Shown piece after piece: positions 1-36,895 of a DNA stretch of 36,895 nucleotides (positions are counted from its first letter, which is position 1; every line of letters starts with the position of its first letter). The stretch lies in the NCBI GenBank assembly GCA_022843175.1, contig JALHOE010000078.1, forward strand, positions 1 through 36,895, in the 5' to 3' direction. The DNA comes from Deltaproteobacteria bacterium (GTDB lineage Bacteria > Myxococcota_A > Polyangia > Polyangiales > JADJMO01). Below the pieces are notes generated by a model. It was not told the DNA's origin, searched no databases, and saw only the letters and a program-made list of their open reading frames with translations. A program made the translations under genes and the position numbers.

Positions 1-1105
1 GACGAAGGAGCACGAGGCCGCCCGCGCCGACGCCGATCAGCGCCACGACCGCGAGGATGAGCGGCGCGCTGCTGCGGCGCGGCGCCGGCTGCGCGGCCGA
101 CATGCCGAGGTCGGTGGTGCCGATCGCCGTGGACGCCTGCGCGGGCGCGCCGCTGATGGCGGTGATCGGCGGGAGGCTCCCGGCGTCGAAGCCGGCGAGG
201 GAGGACGCCTTTTGGAGCGCTTCGATCGCCTCCGACGCGGTCGCCGGTCGATCGTCGGGCTCCTTCGCCATCATCCGCGTGAGCGGCTCGTCGAGCGCGG
301 CCGGGAACCCGTAGACCGACAGCTTGGGTGGCGGCATCGTGATGTGCTTCATCATCACGTCCATCACGCTCTCGCCGTCGAACGGCATCGTGCCGGTGAG
401 CACGCGCTGCACCATGACGCCGAGCGCATAGATGTCGGTGCGGTGGTCGACGCCGATGCCGCGGCACTGCTCGGGAGACATGTAATACGGCGTGCCCATC
501 TGGGTGCCGGTGCGCGTTTTGTGGTGGCCGCTCTCGCCGCCCTTGCTGTTGGGGAGCAGCTTGGCGATTCCGAAGTCGAGCAGCTTGGCCGAGTGGCCGC
601 CGTCTTCGTTCGGCACCAGGTAGACGTTCTCGGGCTTGAGGTCGCGATGGACGATGCCGGACTTGTGCGCGGCGTCGAGCGCGCGCGCGATGCCGCGGAA
701 GATGGGCAGCGCCGACGCGAGGTCCATGCGCCCGACCCGCGCCAGGTGCGCGTCGAACGGGAGGCCCTCGAGGAGCTCCATGATGTAGTACTGCCGGCCG
801 TCGGGCAGCTGACCGAACGCGAAGATGTCGATGATGTTGCGGTGACGGATCTGGTTGACCGCGCGCGCCTCGGCGATGAAGCGCGACACCATCTCGTGGT
901 TCGACGAGAACTCGCGGTTGAGGACCTTCACCGCCGCCGTCTTGCCGATCAGCGGGTGGGTCGCGCGGTAGACGGCGCCGAAGCCGCCCTCGCCGAGCTT
1001 GTGCTCGACGACGTACTCGCCGACCCGGGTGCCGGGCGCGAGCTCTTCCTCCGCGTTGGCGGCCGAGCTGCCCGCGCTGATGGTCTTGTCGTCCGCCACC
1101 CCCAT
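1..1105 (-). CDS. Ser/Thr protein kinase, membrane-anchored (partial, runs off left edge)
   Basis: Eukaryote-like (Hanks-type) protein kinase; 368 residues are readable before the window edge. Visible motifs are the Gly-rich loop GEGGFGAV (about residues 38-45), the ATP-anchoring Lys60 in AAVKVL, the helix-C Glu79, the catalytic loop HRDLKPEN (153-160), DFG (177-179) and the activation-segment end MSPEQ (209-213). A linker of about 45 residues follows, then a hydrophobic stretch (about 347-367) that should span the inner membrane, so the missing C-terminus is probably a periplasmic domain. The ATG at 1105 was chosen because the kinase domain begins about 30 residues later. It lies 81 bases downstream of the PP2C-cNMP phosphatase on the same strand and may be its antagonist. 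A TACGCT hexamer at 1117-1122 could give a separate short-leader promoter. The family assignment is firm; the substrate is unknown. Confidence 0.95.
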   Translation of the reverse strand, partial: MGVADDKTISAGSSAANAEEELAPGTRVGEYVVEHKLGEGGFGAVYRATHPLIGKTAAVKVLNREFSSNHEMVSRFIAEARAVNQIRHRNIIDIFAFGQLPDGRQYYIMELLEGLPFDAHLARVGRMDLASALPIFRGIARALDAAHKSGIVHRDLKPENVYLVPNEDGGHSAKLLDFGIAKLLPNSKGGESGHHKTRTGTQMGTPYYMSPEQCRGIGVDHRTDIYALGVMVQRVLTGTMPFDGESVMDVMMKHITMPPPKLSVYGFPAALDEPLTRMMAKEPDDRPATASEAIEALQKASSLAGFDAGSLPPITAISGAPAQASTAIGTTDLGMSAAQPAPRRSSAPLILAVVALIGVGAGGLVLLR

Positions 1106-1186
1106 GTGTCTGCCCCAGCGTAGAGCACGGGAGGGGTCCTCGTCAGCTAGCCGCCGCGGGATCTGCCCACCCGCGGAATACGCCCG

Positions 1187-2461
1187 TCACTTCACGAACG
1201 GCATCTGCACGTTGCTCTTCCGACCCGGCTCCTCGAGCTTGAACTCGATGAGCTCCGCGCTCGCCACGCGGAGGCGCCCGGAGAGCGCCTGCACGAGCGT
1301 CCAGAGGATCTTCACCGCGAGCACCGGATCGAGTCGCATCAGGCCGCCCATCTCGGCCTGGCCGATCACCAGGAGGTCGGTGCGGGCTCGCGCCCTCACG
1401 CTCGCCGAGCGCGGCGCGTCGTCGACGATCGACATCTCGCCGAAGTGGCCGCCGGCCCCGAGCTCGGCGATCGCGATCCCGTCGCGCTCCACCACCACCT
1501 CGCCGTCGACGATGATGAACATCTCCTGGCCCGGATCGCCCTGCCGCACGATCACCGCGCCCGGCTCGACGAGCCGGTTCTGCGCCACCGACAGGATCGA
1601 GACCTGCTCCTTGTAGCTGAGGTGCTGGAACAGCGGCAGGCTGCGCATGGCGTCGATGCGCGACGAGACCCGCTTGGGATCGCTCGCCGACTCGACCTCG
1701 CCGGGCGAGCAGCCGACGAGCACGGCGCAGATGTTGTCCTCGCCGCCGCTCAGGTTGGCGAAGTCGATGAGCTGCCGCACCGCGCCCGGCGAGGCCTCGC
1801 GCACGCGCATCGCCACCTCTTCGTCCCTGAGGTAGCGGTGCATGCCGTCGGTGCAGAGGAGGAGCAGGTCGCCGGCGAGCAGATCGAGCACCAGCGTGTC
1901 GACCTGCACCGACTCGTGGGTGCCGACCGCGCGCGTGAGGACGCCGCGGAGCGTGCTCTCCGCAGCCTCTTGCGGGGTGATGATGCCGGCCTCGACCTGC
2001 TGGGCGACGATGGTGTGGTCCTTGGTCAGCCGGTAGCTCTGCCCGCCGCGAATGAGATACACGCGGCCGTCGCCGACGTGCCCGAGGATCGCGCGATCGC
2101 CCGCGCGCACCACGACGTCGATCGTGGTGCCCATCCCGCGCTTCTTGTCCTCGAGCTGTCCGAGGTGGAACACCCGGCCGCACGCGTGCTGGATCGCCTT
2201 CTCGACCACCGCGACCGCCGCCGCGCGCCGCGCGTCGCTCGGGTCGTCGCGGTACTTGTCGAACGCGACGATGTTGGCGTTGAGCTGCTCGCGCACCGCG
2301 GCGACCGCAGTCTGCGACGCGACCTCGCCCGAGATGTGCCCGCCCATCCCGTCGGCGACGATCGCGATGGAGCGCTGCTCGTCGATCGCGAAGCAGTCCT
2401 CGTTCACCTTGCGCAGACGACCGAGATCGGTGTGCCCGTGGGCGACGACAGCGAGCGGCAT
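1187..2461 (-). CDS. PP2C-type phosphatase fused to a cyclic-nucleotide-binding domain
   Basis: Protein of 424 residues. Residues 1-250 form a PPM/PP2C Ser/Thr phosphatase: the NED motif (20-22), metal ligand D37 in ADGMGG, GHVGDGR (128-133; the usual Ser of GDSR is Gly here), D205 in CTDG and D242 in EDN. Residues of about 275-390 form a cNMP-binding beta-roll with a phosphate-binding cassette around FGEMS (340-344) and PRSASV (350-355); E342 and R351 are the residues that normally hold the cyclic phosphate and ribose. It is therefore probably a cytoplasmic phosphatase gated by a cyclic nucleotide (inference). The start ATG is preceded by TACGCT six bases upstream and no Shine-Dalgarno. It lies 12 bases after the barrel-protein gene and just before the kinase gene, its likely partner. 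Confidence 0.93.
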   Translation of the reverse strand: MPLAVVAHGHTDLGRLRKVNEDCFAIDEQRSIAIVADGMGGHISGEVASQTAVAAVREQLNANIVAFDKYRDDPSDARRAAAVAVVEKAIQHACGRVFHLGQLEDKKRGMGTTIDVVVRAGDRAILGHVGDGRVYLIRGGQSYRLTKDHTIVAQQVEAGIITPQEAAESTLRGVLTRAVGTHESVQVDTLVLDLLAGDLLLLCTDGMHRYLRDEEVAMRVREASPGAVRQLIDFANLSGGEDNICAVLVGCSPGEVESASDPKRVSSRIDAMRSLPLFQHLSYKEQVSILSVAQNRLVEPGAVIVRQGDPGQEMFIIVDGEVVVERDGIAIAELGAGGHFGEMSIVDDAPRSASVRARARTDLLVIGQAEMGGLMRLDPVLAVKILWTLVQALSGRLRVASAELIEFKLEEPGRKSNVQMPFVK

Positions 2462-2467
2462 CGCCGT

Positions 2468-2473
2468 AGCGTA
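2468..2473 (-). promoter_or_regulatory. -10-like TACGCT, leaderless start of the phosphatase gene
   Basis: TACGCT ends six bases before the ATG at 2461. This fits the TANNNT spacing for a transcript starting at or near the start codon. It lies in the 12-base gap after the stop of the upstream gene, so the phosphatase and kinase could be transcribed apart from the lipoprotein genes. Confidence 0.4.
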
Positions 2474-3166
2474 CTAGAACGTGCTGGTCACGTTGATCCG
2501 GAAGAACGCCCCGCGGAGCGTGGCGCCGGTCATCGACAATGTGCCGAACGCGCGGGGATCGTCGCCCTCGGTCTTTGGCGAGAGCGCCGCGCTCGCGCGC
2601 CCCGACCACGCGTAGCCGACCTCGGGGGTGATCCAGAACCGTGGCGCGCGGCTCGCCGGGTCGTCGGAGAACGACGCGAACATCAGCGACGCGCCGAGGC
2701 TGAAGTCCGACGCGGGCACCCACCCGGAGTCGACCATCGGCTCGGACAGCGAGACGTCGGTCACCCGGGAGCGCTGAAACATCGCGCCGGGGGCGACCCG
2801 GCCGAAGAAGTACAGCCACTTCGCCTCGTGGTAGCGCGCCTCGAGAGGCACGGTGAGCCGGTGGGCGAGCAGGTTGGTCTCGGCGCCGCGCGCGGTCGAC
2901 GCGGACGAGCCGACGTCCCACCGAAACCCGGGCGCGAAGGTGAAGTTGCCCCGCACGACCGTGGTGCGGGCCATGCCCACCGACCACTGGCTGAACGCGT
3001 CGTTGCCGGAGTACGGATCGTAGGCCGCGTCCTTCACGAAGGTGTTGCGAAGGCCGGTGTCGATCGACCAGAACTTCACCCGCGTGTCGAGCCCGCTCGG
3101 CGCGAGATCCTGCGCGGACGCGGCGGAGGGAACGAGCAACAGGACGGCGAGGATGAGCTTCTTCAT
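2474..3166 (-). CDS. Exported protein, predicted outer-membrane beta-barrel
   Basis: Protein of 230 residues with a clear signal peptide (MKKLILAVLLLVPSAASA, cut before QDL). The mature part is rich in alternating aromatic and polar segments, and it ends TSTF with a terminal Phe, as outer-membrane barrel proteins do. The final strands (GATLRGAFFRINVTSTF) look amphipathic. No named family is recognised. The ATG overlaps the stop of the upstream lipoprotein gene as ATGA, so translation is probably coupled. With the two upstream lipoproteins it may form one envelope assembly. The barrel call rests on composition and C-terminus only; a periplasmic beta-protein is the alternative. Confidence 0.75.
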   Translation of the reverse strand: MKKLILAVLLLVPSAASAQDLAPSGLDTRVKFWSIDTGLRNTFVKDAAYDPYSGNDAFSQWSVGMARTTVVRGNFTFAPGFRWDVGSSASTARGAETNLLAHRLTVPLEARYHEAKWLYFFGRVAPGAMFQRSRVTDVSLSEPMVDSGWVPASDFSLGASLMFASFSDDPASRAPRFWITPEVGYAWSGRASAALSPKTEGDDPRAFGTLSMTGATLRGAFFRINVTSTF

Positions 3167-4731
3167 TGGAGTCCCTCGAGCAGCAGACCGGCGTGGAGGC
3201 GAGAGAACGCGGTGTCGGGGTTGCGCGCGTCGAACACCGTCGCGCCGTACGTGCCGCGGGCGTGGATGACGATCAGGCTCCGACCGCCGTCGGTGCGCGC
3301 GACGTCGTGCACCGATTGGATCGCGCGATCGATGACCAGCGGGACCGGGTGCAGCTTCTTGAGGTCGACCGAGGAGAGCTTGCTCTCGCCGGCCTGGAAC
3401 GCCCACATCCGCTCGGCGTCGGGGGCGATGGTGACCGTCGCGGTGCCGAGGGTCGTGAGCGGCGCCGCGGTGCGCGACGCGAGATCGAGCACGAACAGGC
3501 CGCGTCCGCCGGTCTCGAGCACCTTCAGCTCGGTGCGCGGCTTGGGCACGTCGCGGACGGCGGCGACCGACGAGCCGAGGTTGATCACCTCGACGCTGCG
3601 GTACGGCTGCCCGCTCGTCTTGCCGAGCGCCCAGAACGCGACCCCGCTCGTCGCGGTGGACGCGTTCCACAAGAGCGCGGTGTCGGTGGCGGTGTCGCTC
3701 CCGACGACGTCGGTGATCAGCGAGAGCCGCTGGTAGGGCGCGGGCAGCTTGACCGGCGTCGTCACCGACGTCTCGGTGTCGACCAGGATCGCGCTCGACA
3801 GGCTCGGGACCAGCGCGGCGAGGCGCAGGCCCCCGTCGGTCTGCACGAACGCGATGTCGCTCGCGACGCCGCCGACGTCGGTGAGGTTGATCTTGGGCGC
3901 GAAGTCATGGACCGTCGTGCCCTTCGCCGCCGGCGCGAGGTCGAGCGTGATCACGTTGTTGTCGTTCGCGAGGCGGACGCCGATCCGGGACGGCGAGCCG
4001 TTGTGGAACGTGACGCCCGCCGGCCGGAGCGTGCGCGCGTCGCTGCCGCTGGTGAGCCGCACCGTGATCTCCGGCCGCGGGACCGGATCGCGGACGTGGT
4101 CGAGATCGACGATCGAGACGTCTTGCTCGGTCTCCACCACGAGGAGCCGGCGCGGCCCCTCGGGCAGGTTGAGCGTGGGCGCGAACGTCACCCGCTGCGG
4201 CTTGCCGCCGAACGAGCGGAGCGTGGTGGTGACGGGGTTGCTCGCGCTCGGCCCGGCCTCGAGATCGACGAGCACGATCTCGTTGGGGTTCTCCACGAAC
4301 GTCGTCGCGACATCGGACGACGCGAACACCGCGGCCCACTTGCCCGCCGGATCGATGGCGAGCCCGCTCCGCGGCGCGGCGAGGTCGAACTTCTTCGCGG
4401 CGAACGTGGTGCCGTCGACGACGGTCAGCGAGGGCTTCTCGTCGCGCTCGCTCCTTCGGGGGACCACGCCCGTCGAGAGCACGAACAGCCGCTGGCGATC
4501 GGTCTCCGCGCGGATGACGTTCTTGCCGATCGGAATGGTGATCCGCTCGAGCTCCTGGTCGGCCTTGGGCACGAGCATGATCGAGCGGTGGGCGTCGTCG
4601 TCGATGAGGGCGACCGAGCCGGCGAGGCCGAGCACCCTCGTCGCGGAGTGGTTCGGCGCGGACTCCCACACGTCGGGGCGACCGCCGCAGGCGACGGTGG
4701 CGAGGGCGAGGGTAAGGATGGCGTGTTTCAC
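3163..4731 (-). CDS. Lipoprotein with propeller-like repeats (second of a pair)
   Basis: Protein of 522 residues starting with GTG at 4731; the GTG overlaps the stop of the preceding gene as GTGA. The N-terminus is a lipoprotein signal with lipidation Cys15 (ATVAC). The body holds recurring beta-strand units of the type IVLVDLEAG, SIVDLDHV, VITLDL and LFVLDLASRT, spaced in the manner of a beta-propeller (WD40/YVTN-like). It resembles the neighbouring lipoprotein at 4728-6329 in organisation, so the two are probably old paralogues or partners. No catalytic motif was found. Likely role: a surface or periplasmic binding scaffold (inference). Confidence 0.82.
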   Translation of the reverse strand: MKHAILTLALATVACGGRPDVWESAPNHSATRVLGLAGSVALIDDDAHRSIMLVPKADQELERITIPIGKNVIRAETDRQRLFVLSTGVVPRRSERDEKPSLTVVDGTTFAAKKFDLAAPRSGLAIDPAGKWAAVFASSDVATTFVENPNEIVLVDLEAGPSASNPVTTTLRSFGGKPQRVTFAPTLNLPEGPRRLLVVETEQDVSIVDLDHVRDPVPRPEITVRLTSGSDARTLRPAGVTFHNGSPSRIGVRLANDNNVITLDLAPAAKGTTVHDFAPKINLTDVGGVASDIAFVQTDGGLRLAALVPSLSSAILVDTETSVTTPVKLPAPYQRLSLITDVVGSDTATDTALLWNASTATSGVAFWALGKTSGQPYRSVEVINLGSSVAAVRDVPKPRTELKVLETGGRGLFVLDLASRTAAPLTTLGTATVTIAPDAERMWAFQAGESKLSSVDLKKLHPVPLVIDRAIQSVHDVARTDGGRSLIVIHARGTYGATVFDARNPDTAFSRLHAGLLLEGLQ

Positions 4732-6329
4732 GGTTTGCTCCCGTCGACGATGCGCGCGCTGAGCTCGAAGCCGGTGAGGGTGCGCGCACGTCCCGCTCCG
4801 CCGGTGTCCGTGAGGTCGATGAACGTGATCCGTCCCTCGGGGTGCTCCTGCGCGATGTACGCGCGCTTGGCGCCAGCGACGATCCCGGCCGCGATCGGCG
4901 GGCTCGCGAGCGCGTATCGGTCCACCGCGAGCGACGGCATCTTCGCGACGTAGGCGCCGTAGATCTTGCGCACGTCGTCGCGCTCGGTGATCACCGCGCG
5001 GTCGTTGCTCGGGGCGAGCGCCACGCCGAGCGGCTTGGCGTCGGTGCCCACGATCTTCGCAGGGAGGCCCGCCGCGATCGGCACCACGCTGAAGGCGCCG
5101 GGCCGGGCCGCCGTCTTCTCGTGGAGCACGATCGCGCTCTGCGCGTCCTCGGTCGGGAAGACCGCGAGGACGGGCGAATACAGCTTCTGGATGCGGTAGG
5201 TGCCGGCCGCGAGATCGAGCACGGTGAAGCGCTCGGTGGGGACGGCGTTGGTGTAGAGGACCGCCGACAGACCGTTCTTCGCGATCGACACCGAGCCGAT
5301 CATCTCGCCGGTGACCGTCACCGTCGTGAACGCGGTCGGCTTGGTGGCGATCTCGGGGAGCGGCAGGATCGCGACCTCGGACTTGTCGCGCACCACCGCG
5401 ATCGCTCGCTTGCCGTCCTCGGCGAGGTCGAGGTCGGTGACCGGGCCGGAGAGCGCGACGCTCACCCGGGCGTCGGTGACGAGCGAGACGAGCCCGATGT
5501 TGCTGTCGCCGTCGCGGCGGATCAGCGCCCAGCTGCCGTCGGGCGTGATCGACACGTCGCGCGTCCCCGGATCCTCGAGCGGCTTGTCGGAGATGGAGAC
5601 GTTCTTGGTGACGCGCGGCGAGGCGCCGAGGAGCTCGATCTTGGTGACGCCGTCCTGGGTCACCGCCCACGCTTTCTGGCTGTCGCCGGTGAAGCCGACG
5701 GCGACCGGGCGGTAGCCGACCGCGAGGATCGTCGGCGGGACCTTGTCGGTGAGGTCGACGACGGTGAGGTCCTGGAACCCCTCGGTCTTGTCGGCCTTGA
5801 ACACGCCCTTGGCGTCGGTCCACGCGATCGCCCAGCGGCCGTCCGGCGACATTTGCCAGGCGTTCGCGCCGTGGTGGGTCTTGAACGTCTTGGCGGTGAG
5901 CCCGCTCGCGGTCTTGCGGAGCATCGTGGCGTCGTCGGAGAGGACGTTGAGCACGATCGCGACGTCTGCGTCGGGCGGGCTCGGGACCGCCGCGAGGTAG
6001 GTCGGTCCGTTGCCCGCCTCGACCACCTTCACGTCGAGCGTGGTCGCATCCACGTACGCCACGCGCCCGCTGTTCGGGTTCGCGACCCACACGTATCGAC
6101 CGGTCGCGACCGGCGAGCGATACGAGCTCTCGACCTCCCGCTCCGGCGGCGGCGCGGTGTCGATCGACGCATCGGACACCGGCGACCCGCTGTCGTAGCG
6201 CGGCGTGCCGGTGTCGTAGGAGTAGTCGCCCGCCGCCGAGGCCTCGTCGGACGACGCCCCGCAGTGAACGAGCGGAACCAGAAGACAAAGGATCCCCGGG
6301 GCGAACCACGCCCTGCGATCGAGCCGCAT
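4728..6329 (-). CDS. Lipoprotein with propeller-like repeats (first of a pair)
   Basis: Protein of 533 residues, first gene of the minus-strand unit. The signal peptide ends at lipidation Cys23 (LVHC), followed by an Asp/Ser/Thr-rich linker to about residue 65. Propeller-like strand repeats follow, such as RYVWVANPNSGRVAYVD, DLTVVDLTDKVP, SNIGLVSLVTDA, FTVLDLAAGTYR and RITFIDLTDTGG. The first of these closely resembles YVTN-type repeats. The ATG at 6329 was chosen over an in-frame GTG at 6347 because GGAAGGGG lies about ten bases before the ATG and would sit inside the longer version. It is followed directly by the second lipoprotein gene (GTGA overlap). The ligand is unknown. Confidence 0.85.
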   Translation of the reverse strand: MRLDRRAWFAPGILCLLVPLVHCGASSDEASAAGDYSYDTGTPRYDSGSPVSDASIDTAPPPEREVESSYRSPVATGRYVWVANPNSGRVAYVDATTLDVKVVEAGNGPTYLAAVPSPPDADVAIVLNVLSDDATMLRKTASGLTAKTFKTHHGANAWQMSPDGRWAIAWTDAKGVFKADKTEGFQDLTVVDLTDKVPPTILAVGYRPVAVGFTGDSQKAWAVTQDGVTKIELLGASPRVTKNVSISDKPLEDPGTRDVSITPDGSWALIRRDGDSNIGLVSLVTDARVSVALSGPVTDLDLAEDGKRAIAVVRDKSEVAILPLPEIATKPTAFTTVTVTGEMIGSVSIAKNGLSAVLYTNAVPTERFTVLDLAAGTYRIQKLYSPVLAVFPTEDAQSAIVLHEKTAARPGAFSVVPIAAGLPAKIVGTDAKPLGVALAPSNDRAVITERDDVRKIYGAYVAKMPSLAVDRYALASPPIAAGIVAGAKRAYIAQEHPEGRITFIDLTDTGGAGRARTLTGFELSARIVDGSKP

Positions 6330-6352
6330 AAGAAAGCCCCTTCCCACCCCAG

Positions 6353-6371
6353 CCGCGCGCCTAGCGCGCGG
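6353..6371. repeat. Perfect 8-bp GC hairpin in the 5' region of the lipoprotein operon
   Basis: CCGCGCGC, three-base loop CTA, GCGCGCGG. It lies between the divergent lipoprotein and crotonase genes, just upstream of the Shine-Dalgarno of the lipoprotein gene. It has no T-run, so a terminator is unlikely; a leader hairpin or a protein site is possible. The stem resembles those in the repeat at 29681-29775. Confidence 0.5.
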
Positions 6372-6484
6372 TGTGCGGCGTGTTGTGTGAGAGCCGCCTC
6401 AGCAACGCCGGTGCCATTTGAATATCGCGACGATTCTCGGCAACGCGCTCGGCACAATGCGAACGCCGCATCCCAGTCCCATGA

Positions 6485-6490
6485 CATCAT
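6485..6490 (+). promoter_or_regulatory. -10-like CATCAT before the crotonase gene
   Basis: CATCAT ends seven bases before the ATG at 6498 and no Shine-Dalgarno is present. Spacing matches the other leaderless candidates, but the first base is C rather than T. Confidence 0.28.
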
Positions 6491-6497
6491 TGCCAGC

Positions 6498-7406
6498 ATG
6501 GAGACAACGGTCATCTACCGAGTCGACGGGCCGATCGCGCGCATCACCCTCAACCGCCCCGAGCGCGGCAACGGGATCACGCTCGACATGCCGCGCGAGA
6601 TCGCGGCCTGCGTCGAGCGCGCGAACCTCGACCCCGCGGTGCACGTGATCGCGCTCTCCGGCAACGGGAAGGGCTTCTGCGGCGGGTACGATCTGGTCGC
6701 CAGCGCCGAGCGCCCCGAGACGGGCGTCACCGGCGCCCCGGCCGGGTCCCCGCTCGACGCGGCGGTGCAGGCCGGGAACCACGACCCCTCGGGCGTGTGG
6801 GATCCGATCGTCGACTACCAGATGATGAGCCGGAACGTCCGCGGCTTCATGTCGCTGTTCCACTCCGACAAGCCGGTCGTCTGCAAGGTGCACGGCTTCT
6901 GCGTGGCGGGCGGCACCGACATGGCGCTGTGCTCCGATCTGCTGGTGATCGAGGACGAGGCGAAGATCGGCTACCCACCTGCGCGCGTGTGGGGCACGCC
7001 CACCACCGCGCTGTGGGCCTTCCGCATCGGCGTCGAGAAGGCCAAGCGCCTCCTCTTCACCGGCGACTGCCTCTCCGGTCGCGAGGCCGTGCAGTGGGGG
7101 CTCGCCACCGAGTGCGCGCCGCGCGCCGAGCTCGACGCCCGCTGCGAGGCCCTCCTCGAACGGATCGCGCGGGTGCCGGTCAACCAGCTGGTGATGCAGA
7201 AGCTCCTGATCAACCAGGCGATGTACGCGCAGGGCCTCGCCGCCACGCAGGCGCTCGGCGTGCTCTTCGACGGCGTCAGCCGCCACACCCGCGAGGGCTA
7301 CGCCTTCCAGCAGCGCGCCATGGCCGACGGCTTCAAGGCCGCCGTGCGCGATCGCGACGAGCCCTTCGGCGACCTCGGCCCGAAGACGTCGGGCGTGATC
7401 AAGTAG
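6498..7406 (+). CDS. Enoyl-CoA hydratase/isomerase (crotonase) family protein
   Basis: Protein of 302 residues. The crotonase fold is shown by ITLNRPERGNGIT (16-28), the first oxyanion-hole segment SGNGKGFCGGYDL (54-66) and the second, KVHGFCVAGGTDMALCSDL (130-148). The two catalytic Glu of classical enoyl-CoA hydratase are not conserved: the first position is Asp141 and the second is Pro161, in AKIGYPPARVWG. It therefore binds an acyl-CoA, but the reaction (hydration, isomerisation or other) cannot be assigned. An insert of about 30 residues (72-103) sits between the oxyanion segments. It is divergent from the lipoprotein operon and no pathway genes are adjacent. The ATG at 6498 begins right at the first beta-strand. 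Confidence 0.9.
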   Translation: METTVIYRVDGPIARITLNRPERGNGITLDMPREIAACVERANLDPAVHVIALSGNGKGFCGGYDLVASAERPETGVTGAPAGSPLDAAVQAGNHDPSGVWDPIVDYQMMSRNVRGFMSLFHSDKPVVCKVHGFCVAGGTDMALCSDLLVIEDEAKIGYPPARVWGTPTTALWAFRIGVEKAKRLLFTGDCLSGREAVQWGLATECAPRAELDARCEALLERIARVPVNQLVMQKLLINQAMYAQGLAATQALGVLFDGVSRHTREGYAFQQRAMADGFKAAVRDRDEPFGDLGPKTSGVIK

Positions 7407-7776
7407 CGCGACGTCCCGACCTCGCCCGCATTCAAAGGTATTTCGTCGAACGTCCGGTGCGCTCGGGGCATAGGCCGCTGGCGCCACGCGAAGACGGCGA
7501 CAGCGACGTGGCGATCATGGCGGCGCGAACGCGAACGGCACGCTGCGCAGGGCTCTGCGTGGATGTCGTACTACGGCGCCATCGCATGAATCCCCGCGCG
7601 ATCCGCCGCATCTCGACGGGTGATGAAAGCTTTGGGCGCGGCGCGCGTTAGCAGACTGACGGTGACGGCAGATCCCGTAGCCCGCTCGCTCGTATCCAAG
7701 GTCAGAACCCCTTCGAAACTCATACTCGGGTCGTAGGGAACAACGTTTGCAGAATCCTCGTTCCGGAGAACGTCCC
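7407..7776. other. Intergenic stretch, no convincing gene
   Basis: This lies between the crotonase gene and the small gene at 7777 and is visibly less GC-rich than the flanking genes. A minus-strand reading frame (7571-7789, 72 codons) exists, but it overlaps the start of the next gene and lacks the G/C third-base bias of the neighbours. I see no clear promoter, RNA or repeat. Confidence 0.5.
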
Positions 7777-8118
7777 ATGTCGCTCGCAACCGCTCGTGCC
7801 CTCTCCTGCCACCCGGCCTCCGGCTTCTTCGCCCGGGTCACCGAGGCAGTCCGCGCTCCCTCGAGCGCGATCGAGGTGACCGCACGCTCGCGCGTCGGCG
7901 GTCGGGCGATCGATCCCGGTCTCTACCGCGTTCGGGTCGACGAGGCGCGCGAGCGCATCGTCCTCGAGAACGACGACCGCACCTACGCCCTCACGGCGTT
8001 CTTCCGTCGGTCGAAGGTCATCTCGCAGTACCCCACCACCGCCAGCCTGGAGCAGGGCGACGACGGCCGCACCTTCGTGGTCGTCCGCTTCTCCAACGGC
8101 TGCGAGTGGGTCGCCTGA
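7777..8118 (+). CDS. Small hypothetical protein
   Basis: Protein of 113 residues, not recognised. The start ATG has GGAG eight bases upstream, which favours it over a TTG at 7747. There is no signal peptide or membrane segment. From about residue 30 onward alternating hydrophobic and charged residues (YRVRVDEARERIVLENDDRT, then FVVVRFSNGCEWVA at the end) suggest a small beta-rich cytoplasmic fold. Codon use resembles the neighbours. It stands alone between an AT-richer gap and the convergent maf gene. Confidence 0.7.
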   Translation: MSLATARALSCHPASGFFARVTEAVRAPSSAIEVTARSRVGGRAIDPGLYRVRVDEARERIVLENDDRTYALTAFFRRSKVISQYPTTASLEQGDDGRTFVVVRFSNGCEWVA

Positions 8119-8245
8119 TCGCAGTGACCGCGGGCTGACGACCGCGGCTGGGGACGGCGTCGTGCAAACGGCGTCGTTGCGTCCGCGTCCGCCTCCCGGC
8201 GTGCGTGCTCCCCCCTGACACCCGGCCGCGGTCTCCAGCCCGCAG

Positions 8246-8809
8246 TTACAACAGCGAAACGCCGAACCGCGCGAGCAGCGTGGTGAGCGCCGTCAGCGGC
8301 AGACCGACGATCGCGGTGTGATCGGCGCCCTCCATCGACTCGAACAAGAGCGCGCCGGCCGCCTCGATCTTGTAGGCGCCGGCGCAGTCGAAGGGCTCGT
8401 CGCGGTCGACGTAGGCCGCGAGCTGGGTGGCCGTCAGCGCGCGCATGCGCATGCGGTGGACCACGAGCGCCGACTCGGTGCGCCCGGCGTGGTGGACCGC
8501 GACCGCCGTGAGGAGGCGATGGGTGCGCCCGGCGAGCGCGGTGAGCTGCTCGAGCGCGCCCGCGCGGTCGCCCGGCTTGGTGAGGATCCGGCCGTCGAGC
8601 TCGGGGATCTGGTCTGCGCCGATCACGAGCGCGTCGGGCGCGGCGAGGCTCTCGGCCTTGCCCCGTGCGAACGCGACGACCATCTCCTCGGGGGGCATCG
8701 CGCGGGCGTGGTCCTCCTCGAACGTCGGGGGCGCCGCTTCGTGGGCGATGCCCGCCGCGTCGAGCAGAGCGCGCCGGTAGCGGCTGGTGGACGCGAGGAT
8801 CAGTCTCAC
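8246..8809 (-). CDS. yceF: Maf-like nucleotide pyrophosphatase, YceF type
   Basis: Protein of 187 residues, the normal length for Maf/HAM1-like pyrophosphatases that hydrolyse non-canonical or methylated NTPs. Motifs: LASTSRYRRALLDAAG at the N-terminus, VIGADQ (catalytic Asp, followed by Gln), KPGDR, and FDCAGAYKIE with an invariant Lys. The ADQ and DCAG(A/S)(Y/F)K signatures fit the YceF branch (7-methyl-GTP pyrophosphatase) better than the YhdE branch (dTTP/UTP). The GTG at 8809 overlaps the stop of the tetR gene as GTGA, so the two are coupled. A housekeeping enzyme under a TetR regulator is unusual. The family is certain; the substrate class is inferred. Confidence 0.93.
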   Translation of the reverse strand: MRLILASTSRYRRALLDAAGIAHEAAPPTFEEDHARAMPPEEMVVAFARGKAESLAAPDALVIGADQIPELDGRILTKPGDRAGALEQLTALAGRTHRLLTAVAVHHAGRTESALVVHRMRMRALTATQLAAYVDRDEPFDCAGAYKIEAAGALLFESMEGADHTAIVGLPLTALTTLLARFGVSLL

Positions 8810-9426
8810 GAAGAGGCTCGCGGCAGGGAGTAGCGGTCGACCAGCGCGTGCATCACGACGTTGCCGGCGTCGAAGAGTGCGAAGACCCCGGAGACCTTCG
8901 CCTGCAGCATGGTGCCCGTGAGGTAGCTGACGAACGCGACCGACAGCCCCTCGGTGGGCAGGCTCGGCTCGATCGCGCCGGTGGCCTTGCCCGTCTCGAC
9001 GATGGTGGTGACCAGCGCCCGGAGCTCGGCGAACCGCTCGGCGACCAGCGCGGCGAACTCGGGGTGCTGATCGTCCATCTCCGCGGCCAGGTTGACGAAG
9101 AAGCACCCGCCGTCGAACGCCCTCCCGACCGCGTACATCCGGTAGGCCTCGAGCAGCGCGTGGAGCTGGTCGCGCGGGTCGGTGAAGCGGTGGACGTGAC
9201 CGACCACCCGCTCGAGGAAGACCGCGGTGGCGTGCTCGATCACCGCGCGACCGAGGGCCTCCTTGGAGTCGAAGTGGGCGTAGAAGCCGCCCTTGGTGAG
9301 CCGGGCCACGGCGAGCACGTCGTCGACCGTGGTGTGGAAGTAGCCCTTCACCGAGATGAGCTGGGTGGCCGTCCGGACGATTCGCTCACGGGTGTTCTTC
9401 GCCTTCTCGGTGCGGGGTTCGGGCAC
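8806..9426 (-). CDS. TetR/AcrR family transcriptional regulator
   Basis: Protein of 206 residues. The N-terminal helix-turn-helix is clear: TRERIVRTATQLISVKGY, then TTVDDVLAVARLTKGGFYAHFDSKEAL (about residues 10-57), with the typical GFYAHFxSKE recognition helix. The C-terminal ligand-binding half is helical (AFDGGCFFVNLAAE). It starts with GTG at 9426, without a strong Shine-Dalgarno. Two operator-like palindromes lie just upstream (9441-9454 and 9474-9487), so it probably represses its own promoter and with it the coupled yceF-like gene. The inducer is unknown. Confidence 0.93.
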   Translation of the reverse strand: MPEPRTEKAKNTRERIVRTATQLISVKGYFHTTVDDVLAVARLTKGGFYAHFDSKEALGRAVIEHATAVFLERVVGHVHRFTDPRDQLHALLEAYRMYAVGRAFDGGCFFVNLAAEMDDQHPEFAALVAERFAELRALVTTIVETGKATGAIEPSLPTEGLSVAFVSYLTGTMLQAKVSGVFALFDAGNVVMHALVDRYSLPRASS

Positions 9427-9440
9427 CCGAAACCAAATAC

Positions 9441-9454
9441 AGACCGATTGGTCT
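9441..9454. promoter_or_regulatory. Operator-like palindrome upstream of tetR
   Basis: AGACCGATTGGTCT: perfect 5-bp inverted repeat AGACC/GGTCT with a 4-base centre, 15 bases before the regulator start codon. Size and symmetry fit a TetR-dimer site. Confidence 0.6.
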
Positions 9455-9473
9455 CCACGCCAGGACTTAATAG

Positions 9474-9487
9474 ACCGACCGGTTGGT
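9474..9487. promoter_or_regulatory. Second operator-like palindrome upstream of tetR
   Basis: ACCGACCGGTTGGT matches its own reverse complement at 12 of 14 positions, centred on ACCGGT. Together with the preceding AG it shares the AGACCG half-site with the palindrome at 9441. It lies between the esterase stop (9501) and tetR. Confidence 0.5.
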
Positions 9488-9500
9488 TCTTGGAATCGGC

Positions 9501-10523
9501 CTATTTTCGCGGGTGATCGCGGAAGAACTTCATCACCGCCTCGCCCCACACGAACGCGTTCGTCCCCTCGCACCCGAACCCGAACAGCTGGCCCGGCTCG
9601 CCGCCCTTGAGGTCCTTGCTGCCCGGGTAGCAGTGCCCCTTCAGCACGAACGAGCTCGCCTCGTACCGGTGCTGGATGAACTCGAAGACGGTCCCCGAGG
9701 GGGAGGTGCGTCGGGTCCACTTGTGGCTGCCGTCCGACGCGAGGGTGGTCTCCGGACCGAGCTTCCAGGCGGCGACCGCGGCGTCGCGCTGCGCTGTGCC
9801 GAGCCCGTAGGCGACGAGGGCGTCGGTCTCGCCGTGGAGGTAGAGCACGGCGACCTCGCGCGAGGGCGTGTCGGAGCCCTTGAAGGTGCAGCCGGTCCCG
9901 GCGGCGGGGGCGACCGAGGCGAACACGTCGGCGTGCCGGCAGAGGAACCGCGAGGTCATCATGCCGCCCTGCGAGAAGCCGGTCATGTGGACCCTGTTCC
10001 GGTCGACCGCGAGCGTCTTGAGGGCGAGCTCGAGGAAGGCGAACACCTTCGCGTCGTCGATGTCCGGCTTCCACGCCGCGCTCGGCGGCGCCGGGTTGGC
10101 GTTGGGGTTGACCACGACGTAGCCGTACTTGTCGCCGAGCGCGCGGAGGCCCGTATTGTTGTCCTCCATCTTGCCGCTCATGGTCGCTCCGTGGACGTCG
10201 AGGACGAGGCCGCAGCCGCCGGCCACGCACGCGGCGGGGACGGTGACGTCGTACTTGAGGCCGTCGCAACCGAAGGTCCTGGTCCCGGCCGCGATCTCGG
10301 TGATGCAGCCGCTCGGCGTCGGGGCATCGACCGCATCGACCGCGGGCGAAGTATCGGTCGGGTTCGAGTCCACGCTCACGGTGTCCTCTGCAGTGGGCGT
10401 CGTGTCCTCGACGGCGAGCCCGGAGTCCGCGGCGGCCTCGACCGCTGCATCGTCCGTCGACGCCGCCGCCTCGGTGGAGCCGCCGCAGCCAACGAGCGTG
10501 ATAAGCAGCCAGAGCCGACGCAT
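9501..10523 (-). CDS. Lipoprotein esterase, LpqC / PHB-depolymerase family
   Basis: Protein of 340 residues. The lipoprotein signal has lipidation Cys13 (LVGC). An Ala/Asp/Thr-rich linker runs to about residue 70, then an alpha/beta-hydrolase of the polyhydroxybutyrate depolymerase / feruloyl esterase type. Nucleophile S184 lies in GFSQGG; the likely triad partners are D234 (HGETDALV) and H297 (GHCYPG). The early HGATMSG segment (111-117) should form the oxyanion hole. The family hydrolyses short polyester or aryl-ester substrates; here it would act on the outer face of a membrane. GGGAGG lies six bases before the ATG. It is followed by tetR but separated from it by operator-like sites, so probably transcribed alone. 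Confidence 0.9.
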   Translation of the reverse strand: MRRLWLLITLVGCGGSTEAAASTDDAAVEAAADSGLAVEDTTPTAEDTVSVDSNPTDTSPAVDAVDAPTPSGCITEIAAGTRTFGCDGLKYDVTVPAACVAGGCGLVLDVHGATMSGKMEDNNTGLRALGDKYGYVVVNPNANPAPPSAAWKPDIDDAKVFAFLELALKTLAVDRNRVHMTGFSQGGMMTSRFLCRHADVFASVAPAAGTGCTFKGSDTPSREVAVLYLHGETDALVAYGLGTAQRDAAVAAWKLGPETTLASDGSHKWTRRTSPSGTVFEFIQHRYEASSFVLKGHCYPGSKDLKGGEPGQLFGFGCEGTNAFVWGEAVMKFFRDHPRK

Positions 10524-10627
10524 GCGAGACCTCCCAAGAAACCGGCGGGCCTGACTGTAACTGGGTCCCCGGCACCGCGCACGCGCAGCAGAAGCGATTC
10601 AGGCCCCCGAACGTTCCGCCCGGACTC

Positions 10628-12349
10628 GTGCAGCCCCTCTCCCCACGCTTCCGCGCGTTCCTCGAGCGACCCACGCTCGCGCGGTGGCTCGTGGGGCTCG
10701 GCGCCGTGCTCTGCCTCCCCTCGATGGCGACCGGGCTGCAGGTCGACGACCTGCTGCACACCGCGCTGCTCCGCGGGCTCCCACCCTACGCGGAGCATGG
10801 GCAGGGGACGCTCCGGCTCTTCACGTTCTTCGACGGCGATCCCGCGCGCAATCGCGTGATGACGGCCGAGGGGCTCTTCCCGTGGTGGACGGGAGAGACG
10901 CTCCGCCTCTCGTTCTGTCGTCCGCTCTCCGCGCTCACCCACTGGCTCGATCATCGCCTGTGGACCGAGACGCCCTTCCTGATGCACCTCCACAGCTTCC
11001 TGTGGATCGCGCTCGCCATCGCGCTCGCCACCTCACTGTATCGCCGCCTGCTCGAGCACTCCCGAGCGGAGCAGCCGCTCGAGTCGAAGTGGGTGGCGGG
11101 CCTCGCCGCGTTGATGTTCGCGGTCCACGACGCCCACGCGCTGCCGGCCACCTGGATCGCCAACCGCAACGCGACGCTCGCGCTCGTCTTCGGGCTGCTC
11201 ACGCTGGTCGCGCACCGGCGTCGCTCGGTCCTCGCTCCGTTCGCCCTCGCCCTCGCGCTCGCCTCTGGCGAGAGCGCCCTCTCGACCGTCGCGCTGGTGG
11301 TCGGCCACGCGTGGTTCCTCGAGGACGACCGCGGGCGGTGGCGCCGGCTCGTGGTGTACTTGCCGGTGCTGCTCGCGTGGGCGTTGCTCTATCGGCACTT
11401 CGGCTTCGGCACCGCGGGCTCCACGTTCTACATCGACCCCGGTCGCGAGCCGCTGCGCTTCGCGGCGATGACGCTCGTGCGCTTCCCGCTCATGTTCGCG
11501 GGCACGCTGGTGTCGCTCTCCGTCGACACCGCGTTCCTCGTGCCGCGCGGGGCCTATCTCGCGCTCTTGGCGGGCAGCTGGGCGATGTTGCTGCTGGTCG
11601 CGCGGTGGGTGTACCCGGTGGTTCGCGCGAGGCCCACGGCGCGCTACTTCGCCTTCGTCACCGTGGCCACCATCCTGCCCGGGTGCGCGACCATCCCCGC
11701 CGGGCGACTCCTCATGTTCGCGACCTTCGGCGCGATGGGGCTCTTCGCCGAGGCCATCGCGCACGGCGCGGAGCGGCCGGCGCGCGCGATGATCGCGCTC
11801 CGCGTCGGGCTCGCGCCGGTGCTCTTCGTCATCGGTAGCTTCCAGATGCCGCTCGCCGGGGTGGTCGTCGACCGATTCGTCCGCTCGCTCCCCAACGAGC
11901 CCGCGCTCGCGACCCAGGATCTGATCCTGGTGACGAGCTTCGACGCCGCGGGGAGCGGCTACGTGAGCCTGAAGCGCGGCATGACCGGCGGCGTCCGCCC
12001 GCGCCACACGCACGTGATGGCCCTCGGGGACCAAGAGGTCACCGTCGAGCGGGTGGACGACCGATCGTTGATCGTGCGGCCGCGGAACGGCTTCCTCGCC
12101 GACCAGTTCTCGCGGCTGTTTCGCGAGAAGCCGTTCGTCGTCGGCATGCGCGCGGAGTGGGTGCACGCGACGATCGAGGTCGTGGAGGTCCGCGTCGACG
12201 GGCGCGCCGCGGCCGCGCGCTTCACGTTCCGCGAGCCGCTCGAATACAGCGGCTATCGGTTCATGAAGTTCGCGGGCCCGGCGCTCGCGCCGTTCGAGCT
12301 TCCGCGGGTGGGCGAGACGGTGACCCTCCCGCCCGGCCTGCTCTTCTGA
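10628..12349 (+). CDS. Polytopic inner-membrane protein, unknown function
   Basis: Protein of 573 residues starting with GTG at 10628. About nine to eleven hydrophobic helices fill residues 20-420, for example WLVGLGAVLCLPSMATGL, LWIALAIALATSLY and YLALLAGSWAMLLLVARWVY. A soluble C-terminal domain of about 140 residues follows. The loop after helix 1 contains VDDLLHTALL; an acidic pair there recalls GT-C glycosyltransferases, but no other motif supports this. The stop codon directly abuts the stop of the convergent FKBP gene. The function is not assigned. Confidence 0.85.
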   Translation: MQPLSPRFRAFLERPTLARWLVGLGAVLCLPSMATGLQVDDLLHTALLRGLPPYAEHGQGTLRLFTFFDGDPARNRVMTAEGLFPWWTGETLRLSFCRPLSALTHWLDHRLWTETPFLMHLHSFLWIALAIALATSLYRRLLEHSRAEQPLESKWVAGLAALMFAVHDAHALPATWIANRNATLALVFGLLTLVAHRRRSVLAPFALALALASGESALSTVALVVGHAWFLEDDRGRWRRLVVYLPVLLAWALLYRHFGFGTAGSTFYIDPGREPLRFAAMTLVRFPLMFAGTLVSLSVDTAFLVPRGAYLALLAGSWAMLLLVARWVYPVVRARPTARYFAFVTVATILPGCATIPAGRLLMFATFGAMGLFAEAIAHGAERPARAMIALRVGLAPVLFVIGSFQMPLAGVVVDRFVRSLPNEPALATQDLILVTSFDAAGSGYVSLKRGMTGGVRPRHTHVMALGDQEVTVERVDDRSLIVRPRNGFLADQFSRLFREKPFVVGMRAEWVHATIEVVEVRVDGRAAAARFTFREPLEYSGYRFMKFAGPALAPFELPRVGETVTLPPGLLF

Positions 12350-13330
12350 TTACTTCGCCGAGGCGGAGGCGGCGGGCTTCGGGGCCGAGGCCGGCGCCGA
12401 CGGAGACGCGGACGCGGGCACCGAGGCGGACGGCGCGGGCAGCGCGCTCTTCATGACCTTGAGGAGCTCGACGTCGAACACGAGCATGCCGGCGGGCGCA
12501 CCGGGCTGGCCCTTGTAGGCGAGGTCCTGCGGGATCCACAGGCGGCGCTTCTCGCCCTCGGTCATGAGCTGCACGCCCTCGGTCCAGCCGGGGATGACCA
12601 TGTCGAGCTGGAACTTGGCGGGCTCGCCGCGCTCGACGCTCGAGTCGAACATCTTTCCGTCGGTCGTCCAGCCCGTGTAGTGGACCTCGACCTCGTCCTT
12701 CGCCGCGGGGTGCGCGGTGCCCTTGCCCTTGGCGAGCACCTTCGACGCGAGGCCGGACTTCTCCTTCTTGGCGTCGGCCGGGACGGCGGCGACGTCGGAC
12801 GGCGCGGGGATCGGCTTCTTGATGTCGAGGAGCTCGACGTCGAACACGAGCATGCCCTGCGGACGACCGGGCTTGCCCTTGTAGGCCATTTCCTCGGGGA
12901 TCCAGAGGCGGCGCTTCTCGCCGACGACCATCAGCTGCACGCCCTCGGTCCAGCCGGGGATGACGCCGTTGAGCGGGAACGTGATCGGCTGGCCGCGCTG
13001 CACCGAGCTGTCGAACATCTTTCCGTCGGTCGTCCAGCCCGTGTAGTGGACCTTGACCTTCGAGTCGCTCGTGGGCTTGTCGGTGCCGGTGCCGGGCTGC
13101 AGCACCTTCGAGGCGAGGCCGCTCGCCTCCTTCTTCGCGTCGGCCGGGGGCGCGGCGACGTCTGCCGGCGCCGGGATCTGCGGCTTCTCGGGCGGCATGT
13201 TGGTCGCGGTGGGCGCCGCGGAGCCGCTCGTCGTCTTGGCCGGGTCGGCGGGCTTGGAGAGGTCGGGCGGACCCTTCTCGCAACCGAACGCGAGGACGAA
13301 CATGAGGGCGATGGCTTTGTCGGCTTTCAC
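12350..13330 (-). CDS. Lipoprotein with two tandem FKBP-type prolyl isomerase domains
   Basis: Protein of 326 residues from a GTG at 13330. Lipidation Cys17 (LAFGC), a Pro/Ala/Lys linker, then two FKBP domains, about residues 70-170 and 192-292. Each carries VHYTGWTTDGKMFDSSV, a GVIPGWTEGVQLM or MVIPGWTEGVQLM core and MLVFDVELL. A 122-residue period covers the linkers too (IPAPxDVAAxPADAKKExSG at 52 and 174), showing an internal duplication with little divergence. Predicted activity is peptidyl-prolyl cis-trans isomerase folding help in the periplasm. The tail (297-326) is low-complexity Ala/Ser/Pro. A gene at 13372-13806 on the same strand ends 41 bases upstream. Confidence 0.93.
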   Translation of the reverse strand: MKADKAIALMFVLAFGCEKGPPDLSKPADPAKTTSGSAAPTATNMPPEKPQIPAPADVAAPPADAKKEASGLASKVLQPGTGTDKPTSDSKVKVHYTGWTTDGKMFDSSVQRGQPITFPLNGVIPGWTEGVQLMVVGEKRRLWIPEEMAYKGKPGRPQGMLVFDVELLDIKKPIPAPSDVAAVPADAKKEKSGLASKVLAKGKGTAHPAAKDEVEVHYTGWTTDGKMFDSSVERGEPAKFQLDMVIPGWTEGVQLMTEGEKRRLWIPQDLAYKGQPGAPAGMLVFDVELLKVMKSALPAPSASVPASASPSAPASAPKPAASASAK

Positions 13331-13371
13331 GGACGGCAAACGACCACGCCACGCGCGCGGCGACAAGCCCC

Positions 13372-13806
13372 CTAGCGATCGACGGCGACCGCGAGCCGGC
13401 GCTTCGCGAGCACGGCGCGCTCGCGGGAGGACAGCGCGCGGCGCACGAACGTGACCGAGGCCCGTTGCTCGATGACGAGCTCGCCGGAGCCGAGGCCCGA
13501 CAAGAGCTTCTGGGCGAGGAGCTGCGCGAGCTCGCGGCGCTCGGCGTTGGAGCGGCCCCAGATGGTGACCGAGGCGCGCCAGCGCGGCGCTCCGCCGAAC
13601 TGCTCGACCGCAACGATGGACGAGAGCACTCGCTCGCCCCCGACCGTGTGGAAGCGCCTGCACGCGGGCGCGGGGATCTCGCCCGCTCGGGTGAGCGGGG
13701 CCGCGAGCGCGACCCGAGCCCGCGGCGACGAGCCGAGGACGCCGGTGTCGTCGAGCGCGTTGTCGTTTTCGGCGAGGAGGTCGACGATGCGTGCGGCCGC
13801 GTTCAT
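13372..13806 (-). CDS. Hypothetical protein
   Basis: Protein of 144 residues, not recognised. No signal peptide or transmembrane segment. The middle (VLSSIVAVEQ, WRASVTIWGRSNAERRELAQLLAQKLLSG, LVIEQRASVTFVRR) suggests a small alpha/beta fold. The ATG at 13806 was chosen because the longer upstream frame is low complexity. It lies 41 bases before the FKBP lipoprotein gene on the same strand and may share its transcript. An overlapping plus-strand frame exists but looks like a shadow. Confidence 0.6.
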   Translation of the reverse strand: MNAAARIVDLLAENDNALDDTGVLGSSPRARVALAAPLTRAGEIPAPACRRFHTVGGERVLSSIVAVEQFGGAPRWRASVTIWGRSNAERRELAQLLAQKLLSGLGSGELVIEQRASVTFVRRALSSRERAVLAKRRLAVAVDR

Positions 13807-14070
13807 GGGCCGAAGGTGCGTCGCCGAGGGGCGCTCGGCCAAGTGCCGGGCGGACAGAAAATGTCCGCCGCCGGCTGCGCGGACAAACAAGTTCCGGAGA
13901 CCGGCACGCACGCGCACACCGACGACTGGCACGAGACGCGCAGCAACCGGCCCCGCGTGCGCGAAAGAGTCAAGTCGGGCGAGGTGTATGTTGCTGCGGC
14001 CGCGTCGAGGCGCGGGCTTCCGCACAGTGTTGACCTCGACACGTCGTCCGGCGCGTGCGAATCCAAGAAG

Positions 14071-14448
14071 ATGCAGACCATCCTCGTCGCCGAAGACGAT
14101 GCGGTCATGCACCAGGCCCTCGCCGAGCTGTTCGAGCTCGAGGGTTACGAGGTCGTCCGTGCGCGCAGCCTCCACGACGCCGAGATCTGCCTCGCGGAGC
14201 ACGCCGTCGACGGCGCGGTCGTCGACTGGCGACTCGGCTCGGACTTCAGCGATCCGGTCCTCTCCGAGCTCGTCGCGCAGGGCATCGCGACCGTGCTGTT
14301 GTCGGCACATCCCGAGGCCCGGGCCGTCGCGGAGGCCTACGGGATTCCGTGTGTACACAAGCCGTTCATCGTCGAGCAGCTGCTCGGCATCGTGAGCGGC
14401 GCACTCAACCGGCAGACCTTGCGGAAGATCGCGCTCACCCGCGGCTGA
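14071..14448 (+). CDS. Stand-alone response-regulator receiver protein
   Basis: Protein of 125 residues consisting of one CheY-like receiver domain. Acidic pocket E8/D9/D10 (VAEDD), phospho-acceptor D52 in VVDWRLG, S78 in LLSAH at the Thr/Ser switch and K97 in VHKPF. There is no output domain, so it should act by protein contact or as a phosphate carrier. No histidine kinase lies in the window. The ATG at 14071 starts the first beta-strand; the long in-frame extension upstream (to 13465) is antisense to the hypothetical gene and was rejected. The 264 bases before it hold no clear gene. Confidence 0.92.
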   Translation: MQTILVAEDDAVMHQALAELFELEGYEVVRARSLHDAEICLAEHAVDGAVVDWRLGSDFSDPVLSELVAQGIATVLLSAHPEARAVAEAYGIPCVHKPFIVEQLLGIVSGALNRQTLRKIALTRG

Positions 14449-14508
14449 CGCGTCGCTCGCCGTCGAAGAGTGGGCCCGGCCGGCCCGATCGCGACATAAG
14501 CGTGGCAA

Positions 14509-15039
14509 ATGCTGGCCAAACTGCTCGCGCGGCTCTTCCTCGCGATCACCTCGCGCGAGATGTTCATCGCGCTCGGAGTGCTGCTCGCGGCGCTGTCGGT
14601 GCCGATGATCCTGGAGCAGTGGCGCTTCGTGCGCGACTACGCGCCGGGGGCGATCACGAAGGAGGCCATCCACGAGATCGAGGGCATCGTCGACGGCCTC
14701 GCCGGCATCCTCGTGGCCGCCGGGGTCTTCATGGAGAGCCGCGACACCATCCGCCGGATGGCGTCGCCCGATTACAAGGAGACCGCCGTCGAGCTGCGGC
14801 TCAACGAGGTCGCGCATCAGAACGGCATGGGCATCCTGCTCGTGGGGCTGTTGATGGAGATCGGCACGCTGCTCATCGGCCTGCCCCGTCGCGTGATCGA
14901 CACCAAGCAATTCGAGAAGCACATCTTCGGGTTCTGCACCGTCATGAGCGTGCTCGCGGTCGTCATCCTCTACGACCTCATCAAGGACTACCTCCTCACC
15001 TATCGCATGGCTCGGGAGACGAAGGAGCACGGCTCGTAG
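14509..15039 (+). CDS. Four-helix integral membrane protein
   Basis: Protein of 176 residues with four likely membrane helices: about residues 18-36, 59-77, 105-125 and 139-163. The loop after helix 2 is charged (ESRDTIRRMASPDYKE). No family is recognised, and no catalytic or metal-binding motif is seen. CATAAG lies eight bases before the ATG and could be a weak -10. It sits between the receiver gene and a lipoprotein gene, all on the plus strand with 60-base gaps, so co-transcription is possible but unproved. Confidence 0.78.
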   Translation: MLAKLLARLFLAITSREMFIALGVLLAALSVPMILEQWRFVRDYAPGAITKEAIHEIEGIVDGLAGILVAAGVFMESRDTIRRMASPDYKETAVELRLNEVAHQNGMGILLVGLLMEIGTLLIGLPRRVIDTKQFEKHIFGFCTVMSVLAVVILYDLIKDYLLTYRMARETKEHGS

Positions 15040-15090
15040 CGGCCGCGCTCCGGTTCACGCCCTGGCTTTGTCCGTGGCGGAGCTTGCTGG

Positions 15091-15096
15091 TAGGTT
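15091..15096 (+). promoter_or_regulatory. -10-like TAGGTT, leaderless start of Cys-rich lipoprotein
   Basis: TAGGTT ends seven bases before the ATG at 15104, with no Shine-Dalgarno. Same layout as at 18427 and 21975. Confidence 0.42.
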
Positions 15097-15103
15097 GCGG
15101 CGC

Positions 15104-15928
15104 ATGACCCTCCGCAGCGCCCTCTCCGTCGCCGTGCTCTCCACGCTCCTCGCCTCGCCGCTCGCCTGCAGCAGCGACAGCGACGCGGCCCCCGCCGGCT
15201 ACACGGTCGACACCGTGTGCGCGGCCACGACGCCGAAGCTGTGCGCCGGCCGCAAGGGCTGCTGCGACAAGGCCAAGTTCGCCTACGACGCGGCCGGCTG
15301 CGAGGCCAACGAGAAGACGGTCTGCGAGCAGAACGTGGCCGAGGTGAAGGCCGGGACCATGACCTTCGACGGCAGCAAGGTCGACGCGTGTCTCGCGAAG
15401 TACCAGCAGCTGCTCGACAAGTGCTTCATCTCGTTCGAGGAGATCACGACGTTCATCGCCGACTTCAAGGTCTGTCAGGTGTTCGTCGGTAAGGTCGCCG
15501 CGGGCGGCGCGTGCACCCGCACCGCGCAGTGCGCGCCTGCCGCCGGCGCCAACGAGCAGGTCGCGTGCACCAACGGCAAGTGCGTGCTCACCAAGCTCCT
15601 GCCCGAGGGCGCCGCGTGCACCTTCGCGATGGGCGTCAGCGAGTTCTGCCAGACCGGCACCTTCTGCGACGCGGACTTCACCAAGACGCCCCCCGCCGGC
15701 ACCTGCAAGAAGTCGCTCGCGATCGGCGAGACGTGCACCGGCAAGGCGTTCGGCTGCGGCCTCGGCAACTACTGCGACTCGGCGACTCAGAAGTGCGTCG
15801 CCGGCAAGGCCGTCGGCGCGAGCTGCGGCAACGACCTCGAGTGCAAGTCGCTCTCCTGCGACAACACCGCGACCACCTGCGCCGCGGGCGATCCGCTCGT
15901 CGAGCCGAAGGAGTGCAACGGCAAGTAG
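15104..15928 (+). CDS. Cys-rich lipoprotein
   Basis: Protein of 274 residues. The signal peptide ends in a lipobox with Cys24 (SPLAC). About 24 further Cys residues are spread over the mature part in short spaced pairs such as GACTRTAQCA, ACTNGKCV, EFCQTGTFC and NYCDSATQKC. The second half reads as tandem small disulfide modules of the EGF or Dickkopf type often found in myxobacterial lipoproteins. The start was moved from an in-frame GTG at 15068 to 15104, where the signal peptide begins. No enzymatic motif. Likely a surface structural or binding protein. Confidence 0.85.
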   Translation: MTLRSALSVAVLSTLLASPLACSSDSDAAPAGYTVDTVCAATTPKLCAGRKGCCDKAKFAYDAAGCEANEKTVCEQNVAEVKAGTMTFDGSKVDACLAKYQQLLDKCFISFEEITTFIADFKVCQVFVGKVAAGGACTRTAQCAPAAGANEQVACTNGKCVLTKLLPEGAACTFAMGVSEFCQTGTFCDADFTKTPPAGTCKKSLAIGETCTGKAFGCGLGNYCDSATQKCVAGKAVGASCGNDLECKSLSCDNTATTCAAGDPLVEPKECNGK

Positions 15929-15932
15929 GCGC

Positions 15933-16958
15933 TCAGAGCGCGTCGTTCTTGCAGTCGGCGGGCGCCGTCACCGGGTTGCACCGGGACGGCGTGCCGACCT
16001 CGACGAAGTAGGCGGTCTCGGGGACCTTGGCCGGAAAGTCGGTGCTGAGGATCTGCGCGCCGCTCGCGAGGGCGGCCTCGAGCTGGGTGCGGTTGTTGTT
16101 GAGCGAGCCGCCGATGCTCACGTCGGTCATCGTGCGGACGACGAAGCCCTGCTTCACGAGCGCGGTGACCGCGGCGCCCGGCGAGTTGCGCACCAGCACC
16201 GCCGCGAAGCCGTCGGTCTCGTCGGCGTCGGCGAACAACAGGCGACCGTTGAGGTCCTTCTTGCCGCGGGTGTACGCGTCGCGATAGGCGTCGTGGCGGT
16301 CGAGGTAGAAGAGCACGCGACCGCGCGTCTGCCCGAGCGTGGGCCAGCCCCGCGTCGTGACCGCCTCGCGGAGCGTGGCCGCGGCGCCCCGCACGTCGTC
16401 GGGCGTGAGCACGAGCTCGCGCGGGAACACCGAGAGGATCTCCTTCTCGAGCGCGAGGAAGCGCGCCTCGTCGCCCGAGTCCTTGGGCTCGATCTGGATG
16501 AAGAGCAGGTGGTGGGACGGGTTACTGTCCGACCAGGTGCGGATCTCCTGCAGGCAGTCGGTGAACACGCGGCAGGTCGTGCCCTCGTCGAACCGCGTGA
16601 GGTGGTAGACCTCGTAGCGACCGCACGCCTCGTTGAAGTGGGTGTCGAGCTCGAGCCCGCGGACGCCCTGCGTCGACAGCTGCGTCGCGAGCGGCGCATG
16701 CCCGTACTTCCAGTCGATCGGGCCGCCGTCGTTGCGCAGGTGATAGCTGTTGTGCGTGGCCTCGAGCTGCAGGTGATTCACCGCGAGCACGTCGTCCATC
16801 GGGAGCGGCGCGGGCTTGGAGGTGCGCGGCTTGGCGGTGCCGAGCGCGGGGGGACACACCACCGCGTCCTGTTCTTCGGGGGCGGTGTCGGCTGCGGTTT
16901 CGGCGGCAGGCTCGCCGCGGCAAGCCATCGCGAGGGTGAGCACAAGGAGCAAGCGCAC
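15933..16958 (-). CDS. Lipoprotein, Ca-dependent phosphoinositide phospholipase C-like
   Basis: Protein of 341 residues from a GTG at 16958, with lipidation Cys13 (LAMAC). The catalytic TIM-barrel signatures are present: H69/N70 in EATHNSYHL, E103 and D105 in GLELDTHF, and a second His (H119) in VYHLTRF. This matches the family annotated as phosphoinositide phospholipase C, Ca-dependent. Later elements are FIQIEPKD, GRVLFYLDRHDAY and AQILSTDFPAK. The expected reaction is metal-assisted phosphodiester cleavage of a phospholipid headgroup outside the cytoplasm. Its TATCAT -10-like hexamer ends six bases before the GTG. It is divergent from the methyltransferase gene with only 28 bases between start codons. 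Confidence 0.88.
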   Translation of the reverse strand: MRLLLVLTLAMACRGEPAAETAADTAPEEQDAVVCPPALGTAKPRTSKPAPLPMDDVLAVNHLQLEATHNSYHLRNDGGPIDWKYGHAPLATQLSTQGVRGLELDTHFNEACGRYEVYHLTRFDEGTTCRVFTDCLQEIRTWSDSNPSHHLLFIQIEPKDSGDEARFLALEKEILSVFPRELVLTPDDVRGAAATLREAVTTRGWPTLGQTRGRVLFYLDRHDAYRDAYTRGKKDLNGRLLFADADETDGFAAVLVRNSPGAAVTALVKQGFVVRTMTDVSIGGSLNNNRTQLEAALASGAQILSTDFPAKVPETAYFVEVGTPSRCNPVTAPADCKNDAL

Positions 16959-16986
16959 GCGCGAATGATATGCGCATAATCCGCCG
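16959..16986. promoter_or_regulatory. 28-bp divergent promoter region with mirrored -10 elements
   Basis: The gap holds a perfect 10-bp palindrome TATGCGCATA (16969-16978). Minus strand: TATCAT (16970-16965) ends six bases before GTG 16958. Plus strand: CATAAT (16975-16980) ends six bases before GTG 16987. Both genes would have leaderless transcripts, and each -35 region would lie in or near the other gene. Confidence 0.5.
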
Positions 16987-17745
16987 GTGACCGAAGCGAC
17001 CCGCGCCGCGCTCGAGGCGGAGCTCGGCGAGCAGCTCACGCTCGACGGGCTCACCCGCGATTTCCGCATCCTGCAGCGGCGGCGCGGCCACCGGCACTCG
17101 GTCGACGATCTGCTCACCGCCTGGTACGCGGCCACGGTCGTCCCCGCCGCGCCGGCCACGATGCTCGACCTCGGGACGGGCATCGGCTCGGTCGGCCTCG
17201 CCCTGAAGTGGGTGTTCCCCACGGCGAAGCTGACGGCGATCGAGGTGCAGGCCATCAGCTTTCGTCTGCTCACCGCCAACGTCGCGCTCAACGCGGTCGA
17301 CGCGAACATCCTCCACGGCGACCTGCGCGAGCTCGGCGCCGGGAGCTTCGACCTCGTCACCGGAAGCCCGCCGTACTTCGACGTGAAGAGCGGGATCGTG
17401 TCGGCCGATCCGCAGCGCGCGGGCGCGCGGTTCGAGCTCCGCGGCGACGTGCGCGACTACTGCGCCGCGGCCGCGCGGAACCTCGCGAGCGACGGACGCT
17501 TCGTCTTCTGCTTCCCCACCGTCCAGCGCGACCGCGCGCTGCGCGCCGTCGCCGACGCCGGCCTCTCCGTGCTCACCTACCGCGACGTCGTGCCCAAAGA
17601 GGGCCTCGCGCCGCTGTTCACGCTCTTCTCGTGCGCCCACTCCGGTCCCCCGCTCGCGATCGAACCGCCGTTCGTGGTGCGCGACGCCGCGGGCGCGCAC
17701 AACGCCGCGATGGCCGCCGCGCGCGCGCTGTTCGGAAACGGCTAG
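16987..17745 (+). CDS. trmN6: TrmN6-like tRNA (adenine-N6) methyltransferase
   Basis: Protein of 252 residues from a GTG. The SAM-binding motif is LDLGTGIGSVGLAL (60-73), an acidic ribose contact lies in AIEVQ (84-88), and SPPYF (127-131) replaces the NPPY that binds the target adenine; Ser at the first position is tolerated in N6-adenine methyltransferases. The N-terminal QRRRGHRHSVDDLLTAW matches the YfiC/TrmN6 signature (tRNA1-Val A37 methylation). Another small N6-adenine substrate is possible. The last 29 bases, including the stop codon, are repeated exactly 195 bases downstream. Confidence 0.87.
   Translation: MTEATRAALEAELGEQLTLDGLTRDFRILQRRRGHRHSVDDLLTAWYAATVVPAAPATMLDLGTGIGSVGLALKWVFPTAKLTAIEVQAISFRLLTANVALNAVDANILHGDLRELGAGSFDLVTGSPPYFDVKSGIVSADPQRAGARFELRGDVRDYCAAAARNLASDGRFVFCFPTVQRDRALRAVADAGLSVLTYRDVVPKEGLAPLFTLFSCAHSGPPLAIEPPFVVRDAAGAHNAAMAAARALFGNG
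17717..17745 (+). repeat. Direct repeat copy 1 (3' end of trmN6)
   Basis: 29-bp sequence ending ...TTCGGAAACGGCTAG. It is the true 3' end of the methyltransferase gene and is identical to 17912-17940. Confidence 0.9.
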
Positions 17746-17759
17746 GGGGTGTCCCTAGC
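17741..17759. terminator. Hairpin at the trmN6 stop codon
   Basis: GCTAGGG, loop GGTGT, CCCTAGC: perfect 7-bp stem containing the stop codon, followed by a second small stem CGGCG-CTTT-CGCCG (17761-17774). It lacks a T-run, so it is a possible rather than a proven terminator. Confidence 0.4.
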
Positions 17760-17800
17760 GCGGCGCTTTCGCCGCCGTCAACCGTCGACCGCGCCGCCCC

Positions 17801-17869
17801 ATAGGCGCGCGCGTCAGCGAGCGCCTTGGTGATTCGCACCGGTAGGCGCTCGCTTACGCGCGCGCCTAT
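17801..17869. repeat. 69-bp inverted-repeat element between convergent genes
   Basis: Arms 17801-17825 and 17845-17869 match as inverted repeats at 24 of 25 positions; the 19-base loop holds a further GGTG/CACC stem. It contains CGCTTACGCGCGCG, also found at 29753-29766. Flanked by the 29-bp direct repeats. Either a bidirectional terminator or a REP/miniature mobile element. Confidence 0.8.
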
Positions 17870-17911
17870 TCGGGCGTGTCTCCAACGTTCACGGTCAGCG
17901 GTCGACACCAC

Positions 17912-17940
17912 CCGCGCGCGCGCTGTTCGGAAACGGCTAG
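17912..17940 (+). repeat. Direct repeat copy 2
   Basis: Second perfect copy of the 29-bp trmN6 3' end. It overlaps the stop codon of the convergent gene at 17937. Confidence 0.9.
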
Positions 17941-18377
17941 AGCTTGTTCGTCGCCTTCACGTCGGCTTCGACGCGGCGGTAGAGGTGGACGAGGTTGGGC
18001 GTCTGTCCGTTGGCGACGACCTCGAACACCATGCGCAGCGGGAAGATCACCAGGCTCTTGTCGGTCTTGAGCTGGAGCGCCGGCTCCTCTTCGCGCGCCG
18101 TCTGCGCCGCGACCCACTGGAAGTTGAGCTGGCGCTCGAGGACGTTGCCGAACGCGGCGCCGAGCGCGCGGAGCTCGTCGCGGTGGCTGTCGTCGTACAT
18201 GCCGGAGTCGATGATCTTCTGCAGCGGGACCAGATCGTTCTTCGTCTGGTCGAGGACGGCGCCGCCGAACTTCTTGCGAAGCACGGCCTGAACCGTCGCG
18301 ATCTGCTCGCGGAGCATGGCCCATGCGGAGCCGTCGAGGGGAGTGGTTTGCGGACCGGCGTAGTTCACGAACGCCAT
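17937..18377 (-). CDS. DUF3806-like hypothetical protein
   Basis: Protein of 146 residues without signal peptide or membrane segment. The segment RALGAAFGNVLERQLNFQWV (about 85-104), followed by PALQLKTDKSLVIFPLRMVFEVVANG, resembles the DUF3806 pattern (conserved Gly-x-x-Leu-Gly-x-x-Leu, Trp, then FP-hydrophobic). Its function is unknown. Its last codons and stop lie inside the second copy of the 29-bp repeat derived from trmN6, so its C-terminus may have been changed when that repeat arose. It is divergent from the metallopeptidase lipoprotein with a 62-base gap. Confidence 0.78.
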   Translation of the reverse strand: MAFVNYAGPQTTPLDGSAWAMLREQIATVQAVLRKKFGGAVLDQTKNDLVPLQKIIDSGMYDDSHRDELRALGAAFGNVLERQLNFQWVAAQTAREEEPALQLKTDKSLVIFPLRMVFEVVANGQTPNLVHLYRRVEADVKATNKL

Positions 18378-18426
18378 CGTACCTCATCGTTGGACCCCCG
18401 CGAGCGGCTCGTCGACGGCCGCCTGC

Positions 18427-18432
18427 TAGGCT
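18427..18432 (+). promoter_or_regulatory. -10-like TAGGCT, leaderless start of metallopeptidase lipoprotein
   Basis: TAGGCT ends seven bases before the ATG at 18440; no Shine-Dalgarno is present. Confidence 0.42.
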
Positions 18433-18439
18433 CCCCGGC

Positions 18440-19951
18440 ATGCGGTTGTTCGCGCTCTCCCTCGCGCTCGTTGCGTGCAGCAGCGAGCCGGCCGCCACGC
18501 CTGCCGCCGACGCCGGCGCCGACTCGATCGCGCCGCCGGGGGCCTTCACGGTCGCCGCCGGAGAGGTCGCCGAGGCCGAGGTGGTCGACGGCGTCGCGCG
18601 GTTCAAGGTGGCGACGCCCGGGGCCAACGAGCGGTTCATCGTGGTGATCGGGTCGACCCGCTTCGACCGCACGACGGGGAGCGTGCCCTACTCGCTGGCG
18701 ACCGACGCGATCGAGGGCGACGCCCCGGCCACCCTGGTGAAGGGCTGCTCGATCAACGCGTGGACCGCGCCGCCGCCGAGCGAGACGGCGCCCGCCGGCA
18801 CCGCGCCCGCGGTCGGCACCAAGCGCAAGCTGTGGCTCGGCAGCGAGGAGATCGACGCCGAGGTCATCAAGACCTCGAGCGGCGCCACCGTGTGGGCCGA
18901 CCGCACGCCCGCGCACCCGGCCAACCTCGACGCCGCGTTCGTCGACGAGTTCCTCAAGGACTTCGACAACGTCATCCTCCCGCGCGAGCGAGCGGTGTTC
19001 GGCGTCGAGTCCGACGCCGACAAGGACGGCCACATCGGCCTCATCTTCTCGCCGCTCACCTACAACTCCGCGGTCGCGTACTTCACCGGGTGCGATCTCC
19101 AGTCGTTCACCGGCTGCCCCGGGAGCAACAAGGGCGAGTTCCTCTACCTCACCCCGCCCGACGCGATCCCGCCGCCGTACAACACCGCGGCGGCGATCAA
19201 GGAGATCCTCGCCCACGAGCTCGGGCACCTCATTCACTTCAACCGCAAGACGCTGCGCAACGCGCTCGCCGACCAACCCGACAGCGCCTACATGCACGAG
19301 GGCCTCGGCGCGCTCGCGCAAGACGTGATCGGCTTTCAGGCCGGCAACCTCTACGTCACCAAGGCCGGCCTCGAGAGCATCGAGGACTTCTCGCTCGCCG
19401 AGGTGCTCAAGGACCGCGCGCGCTACGACAGCAAGCGTGACGGCCCGATGCGCGGCGGCTCCTATCTGTTCTCGCGGTTCCTCTACGACCGCGCCGGCAG
19501 CGACGACGCGCAGAAGGACGGCACCATCGCCAACAAGGGCGGTCCCGCCTTCATGCGCGCGCTCCTCGACCACAAGGCGTCGGTCACCGCGGCGGTCGCC
19601 GAGGTCGCGAAGACCACCATCGAGGACGTGGCGATGGACTTCTTCACCGCCCTCGCCGCGAGCAACCGCGACGCGGCCGGCGGCGTGCAGCCGCAGAACA
19701 AGTGCTTCGCCTACCTGCCCACGGTGCTCGATCCGATCACCGCCAAGCAGCGCGGCGCCGATCTCTTCGCCACGTTCCACGGCTCGAAGATGAGCGGGCC
19801 CAAGCTGCAGCCGCTGAGCAAGCCGAGCGGCACGATCCGCCTCGGCGGCGTGGAGCTGATCTCGATCGACGCCACGACGCCCGAGCTCACGCTCTCGGTG
19901 ACCGTCGACCCCGAAGCCCGCGCGCGCGTGCGGCTAGTGCGAGTGAAATAA
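18440..19951 (+). CDS. Lipoprotein zinc metallopeptidase (HExxH, M30-like)
   Basis: Protein of 503 residues. Lipidation Cys13 (LVACSS) after a short signal, then an Ala/Asp linker. The zinc site is H259-E260-x-x-H263 in ILAHELGHLIHFN, with likely third ligand E287 in MHEGLGAL, the gluzincin arrangement of hyicolysin-type (M30) peptidases. A calcium-loop-like DADKDGHIGL lies at 192-201. It should cleave proteins at the cell surface. Its 3' end overlaps the convergent HExxH gene by 65 bases. The ATG at 18440 places the lipobox correctly. The exact peptidase family is inferred. Confidence 0.9.
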   Translation: MRLFALSLALVACSSEPAATPAADAGADSIAPPGAFTVAAGEVAEAEVVDGVARFKVATPGANERFIVVIGSTRFDRTTGSVPYSLATDAIEGDAPATLVKGCSINAWTAPPPSETAPAGTAPAVGTKRKLWLGSEEIDAEVIKTSSGATVWADRTPAHPANLDAAFVDEFLKDFDNVILPRERAVFGVESDADKDGHIGLIFSPLTYNSAVAYFTGCDLQSFTGCPGSNKGEFLYLTPPDAIPPPYNTAAAIKEILAHELGHLIHFNRKTLRNALADQPDSAYMHEGLGALAQDVIGFQAGNLYVTKAGLESIEDFSLAEVLKDRARYDSKRDGPMRGGSYLFSRFLYDRAGSDDAQKDGTIANKGGPAFMRALLDHKASVTAAVAEVAKTTIEDVAMDFFTALAASNRDAAGGVQPQNKCFAYLPTVLDPITAKQRGADLFATFHGSKMSGPKLQPLSKPSGTIRLGGVELISIDATTPELTLSVTVDPEARARVRLVRVK

Positions 19952-21242
19952 GCAGCCAGGCGCCCGTGCTCGGCGCGCGGCCCATCGCGCAGCCGCCGTC
20001 GCTGTCGGTCGCTGGCTGCGGCTTCTCCGGCTCCACGATCGGCTCGGCGCGGAGCACGTAGCGCACGTCGGTCTTCTTCGCCGAGCGGCCGGCGAGCACG
20101 ACGATCGCCTCGCCCTCGACGCGCGCGGGCAGCTTCGCGGACTTGTCGAGCGCCACCTTGCCGTCGACGAGCGGCACCACCACGCCGCCGAGGCGCTCGC
20201 CGTCGGCCTCGAGCACGAGCGTGCGCGGCGCCGGATCGTGCACGGCGTAGTAGCGCGCGCCGAACCCCGCGGTGATGTCCTCGACGCGCGCGTCGCCGCC
20301 GTCGGCGAGCTCGTCGACCTTGGCCATCGGGTACTTGGCGCCGTCCTTGTAGGTGCCCTGTCCGGCGCGGGTGCCGGTCGCGACATTCCATGACGCGAAG
20401 GTGACGAAGTCGTCGGCGAGCGTGGTGCCCTTCTTCTGCAGCGCGTCGTCGATGGCGACGACCGCGGGCGCCTTGCCCGCCGCGAGGGCCTCCATCGCCA
20501 GCTTGATCGTGTCGTCGCCGTACTTCTCGCCGAGGAACACCGGGTAGATCGCCGAGCCGTAGAGGTAGCCCGAGGTGACGCCGGAAGGCGGCGTGTCGAG
20601 CGGGCGCGCGGTGGAGTCGAAGAAGTCGGGGAGGAACCGCTCGAGATCGAGGATGTGCGGGAAGACGCGCTTGGTGGCCCATTGCGCGGTGCCCTCGGAC
20701 CAGAAGCGGTCCATGTCCTTCGCGTACGCGGCCTGCACGAGGTGGAAGTACTCGTGCGCGACCACCGTCTCGGCGCCCTCGCGCGTGGTCTTGTAGCCGC
20801 GCGAGACGAAGTTCTTCTCGACGAGCATGAAGCCCGGGCAGCCGGTGGCGGTGCAGCGCTCGGTGGACGCCATGCCGTCGGCGCCCTTGAACGCGACGAG
20901 GTAGACGTCGACGCGGCCGTCGCCGCCGTTGGAGCCGCACGCGGGGTAGTCGCCGTCGCGGAGCGCGGGCTTGAAGCCGAGCTTCCCGAACCCGACCATC
21001 GCCTCCTCGAGCACGGCGCCGATCGTGACCGCGACGTCCTTGCCGGCGGGCGCGGCGTGCGCGCCGGCGTCGGTCCACCACACGCGCACGTTGCCCTCGG
21101 GCGTGGCGTACGACGTGGGCGTGCCCTCGTAGACGTAGCCCGCGACCGCGGTGGGATCGGTGGGGCGGTTCTTCGGGCACTCCTCGGCGCTCGCGGTCGA
21201 GGCGAACAGCGCGATCGCGAGCGCGACGCCGAGCCGCTTCAT
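19887..21242 (-). CDS. Secreted metallopeptidase with MYXO-CTERM sorting tail
   Basis: Protein of 451 residues. Signal peptide (MKRLGVALAIALFASTASA, cut before EEC). The zinc site is H163-E164-x-x-H167 in VVAHEYFHLVQ, with probable third ligand E183 in FWSEGTAQWAT. The C-terminus carries GGC, a hydrophobic stretch (GAWLLISLALAARA) and an Arg-rich end, matching the MYXO-CTERM surface-sorting signal of Myxococcota. Its ATG overlaps the stop of the HmuY-like gene as ATGA, so both proteins are made from one message. The 3' end overlaps the convergent metallopeptidase gene by 65 bases. Likely a surface-anchored protease; the substrate is not shown. Confidence 0.9.
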   Translation of the reverse strand: MKRLGVALAIALFASTASAEECPKNRPTDPTAVAGYVYEGTPTSYATPEGNVRVWWTDAGAHAAPAGKDVAVTIGAVLEEAMVGFGKLGFKPALRDGDYPACGSNGGDGRVDVYLVAFKGADGMASTERCTATGCPGFMLVEKNFVSRGYKTTREGAETVVAHEYFHLVQAAYAKDMDRFWSEGTAQWATKRVFPHILDLERFLPDFFDSTARPLDTPPSGVTSGYLYGSAIYPVFLGEKYGDDTIKLAMEALAAGKAPAVVAIDDALQKKGTTLADDFVTFASWNVATGTRAGQGTYKDGAKYPMAKVDELADGGDARVEDITAGFGARYYAVHDPAPRTLVLEADGERLGGVVVPLVDGKVALDKSAKLPARVEGEAIVVLAGRSAKKTDVRYVLRAEPIVEPEKPQPATDSDGGCAMGRAPSTGAWLLISLALAARARGLRGRRSPRA

Positions 21243-21967
21243 TTGAGCGCCGCGACCTTGAGCAGGTAATGCGCGGACGCGGTGCCGGTGCCGCCGGTCT
21301 CGGTCGCCGAGTAGCTCGTGATCTGCACCTTGAAGAGCGCGCCGGCGGCGCCGCGCACGGCGTAGACGCCGGGCTTCGGCGTGACCTTCATCGTCGCGCC
21401 CTCGTAGGTGTACCAACCCTTGAACGTAGTCTCGATGGTGCCCGTCGCGTCGAGGAACGGCACGCACTCGTCGTTGAACCACTTCTCGGGCTTGAGCGTG
21501 GCCGGGTCGACGGTGGTGACCGACTCGAACGTGCCGGTGAGGAAGGCCGCGCCGCCGGTGCCGAGGCCCGCGTCGCCGCTGTTGGTGTGGACCGCCGCGC
21601 GTTTGAGCGCGAGGTCCCACTCGAGCGAGGTGAACGCGGCCTTGTCGGTGATGTCGACCTTCGCGCCGGTCGCGAGGTTCAAGTACGTGTACGGGTTGTT
21701 CTTCGCGTCGGCGAAGCCGCCGGCCGAGGCGTCGACGTAGATCGTCTTCACGCCCATCTCGTCGGAGATCACCTTCACGACGCCCGCGGAGACCTTGTCG
21801 AGCGGCCCGATCGCCGTGTCTCGCGCGCTCGAGCACACCGTGCCGCCCGGGTTGGTGTCGACCGCGACCTCGGCAGCGTCGGCGACGCCGGTGTCGGTGG
21901 CGGCGGGGGCGGGCGCGGGATCGCTGCTGCAGGCGGCGAGGAGGAGCGGGAAGCCAAGGAGGCGCAT
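21239..21967 (-). CDS. HmuY-like haem-binding lipoprotein
   Basis: Protein of 242 residues. Lipidation Cys13 (LLAAC), an Ala/Asp linker, then a beta-rich domain with the HmuY pattern: YVDASAGGFADAKNNPYTYL, VDITDKAAFTSLEWDLALKR and AAVHTNSGDAGLG. In Bacteroidetes HmuY captures haem at the cell surface after proteases free it from host proteins. Here the gene is translationally coupled to a secreted metallopeptidase, which fits the same division of labour. Haem-binding residues cannot be confirmed by eye; other small ligands are possible. Its -10-like TACACT ends seven bases before the ATG. Confidence 0.82.
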   Translation of the reverse strand: MRLLGFPLLLAACSSDPAPAPAATDTGVADAAEVAVDTNPGGTVCSSARDTAIGPLDKVSAGVVKVISDEMGVKTIYVDASAGGFADAKNNPYTYLNLATGAKVDITDKAAFTSLEWDLALKRAAVHTNSGDAGLGTGGAAFLTGTFESVTTVDPATLKPEKWFNDECVPFLDATGTIETTFKGWYTYEGATMKVTPKPGVYAVRGAAGALFKVQITSYSATETGGTGTASAHYLLKVAALK

Positions 21968-21974
21968 GAACGGG

Positions 21975-21980
21975 AGTGTA
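21975..21980 (-). promoter_or_regulatory. -10-like TACACT, leaderless start of HmuY-like gene
   Basis: TACACT ends seven bases before the ATG at 21967 and no Shine-Dalgarno is present. Confidence 0.42.
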
Positions 21981-22260
21981 CTACCGGCGGCGGTGAGGCC
22001 ACACGGCGAGCCCGGAACCCGTCACCGGCGCGTCTCTCCAGCCTGAGTTCAAGGCTGATGCGGGCAGCTCAAGTCGGGCGACCATCGAGCTCGCCGTCGT
22101 GCATCCCGACGGCAAACGGATCGAGCGCCACGCCGCTTGACTTCCACTCCTCAACTCGTGCGCGCCACGTGTCGGCGCTCTCCCGCCGGTCTCGCCATCG
22201 AGCGCAGACATCTCGAAATCGAGACTACACCGTATAGAGTGCGGCTCGCCGACGGATGCC
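21981..22260. other. Gap between HmuY-like gene and insertion sequence
   Basis: About 280 bases with no intact gene. Several short frames run through it on the minus strand; the only one with protein-like features is listed separately (22069-22224). Third-base G/C bias is weak. Confidence 0.5.
22069..22224 (-). pseudogene. Possible gene remnant next to the IS
   Basis: Open stretch of 51 codons bounded by stops, without a good start. It contains TWRARVEEWKSSGVALDPFA, which loosely recalls the small accessory proteins of some transposons (W-R-x-R-V-E-x-W-x-x-S-G). Lies 37 bases from the IS target duplication. It may be a fragment of an older mobile element or simply chance. Confidence 0.22.
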
Positions 22261-22268
22261 ATATTTAC
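22261..22268. repeat. IS target-site duplication, left copy
   Basis: ATATTTAC, identical to 23868-23875; 8 bp is the usual duplication length for ISL3 elements. Confidence 0.9.
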
Positions 22269-23867
22269 GGCTCTTCGTCGGAGACCGGGCCAGCGCGGCG
22301 TAGCACTCACGCAGCGCGAGGCACCTGCTGACCGAGATCGACGAACGTGCGGAGCCCTCCGGGCGTCTTGAGGGGATTCGCGATTACGAAACGCAGCTTG
22401 CGGCGGAGGTACTCGTGATCCCGATACCCGCGACCACGCCGTACCAGCGCCTCCCAGTTGTTGTTGAGCGCCTCGATGCGCCCGGTCGGTGGACGCCACT
22501 CTGCGTACGCGACAATCGCGTCGGCGTGATGCTCGAGCGATTCGCCGAGCCGTCGGACGGCGTTCAGCGTAGTGCGGCGTGTCCGGCGCAAAACGCGTTC
22601 GAGTCCGTGCAGCATCGCGTCGCCGTCGACGGCGTCGCGAAGAAGCGCACGAGTCTCTTCCTTCAACTGGTAGAGACGCGCGAGCTTGCCGTTTTGCGCG
22701 AGCAGCCACCTGAGGTCCGCCTTCTGCTCGGCGGTGTTTCGCTCCCAGGCGCGAAGCAGAAGCCAGCGTCGGCCACGGCCGATAGCGCGCTGTTCCGGCC
22801 CGCTGCGGAAGAAGATTGCGCGGCGAGCATCGTCGACGGCCTCGCCAACGCGCTTCATGACGTGGAAGGGGTCGTGGGTGATGGCGACGTGCTCGAGCCC
22901 GGGTGTCTCGTCGATGGCGACGTAGAACGCGGCGTACATGTCCATCGCGAAGAGGTCGATGGCCTTCTTCTGCTCCGGCGTGAGCGCATCGAGCCACCGA
23001 CGCACCGTCTCCTTGCTGCGGCCGGCGCCGATCCAAATCGGCTCGCCAGTCTCGAGGTTGCTCACGATCGTCACGAACTTCTCGGCGAGCCTGTTGCGCC
23101 GCCCGAGGTACTTCTCATCGAGACCGACCTGCCGCAACGGCGCCGTCGGAGGCAATGAGCGCTCCCAGCGTGCAATGGCGTGTCCCTCAGCTCGACGAAC
23201 CGTCGACCACGGCAGGCCGTGTCGAGCGGCGACCTGCGAGATGGGGGCCGCCGCGCATTCGATCGCGAGTTGGTGCTGCAGCCGCCGCGTTGTCGTCTGG
23301 CGCGCCTCCGCCCACGCGACGAGCTCGACGAGGTGAGCCGCGCACAGCCGGCACTTCAGCCTGCGTGGCGCGTACTCGATCAACACGGGGTGCGTCGACC
23401 AAGGGAGGTCGCGCCACCGCCGCGTTGTGCCGAGCTCGTGGACCGCGTCGCAGGCCGAACCGCACCCGCTGCACCGCGGTCGCCATCGGCACCGTACGCG
23501 CAGCACGAGGCGGGTGCCGCGAAGCAGCGCGTACCGGCCGGTCGCGACGACGTGAACCCCCAACTCGCTCTCGAAGAACGCTTCCTCCACAACCCACCCA
23601 TCGAAACCGAGAAGCTGTGCGAGACTCACGCTGCGCTGTCCCATCCAGGTCGTCTCCCGTCGGTTGCAAGTCCAACGAGAGAAGGCCTCCGCAATGGCGC
23701 GGCGTCGATGGGTCAGCGCGTCTTCCATCGCCGCCGCTTGCCGCTCGTCACGCCGCCTGCAGCCTCGGGATCGATCGAGCGTCCCAAGAGCAGCCGGCGC
23801 GCCGAGCTACGTCATGCGCGAGTCGCGATAGTCGCAATCCGCGCAGCCCGGTTCGCGATGAAGAGCG
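22269..23867 (-). mobile_element. Complete ISL3-family insertion sequence (1599 bp)
   Basis: Terminal inverted repeats: left 22269-22289 (GGCTCTTCGTCGGAGACCGG...) and right 23847-23867, which match at 16 of 21 positions. Ends of the form GGCTCTT are typical of ISL3. The element is flanked by a perfect 8-bp duplication (ATATTTAC) and carries one intact transposase on the minus strand. The intact frame and unchanged target duplication suggest a fairly recent insertion that could still be active. The joined flanks show no obvious interrupted gene. Confidence 0.93.
22307..23644 (-). CDS. ISL3-family transposase
   Basis: Protein of 445 residues. N-terminal zinc-ribbon Cys pairs (CSGCGSAC and CRLC), then a helix-turn-helix region (QVAARHGLPWSTVRRAEGHA), then the DDE catalytic core: Asp in VGLDEKYLGRR, Asp in FAMDMYAAFY and Glu in GRIEALNNNWEALVRRGRGY. 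The end HEYLRRKLRFV is typical of ISL3. The ATG at 23644 was chosen because GGGAG lies about ten bases upstream and the conserved SLAQLLGFDGW follows; an in-frame ATG at 23728 would add 28 unconserved residues. The stop lies 38 bases inside the left end. All catalytic residues seem present. Confidence 0.95.
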   Translation of the reverse strand: MGQRSVSLAQLLGFDGWVVEEAFFESELGVHVVATGRYALLRGTRLVLRVRCRWRPRCSGCGSACDAVHELGTTRRWRDLPWSTHPVLIEYAPRRLKCRLCAAHLVELVAWAEARQTTTRRLQHQLAIECAAAPISQVAARHGLPWSTVRRAEGHAIARWERSLPPTAPLRQVGLDEKYLGRRNRLAEKFVTIVSNLETGEPIWIGAGRSKETVRRWLDALTPEQKKAIDLFAMDMYAAFYVAIDETPGLEHVAITHDPFHVMKRVGEAVDDARRAIFFRSGPEQRAIGRGRRWLLLRAWERNTAEQKADLRWLLAQNGKLARLYQLKEETRALLRDAVDGDAMLHGLERVLRRTRRTTLNAVRRLGESLEHHADAIVAYAEWRPPTGRIEALNNNWEALVRRGRGYRDHEYLRRKLRFVIANPLKTPGGLRTFVDLGQQVPRAA

Positions 23868-23875
23868 ATATTTAC
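23868..23875. repeat. IS target-site duplication, right copy
   Basis: ATATTTAC, identical to 22261-22268. Confidence 0.9.
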
Positions 23876-24028
23876 TTTGCGAGGAATGAGCGACGACATC
23901 CGCATACGTGTCGTATGTGGCATTTCTGGGAAGGGCTGGGAACGGGGATGACTCGGCTGACGCGCCACGTCTGACTCGACACGCTCTGGGCGACGACGAC
24001 GCTCTCAGCCGGCCCACGCTCTCGCAGC

Positions 24029-24664
24029 TCAGCCGGCCACTGAACACGCGCACTCCGATCCAGCGCACGCACGGAATGAATCGTAAATCTGCTGTGAAAA
24101 TGTCGCGACGCCAGCTCGACAGCTATCCCGGCATGCCTGGTCATTGCAGTCGCGAAAGCAGTAACTGAGCATCCGGGCTCCGAGGTCCGCTTGGAACGCT
24201 GTATAGGCGAGCTGACATTTTGCAGTGAAACACTCGGTGCATCGCGCCGGCGTCGCGCAGTTTTCCGCGCCTTGGCACAGTGCGTTCAGGCATGCGTTGT
24301 GTGCCGCATACTGTTCGGCCGCGGCACGGTCGGCAGCCAGGCAGCTGTTCCAGCACGCCCCCGTCGGTGGTTCACAGGCCGATAGGCAAGACCTCACCTT
24401 CTCGCAGGCGGGCCCGCACGCCTGCGCCGTCTGGCAGCAGCGCTCCGCCGAACATTTCTCACAGAGAACCGTCGACGCAGAAACACCACAGCTCTGCGCA
24501 AGGATCTCGCTCGCGCGCCGTGTATCGGGTCCCCCGTCGATGCCCACGGAATCCTCGATGACGAACGTATCCGCACCACCGTCACTAGGAGGCGCTGTCG
24601 ACGTCGTTGATCCGCAAGCGCAGAGCGGCAAGACCAGGATGGCGAGATATGGGCGCTGTCGCAT
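24029..24664 (-). CDS. Cys-rich lipoprotein
   Basis: Protein of 211 residues. Lipoprotein signal with probable lipidation Cys17 (LCAC), an acidic linker (about 20-45), then a helical Cys-rich domain with about 20 Cys in CxxC and CxxxC spacing (CEKCSAERCC, CGPACEKVRSC, CTECFTAKC, CFRDCNDQACRDSC). Regular Cys pairs spaced four residues apart suggest disulfide-linked helices. No known family is recognised. A TACGAT -10-like hexamer lies six bases before the ATG. It sits between the IS and the phage-like cluster but uses the chromosomal leaderless style. Confidence 0.82.
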   Translation of the reverse strand: MRQRPYLAILVLPLCACGSTTSTAPPSDGGADTFVIEDSVGIDGGPDTRRASEILAQSCGVSASTVLCEKCSAERCCQTAQACGPACEKVRSCLSACEPPTGACWNSCLAADRAAAEQYAAHNACLNALCQGAENCATPARCTECFTAKCQLAYTAFQADLGARMLSYCFRDCNDQACRDSCRAGVATFSQQIYDSFRACAGSECACSVAG

Positions 24665-24670
24665 GAATGC

Positions 24671-24676
24671 ATCGTA
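24671..24676 (-). promoter_or_regulatory. -10-like TACGAT, leaderless start of Cys-rich lipoprotein
   Basis: TACGAT ends six bases before the ATG at 24664; no Shine-Dalgarno is present. Confidence 0.42.
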
Positions 24677-24787
24677 CTCCCGCACGACCGGCATGCCGAC
24701 CTTGCTGACCCCGCGGACCCCGCGTGGATGCCGAGCTCGCCGCTTTAGCGCCGGACGCAGCGCTGAATGCCGTCGACCTCGCCGTCG

Positions 24788-25030
24788 TCAACGAACCCGC
24801 GCGTCGCCATGACAGACGCCGACGCACGAAGTCAGGTTCTTGCCGACACACATCACGACGTCTGATCCGTACTGCCTACAGGGGCACGATCCGAGTTGGC
24901 AGCTACCCTGCGACGAACTGCCGTGACTCGGCGACCGACTGAGCGGGACGGTGCAAGCTGAAGGGCCAGCCGCCGTGGTCAAGGCCCCAAGAATCCCCAG
25001 CGACCATCGGCGGACGCTACTCGCTGTCAT
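24788..25030 (-). CDS. Small Cys-rich exported protein
   Basis: Protein of 80 residues. Its ATG lies inside the end of the preceding gene (14-base overlap), so it is probably translated from the same message. The N-terminus (VRRWSLGILGALTTAAGPSAC) is a signal peptide; the Cys could be lipidated, although Pro at -3 is atypical. Seven further Cys follow in a short mature part (CQLGSCPCRQYG, MCVGKNLTSCVGVCHG). It is the last gene of the phage-like cluster by position but resembles host small lipoproteins. Function unknown. Confidence 0.6.
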   Translation of the reverse strand: MTASSVRRWSLGILGALTTAAGPSACTVPLSRSPSHGSSSQGSCQLGSCPCRQYGSDVVMCVGKNLTSCVGVCHGDARVR

Positions 25031-26132
25031 CGTCGATAGCCTCACCCGCGAACGCGAGACTCGCAAGCGACCCAAAGATGTTCGGGTCGTCGCTCGCCGG
25101 TCGGTTCCACTTGAACCCAGCACTAGCAGCGGGACGACGCGGACGACGCAGGCCTGAATCGCCGATGGGACTCGGATCGGTGAAGCCTCCGCCAACCAGC
25201 AGGTCCCAGTCTACAAAGACGCGCGCATCGCCGCGGTGCTTCTCGGCGACGTTGCTCGTATAGTTCGGCGGTGTGAACGCGCGCAGCCGACGACGAGTTA
25301 TCGAGTCGATTGGCCCACTCACGCGAGGACGTTCATCCATAGGATTCGCTCTGCCCGTCCCGGTTCCCGGCTTCTTTTTCGGGGCGTCCACGCCCTGCTC
25401 CACCGCCGACGGATTCTTCGCTCGGGGATTCACGTCGCGCTTGGAATTGTACGAATCGCCGCGATCGGTGTTCTTCTTCCCATCATCGCCCCCCGGCTTT
25501 GCCGTCGCGGGAGCTGAACCAAACGGGACTGTGAGCACTCCGCCGATAGCCCAATCCGACTTGAGGCCCGTGCTGGCGTCGACAGTCGTCGAGGACGCGT
25601 TCCCGGAGATGGCCAGTGTCCCACCGTTGCCGCTGTCCTCGGGCGTAGCGCCGTGCAGTGGCAACAGTTCGCCCGTAAGCGGATCGCCACTCGCGATCGG
25701 TATCTCGATCGGCGTCGGCGTGCCTGCGGAGCCATACCCGCCCGAATCTGAAAGCAGACCAAGCGTGTTTCCGAGCCCCTCGCGGTACGAGTCCGGCGTG
25801 AAGCCAGCGATGCCGGCACCTCCAATGCCGGAGCCCGCGTCGATGTCACCGTATTCGTCGAGCCATGCGTCGAAAGCGCCGGCGCCCCAACGCAGAGGGT
25901 CCACACCGAGGTCGCGCAGGAGATCATCCCGCTGACTACTCTGCCTACGATCGTCGTCGCCCCAGTCGCCAGGATCGCGCCCGAGATCGACTGTTACGTC
26001 GCGGCCCTCACGCCTGCCGGCGACCGGAAACTCGTCTTTTCCGCGCGGCCGGACCGCGTCGCCAAGGAACTCGCCACTGGGTCGACCTGGATTTCCCGGC
26101 AACCGGCTATTCGTTCGCCTGAAGACCCTCAT
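25017..26132 (-). CDS. Gly/Asp-rich hypothetical protein of the phage-like cluster
   Basis: Protein of 371 residues, not recognised. AGGAGG lies seven bases before the ATG, a strong ribosome site. The sequence is polar and low in structure: an Arg/Asp-rich N-terminus, a Gly-rich middle (GSGIGGAGIAGF, SGNGGTLAISGNASS), a Lys/Asp-rich linker (about 215-265) and a more ordered C-terminus (ARVFVDWDLLVGGGF, FKWNRP). No signal peptide or membrane segment. The position after the three paralogues suggests a virion or assembly component, perhaps a linker or scaffold (inference only). Confidence 0.68.
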   Translation of the reverse strand: MRVFRRTNSRLPGNPGRPSGEFLGDAVRPRGKDEFPVAGRREGRDVTVDLGRDPGDWGDDDRRQSSQRDDLLRDLGVDPLRWGAGAFDAWLDEYGDIDAGSGIGGAGIAGFTPDSYREGLGNTLGLLSDSGGYGSAGTPTPIEIPIASGDPLTGELLPLHGATPEDSGNGGTLAISGNASSTTVDASTGLKSDWAIGGVLTVPFGSAPATAKPGGDDGKKNTDRGDSYNSKRDVNPRAKNPSAVEQGVDAPKKKPGTGTGRANPMDERPRVSGPIDSITRRRLRAFTPPNYTSNVAEKHRGDARVFVDWDLLVGGGFTDPSPIGDSGLRRPRRPAASAGFKWNRPASDDPNIFGSLASLAFAGEAIDDDSE

Positions 26133-26207
26133 TGGAGACCTCCTGATGCCGTAGAGATGATCGCCCGCAAGACGAAATGTTCACGACTGGCTGCCTTGTG
26201 TGGCTCT

Positions 26208-26636
26208 TCACGCGCTGCGGCCAACGAGGCTCACGGCGAGCGTGACGGCCCCACTCAGACCGTTCGCCCCTGCGTCGAGGAAAAGGTACACGCCGACGCA
26301 GCGGCCGATGACGAGCGCGGCGTCGTCCGGGACTCTCGACTGGAGCAAGGCCGGCGAGCTGAGCGTGTCATTGATCTCGACCTCGGCGAGGGTCGCGCCA
26401 ACGAAAGTTGTCGCGGGGTCGTCGGCTCCGATCATCATTTCGCGGACGCGCACGTACACCTTGGCGTTCGCGTTCGGGAGCGTCTCGTTCCAAACGCGTA
26501 CCACCAATGCCCCAGACACCCATCCGAGCGTGTCGATGAACTCCGCCAGCGGCGGCATGTACAGCGTCGCCGACGCCGCGAGCGTCGGCAGATTGATTGT
26601 CGTCTTGCGGAGCACTGCGATTTCGATACCAGCCAT
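26208..26636 (-). CDS. Phage-like small beta protein, paralogue A
   Basis: Protein of 142 residues; third of three tandem paralogues. It shares with the other two an N-terminal M-x-G-x-x-I-x-V-L-R-K-T strand, the core PLAEFIDTLGWVSGALVVRV (29-48), a DDPAT segment and a C-terminal SLVGRSA. Predicted all-beta, with no signal peptide. AAGGAGGG lies just before the ATG and overlaps the stop region of the upstream gene. The most divergent of the three in the middle part. Likely a virion surface or connector subunit (inference from context); no enzyme motif. Confidence 0.75.
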   Translation of the reverse strand: MAGIEIAVLRKTTINLPTLAASATLYMPPLAEFIDTLGWVSGALVVRVWNETLPNANAKVYVRVREMMIGADDPATTFVGATLAEVEINDTLSSPALLQSRVPDDAALVIGRCVGVYLFLDAGANGLSGAVTLAVSLVGRSA

Positions 26637-26649
26637 GGATCCCTCCTTG

Positions 26650-27117
26650 CTACGCGTTCCTGCCGATCAGATCGACGCCGATGGTGATGCTGCCTCCGAC
26701 CGTGGTGCCCTGGAGCGTCGCCTCGACGACGAGCAGCACCGAGACCGACTCCGCGATGGCGGGATAGGGGTTGTTGTTCGGGTCCGGGGTCGGCAGCTTG
26801 CTGACCAGCAGCACCGCCGTGCTCGGGCTGCCCGGCGTGATCTCGACCAGCGCGAGGGGGACGGAGTTGCTAATGAGTTGCGTCAGCGTGACCGCGGGAT
26901 CCTCGGGCGCGACGACACTGTTGACGACCGCGATGCTGACCTTCGCGTCCGTGCCGGTGAGCGAGTTGTCGTAGACGCGCACCTGGAGCGTGCCCGACAC
27001 CCACCCGACGGCGTTGACGAACTCTGCGATCGGCGGCAGGAACACGCTGCCGGGACCCTCGACGGCAGGCAGCGTGATGGTGGTCTTCCGCAGGACCGTG
27101 ATCTTCACGCCGCCCAT
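26650..27117 (-). CDS. Phage-like small beta protein, paralogue B
   Basis: Protein of 155 residues, second of the three paralogues. MGGVKITVLRKTTITLP at the start, PPIAEFVNAVGWVSGTLQVRV in the core (28-48), EDPAVTL in the middle and ITIGVDLIGRNA at the end. A Pro/Asn-rich loop (TPDPNNNPYP, about 109-118) is unique to this copy. Its ATG shares one base with the stop of paralogue C (TGATG), so the two are translationally coupled. No export signal is seen. Confidence 0.77.
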   Translation of the reverse strand: MGGVKITVLRKTTITLPAVEGPGSVFLPPIAEFVNAVGWVSGTLQVRVYDNSLTGTDAKVSIAVVNSVVAPEDPAVTLTQLISNSVPLALVEITPGSPSTAVLLVSKLPTPDPNNNPYPAIAESVSVLLVVEATLQGTTVGGSITIGVDLIGRNA

Positions 27118-27557
27118 CAGGAAGTCCTCCCGATCAAGTCGACGCCGACGGTGATGTCGCCGCTGACCGACGTGGCGGTGCCGAGCAGGATGGTCGACAT
27201 CTGGACCGAGACGTAGCGGCTCATGCGGTGCGGGACGGCGCTGACGAGCAGCGGAAGCGCGGCGTTGCCGGGCGACGTGGAGTCGACCTGCACGAAGGTG
27301 AGCGGCGTCGGCTCGATGAGGGTGACGGCCGGATCTTCCTGCGAGACCGACGTGTTGTAGACCGCGAACCGCACCGCCGCGTGCTGGCCCTGCGGCGAGA
27401 CCGAGAAGTTCGCGGAGTAGACGCGGACCTGGAGGACGCCCGACACCCAGCCGAGGGTGTCGATGAACTGCGCGAGCGGGTTAATGGGCACCGGCGTCGG
27501 CGGCGTCGCGAGGTAGAGCTTGGTGCGCCGCAGCGCCTCGATCTGCATTCCTGACAT
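27117..27557 (-). CDS. Phage-like small beta protein, paralogue C
   Basis: Protein of 146 residues, first of the three paralogues in the direction of transcription. MSGMQIEALRRTKLYL at the start, NPLAQFIDTLGWVSGVLQVRV in the core (26-46), QEDPAVTL in the middle and ITVGVDLIGRTS at the end. GGGAGG lies upstream of the ATG. It follows the spike-like gene after 27 bases. The shared ends and variable middles of the three copies suggest equivalent subunits of one hetero-oligomer. Confidence 0.77.
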   Translation of the reverse strand: MSGMQIEALRRTKLYLATPPTPVPINPLAQFIDTLGWVSGVLQVRVYSANFSVSPQGQHAAVRFAVYNTSVSQEDPAVTLIEPTPLTFVQVDSTSPGNAALPLLVSAVPHRMSRYVSVQMSTILLGTATSVSGDITVGVDLIGRTS

Positions 27558-27584
27558 GGATGGTCCTCCCTGAGGTTCTTCGCG

Positions 27585-28820
27585 TCATCGAGCCCACGAG
27601 GGGCGCTTGCCGTACCCGTACGCGCGGATGTAGTGGATGACCGCGGCGAGCAGGTTCGCGTTGCCGCCGCCCGTCGCGGCAAAGAAGTCGATCGCGTTCG
27701 TGGTGAAGTTCGGACTGCTCGTCGTCGGTGACGCCGACGTGAGGTTGAAGGCGGTGCCGCCGTTGACGCGGTACTTGATGACGGTCGTTGCGTTGGCGCC
27801 CGTCTCGACCCAGACCTGCACGACGTCGCCCTTCGCGAACGCGATCGCGGCCGACGACACGAACGAGACGCCGTTGATGCGCACGGCAACCTCGTGCGTC
27901 GTGGCGGCGATGTACATGTAGTCGCTGTTCGCGGTGTAGAAGAGGAAGCGATCGGCCGTCATGGCCGAGACCGCTTCGAGCGCCGTGAACCTGAACTCCA
28001 GGCGGATGCTGTTGTACGTGCCGTTCGTGGTCTGGAGGACGGCCTCCGATGCCTTGTAGAGCCGGGTCATCGCTCGTGTGACGCTGGTCGTCGTCGTAAG
28101 CGTCGTCGACGAGGCGAACCGCCGTGAGTCGTGCTGCGCGCCGTAGACGTAGATGGTGAAGGCCGCGTTGCTGCCGTTCGCGCCGTACACGTAGAGGCCG
28201 GTCGCCGCCGCCGTGGCCTCGAACGAGATGCGCTGCCACGTCGTGGTCAAGGTCGCCGCCGTGCCGTACTCGACGTTCGTTCCGACGCGGATGTCCACGG
28301 TGCCGGACGCCACACGAGCCCAGAGCGACACGACCTCACCCACGGCGATCGTGGCCGACTGCGCGAATCGCGTGGCGTTCGCGACGCCGCTGCCGTCGTA
28401 GACGACCTTCGAGGCTGCGTTCCCTCCGGCCGGATCGGTGACGTCGGAGGTGTTGGCTGTCGCCGTGACGCCGGTGCCCTTGATCCAAGCCGACTGAGAG
28501 ACGTCGGAGCTGTGGAGGATGTCGTTGGTGTTCGCGGGCTCATGGAGGAGCCCGACACCGGTACCGACGTCCCCAATCGCCGGCACGTCGGTGGCGACGC
28601 CCGAGATGACCAACGACGACCCCGACGTCTGCGCTGTCGCCGAGGACGCACGTGCGAACACGAGCGGCATCGCTGCGATGGCGGAGGTATTCGCCGACCC
28701 GTTCGTGGTCGTTGAGATCGGAAGAGCACCAAACTCCGCGCGCCACACGATCCCGTCGCCGAGCTGCCAGAAGCCGGGCTGCGGCACGTAGAACGCGCCA
28801 TTGTGGATCCACGAGTCCAT
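27585..28820 (-). CDS. Phage spike/fibre-like protein with two beta-sandwich domains
   Basis: Protein of 411 residues. Residues 85-230 match the phage head-spike/tail-fibre jelly-roll pattern: LLHEPANTNDILHSSDVSQS (the usual form is L-x-E-x-x-x-T-N-L-L-x-x-S), AWIKGTG, VVSLWARVASG, TTTWQRISFEAT and a closing IYVYGAQ. Residues 245-400 form a second, concanavalin/LamG-like sandwich (LEFRFTALEA, VQVWVETGANATTVIKYRVN). Residues 1-60 may attach it to the particle. Such proteins bind carbohydrate on a host surface. Its ATG shares one base with the stop of the decoration-like gene (TGATG), so the two are coupled. No signal peptide. Confidence 0.82.
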   Translation of the reverse strand: MDSWIHNGAFYVPQPGFWQLGDGIVWRAEFGALPISTTTNGSANTSAIAAMPLVFARASSATAQTSGSSLVISGVATDVPAIGDVGTGVGLLHEPANTNDILHSSDVSQSAWIKGTGVTATANTSDVTDPAGGNAASKVVYDGSGVANATRFAQSATIAVGEVVSLWARVASGTVDIRVGTNVEYGTAATLTTTWQRISFEATAAATGLYVYGANGSNAAFTIYVYGAQHDSRRFASSTTLTTTTSVTRAMTRLYKASEAVLQTTNGTYNSIRLEFRFTALEAVSAMTADRFLFYTANSDYMYIAATTHEVAVRINGVSFVSSAAIAFAKGDVVQVWVETGANATTVIKYRVNGGTAFNLTSASPTTSSPNFTTNAIDFFAATGGGNANLLAAVIHYIRAYGYGKRPSWAR

Positions 28821-29104
28821 CAGAGGAGCTTGAGTACGCGGAGGTTCTGGGTACCGCTGGCGACGATGCCGTAGACGGCTCCCTCGTCCTGGATCGGCAA
28901 CGTGATGCCCTTGCCGGGCTCGATCTCCAGACCCGTCGAGGTGTTCACCGTGCTGTCGCCGATGAAGACGCTCGCAGTGTTGCTGGACGGCGCCTGCACC
29001 ATGATGCCCGCGTTGGCGGCGCCGCCCGAACCACTACCAAGCGCGGTCGCTGTTGTCGCGACCGTGACGGCGGAGAGCGTCTTGAGCTGTTGCGCGATGA
29101 TCAT
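28820..29104 (-). CDS. Phage head-decoration-like small protein
   Basis: Protein of 94 residues, first gene of the cluster. The pattern ASVFIGDSTVNTSTGLEIEP, GKGITLPI, AVYGIVASGTQNLRVLKL is common in small structural proteins of tailed phages encoded near capsid or tail genes. The N-terminal part (SAVTVATTATALGSGSGG) is low-complexity beta. The ATG at 29104 was chosen over an upstream start at 29161 because GAGGGAGG lies ten bases before it. No export signal. Confidence 0.75.
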   Translation of the reverse strand: MIIAQQLKTLSAVTVATTATALGSGSGGAANAGIMVQAPSSNTASVFIGDSTVNTSTGLEIEPGKGITLPIQDEGAVYGIVASGTQNLRVLKLL

Positions 29105-29680
29105 CTCGATCGTGCCTCCCTCGATGCGACGTCGCGACAATCTGCGCGACGCCCGAGGCAACCAGCAGCGACCGCGCCGAAAGTGAATTCGCGTAGATTC
29201 ACGCGAAACGGAAGAAGCAATACCGTAGCTTCGTCAAGAAGTTGTCGGGGCGATCGATCGAGACACTTACGGCGAGGTGTCGCGGCATGCGTTGAACGGA
29301 CATCGATGGGTGCGCGTTCAGTCGCAGACGACGAGCGACGTAGCCTGTCGCGTAAGCGCGTTCTGGCACGCGTAACGCATCTAGCTTGCCTAGAAGCGAC
29401 GCATTCTGTCCGCGAAGGCGTGTTCCGTTTTCAAACGCACGAACGCACCTCGCCGGACCGAGTCGGCGCCTCGAAGTCGTCGCGAGATGACGAGGACCTC
29501 GGTGCGATCAGGTTGCTGACCATGTTCGTCCTCGCCCGACGCGACGTCCGCGGTCTTGGCTCCGTCGTCGGCGCGGAGCTGCCGGCTGCCGCCGCTCGAG
29601 ACGCCAGCGCGCGAGCTGCCTTCCGGTCGACCGCCTCGCTGGCCGGTCGATCCCAAGGCTGAGATCGAGGGGGCCTCGCC
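29105..29680. other. Non-coding stretch upstream of the phage-like cluster
   Basis: About 575 bases without a convincing gene; open frames on both strands are short or Arg-rich shadows. It should hold the cluster promoter; TACGGT (minus strand, 29222-29227) is one -10 candidate. An operator-like inverted repeat lies at 29183-29207. Confidence 0.5.
29183..29207. promoter_or_regulatory. Overlapping inverted repeats, possible operator of the phage-like cluster
   Basis: Two perfect 6-bp pairs overlap: GTGAAT/ATTCAC (29183-29188, 29197-29202) and TTCGCG/CGCGAA (29188-29193, 29202-29207). About 80 bases upstream of the first gene of the cluster. Confidence 0.4.
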
Positions 29681-29775
29681 CGACGGGGCCGCGGGCGTGA
29701 AGCCCGCGGTTGCCCAGGGGAGCGACTGGCGGCCTCCTCAAGGGCAACCGCGCGCTTACGCGCGCGGCCCCGTCG
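29681..29775. repeat. 95-bp long inverted repeat with nested hairpins
   Basis: Arms 29681-29715 and 29742-29775 are inverted copies that differ only in the centre. Each arm has its own perfect 8-bp hairpin (CCGCGGGC-GTGAA-GCCCGCGG; CCGCGCGC-TTAC-GCGCGCGG), so a four-stem cloverleaf can form. A 26-base spacer separates the arms. It shares CGCTTACGCGCGCG with the element at 17801-17869. Probably a REP-like or miniature mobile repeat; no transposase is adjacent. Confidence 0.8.
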
Positions 29776-29823
29776 TCCTGGCCTCGAAATATCTCGCCGG
29801 ATAGGCTAGTTATAGGTACGGCC

Positions 29824-30228
29824 GTGAACTCCAAGCTGCGGGCTCAGCGCGGGCAACGCCTTCGGCGTTGGTTGCGGCGTGCCGTGCGGGTGGTGGTCGC
29901 GATGATCGCGCTCGTCGCGGTGCTCGGCGTCACGGTGAGCCCGGCGGTCGCCGCGGTGGTGGCCATCACGTCCGGTCCCACCTGCCACTGCCCGCACGAC
30001 GACGAGGGCGACGACCGCCGCGCGTGCCCGTGCTGCAACCCGGACGACAGCCACAAGGACGGCTGCCTGCCCATCGCCGGCTGCGGCTCGTTCGCGGCGC
30101 TCGCGCCAGCGATGCAAACCGACTTGATCCCGCTCCCCGAGCTCGCGGGTCTGGCAGACGAGGGCGACGTGCCCGCGCTGCTCGGCCGGCTCATGCACCT
30201 CCGCATCGAACGACCGCCGCGGGCCTGA
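29824..30228 (+). CDS. Exported Cys/His-rich protein heading the Cus operon
   Basis: Protein of 134 residues from a GTG. A basic N-terminus and a hydrophobic segment (22-44) form a signal peptide with a likely cut after AVA. Residues 54-87 hold a dense cluster of Cys and His (TCHCPHDD, RRACPCCNPDDSHKDGC, GCGSF), well suited to bind Cu(I), Ag(I) or Zn. It lies 65 bases before the TolC-like gene and probably shares its message, so a periplasmic metal sponge, sensor or chaperone for the pump is likely (inference). It does not resemble CusF. TATAGG ends seven bases before the GTG and may be its -10. Confidence 0.75.
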   Translation: MNSKLRAQRGQRLRRWLRRAVRVVVAMIALVAVLGVTVSPAVAAVVAITSGPTCHCPHDDEGDDRRACPCCNPDDSHKDGCLPIAGCGSFAALAPAMQTDLIPLPELAGLADEGDVPALLGRLMHLRIERPPRA

Positions 30229-30293
30229 TCCGGCCGCGCGAAACCAGGTTTGTTTGATCGGCGCGCACGCGAGGTGCGCGACGGAGGTCTTCC

Positions 30294-31664
30294 ATGTCTG
30301 CGATCCGCCCGCTCTTTGCGGCGGCGGTCGCGGCGATCGTTTCGGGCTGCTTCGGGGCTTCGCTGCCCCCGGAGTACCCGGGCGTCGTCCGCGCCGCCGA
30401 CGCGCCGTCCGCTCCGCCGTCCGTGGGGCCGACCCCGACCGTCGAACAGGACGAGGGAACGTTGCCGAAGGAGGCCCGGCTCGACGCGATCACGCGCGTC
30501 GCGCTCGCGAGGAGCCCCTCGGTGAAGGAGGCGCGCGCGCGCACGCAGGCCGCGCTCGCTCGGGTGAAGGGGACGGGGAGGCTCCCCGACACCGAGTTCA
30601 AGTACGAGCTGTGGGGGCAGCCGCTCTCGCGACCGTGGGCGCTCAACGAGACGCAGATGCACATGTTCGGGCTGCGCCAGACCTTCCCCGCCATCGGCTC
30701 GCTCGACGCGCAGACCAAGATCGCGGTCGAGGAGGGGAAGGTCGCCCTCGAGCTGCAGCACGCCCGCGAGCTCGACGTCGTCGCCGACGTGCGCAAGGCG
30801 TGGACCTCGTATCGCGCGGCGGTGCGCGAGAAGGCGATCCACATCGAGCACGGAGACCTCAACGCGCGGCTGTTCGAGCTCGCCAAGGTGCAGCTCCCGG
30901 TCGGCAAGGCGAGCCAGAGCGACGTGCTCCGGATCCAGCTCGAGGTCACCCGGGTGCACACCGACATCATCGGGCTCGAGCAGCAGCTCGCGACGAGCCG
31001 GGCGCGCCTCAACACGCTCATGGCGCGCGATCTCGACGCGCCGCTCGGCCCGCCGCCCGACTTCGAGCTGACCGACATCGCGCCGCGCATGGACGACCTC
31101 AAGGCGATGATCGGCAAGCGACCCGAGCTCGCCGCCGCCGACGGCGAGGTCCGCAAGAGCGAGGCCGCGGTCGCCGGCGCGAAGAGCGCGGCGAAGAACC
31201 CGGCCCTCATGCTCGGGCTCGATTACCAGCTGATGCCGATGTCGCCGATGCCGCACAACTTCGGCGCGATGATCCAGTTCAGCCTCCCGTGGCTGAGCGG
31301 CCGGCGCACCGAGGACGTGAAGGCGGCCGAGGCGTCGGTCGAGGCGAGCAAGAGCGCGCGCGCCGCGCTCGAGAGCGTGATCCTGCTCCAGGTGCGCGAG
31401 TCGCTCGCGCGGTACGAGGCGGCGAAGGCGCGCTACGCGATCATCGACACGCAGCTCCTGCCGCAGGCGAAGAAGGCGTTCGAGGCGATGCAGTCGGCGT
31501 GGGCCGCGGGTGGCGGCGAATCGCTCGGGGTCATCGACGGGCTCCGCACCTACCTCTCGATCCGCATCGAGCGCAGCCGCGCCCTCGCCGACGTCGAGCT
31601 CGCGGTCGCCGACATCGAGCGCGCGATCGGCGGGCCGCTCCCGAAGAAGGGAGGCAAGCCGTGA
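30294..31664 (+). CDS. cusC: TolC-like outer-membrane efflux lipoprotein (CusC type)
   Basis: Protein of 456 residues. Signal peptide with lipidation Cys19 (IVSGC), as in CusC/OprM channels. Two repeats of long amphipathic helices follow (about 65-250 and 265-450), with typical segments such as RLDAITRVALARSPSVKEAR, GLRQTFPAIGSLDAQTKIA and MIQFSLPWLSGRR. It forms the trimeric outer-membrane exit duct of the metal pump. GGAGG lies seven bases before the ATG. The stop overlaps the start of the adaptor gene (GTGA), confirming an operon. Confidence 0.92.
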   Translation: MSAIRPLFAAAVAAIVSGCFGASLPPEYPGVVRAADAPSAPPSVGPTPTVEQDEGTLPKEARLDAITRVALARSPSVKEARARTQAALARVKGTGRLPDTEFKYELWGQPLSRPWALNETQMHMFGLRQTFPAIGSLDAQTKIAVEEGKVALELQHARELDVVADVRKAWTSYRAAVREKAIHIEHGDLNARLFELAKVQLPVGKASQSDVLRIQLEVTRVHTDIIGLEQQLATSRARLNTLMARDLDAPLGPPPDFELTDIAPRMDDLKAMIGKRPELAAADGEVRKSEAAVAGAKSAAKNPALMLGLDYQLMPMSPMPHNFGAMIQFSLPWLSGRRTEDVKAAEASVEASKSARAALESVILLQVRESLARYEAAKARYAIIDTQLLPQAKKAFEAMQSAWAAGGGESLGVIDGLRTYLSIRIERSRALADVELAVADIERAIGGPLPKKGGKP

Positions 31665-33061
31665 CCGAAGAGGCGATGCCCGAGGGCAAGGAGCCGCCGC
31701 CGCGCGGGTGGCGTGTGATGGCCGTGGTGCGGTGGGCGCTGGTGCTGCTGATGGCCGCGATCGCGGTCGCCGCGGTGCTGCGCTTCGTTCGCTCCGGCTC
31801 CCCGACGCAGAGCGCGTCCGCCGAGGTCTGGTACTGCCCGATGCACCCGTCGGTCGTGCAGGACCACCCGGGCGAGTGCCCGATCTGCGGAATGAACCTG
31901 GTGAAGCGCGAGGGCGCGGCCGACAGCGGCGCGATCTCGCACGTCGGTCACCGCCACGAGCCGAGCGATCCGTTCGTGTGCCCGATGCACCCCGAGGAGA
32001 CCGGCCTGTCGGCGAGCGATCGCTGCCCGATCTGCAAGATGGCCCTCGAGCCGCGCGCGACGGTCGACGCGGGGACGGCGGTCCCCGGCCTCGCGCCGAT
32101 CGCGCTGTCGTTCGACCGCATCCAGCTCATCGGCATGAAGACGGCGAAGGCGACGAAGGAGTCGCTGCTCACCGAGCTCAAGACGGTCGGCTACGTCACG
32201 CCGACCGAGCAGGGGCTCGCCAAGGTCACCACCAAGTTCGCGGGCTGGATCGAGGGCCTCCCGGTCGCCGAGACCGGCAAGAAGGTGCGGCGCGGCGAGC
32301 TGATGGCGCTCGTGTACAGCCCGGCGGTGTACCTCGCGCAGCAGGAGTACCTCACGGCGCGCGCGTTCGCGTCGACGCCGGACGGCGGCCTCGCGCCCGA
32401 GGCCCGCAAGCGGCTCGAGCTCCTCGGCGTCGCGTCGGGCGACATCGCGGCGATCGAGAAATCGGGCCAGCCGAAGAAGACCGTCGGCGTGTACGCGCCG
32501 GCCAACGGGTGGGTCGCGCAGAAGAGCGCGGTCATCGGTCAGTCGTTCCAGGCGGGCACCGAGCTGTTCACGATCGCCGACCTGAGCAAGGTGTGGGTGC
32601 TCGCCGACGTGTACGAGCACGAGCTCGCGCGGGTGAAGCTCGGTCAGGCCGCGCGGTTCACCACCGCGATGTACCCCGATCGAGCGTTCACCGGCGAGGT
32701 GAAGTTCATCTACCCGACGATCGACCCCGCGACGCGCACCGCGAAGGTGCGGCTCGAGTACCCGAACGCAGAGCTCGAGCTCCGCCCGGGCGCGTACGGC
32801 GACGTCTCGCTGTCGCTCCCCGCGAGCGCGAGCGTGGTCGTCCCCCGCGAGGCGCTCGTCGACACCGGCGGGCTCCAATACGTCTTCGTCGACAAGGGCG
32901 ACGGCCGGTTCGAGCCGCGTCGCGTCGCGGTGGGCGCGCGCAGCGGCGAGAAGATCGAGATTCGCAGCGGCGTCGCGGAGGGCGAGACCGTGGTCACGAC
33001 GGGCAACTTCCTCCTCGACTCCGAGAGCCGGCTCCGCGCCGCGATCGAGGGGGCCAAGTGA
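31661..33061 (+). CDS. cusB: RND periplasmic adaptor with two heavy-metal-binding domains (CusB type)
   Basis: Protein of 466 residues from a GTG. Membrane anchor at about 20-43. Two short metal-binding modules follow: WYCPMHP...CPICGM (57-78) and FVCPMHP...CPICKM (106-127). The rest is a membrane-fusion protein with barrel-sandwich and beta-barrel parts (KFAGWIEGLPVAETGKKVRR, VYAPANGWVAQKSAVIGQSF, LSKVWVLADVYEHELARVK). It links the pump to the outer-membrane duct and hands over metal. Overlaps both neighbours by GTGA. Confidence 0.94.
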   Translation: MTEEAMPEGKEPPPRGWRVMAVVRWALVLLMAAIAVAAVLRFVRSGSPTQSASAEVWYCPMHPSVVQDHPGECPICGMNLVKREGAADSGAISHVGHRHEPSDPFVCPMHPEETGLSASDRCPICKMALEPRATVDAGTAVPGLAPIALSFDRIQLIGMKTAKATKESLLTELKTVGYVTPTEQGLAKVTTKFAGWIEGLPVAETGKKVRRGELMALVYSPAVYLAQQEYLTARAFASTPDGGLAPEARKRLELLGVASGDIAAIEKSGQPKKTVGVYAPANGWVAQKSAVIGQSFQAGTELFTIADLSKVWVLADVYEHELARVKLGQAARFTTAMYPDRAFTGEVKFIYPTIDPATRTAKVRLEYPNAELELRPGAYGDVSLSLPASASVVVPREALVDTGGLQYVFVDKGDGRFEPRRVAVGARSGEKIEIRSGVAEGETVVTTGNFLLDSESRLRAAIEGAK

Positions 33062-36000
33062 TCGTCTCCCGCATCATCGAAGCGTGCGCGAAGAACCGCC
33101 TGATCGTGATCCTCGCCGTCGCGTTCGCGACGCTCGGGGCGATCTCGTCGATCCGCAAGGTGAAGCTCGACGCCATCCCCGATCTCTCCGATCCGCAGGT
33201 CGTCGTCTTCACCGAGTGGATGGGCCGTTCGCCGACGCTGGTGGAGGATCAGGTCACCTACCCGATCGTCTCCGCGCTCGTGGCCGCGCCGCACGTCACC
33301 GACGTGCGCGGGTTCTCGATGTTCGGCATGTCGTTCGTGTACGTCGTCTTCGAGGAGGGCACCGATCCGTACTGGGGCCGGAGCCGCGTGCTCGAGTACC
33401 TCAACGGAATCCGCGGGCGCCTGCCGATCGGCGCCGAGCCGCGCATCGGCCCCGACGCGAGCGGCATCGGGTGGACGTTCCAGTACACGCTCGTCGACAA
33501 ATCCGGCAAACACGGGCTCGACGAGCTGCGCACGTTCCAGGACTTCACCCTGCGCTACGCCCTCGGCAGCGTCGCCGGCGTGGCCGAGGTCGCGAGCGTC
33601 GGCGGCTACGAGAAGCAGTACCAGGTCACCGTCGATCCGCAGAAGCTCAAGGCGTTTGGCGTCACGCTGCAGGAGGTCGCCGCGGCGATCCGCGACTCGA
33701 ACGAGGACGTCGGCGGGCGCGTGCTCGAGATGTCCGGCCGCGAGTACTACGTGCGCGGCAGGGGCTACGTGCAGAGCCTCGGCGATCTCGAGAAGGTCGT
33801 GCTGCGCGCGAACGGCGGGACGCCGGTGCGCATCGGCGACGTCGGCAAGGTGAACTTCGGGCCCGAGATCCGTCGCGGGCTCCTCGAGTGGAACGGCGAG
33901 GGCGAGGCGGTCGGCGCGATCGTGGTGATGCGCTACGGCGAGAACGCGCTCGACGTCATCGAGCGGGTGAAGGCCAAGCTGGCCGAGCTGAAGCCGAGTC
34001 TGCCGCCCGGCGTCGAGGTGCAGATCGCCTACGACCGCTCCGACCTCATCCACCGCTCGATCGCCACGCTGAAGGGCGCGCTGCTCGAGGAGATCATCGT
34101 CGTCAGCATCGTCATCGTGCTGTTCCTGCTGCACGTGCGCAGCTCGCTCCTGCCGATCATCAGCCTGCCATTGGCGGTCGCGCTGTCGTTCATCCCGATG
34201 TACTTCCTCGACATCCCGTCGACGATCATGAGCCTCGGCGGGATCGCGATCGCCATCGGCGCCACGGTGGACGCCGAGATCGTGATGATCGAGGCGTCGC
34301 ACAAGAAGCTCGAACAGCCGCACACCGAGGCCGATCGCCATCGTTTGTTGGCCGAGGCCGCGAAGGAGGTGAGCCCGGCGATCTTCTTCTCGCTCCTGAT
34401 CATCGCCGTGGCCTTCTTGCCGGTGTTCACGCTCACCGGGCAGGCCGGGCGGCTGTTTCGGCCGATGGCGTACACCAAGACGTTCGTGATGCTCGCGTCG
34501 GCGATCCTCTCGATCACCTTCGCCCCGGCGATGCGCGACTTCTTGATCCGCGGGAAGATCTACCCCGAGCACCGCCACCCGGTCTCGCGCTTCATCATCG
34601 CGCTCTACAAACCGTTCGTGTACGTCGCGCTGCGCCGGCCGAAGTCGACGATCGGCCTCGGGCTCCTCGCGCTCGTGTCGGCGGTGCCGCTCTATCGCGA
34701 GCTCGGCAGCGAGTTCATGCCGCCGCTCAACGAGGGCGACGTCCTCTACATGCCGATCACGATGCCCAACGTGTCGATCGAGGTCGCCAAGCAGCAACTG
34801 CAGGCGCAGGACCGCATCCTCAAGAGCTTCCCCGAGGTGGCGAGCGTGTTCGGCAAGATCGGGCGCGCCGAGACGCCGACCGATCCCGCGCCGCTCACCA
34901 TGGTCGAGACGACGATCCGTCTGAAGCCGGAGAGCGAGTGGCGGCGCATCCACAAGGAGCGCTGGTACTCCGGCTGGCCCAACTTCTTGAAGCCGGTGTT
35001 CCGGCCGATCTGGCCGGAGGACCGGCCGATCACGTGGGACGAGCTCACCGCCGAGATGAACAAGAAGATGCAGTTCCCCGGCTGGACGAGCGCGTTCACC
35101 ATGCCGATCAAGACCCGCATCGACATGCAGTCGACCGGCGTGCGCACGCCGATCGGCGTGAAGATCCAGGGCACGAGCCTCGACGAAATCGAGAAGCTCG
35201 GCGTCGCGCTCGAGAAGGTGCTCGCCCCGGTGCCCGGCACCCGCAGCGTCATCTACGAGCGCAACCAGGGGGGGCTCTACGTCGACATCGTGCCCAAGCG
35301 CGACGCGCTCGCGCGGTACGGGCTCACGGTCGGCGACGTCGAGCGCACCATCGAGGCGGCGATCGGCGGCGCGCCGGTCTCGGTCACGATCGAGGGCCGC
35401 GCGCGGTTCACGATCAACGTGCGCTACCCGCAAGATCTCCGCTCCGATCTCGACAAGCTGCGGCGCGTGCTCGTGCCCACCGGCGGCGGCAAGCAGGGCG
35501 CGCTCTTCCTCGACGAGCCGCGCGAGGATCGGTGGCTCCTCGCGCAGATGGGCGACATGGGAGGTGGCTCGTCGTCGGCCCCGAAGGCGCCTGGCCCCGC
35601 GCAAAACTCGGAGCCGGTGGCGGACGTCCCCGGCATCGCGCCCAACGGGCTGCCCGCCCTGCCGCTCACCGGCGAGCTGACGATCCCCGTCGCGCCGCCC
35701 ACCGCGCCCGCGACGGCAGACGTCGGGGCGTCGTACATCCCGCTCGGTCAGCTCGCGGACATCCAGATCGTCAACGGGCCGCCGATGGTCCGCGACGAGG
35801 ACGGCCTGCTCGTCGGCTACGTCTACGTCGACATCGACACCGCCCAGCGCGACATCGGCGGCTACGTCGACGACGCGAAGCGCGTGGTGCAGGAGGCGCA
35901 GAGCCGCGGCGAGCTCCGGCTGCCGCCCGGCTACTTCCTGAAGTGGACCGGCCAGTACGAGCTGCTCGAGGAGATGGTCGCGCGGATGAAGGTGGTGGTG

Positions 36001-36765
36001 CCGCTGACGATCGGCATCATCGTGTTGCTCCTGTGGTTCCAGTTCAAGAACGCGATCGAGGTGCTCATCGTGCTCCTCTCGATCCCGTTCGCGCTGGTGG
36101 GCAGCGTGTGGCTGATGTGGCTCCTCGACTACCGCATGTCCACGGCGGTGTGGGTCGGCGTGATCGCGCTCGTGGGGCTCGCCGCGCAGACCGGCATCGT
36201 GATGATCGTCTACATCGATCACGCCTACGAGCGGCGAAAGGCCGCCGGCCTGATCCGCGATCTCGACGACATCATCTGGGCGCACATGGAGGGCACCGTC
36301 CTCCGCGTGCGACCGAAGCTGATGACGGTGTCGACGATGCTCATCGGCCTCATCCCGCTCTTGTGGGCGAAGGGCTCGGGCGCGGACGTGATGAAGCGGA
36401 TCGCGGTGCCGATGATCGGCGGGCTCATCACCTCGGCGTTCCTCACGCTCGAGATCATCCCGGTGATCTACACGTATTGGCGGCAGGAGCAGCTCCTGTG
36501 GGAGCGCGTCGACCGCGCGCGGCTCGTGCGGCTGCAGGTGGCGGCGTACGTGCAGGCGGTCGGGTGGGCGGTGCTCGCGACGCTGCTCGTCGCGACGCTG
36601 TATGTCGCCATCCCGAAGCCGATCTTCACGCTGACCGTCGTCATCGCCGCGGTGGCGGTGGTCGTCGGGCTCGGCACGTACTTCACGCTGCGGCCCGCCG
36701 CGCGAAGGGAGGTGTGGCCCGCTACGCCGCGCGTCGCCGACGGAGGAGCAGGCCCAACAGAATGA
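33058..36765 (+). CDS. cusA: CusA-type Cu(I)/Ag(I) efflux RND pump
   Basis: Protein of 1235 residues from a GTG overlapping the cusB stop. Heavy-metal RND transporter: KLDAIPDLSDPQVVVFTEW near the start and the proton-relay Asp405 in GATVDAEIVMIEASHK. The three Met that bind Cu(I)/Ag(I) in CusA are all kept: M565 (DVLYMPITMP), M615 (APLTMVETTI) and M690 (RIDMQSTGV). That argues for Cu/Ag rather than Zn/Co/Ni. It is about 190 residues longer than E. coli CusA; most of the extra length is a Gly/Pro/Ala-rich insertion at about 808-890 and a C-terminal extension with two extra hydrophobic helices. The 3' end overlaps the convergent gene at the right edge by 44 bases. Confidence 0.95.
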   Translation: MIVSRIIEACAKNRLIVILAVAFATLGAISSIRKVKLDAIPDLSDPQVVVFTEWMGRSPTLVEDQVTYPIVSALVAAPHVTDVRGFSMFGMSFVYVVFEEGTDPYWGRSRVLEYLNGIRGRLPIGAEPRIGPDASGIGWTFQYTLVDKSGKHGLDELRTFQDFTLRYALGSVAGVAEVASVGGYEKQYQVTVDPQKLKAFGVTLQEVAAAIRDSNEDVGGRVLEMSGREYYVRGRGYVQSLGDLEKVVLRANGGTPVRIGDVGKVNFGPEIRRGLLEWNGEGEAVGAIVVMRYGENALDVIERVKAKLAELKPSLPPGVEVQIAYDRSDLIHRSIATLKGALLEEIIVVSIVIVLFLLHVRSSLLPIISLPLAVALSFIPMYFLDIPSTIMSLGGIAIAIGATVDAEIVMIEASHKKLEQPHTEADRHRLLAEAAKEVSPAIFFSLLIIAVAFLPVFTLTGQAGRLFRPMAYTKTFVMLASAILSITFAPAMRDFLIRGKIYPEHRHPVSRFIIALYKPFVYVALRRPKSTIGLGLLALVSAVPLYRELGSEFMPPLNEGDVLYMPITMPNVSIEVAKQQLQAQDRILKSFPEVASVFGKIGRAETPTDPAPLTMVETTIRLKPESEWRRIHKERWYSGWPNFLKPVFRPIWPEDRPITWDELTAEMNKKMQFPGWTSAFTMPIKTRIDMQSTGVRTPIGVKIQGTSLDEIEKLGVALEKVLAPVPGTRSVIYERNQGGLYVDIVPKRDALARYGLTVGDVERTIEAAIGGAPVSVTIEGRARFTINVRYPQDLRSDLDKLRRVLVPTGGGKQGALFLDEPREDRWLLAQMGDMGGGSSSAPKAPGPAQNSEPVADVPGIAPNGLPALPLTGELTIPVAPPTAPATADVGASYIPLGQLADIQIVNGPPMVRDEDGLLVGYVYVDIDTAQRDIGGYVDDAKRVVQEAQSRGELRLPPGYFLKWTGQYELLEEMVARMKVVVPLTIGIIVLLLWFQFKNAIEVLIVLLSIPFALVGSVWLMWLLDYRMSTAVWVGVIALVGLAAQTGIVMIVYIDHAYERRKAAGLIRDLDDIIWAHMEGTVLRVRPKLMTVSTMLIGLIPLLWAKGSGADVMKRIAVPMIGGLITSAFLTLEIIPVIYTYWRQEQLLWERVDRARLVRLQVAAYVQAVGWAVLATLLVATLYVAIPKPIFTLTVVIAAVAVVVGLGTYFTLRPAARREVWPATPRVADGGAGPTE

Positions 36766-36895
36766 GCGCGAACGGCGCGCCGCGGTTGTCGCTCGCGACG
36801 CGACAGCCGCAGCCGCCGCTCTCCTCGGCGGGCGCTGCGTCGGGCGCGCCGTCGGCCGGGGAGGCGCTGTCGACGGCCGCGGAGTCCGCCGCGAC
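36722..36895 (-). CDS. C-terminal end of a MYXO-CTERM protein (partial)
   Basis: Only the last 57 residues lie in the window. They show an Ala/Asp/Pro-rich linker (about 1-26), then GGCGCRV, a hydrophobic run FALILLGLLL and the terminal RRRRAA. This is the MYXO-CTERM sorting signal: Cys motif, membrane segment, basic tail. The full protein should be exported and anchored at the surface. The stop lies at 36722 and the gene overlaps the cusA end by 44 bases, convergently. The body and function are outside the window. Confidence 0.85.
   Translation of the reverse strand, partial: VAADSAAVDSASPADGAPDAAPAEESGGCGCRVASDNRGAPFALILLGLLLRRRRAA

Follow-up and report, generated by a model that had tools for sequence, protein, structure and literature searches.

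The minus-strand gene cluster at 24788–29104 of the window (the whole stretch of 36,895 nucleotides that was analysed) is best explained as a phage-derived receptor-binding cassette of the head-spike type, which is traded between mobile elements and is present in four intact copies in this genome. We give this explanation about an even chance. The cluster is neither an ordinary prophage leftover nor a proven new system. What is new about it is the multi-copy organisation with gene swapping, and a jelly-roll family for which the searched libraries have no model.

Gene organisation of the cluster

Six minus-strand genes within 25017–29104 are supported by open frames, codon usage and/or homologous copies. 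The first encodes a 94-aa beta protein (28820–29104) and is followed by the gene of a 411-aa head-spike-fibre-like protein (27585–28820). Three small jelly-roll paralogs come next: alpha (146 aa, 27117–27557), supported by paralogy, a profile family and dN/dS; beta (155 aa, 26650–27117), supported by its predicted structure; and gamma (142 aa, 26208–26636), supported by paralogy, genome copies and dN/dS. The variable distal position is occupied by an open frame for a 371-aa Gly/Pro/Asp-rich protein (25017–26132), with C-terminal fragments on two other contigs, C98 and C176. An earlier note on this DNA had counted seven minus-strand genes. The six above were placed at correct coordinates, while the seventh, which is Cys-rich and lipoprotein-like, is an open reading frame only; it spans 24788–25195 on the minus strand, and the ATG at 25030 is the likelier start, giving a possible 80-aa product (24788–25030).

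On the same strand, a leader (29105–29282) connects the first gene with a 21-bp dyad motif (29262–29282). A frame-shifted scrap of a tail-fibre-like gene lies further out (29533–29620, minus strand); over 88 bp it is 79.5% identical to the 3' portion of the fibre-like gene of contig C115. An ISL3 transposase is recognised to the left of the cluster. On the right there is an outer-membrane/RND efflux operon, and the gene order becomes syntenic with the sister species (G001) again only at 29875, right of the cluster. The window contains no tRNA or Rfam features. The flanks had been described as devoid of terminase, portal, protease, capsid, integrase and lysis genes, and no phage packaging, head, lysis or integration genes were recognised in the flanks that we examined. 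Of the integrase, head, packaging, tail and lysis genes that make a complete tailed prophage, none was recognised around the window cluster. The window copy may have been stranded when its element decayed, and it may still be expressed.

The spike protein and the accessory proteins

The 411-aa protein matches the NCBIfam model NF048003.1, "phage head spike fiber domain", with an E value of 3.1e-19 and 70.2 bits, far above the cut-off of 36, which bears out the earlier identification as spike- or fibre-like. The GTA_spike_fiber domain covers residues 92–250 (28071–28547, minus strand) and profile positions 1–181 of 182. The curated model, together with integrases and tail genes near sister copies, supports a phage ancestry of the spike protein. 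Its N-terminus reads MDSWIHNGAFYVPQPGFWQLGDG and is free of the hydrophobic Leu-Gly repeat of the gene transfer agent of Rhodobacter capsulatus (RcGTA). The copy on contig C3 carries a 272-aa protein in the spike place, with 25% identity and several N-terminal residues in common. When the profiles of the spike and of the 94-aa protein were compared with sequences of solved structures, both scored at chance level.

The 94-aa protein had been called head-decoration-like. It shows weak phage matches, to phrog_30212 (E 2.3e-4) and to an archaeal tailed-virus gene that adjoins the major capsid gene (E 2e-3), and nothing stronger. Its predicted structure is poor (pLDDT 45) and unusable. It is possibly a spike base or decoration protein. 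The 94-aa role lacks support, a point that counts against the cassette explanation, as does the jelly-roll trio, which is without counterpart in RcGTA. The 371-aa protein is probably largely disordered. It was not found intact elsewhere, and C3 and contig C45 have unrelated-looking low-complexity proteins in its distal place.

Jelly-roll paralogs

The alpha, beta and gamma proteins are ~37–45% identical and share the pattern GWVSGxLxVRVY...DLIGRDA, in agreement with the earlier view of three paralogous small beta proteins. A monomer fold prediction for the beta paralog, made with a 15-sequence input, gives an all-beta jelly-roll with pLDDT 80.4 and pTM 0.75. In structural comparison this model comes closest to IBDV VP2, whose projecting domain aligns over 129 residues (Z 10.9, rmsd 3.1). 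Lower, at Z 7.4–8.6, come carbohydrate-binding modules, Eph receptor domains and the TNF-like lectins BC2L-C and PLTL; the two lectins, at Z ~7.5, are tied with many unrelated beta sandwiches, and such Z values are common. The matches to the predicted model support a jelly-roll fold and not a function. The three small paralogs have no match in Pfam, PHROG or NCBIfam. The RcGTA base protein is not among the structural matches listed, and no sequence match between it and the small paralogs was seen.

In a tree of the paralogs the types group across loci, with node support of 0.999 for the four alpha copies, 0.985 for beta and 0.899 for the three gamma copies; deeper nodes are weak. The tandem duplication therefore predates the dispersal of the cassette. 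The third paralog of C45 is not an ortholog of gamma and is too divergent for dN/dS.

Cassette copies and their surroundings

The draft assembly (9.75 Mb, 470 contigs, 95% complete) was searched piecewise. The cluster is one of several: four intact copies and two deleted remnants occur in the same genome. The intact copies are that of the window (C78) and those on C3 (L009), C45 (L011) and C115 (L010). The remnants are on C176 and C98. In C176 the 94-aa gene stops after ~22 codons and runs into '..YRRPTSDDPKLF', which resembles the last residues of the 371-aa protein (NRPASDDPNIF). At C98 the dyad is followed by a fragment, VDWELQRGGG...RATSDDPDTF, similar to that of C176, and then by genes for three proteins, one resembling a TPR lipoprotein, one coiled-coil-like and one that may belong to the outer membrane. 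From their sequences we read both as putative internal-deletion remnants.

Integrases lie near three of the four intact copies. Immediately upstream of the C3 cassette are genes for a tyrosine integrase and a fibre-like protein. The C45 copy is preceded by a serine integrase (phrog_95, E 1.3e-32); its other flank encodes a primase-like protein and a DNA methyltransferase. In C115 a tyrosine integrase adjoins a tmRNA gene, and baseplate J, tape-measure and other tail genes are encoded on the strand that does not carry the cassette. Contractile-tail genes occur at C115 only, which carries the single baseplate-J gene of the genome; no sheath or tube gene was identified there. Fibre scraps adjoin the C3, C45 and window copies. 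No complete prophage was recognised, the partial gene sets being those of C115, C3 and C45. In this fragmented assembly a search that covered the two large-terminase families PF03354 and PF03237 gave zero matches; within this scope no head, portal or terminase gene was found that could serve as the seat of the spikes, which weighs against the cassette explanation.

Selection and gene exchange

Pairwise dN/dS among the intact copies is 0.06–0.33 for the 94-aa gene, the spike gene, alpha and beta, four of the five that the copies have in common. Within this range the 94-aa gene, 86–97% identical in C3, C45 and C115, has values of 0.11–0.19 and the spike gene of 0.06–0.18; the spike genes of the window and C45 differ at 17 synonymous versus 3 non-synonymous positions. 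For gamma, dN/dS is 0.19–0.39 among C78, C3 and C115. Because the ratios between copies are mostly 0.06–0.33, we conclude that the cassette genes evolved under purifying selection and were maintained.

The synonymous distances are strongly uneven from gene to gene in one and the same pair of loci. Between C78 and C115, dS is 0.71 for the 94-aa gene, 0.13 for the spike, 0.60 for alpha, 0.86 for beta and 1.37 for gamma. Between C78 and C3 it is 0.36 for the 94-aa gene, 0.08 for alpha, 0.69 for beta and 0.80 for gamma. Single genes were therefore swapped between cassette lineages.

These data bear on the idea that the cluster is the surface module of a decayed prophage. The window copy does look stranded, with its fibre scrap, the nearby ISL3 element and the break of synteny. 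The intact frames, the mostly low dN/dS and the gene exchange among four loci do not fit with plain decay. If nothing but remnants were present, the copies would be pieces of several related decayed prophages, with the surface genes left by chance. Two copies are clearly deleted, and the window copy has a frame-shifted scrap, an insertion sequence nearby and no phage genes, all as expected for remnants; selection could also predate the last integration. Four copies with full frames, dN/dS mostly at 0.06–0.33 and a conserved dyad argue against it, and we find it quite improbable.

The 21-bp dyad and the leader

The dyad, CGACACCTCGCCGTAAGTRTC, has six sites, all exact, in the 9.75-Mb genome with up to 3 mismatches allowed, while its reversed control sequence has zero at the same setting. 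One site lies at each of the four intact copies and one each at C176 and C98; there are none elsewhere in the 9.75 Mb. The distance from the dyad to the first gene is 177–201 bp. DNA homology between the window and C45 begins exactly at the dyad, the 5' boundary of the cassette, whereas C3 and C45 have common sequence that extends further upstream, so the dyad is also a junction between differing upstream contexts. The leaders of C78, C3, C45 and C176 align. That of C115 has diverged except for the motif and the start region, and the retention of the dyad there suggests that it may have a function. As a candidate, a regulatory site is the simplest role; a putative regulatory site or junction is probable. 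Paired flanking sites, as in an inversion cassette or attL/attR, are ruled out by the single dyad per copy. RNA structure in the leader is without support (z −1.06), and promoter and terminator scans gave chance-level results. The dyad would probably give the copies common regulation, and being unique to the cassettes in this genome, it offers a handle for testing shared regulation or junction function.

Distribution and the adhesin alternative

A profile search of 318 genomes of the class found the jelly-roll family in 16 of them, representing 12 of 152 genera; many of these genomes have more than one copy, with tandems that comprise two to four. Inspection by eye, which is weaker than profile search, recognised no phage gene at most of these loci; primase/DnaB-like genes adjoin the family in G006 and an endolysin-like gene in G491. 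No relatives were found in phage records or viral contigs, nor in plasmids queried with one distant member; the alignment of the wider family was too diverse for a contig scan. This distribution counts against a phage-derived cassette. The 94-aa protein has fewer relatives, with matches in 3 of 308 genomes, two of which are weak. The sister species has a single member of the jelly-roll family, with Prim-Pol, Rad52-type and PD-(D/E)XK nuclease genes in its vicinity; after it come proteins similar to those of the distal genes in C115 and C98. The same contig is also present in a groundwater MAG (JACPFM010000124.1).

The main rival is a host adhesin or lectin, because the jelly-roll family occurs chromosomally. 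The jelly-rolls would then be surface or extracellular lectins of the class which recruited a phage-type spike, with no particle involved and with the low-complexity distal proteins as linkers or matrix parts. Such a role agrees with tandem copies in loci mostly free of recognised phage genes, with a distant 94-aa homolog in a locus of host-type genes, with TNF-like lectins and carbohydrate-binding modules among the structural matches, and with putative lipoprotein and outer-membrane protein genes near the C98 and G001 copies. It agrees less well with the head-spike domain of the 411-aa protein, with the 94-aa, spike and jelly-roll sequences, which appear to carry no obvious signal peptide, and with the integrases or tail genes by three of the four copies. 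We consider it somewhat unlikely. The earlier suggestion of a domesticated particle or adhesin system is a possible one, as the jelly-roll family also occurs in class loci without recognised phage genes. A limited literature search found no published domesticated fibre systems in myxobacteria.

The earlier note had named two findings as contrary to its idea: a cluster confined to complete prophages, or proteins of a known chromosomal family. The cluster also occurs outside complete prophages, and the jelly-rolls match no named family in the libraries searched. A broader proposal is that members of the class keep exchangeable virion-surface cassettes as a dispersed reserve under common regulation. 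Built on a jelly-roll family that Pfam, PHROGs and NCBIfam lack, this reserve would supply recognition parts in trans to phage-derived particles or serve as cell-surface lectins; this we regard as unlikely.

Comparison with known systems and possible role

In each head spike of RcGTA, five jelly-roll base proteins form a pentamer that carries a single fibre; the spikes bind the capsule, and their genes lie outside the core cluster (PMC7296036, PMC10218006, PMC6854486, PMC8601537). The fibre N-terminus is a hydrophobic Leu-Gly repeat peptide (PMC7296036). Like Rcc01079 (base) and Rcc01080 (fibre), the cassette combines a spike-fibre domain with a predicted jelly-roll encoded nearby, away from a core structural cluster. 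Unlike RcGTA, with its one base gene, it has three jelly-roll paralogs and a 94-aa protein, occurs as four dispersed copies by integrases and has no Leu-Gly peptide, and no core was found here with the two terminase families. The genome could also encode a true gene transfer agent with its core at another place, as in R. capsulatus, and the cluster would then be its head-spike locus. The head-spike domain with its jelly-roll neighbours and the known ectopic spike genes of RcGTA point that way. Zero large-terminase matches (PF03354 or PF03237), four copies by different integrases and a spike N-terminus unlike that of RcGTA (PMC7296036) point away from it, and we judge it very improbable.

For the preferred reading, a phage-derived cassette, the analogy suggests that the spike and the jelly-roll trio, perhaps with the variable distal protein, would form spikes or fibres carried by a phage-derived particle and may bind polysaccharide on a target cell. 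Swapping of spike or jelly-roll genes between copies would alter which cells are recognised. If this is true, virion recognition modules live apart from heads and tails, several per genome, and are remodelled gene by gene, and the ectopic head-spike precedent of RcGTA reaches a distant bacterial lineage. The four intact copies, which have exchanged genes while being maintained and of which three adjoin mobile-element genes, point to a virus-derived kit for cell recognition that can be used again, and not just to a dead virus.

The fibre gp24 of the contractile cyanophage Pam3 contains a TNF-like domain (PMC9608196), a precedent for such a fold in the fibre of a contractile phage; gp24 is not among the structural matches listed. 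The predicted jelly-rolls are of the small size class of TNF-like lectins (N-terminal domain of BC2L-C, PLTL), at a Z of ~7.5 that is within the common range, but have no sequence similarity to them.

Fibre loci of tailocins, for example of carotovoricin, are exchanged by recombination (PMC13195805). As in such tailocin and prophage loci, the putative recognition genes of the cassette change faster than their neighbours and independently of them, and the C115 copy lies among contractile-tail genes. In contrast to tailocin fibre loci, the exchange takes place within a single genome, between loci that sit on different mobile elements, and the cassette brings a leader of its own and, in C115, is oriented opposite to the tail genes.

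Genes neighbouring the cassette and its copies

In the window, an ISL3-family transposase gene (22307-23728; DDE_Tnp_ISL3 match, E 2e-46) lies about 1.3 kb from the cluster of head-spike-like genes. The right flank, 29902-36765, is an operon for an outer-membrane efflux protein and an AcrB-type RND pump, ahead of which a small Cys/His-rich protein is encoded. This operon is also kept in the sister species, where another gene stands before it.

Other intact copies of the cassette occur in the same genome. The element on contig C115 (loci L010 and L014) is sited at a tmRNA gene and, besides a tyrosine integrase, carries a tape measure, baseplate J and fibres; no head genes were recognised in it, and it is possibly a tailocin-like element or a truncated prophage. 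On contig C3, an AbiJ_NTD3 domain protein (L009 4096-5577), a possible phage-defence gene product, adjoins the integrase of the element there. The distal cassette position on contig C45 is occupied by a 525-aa protein (L011 7099-8676) with a very long, unbroken glycine run.

Behind the orphan copy of the dyad motif on contig C98, genes at L053 9520-12793 encode a TPR lipoprotein-like product, a coiled-coil-like product and two possible outer-membrane barrel proteins. In genome G048, several mutually related proteins bearing HYPDVTPSLIGVAR repeats (L089 1580-8034) adjoin a jelly-roll gene.
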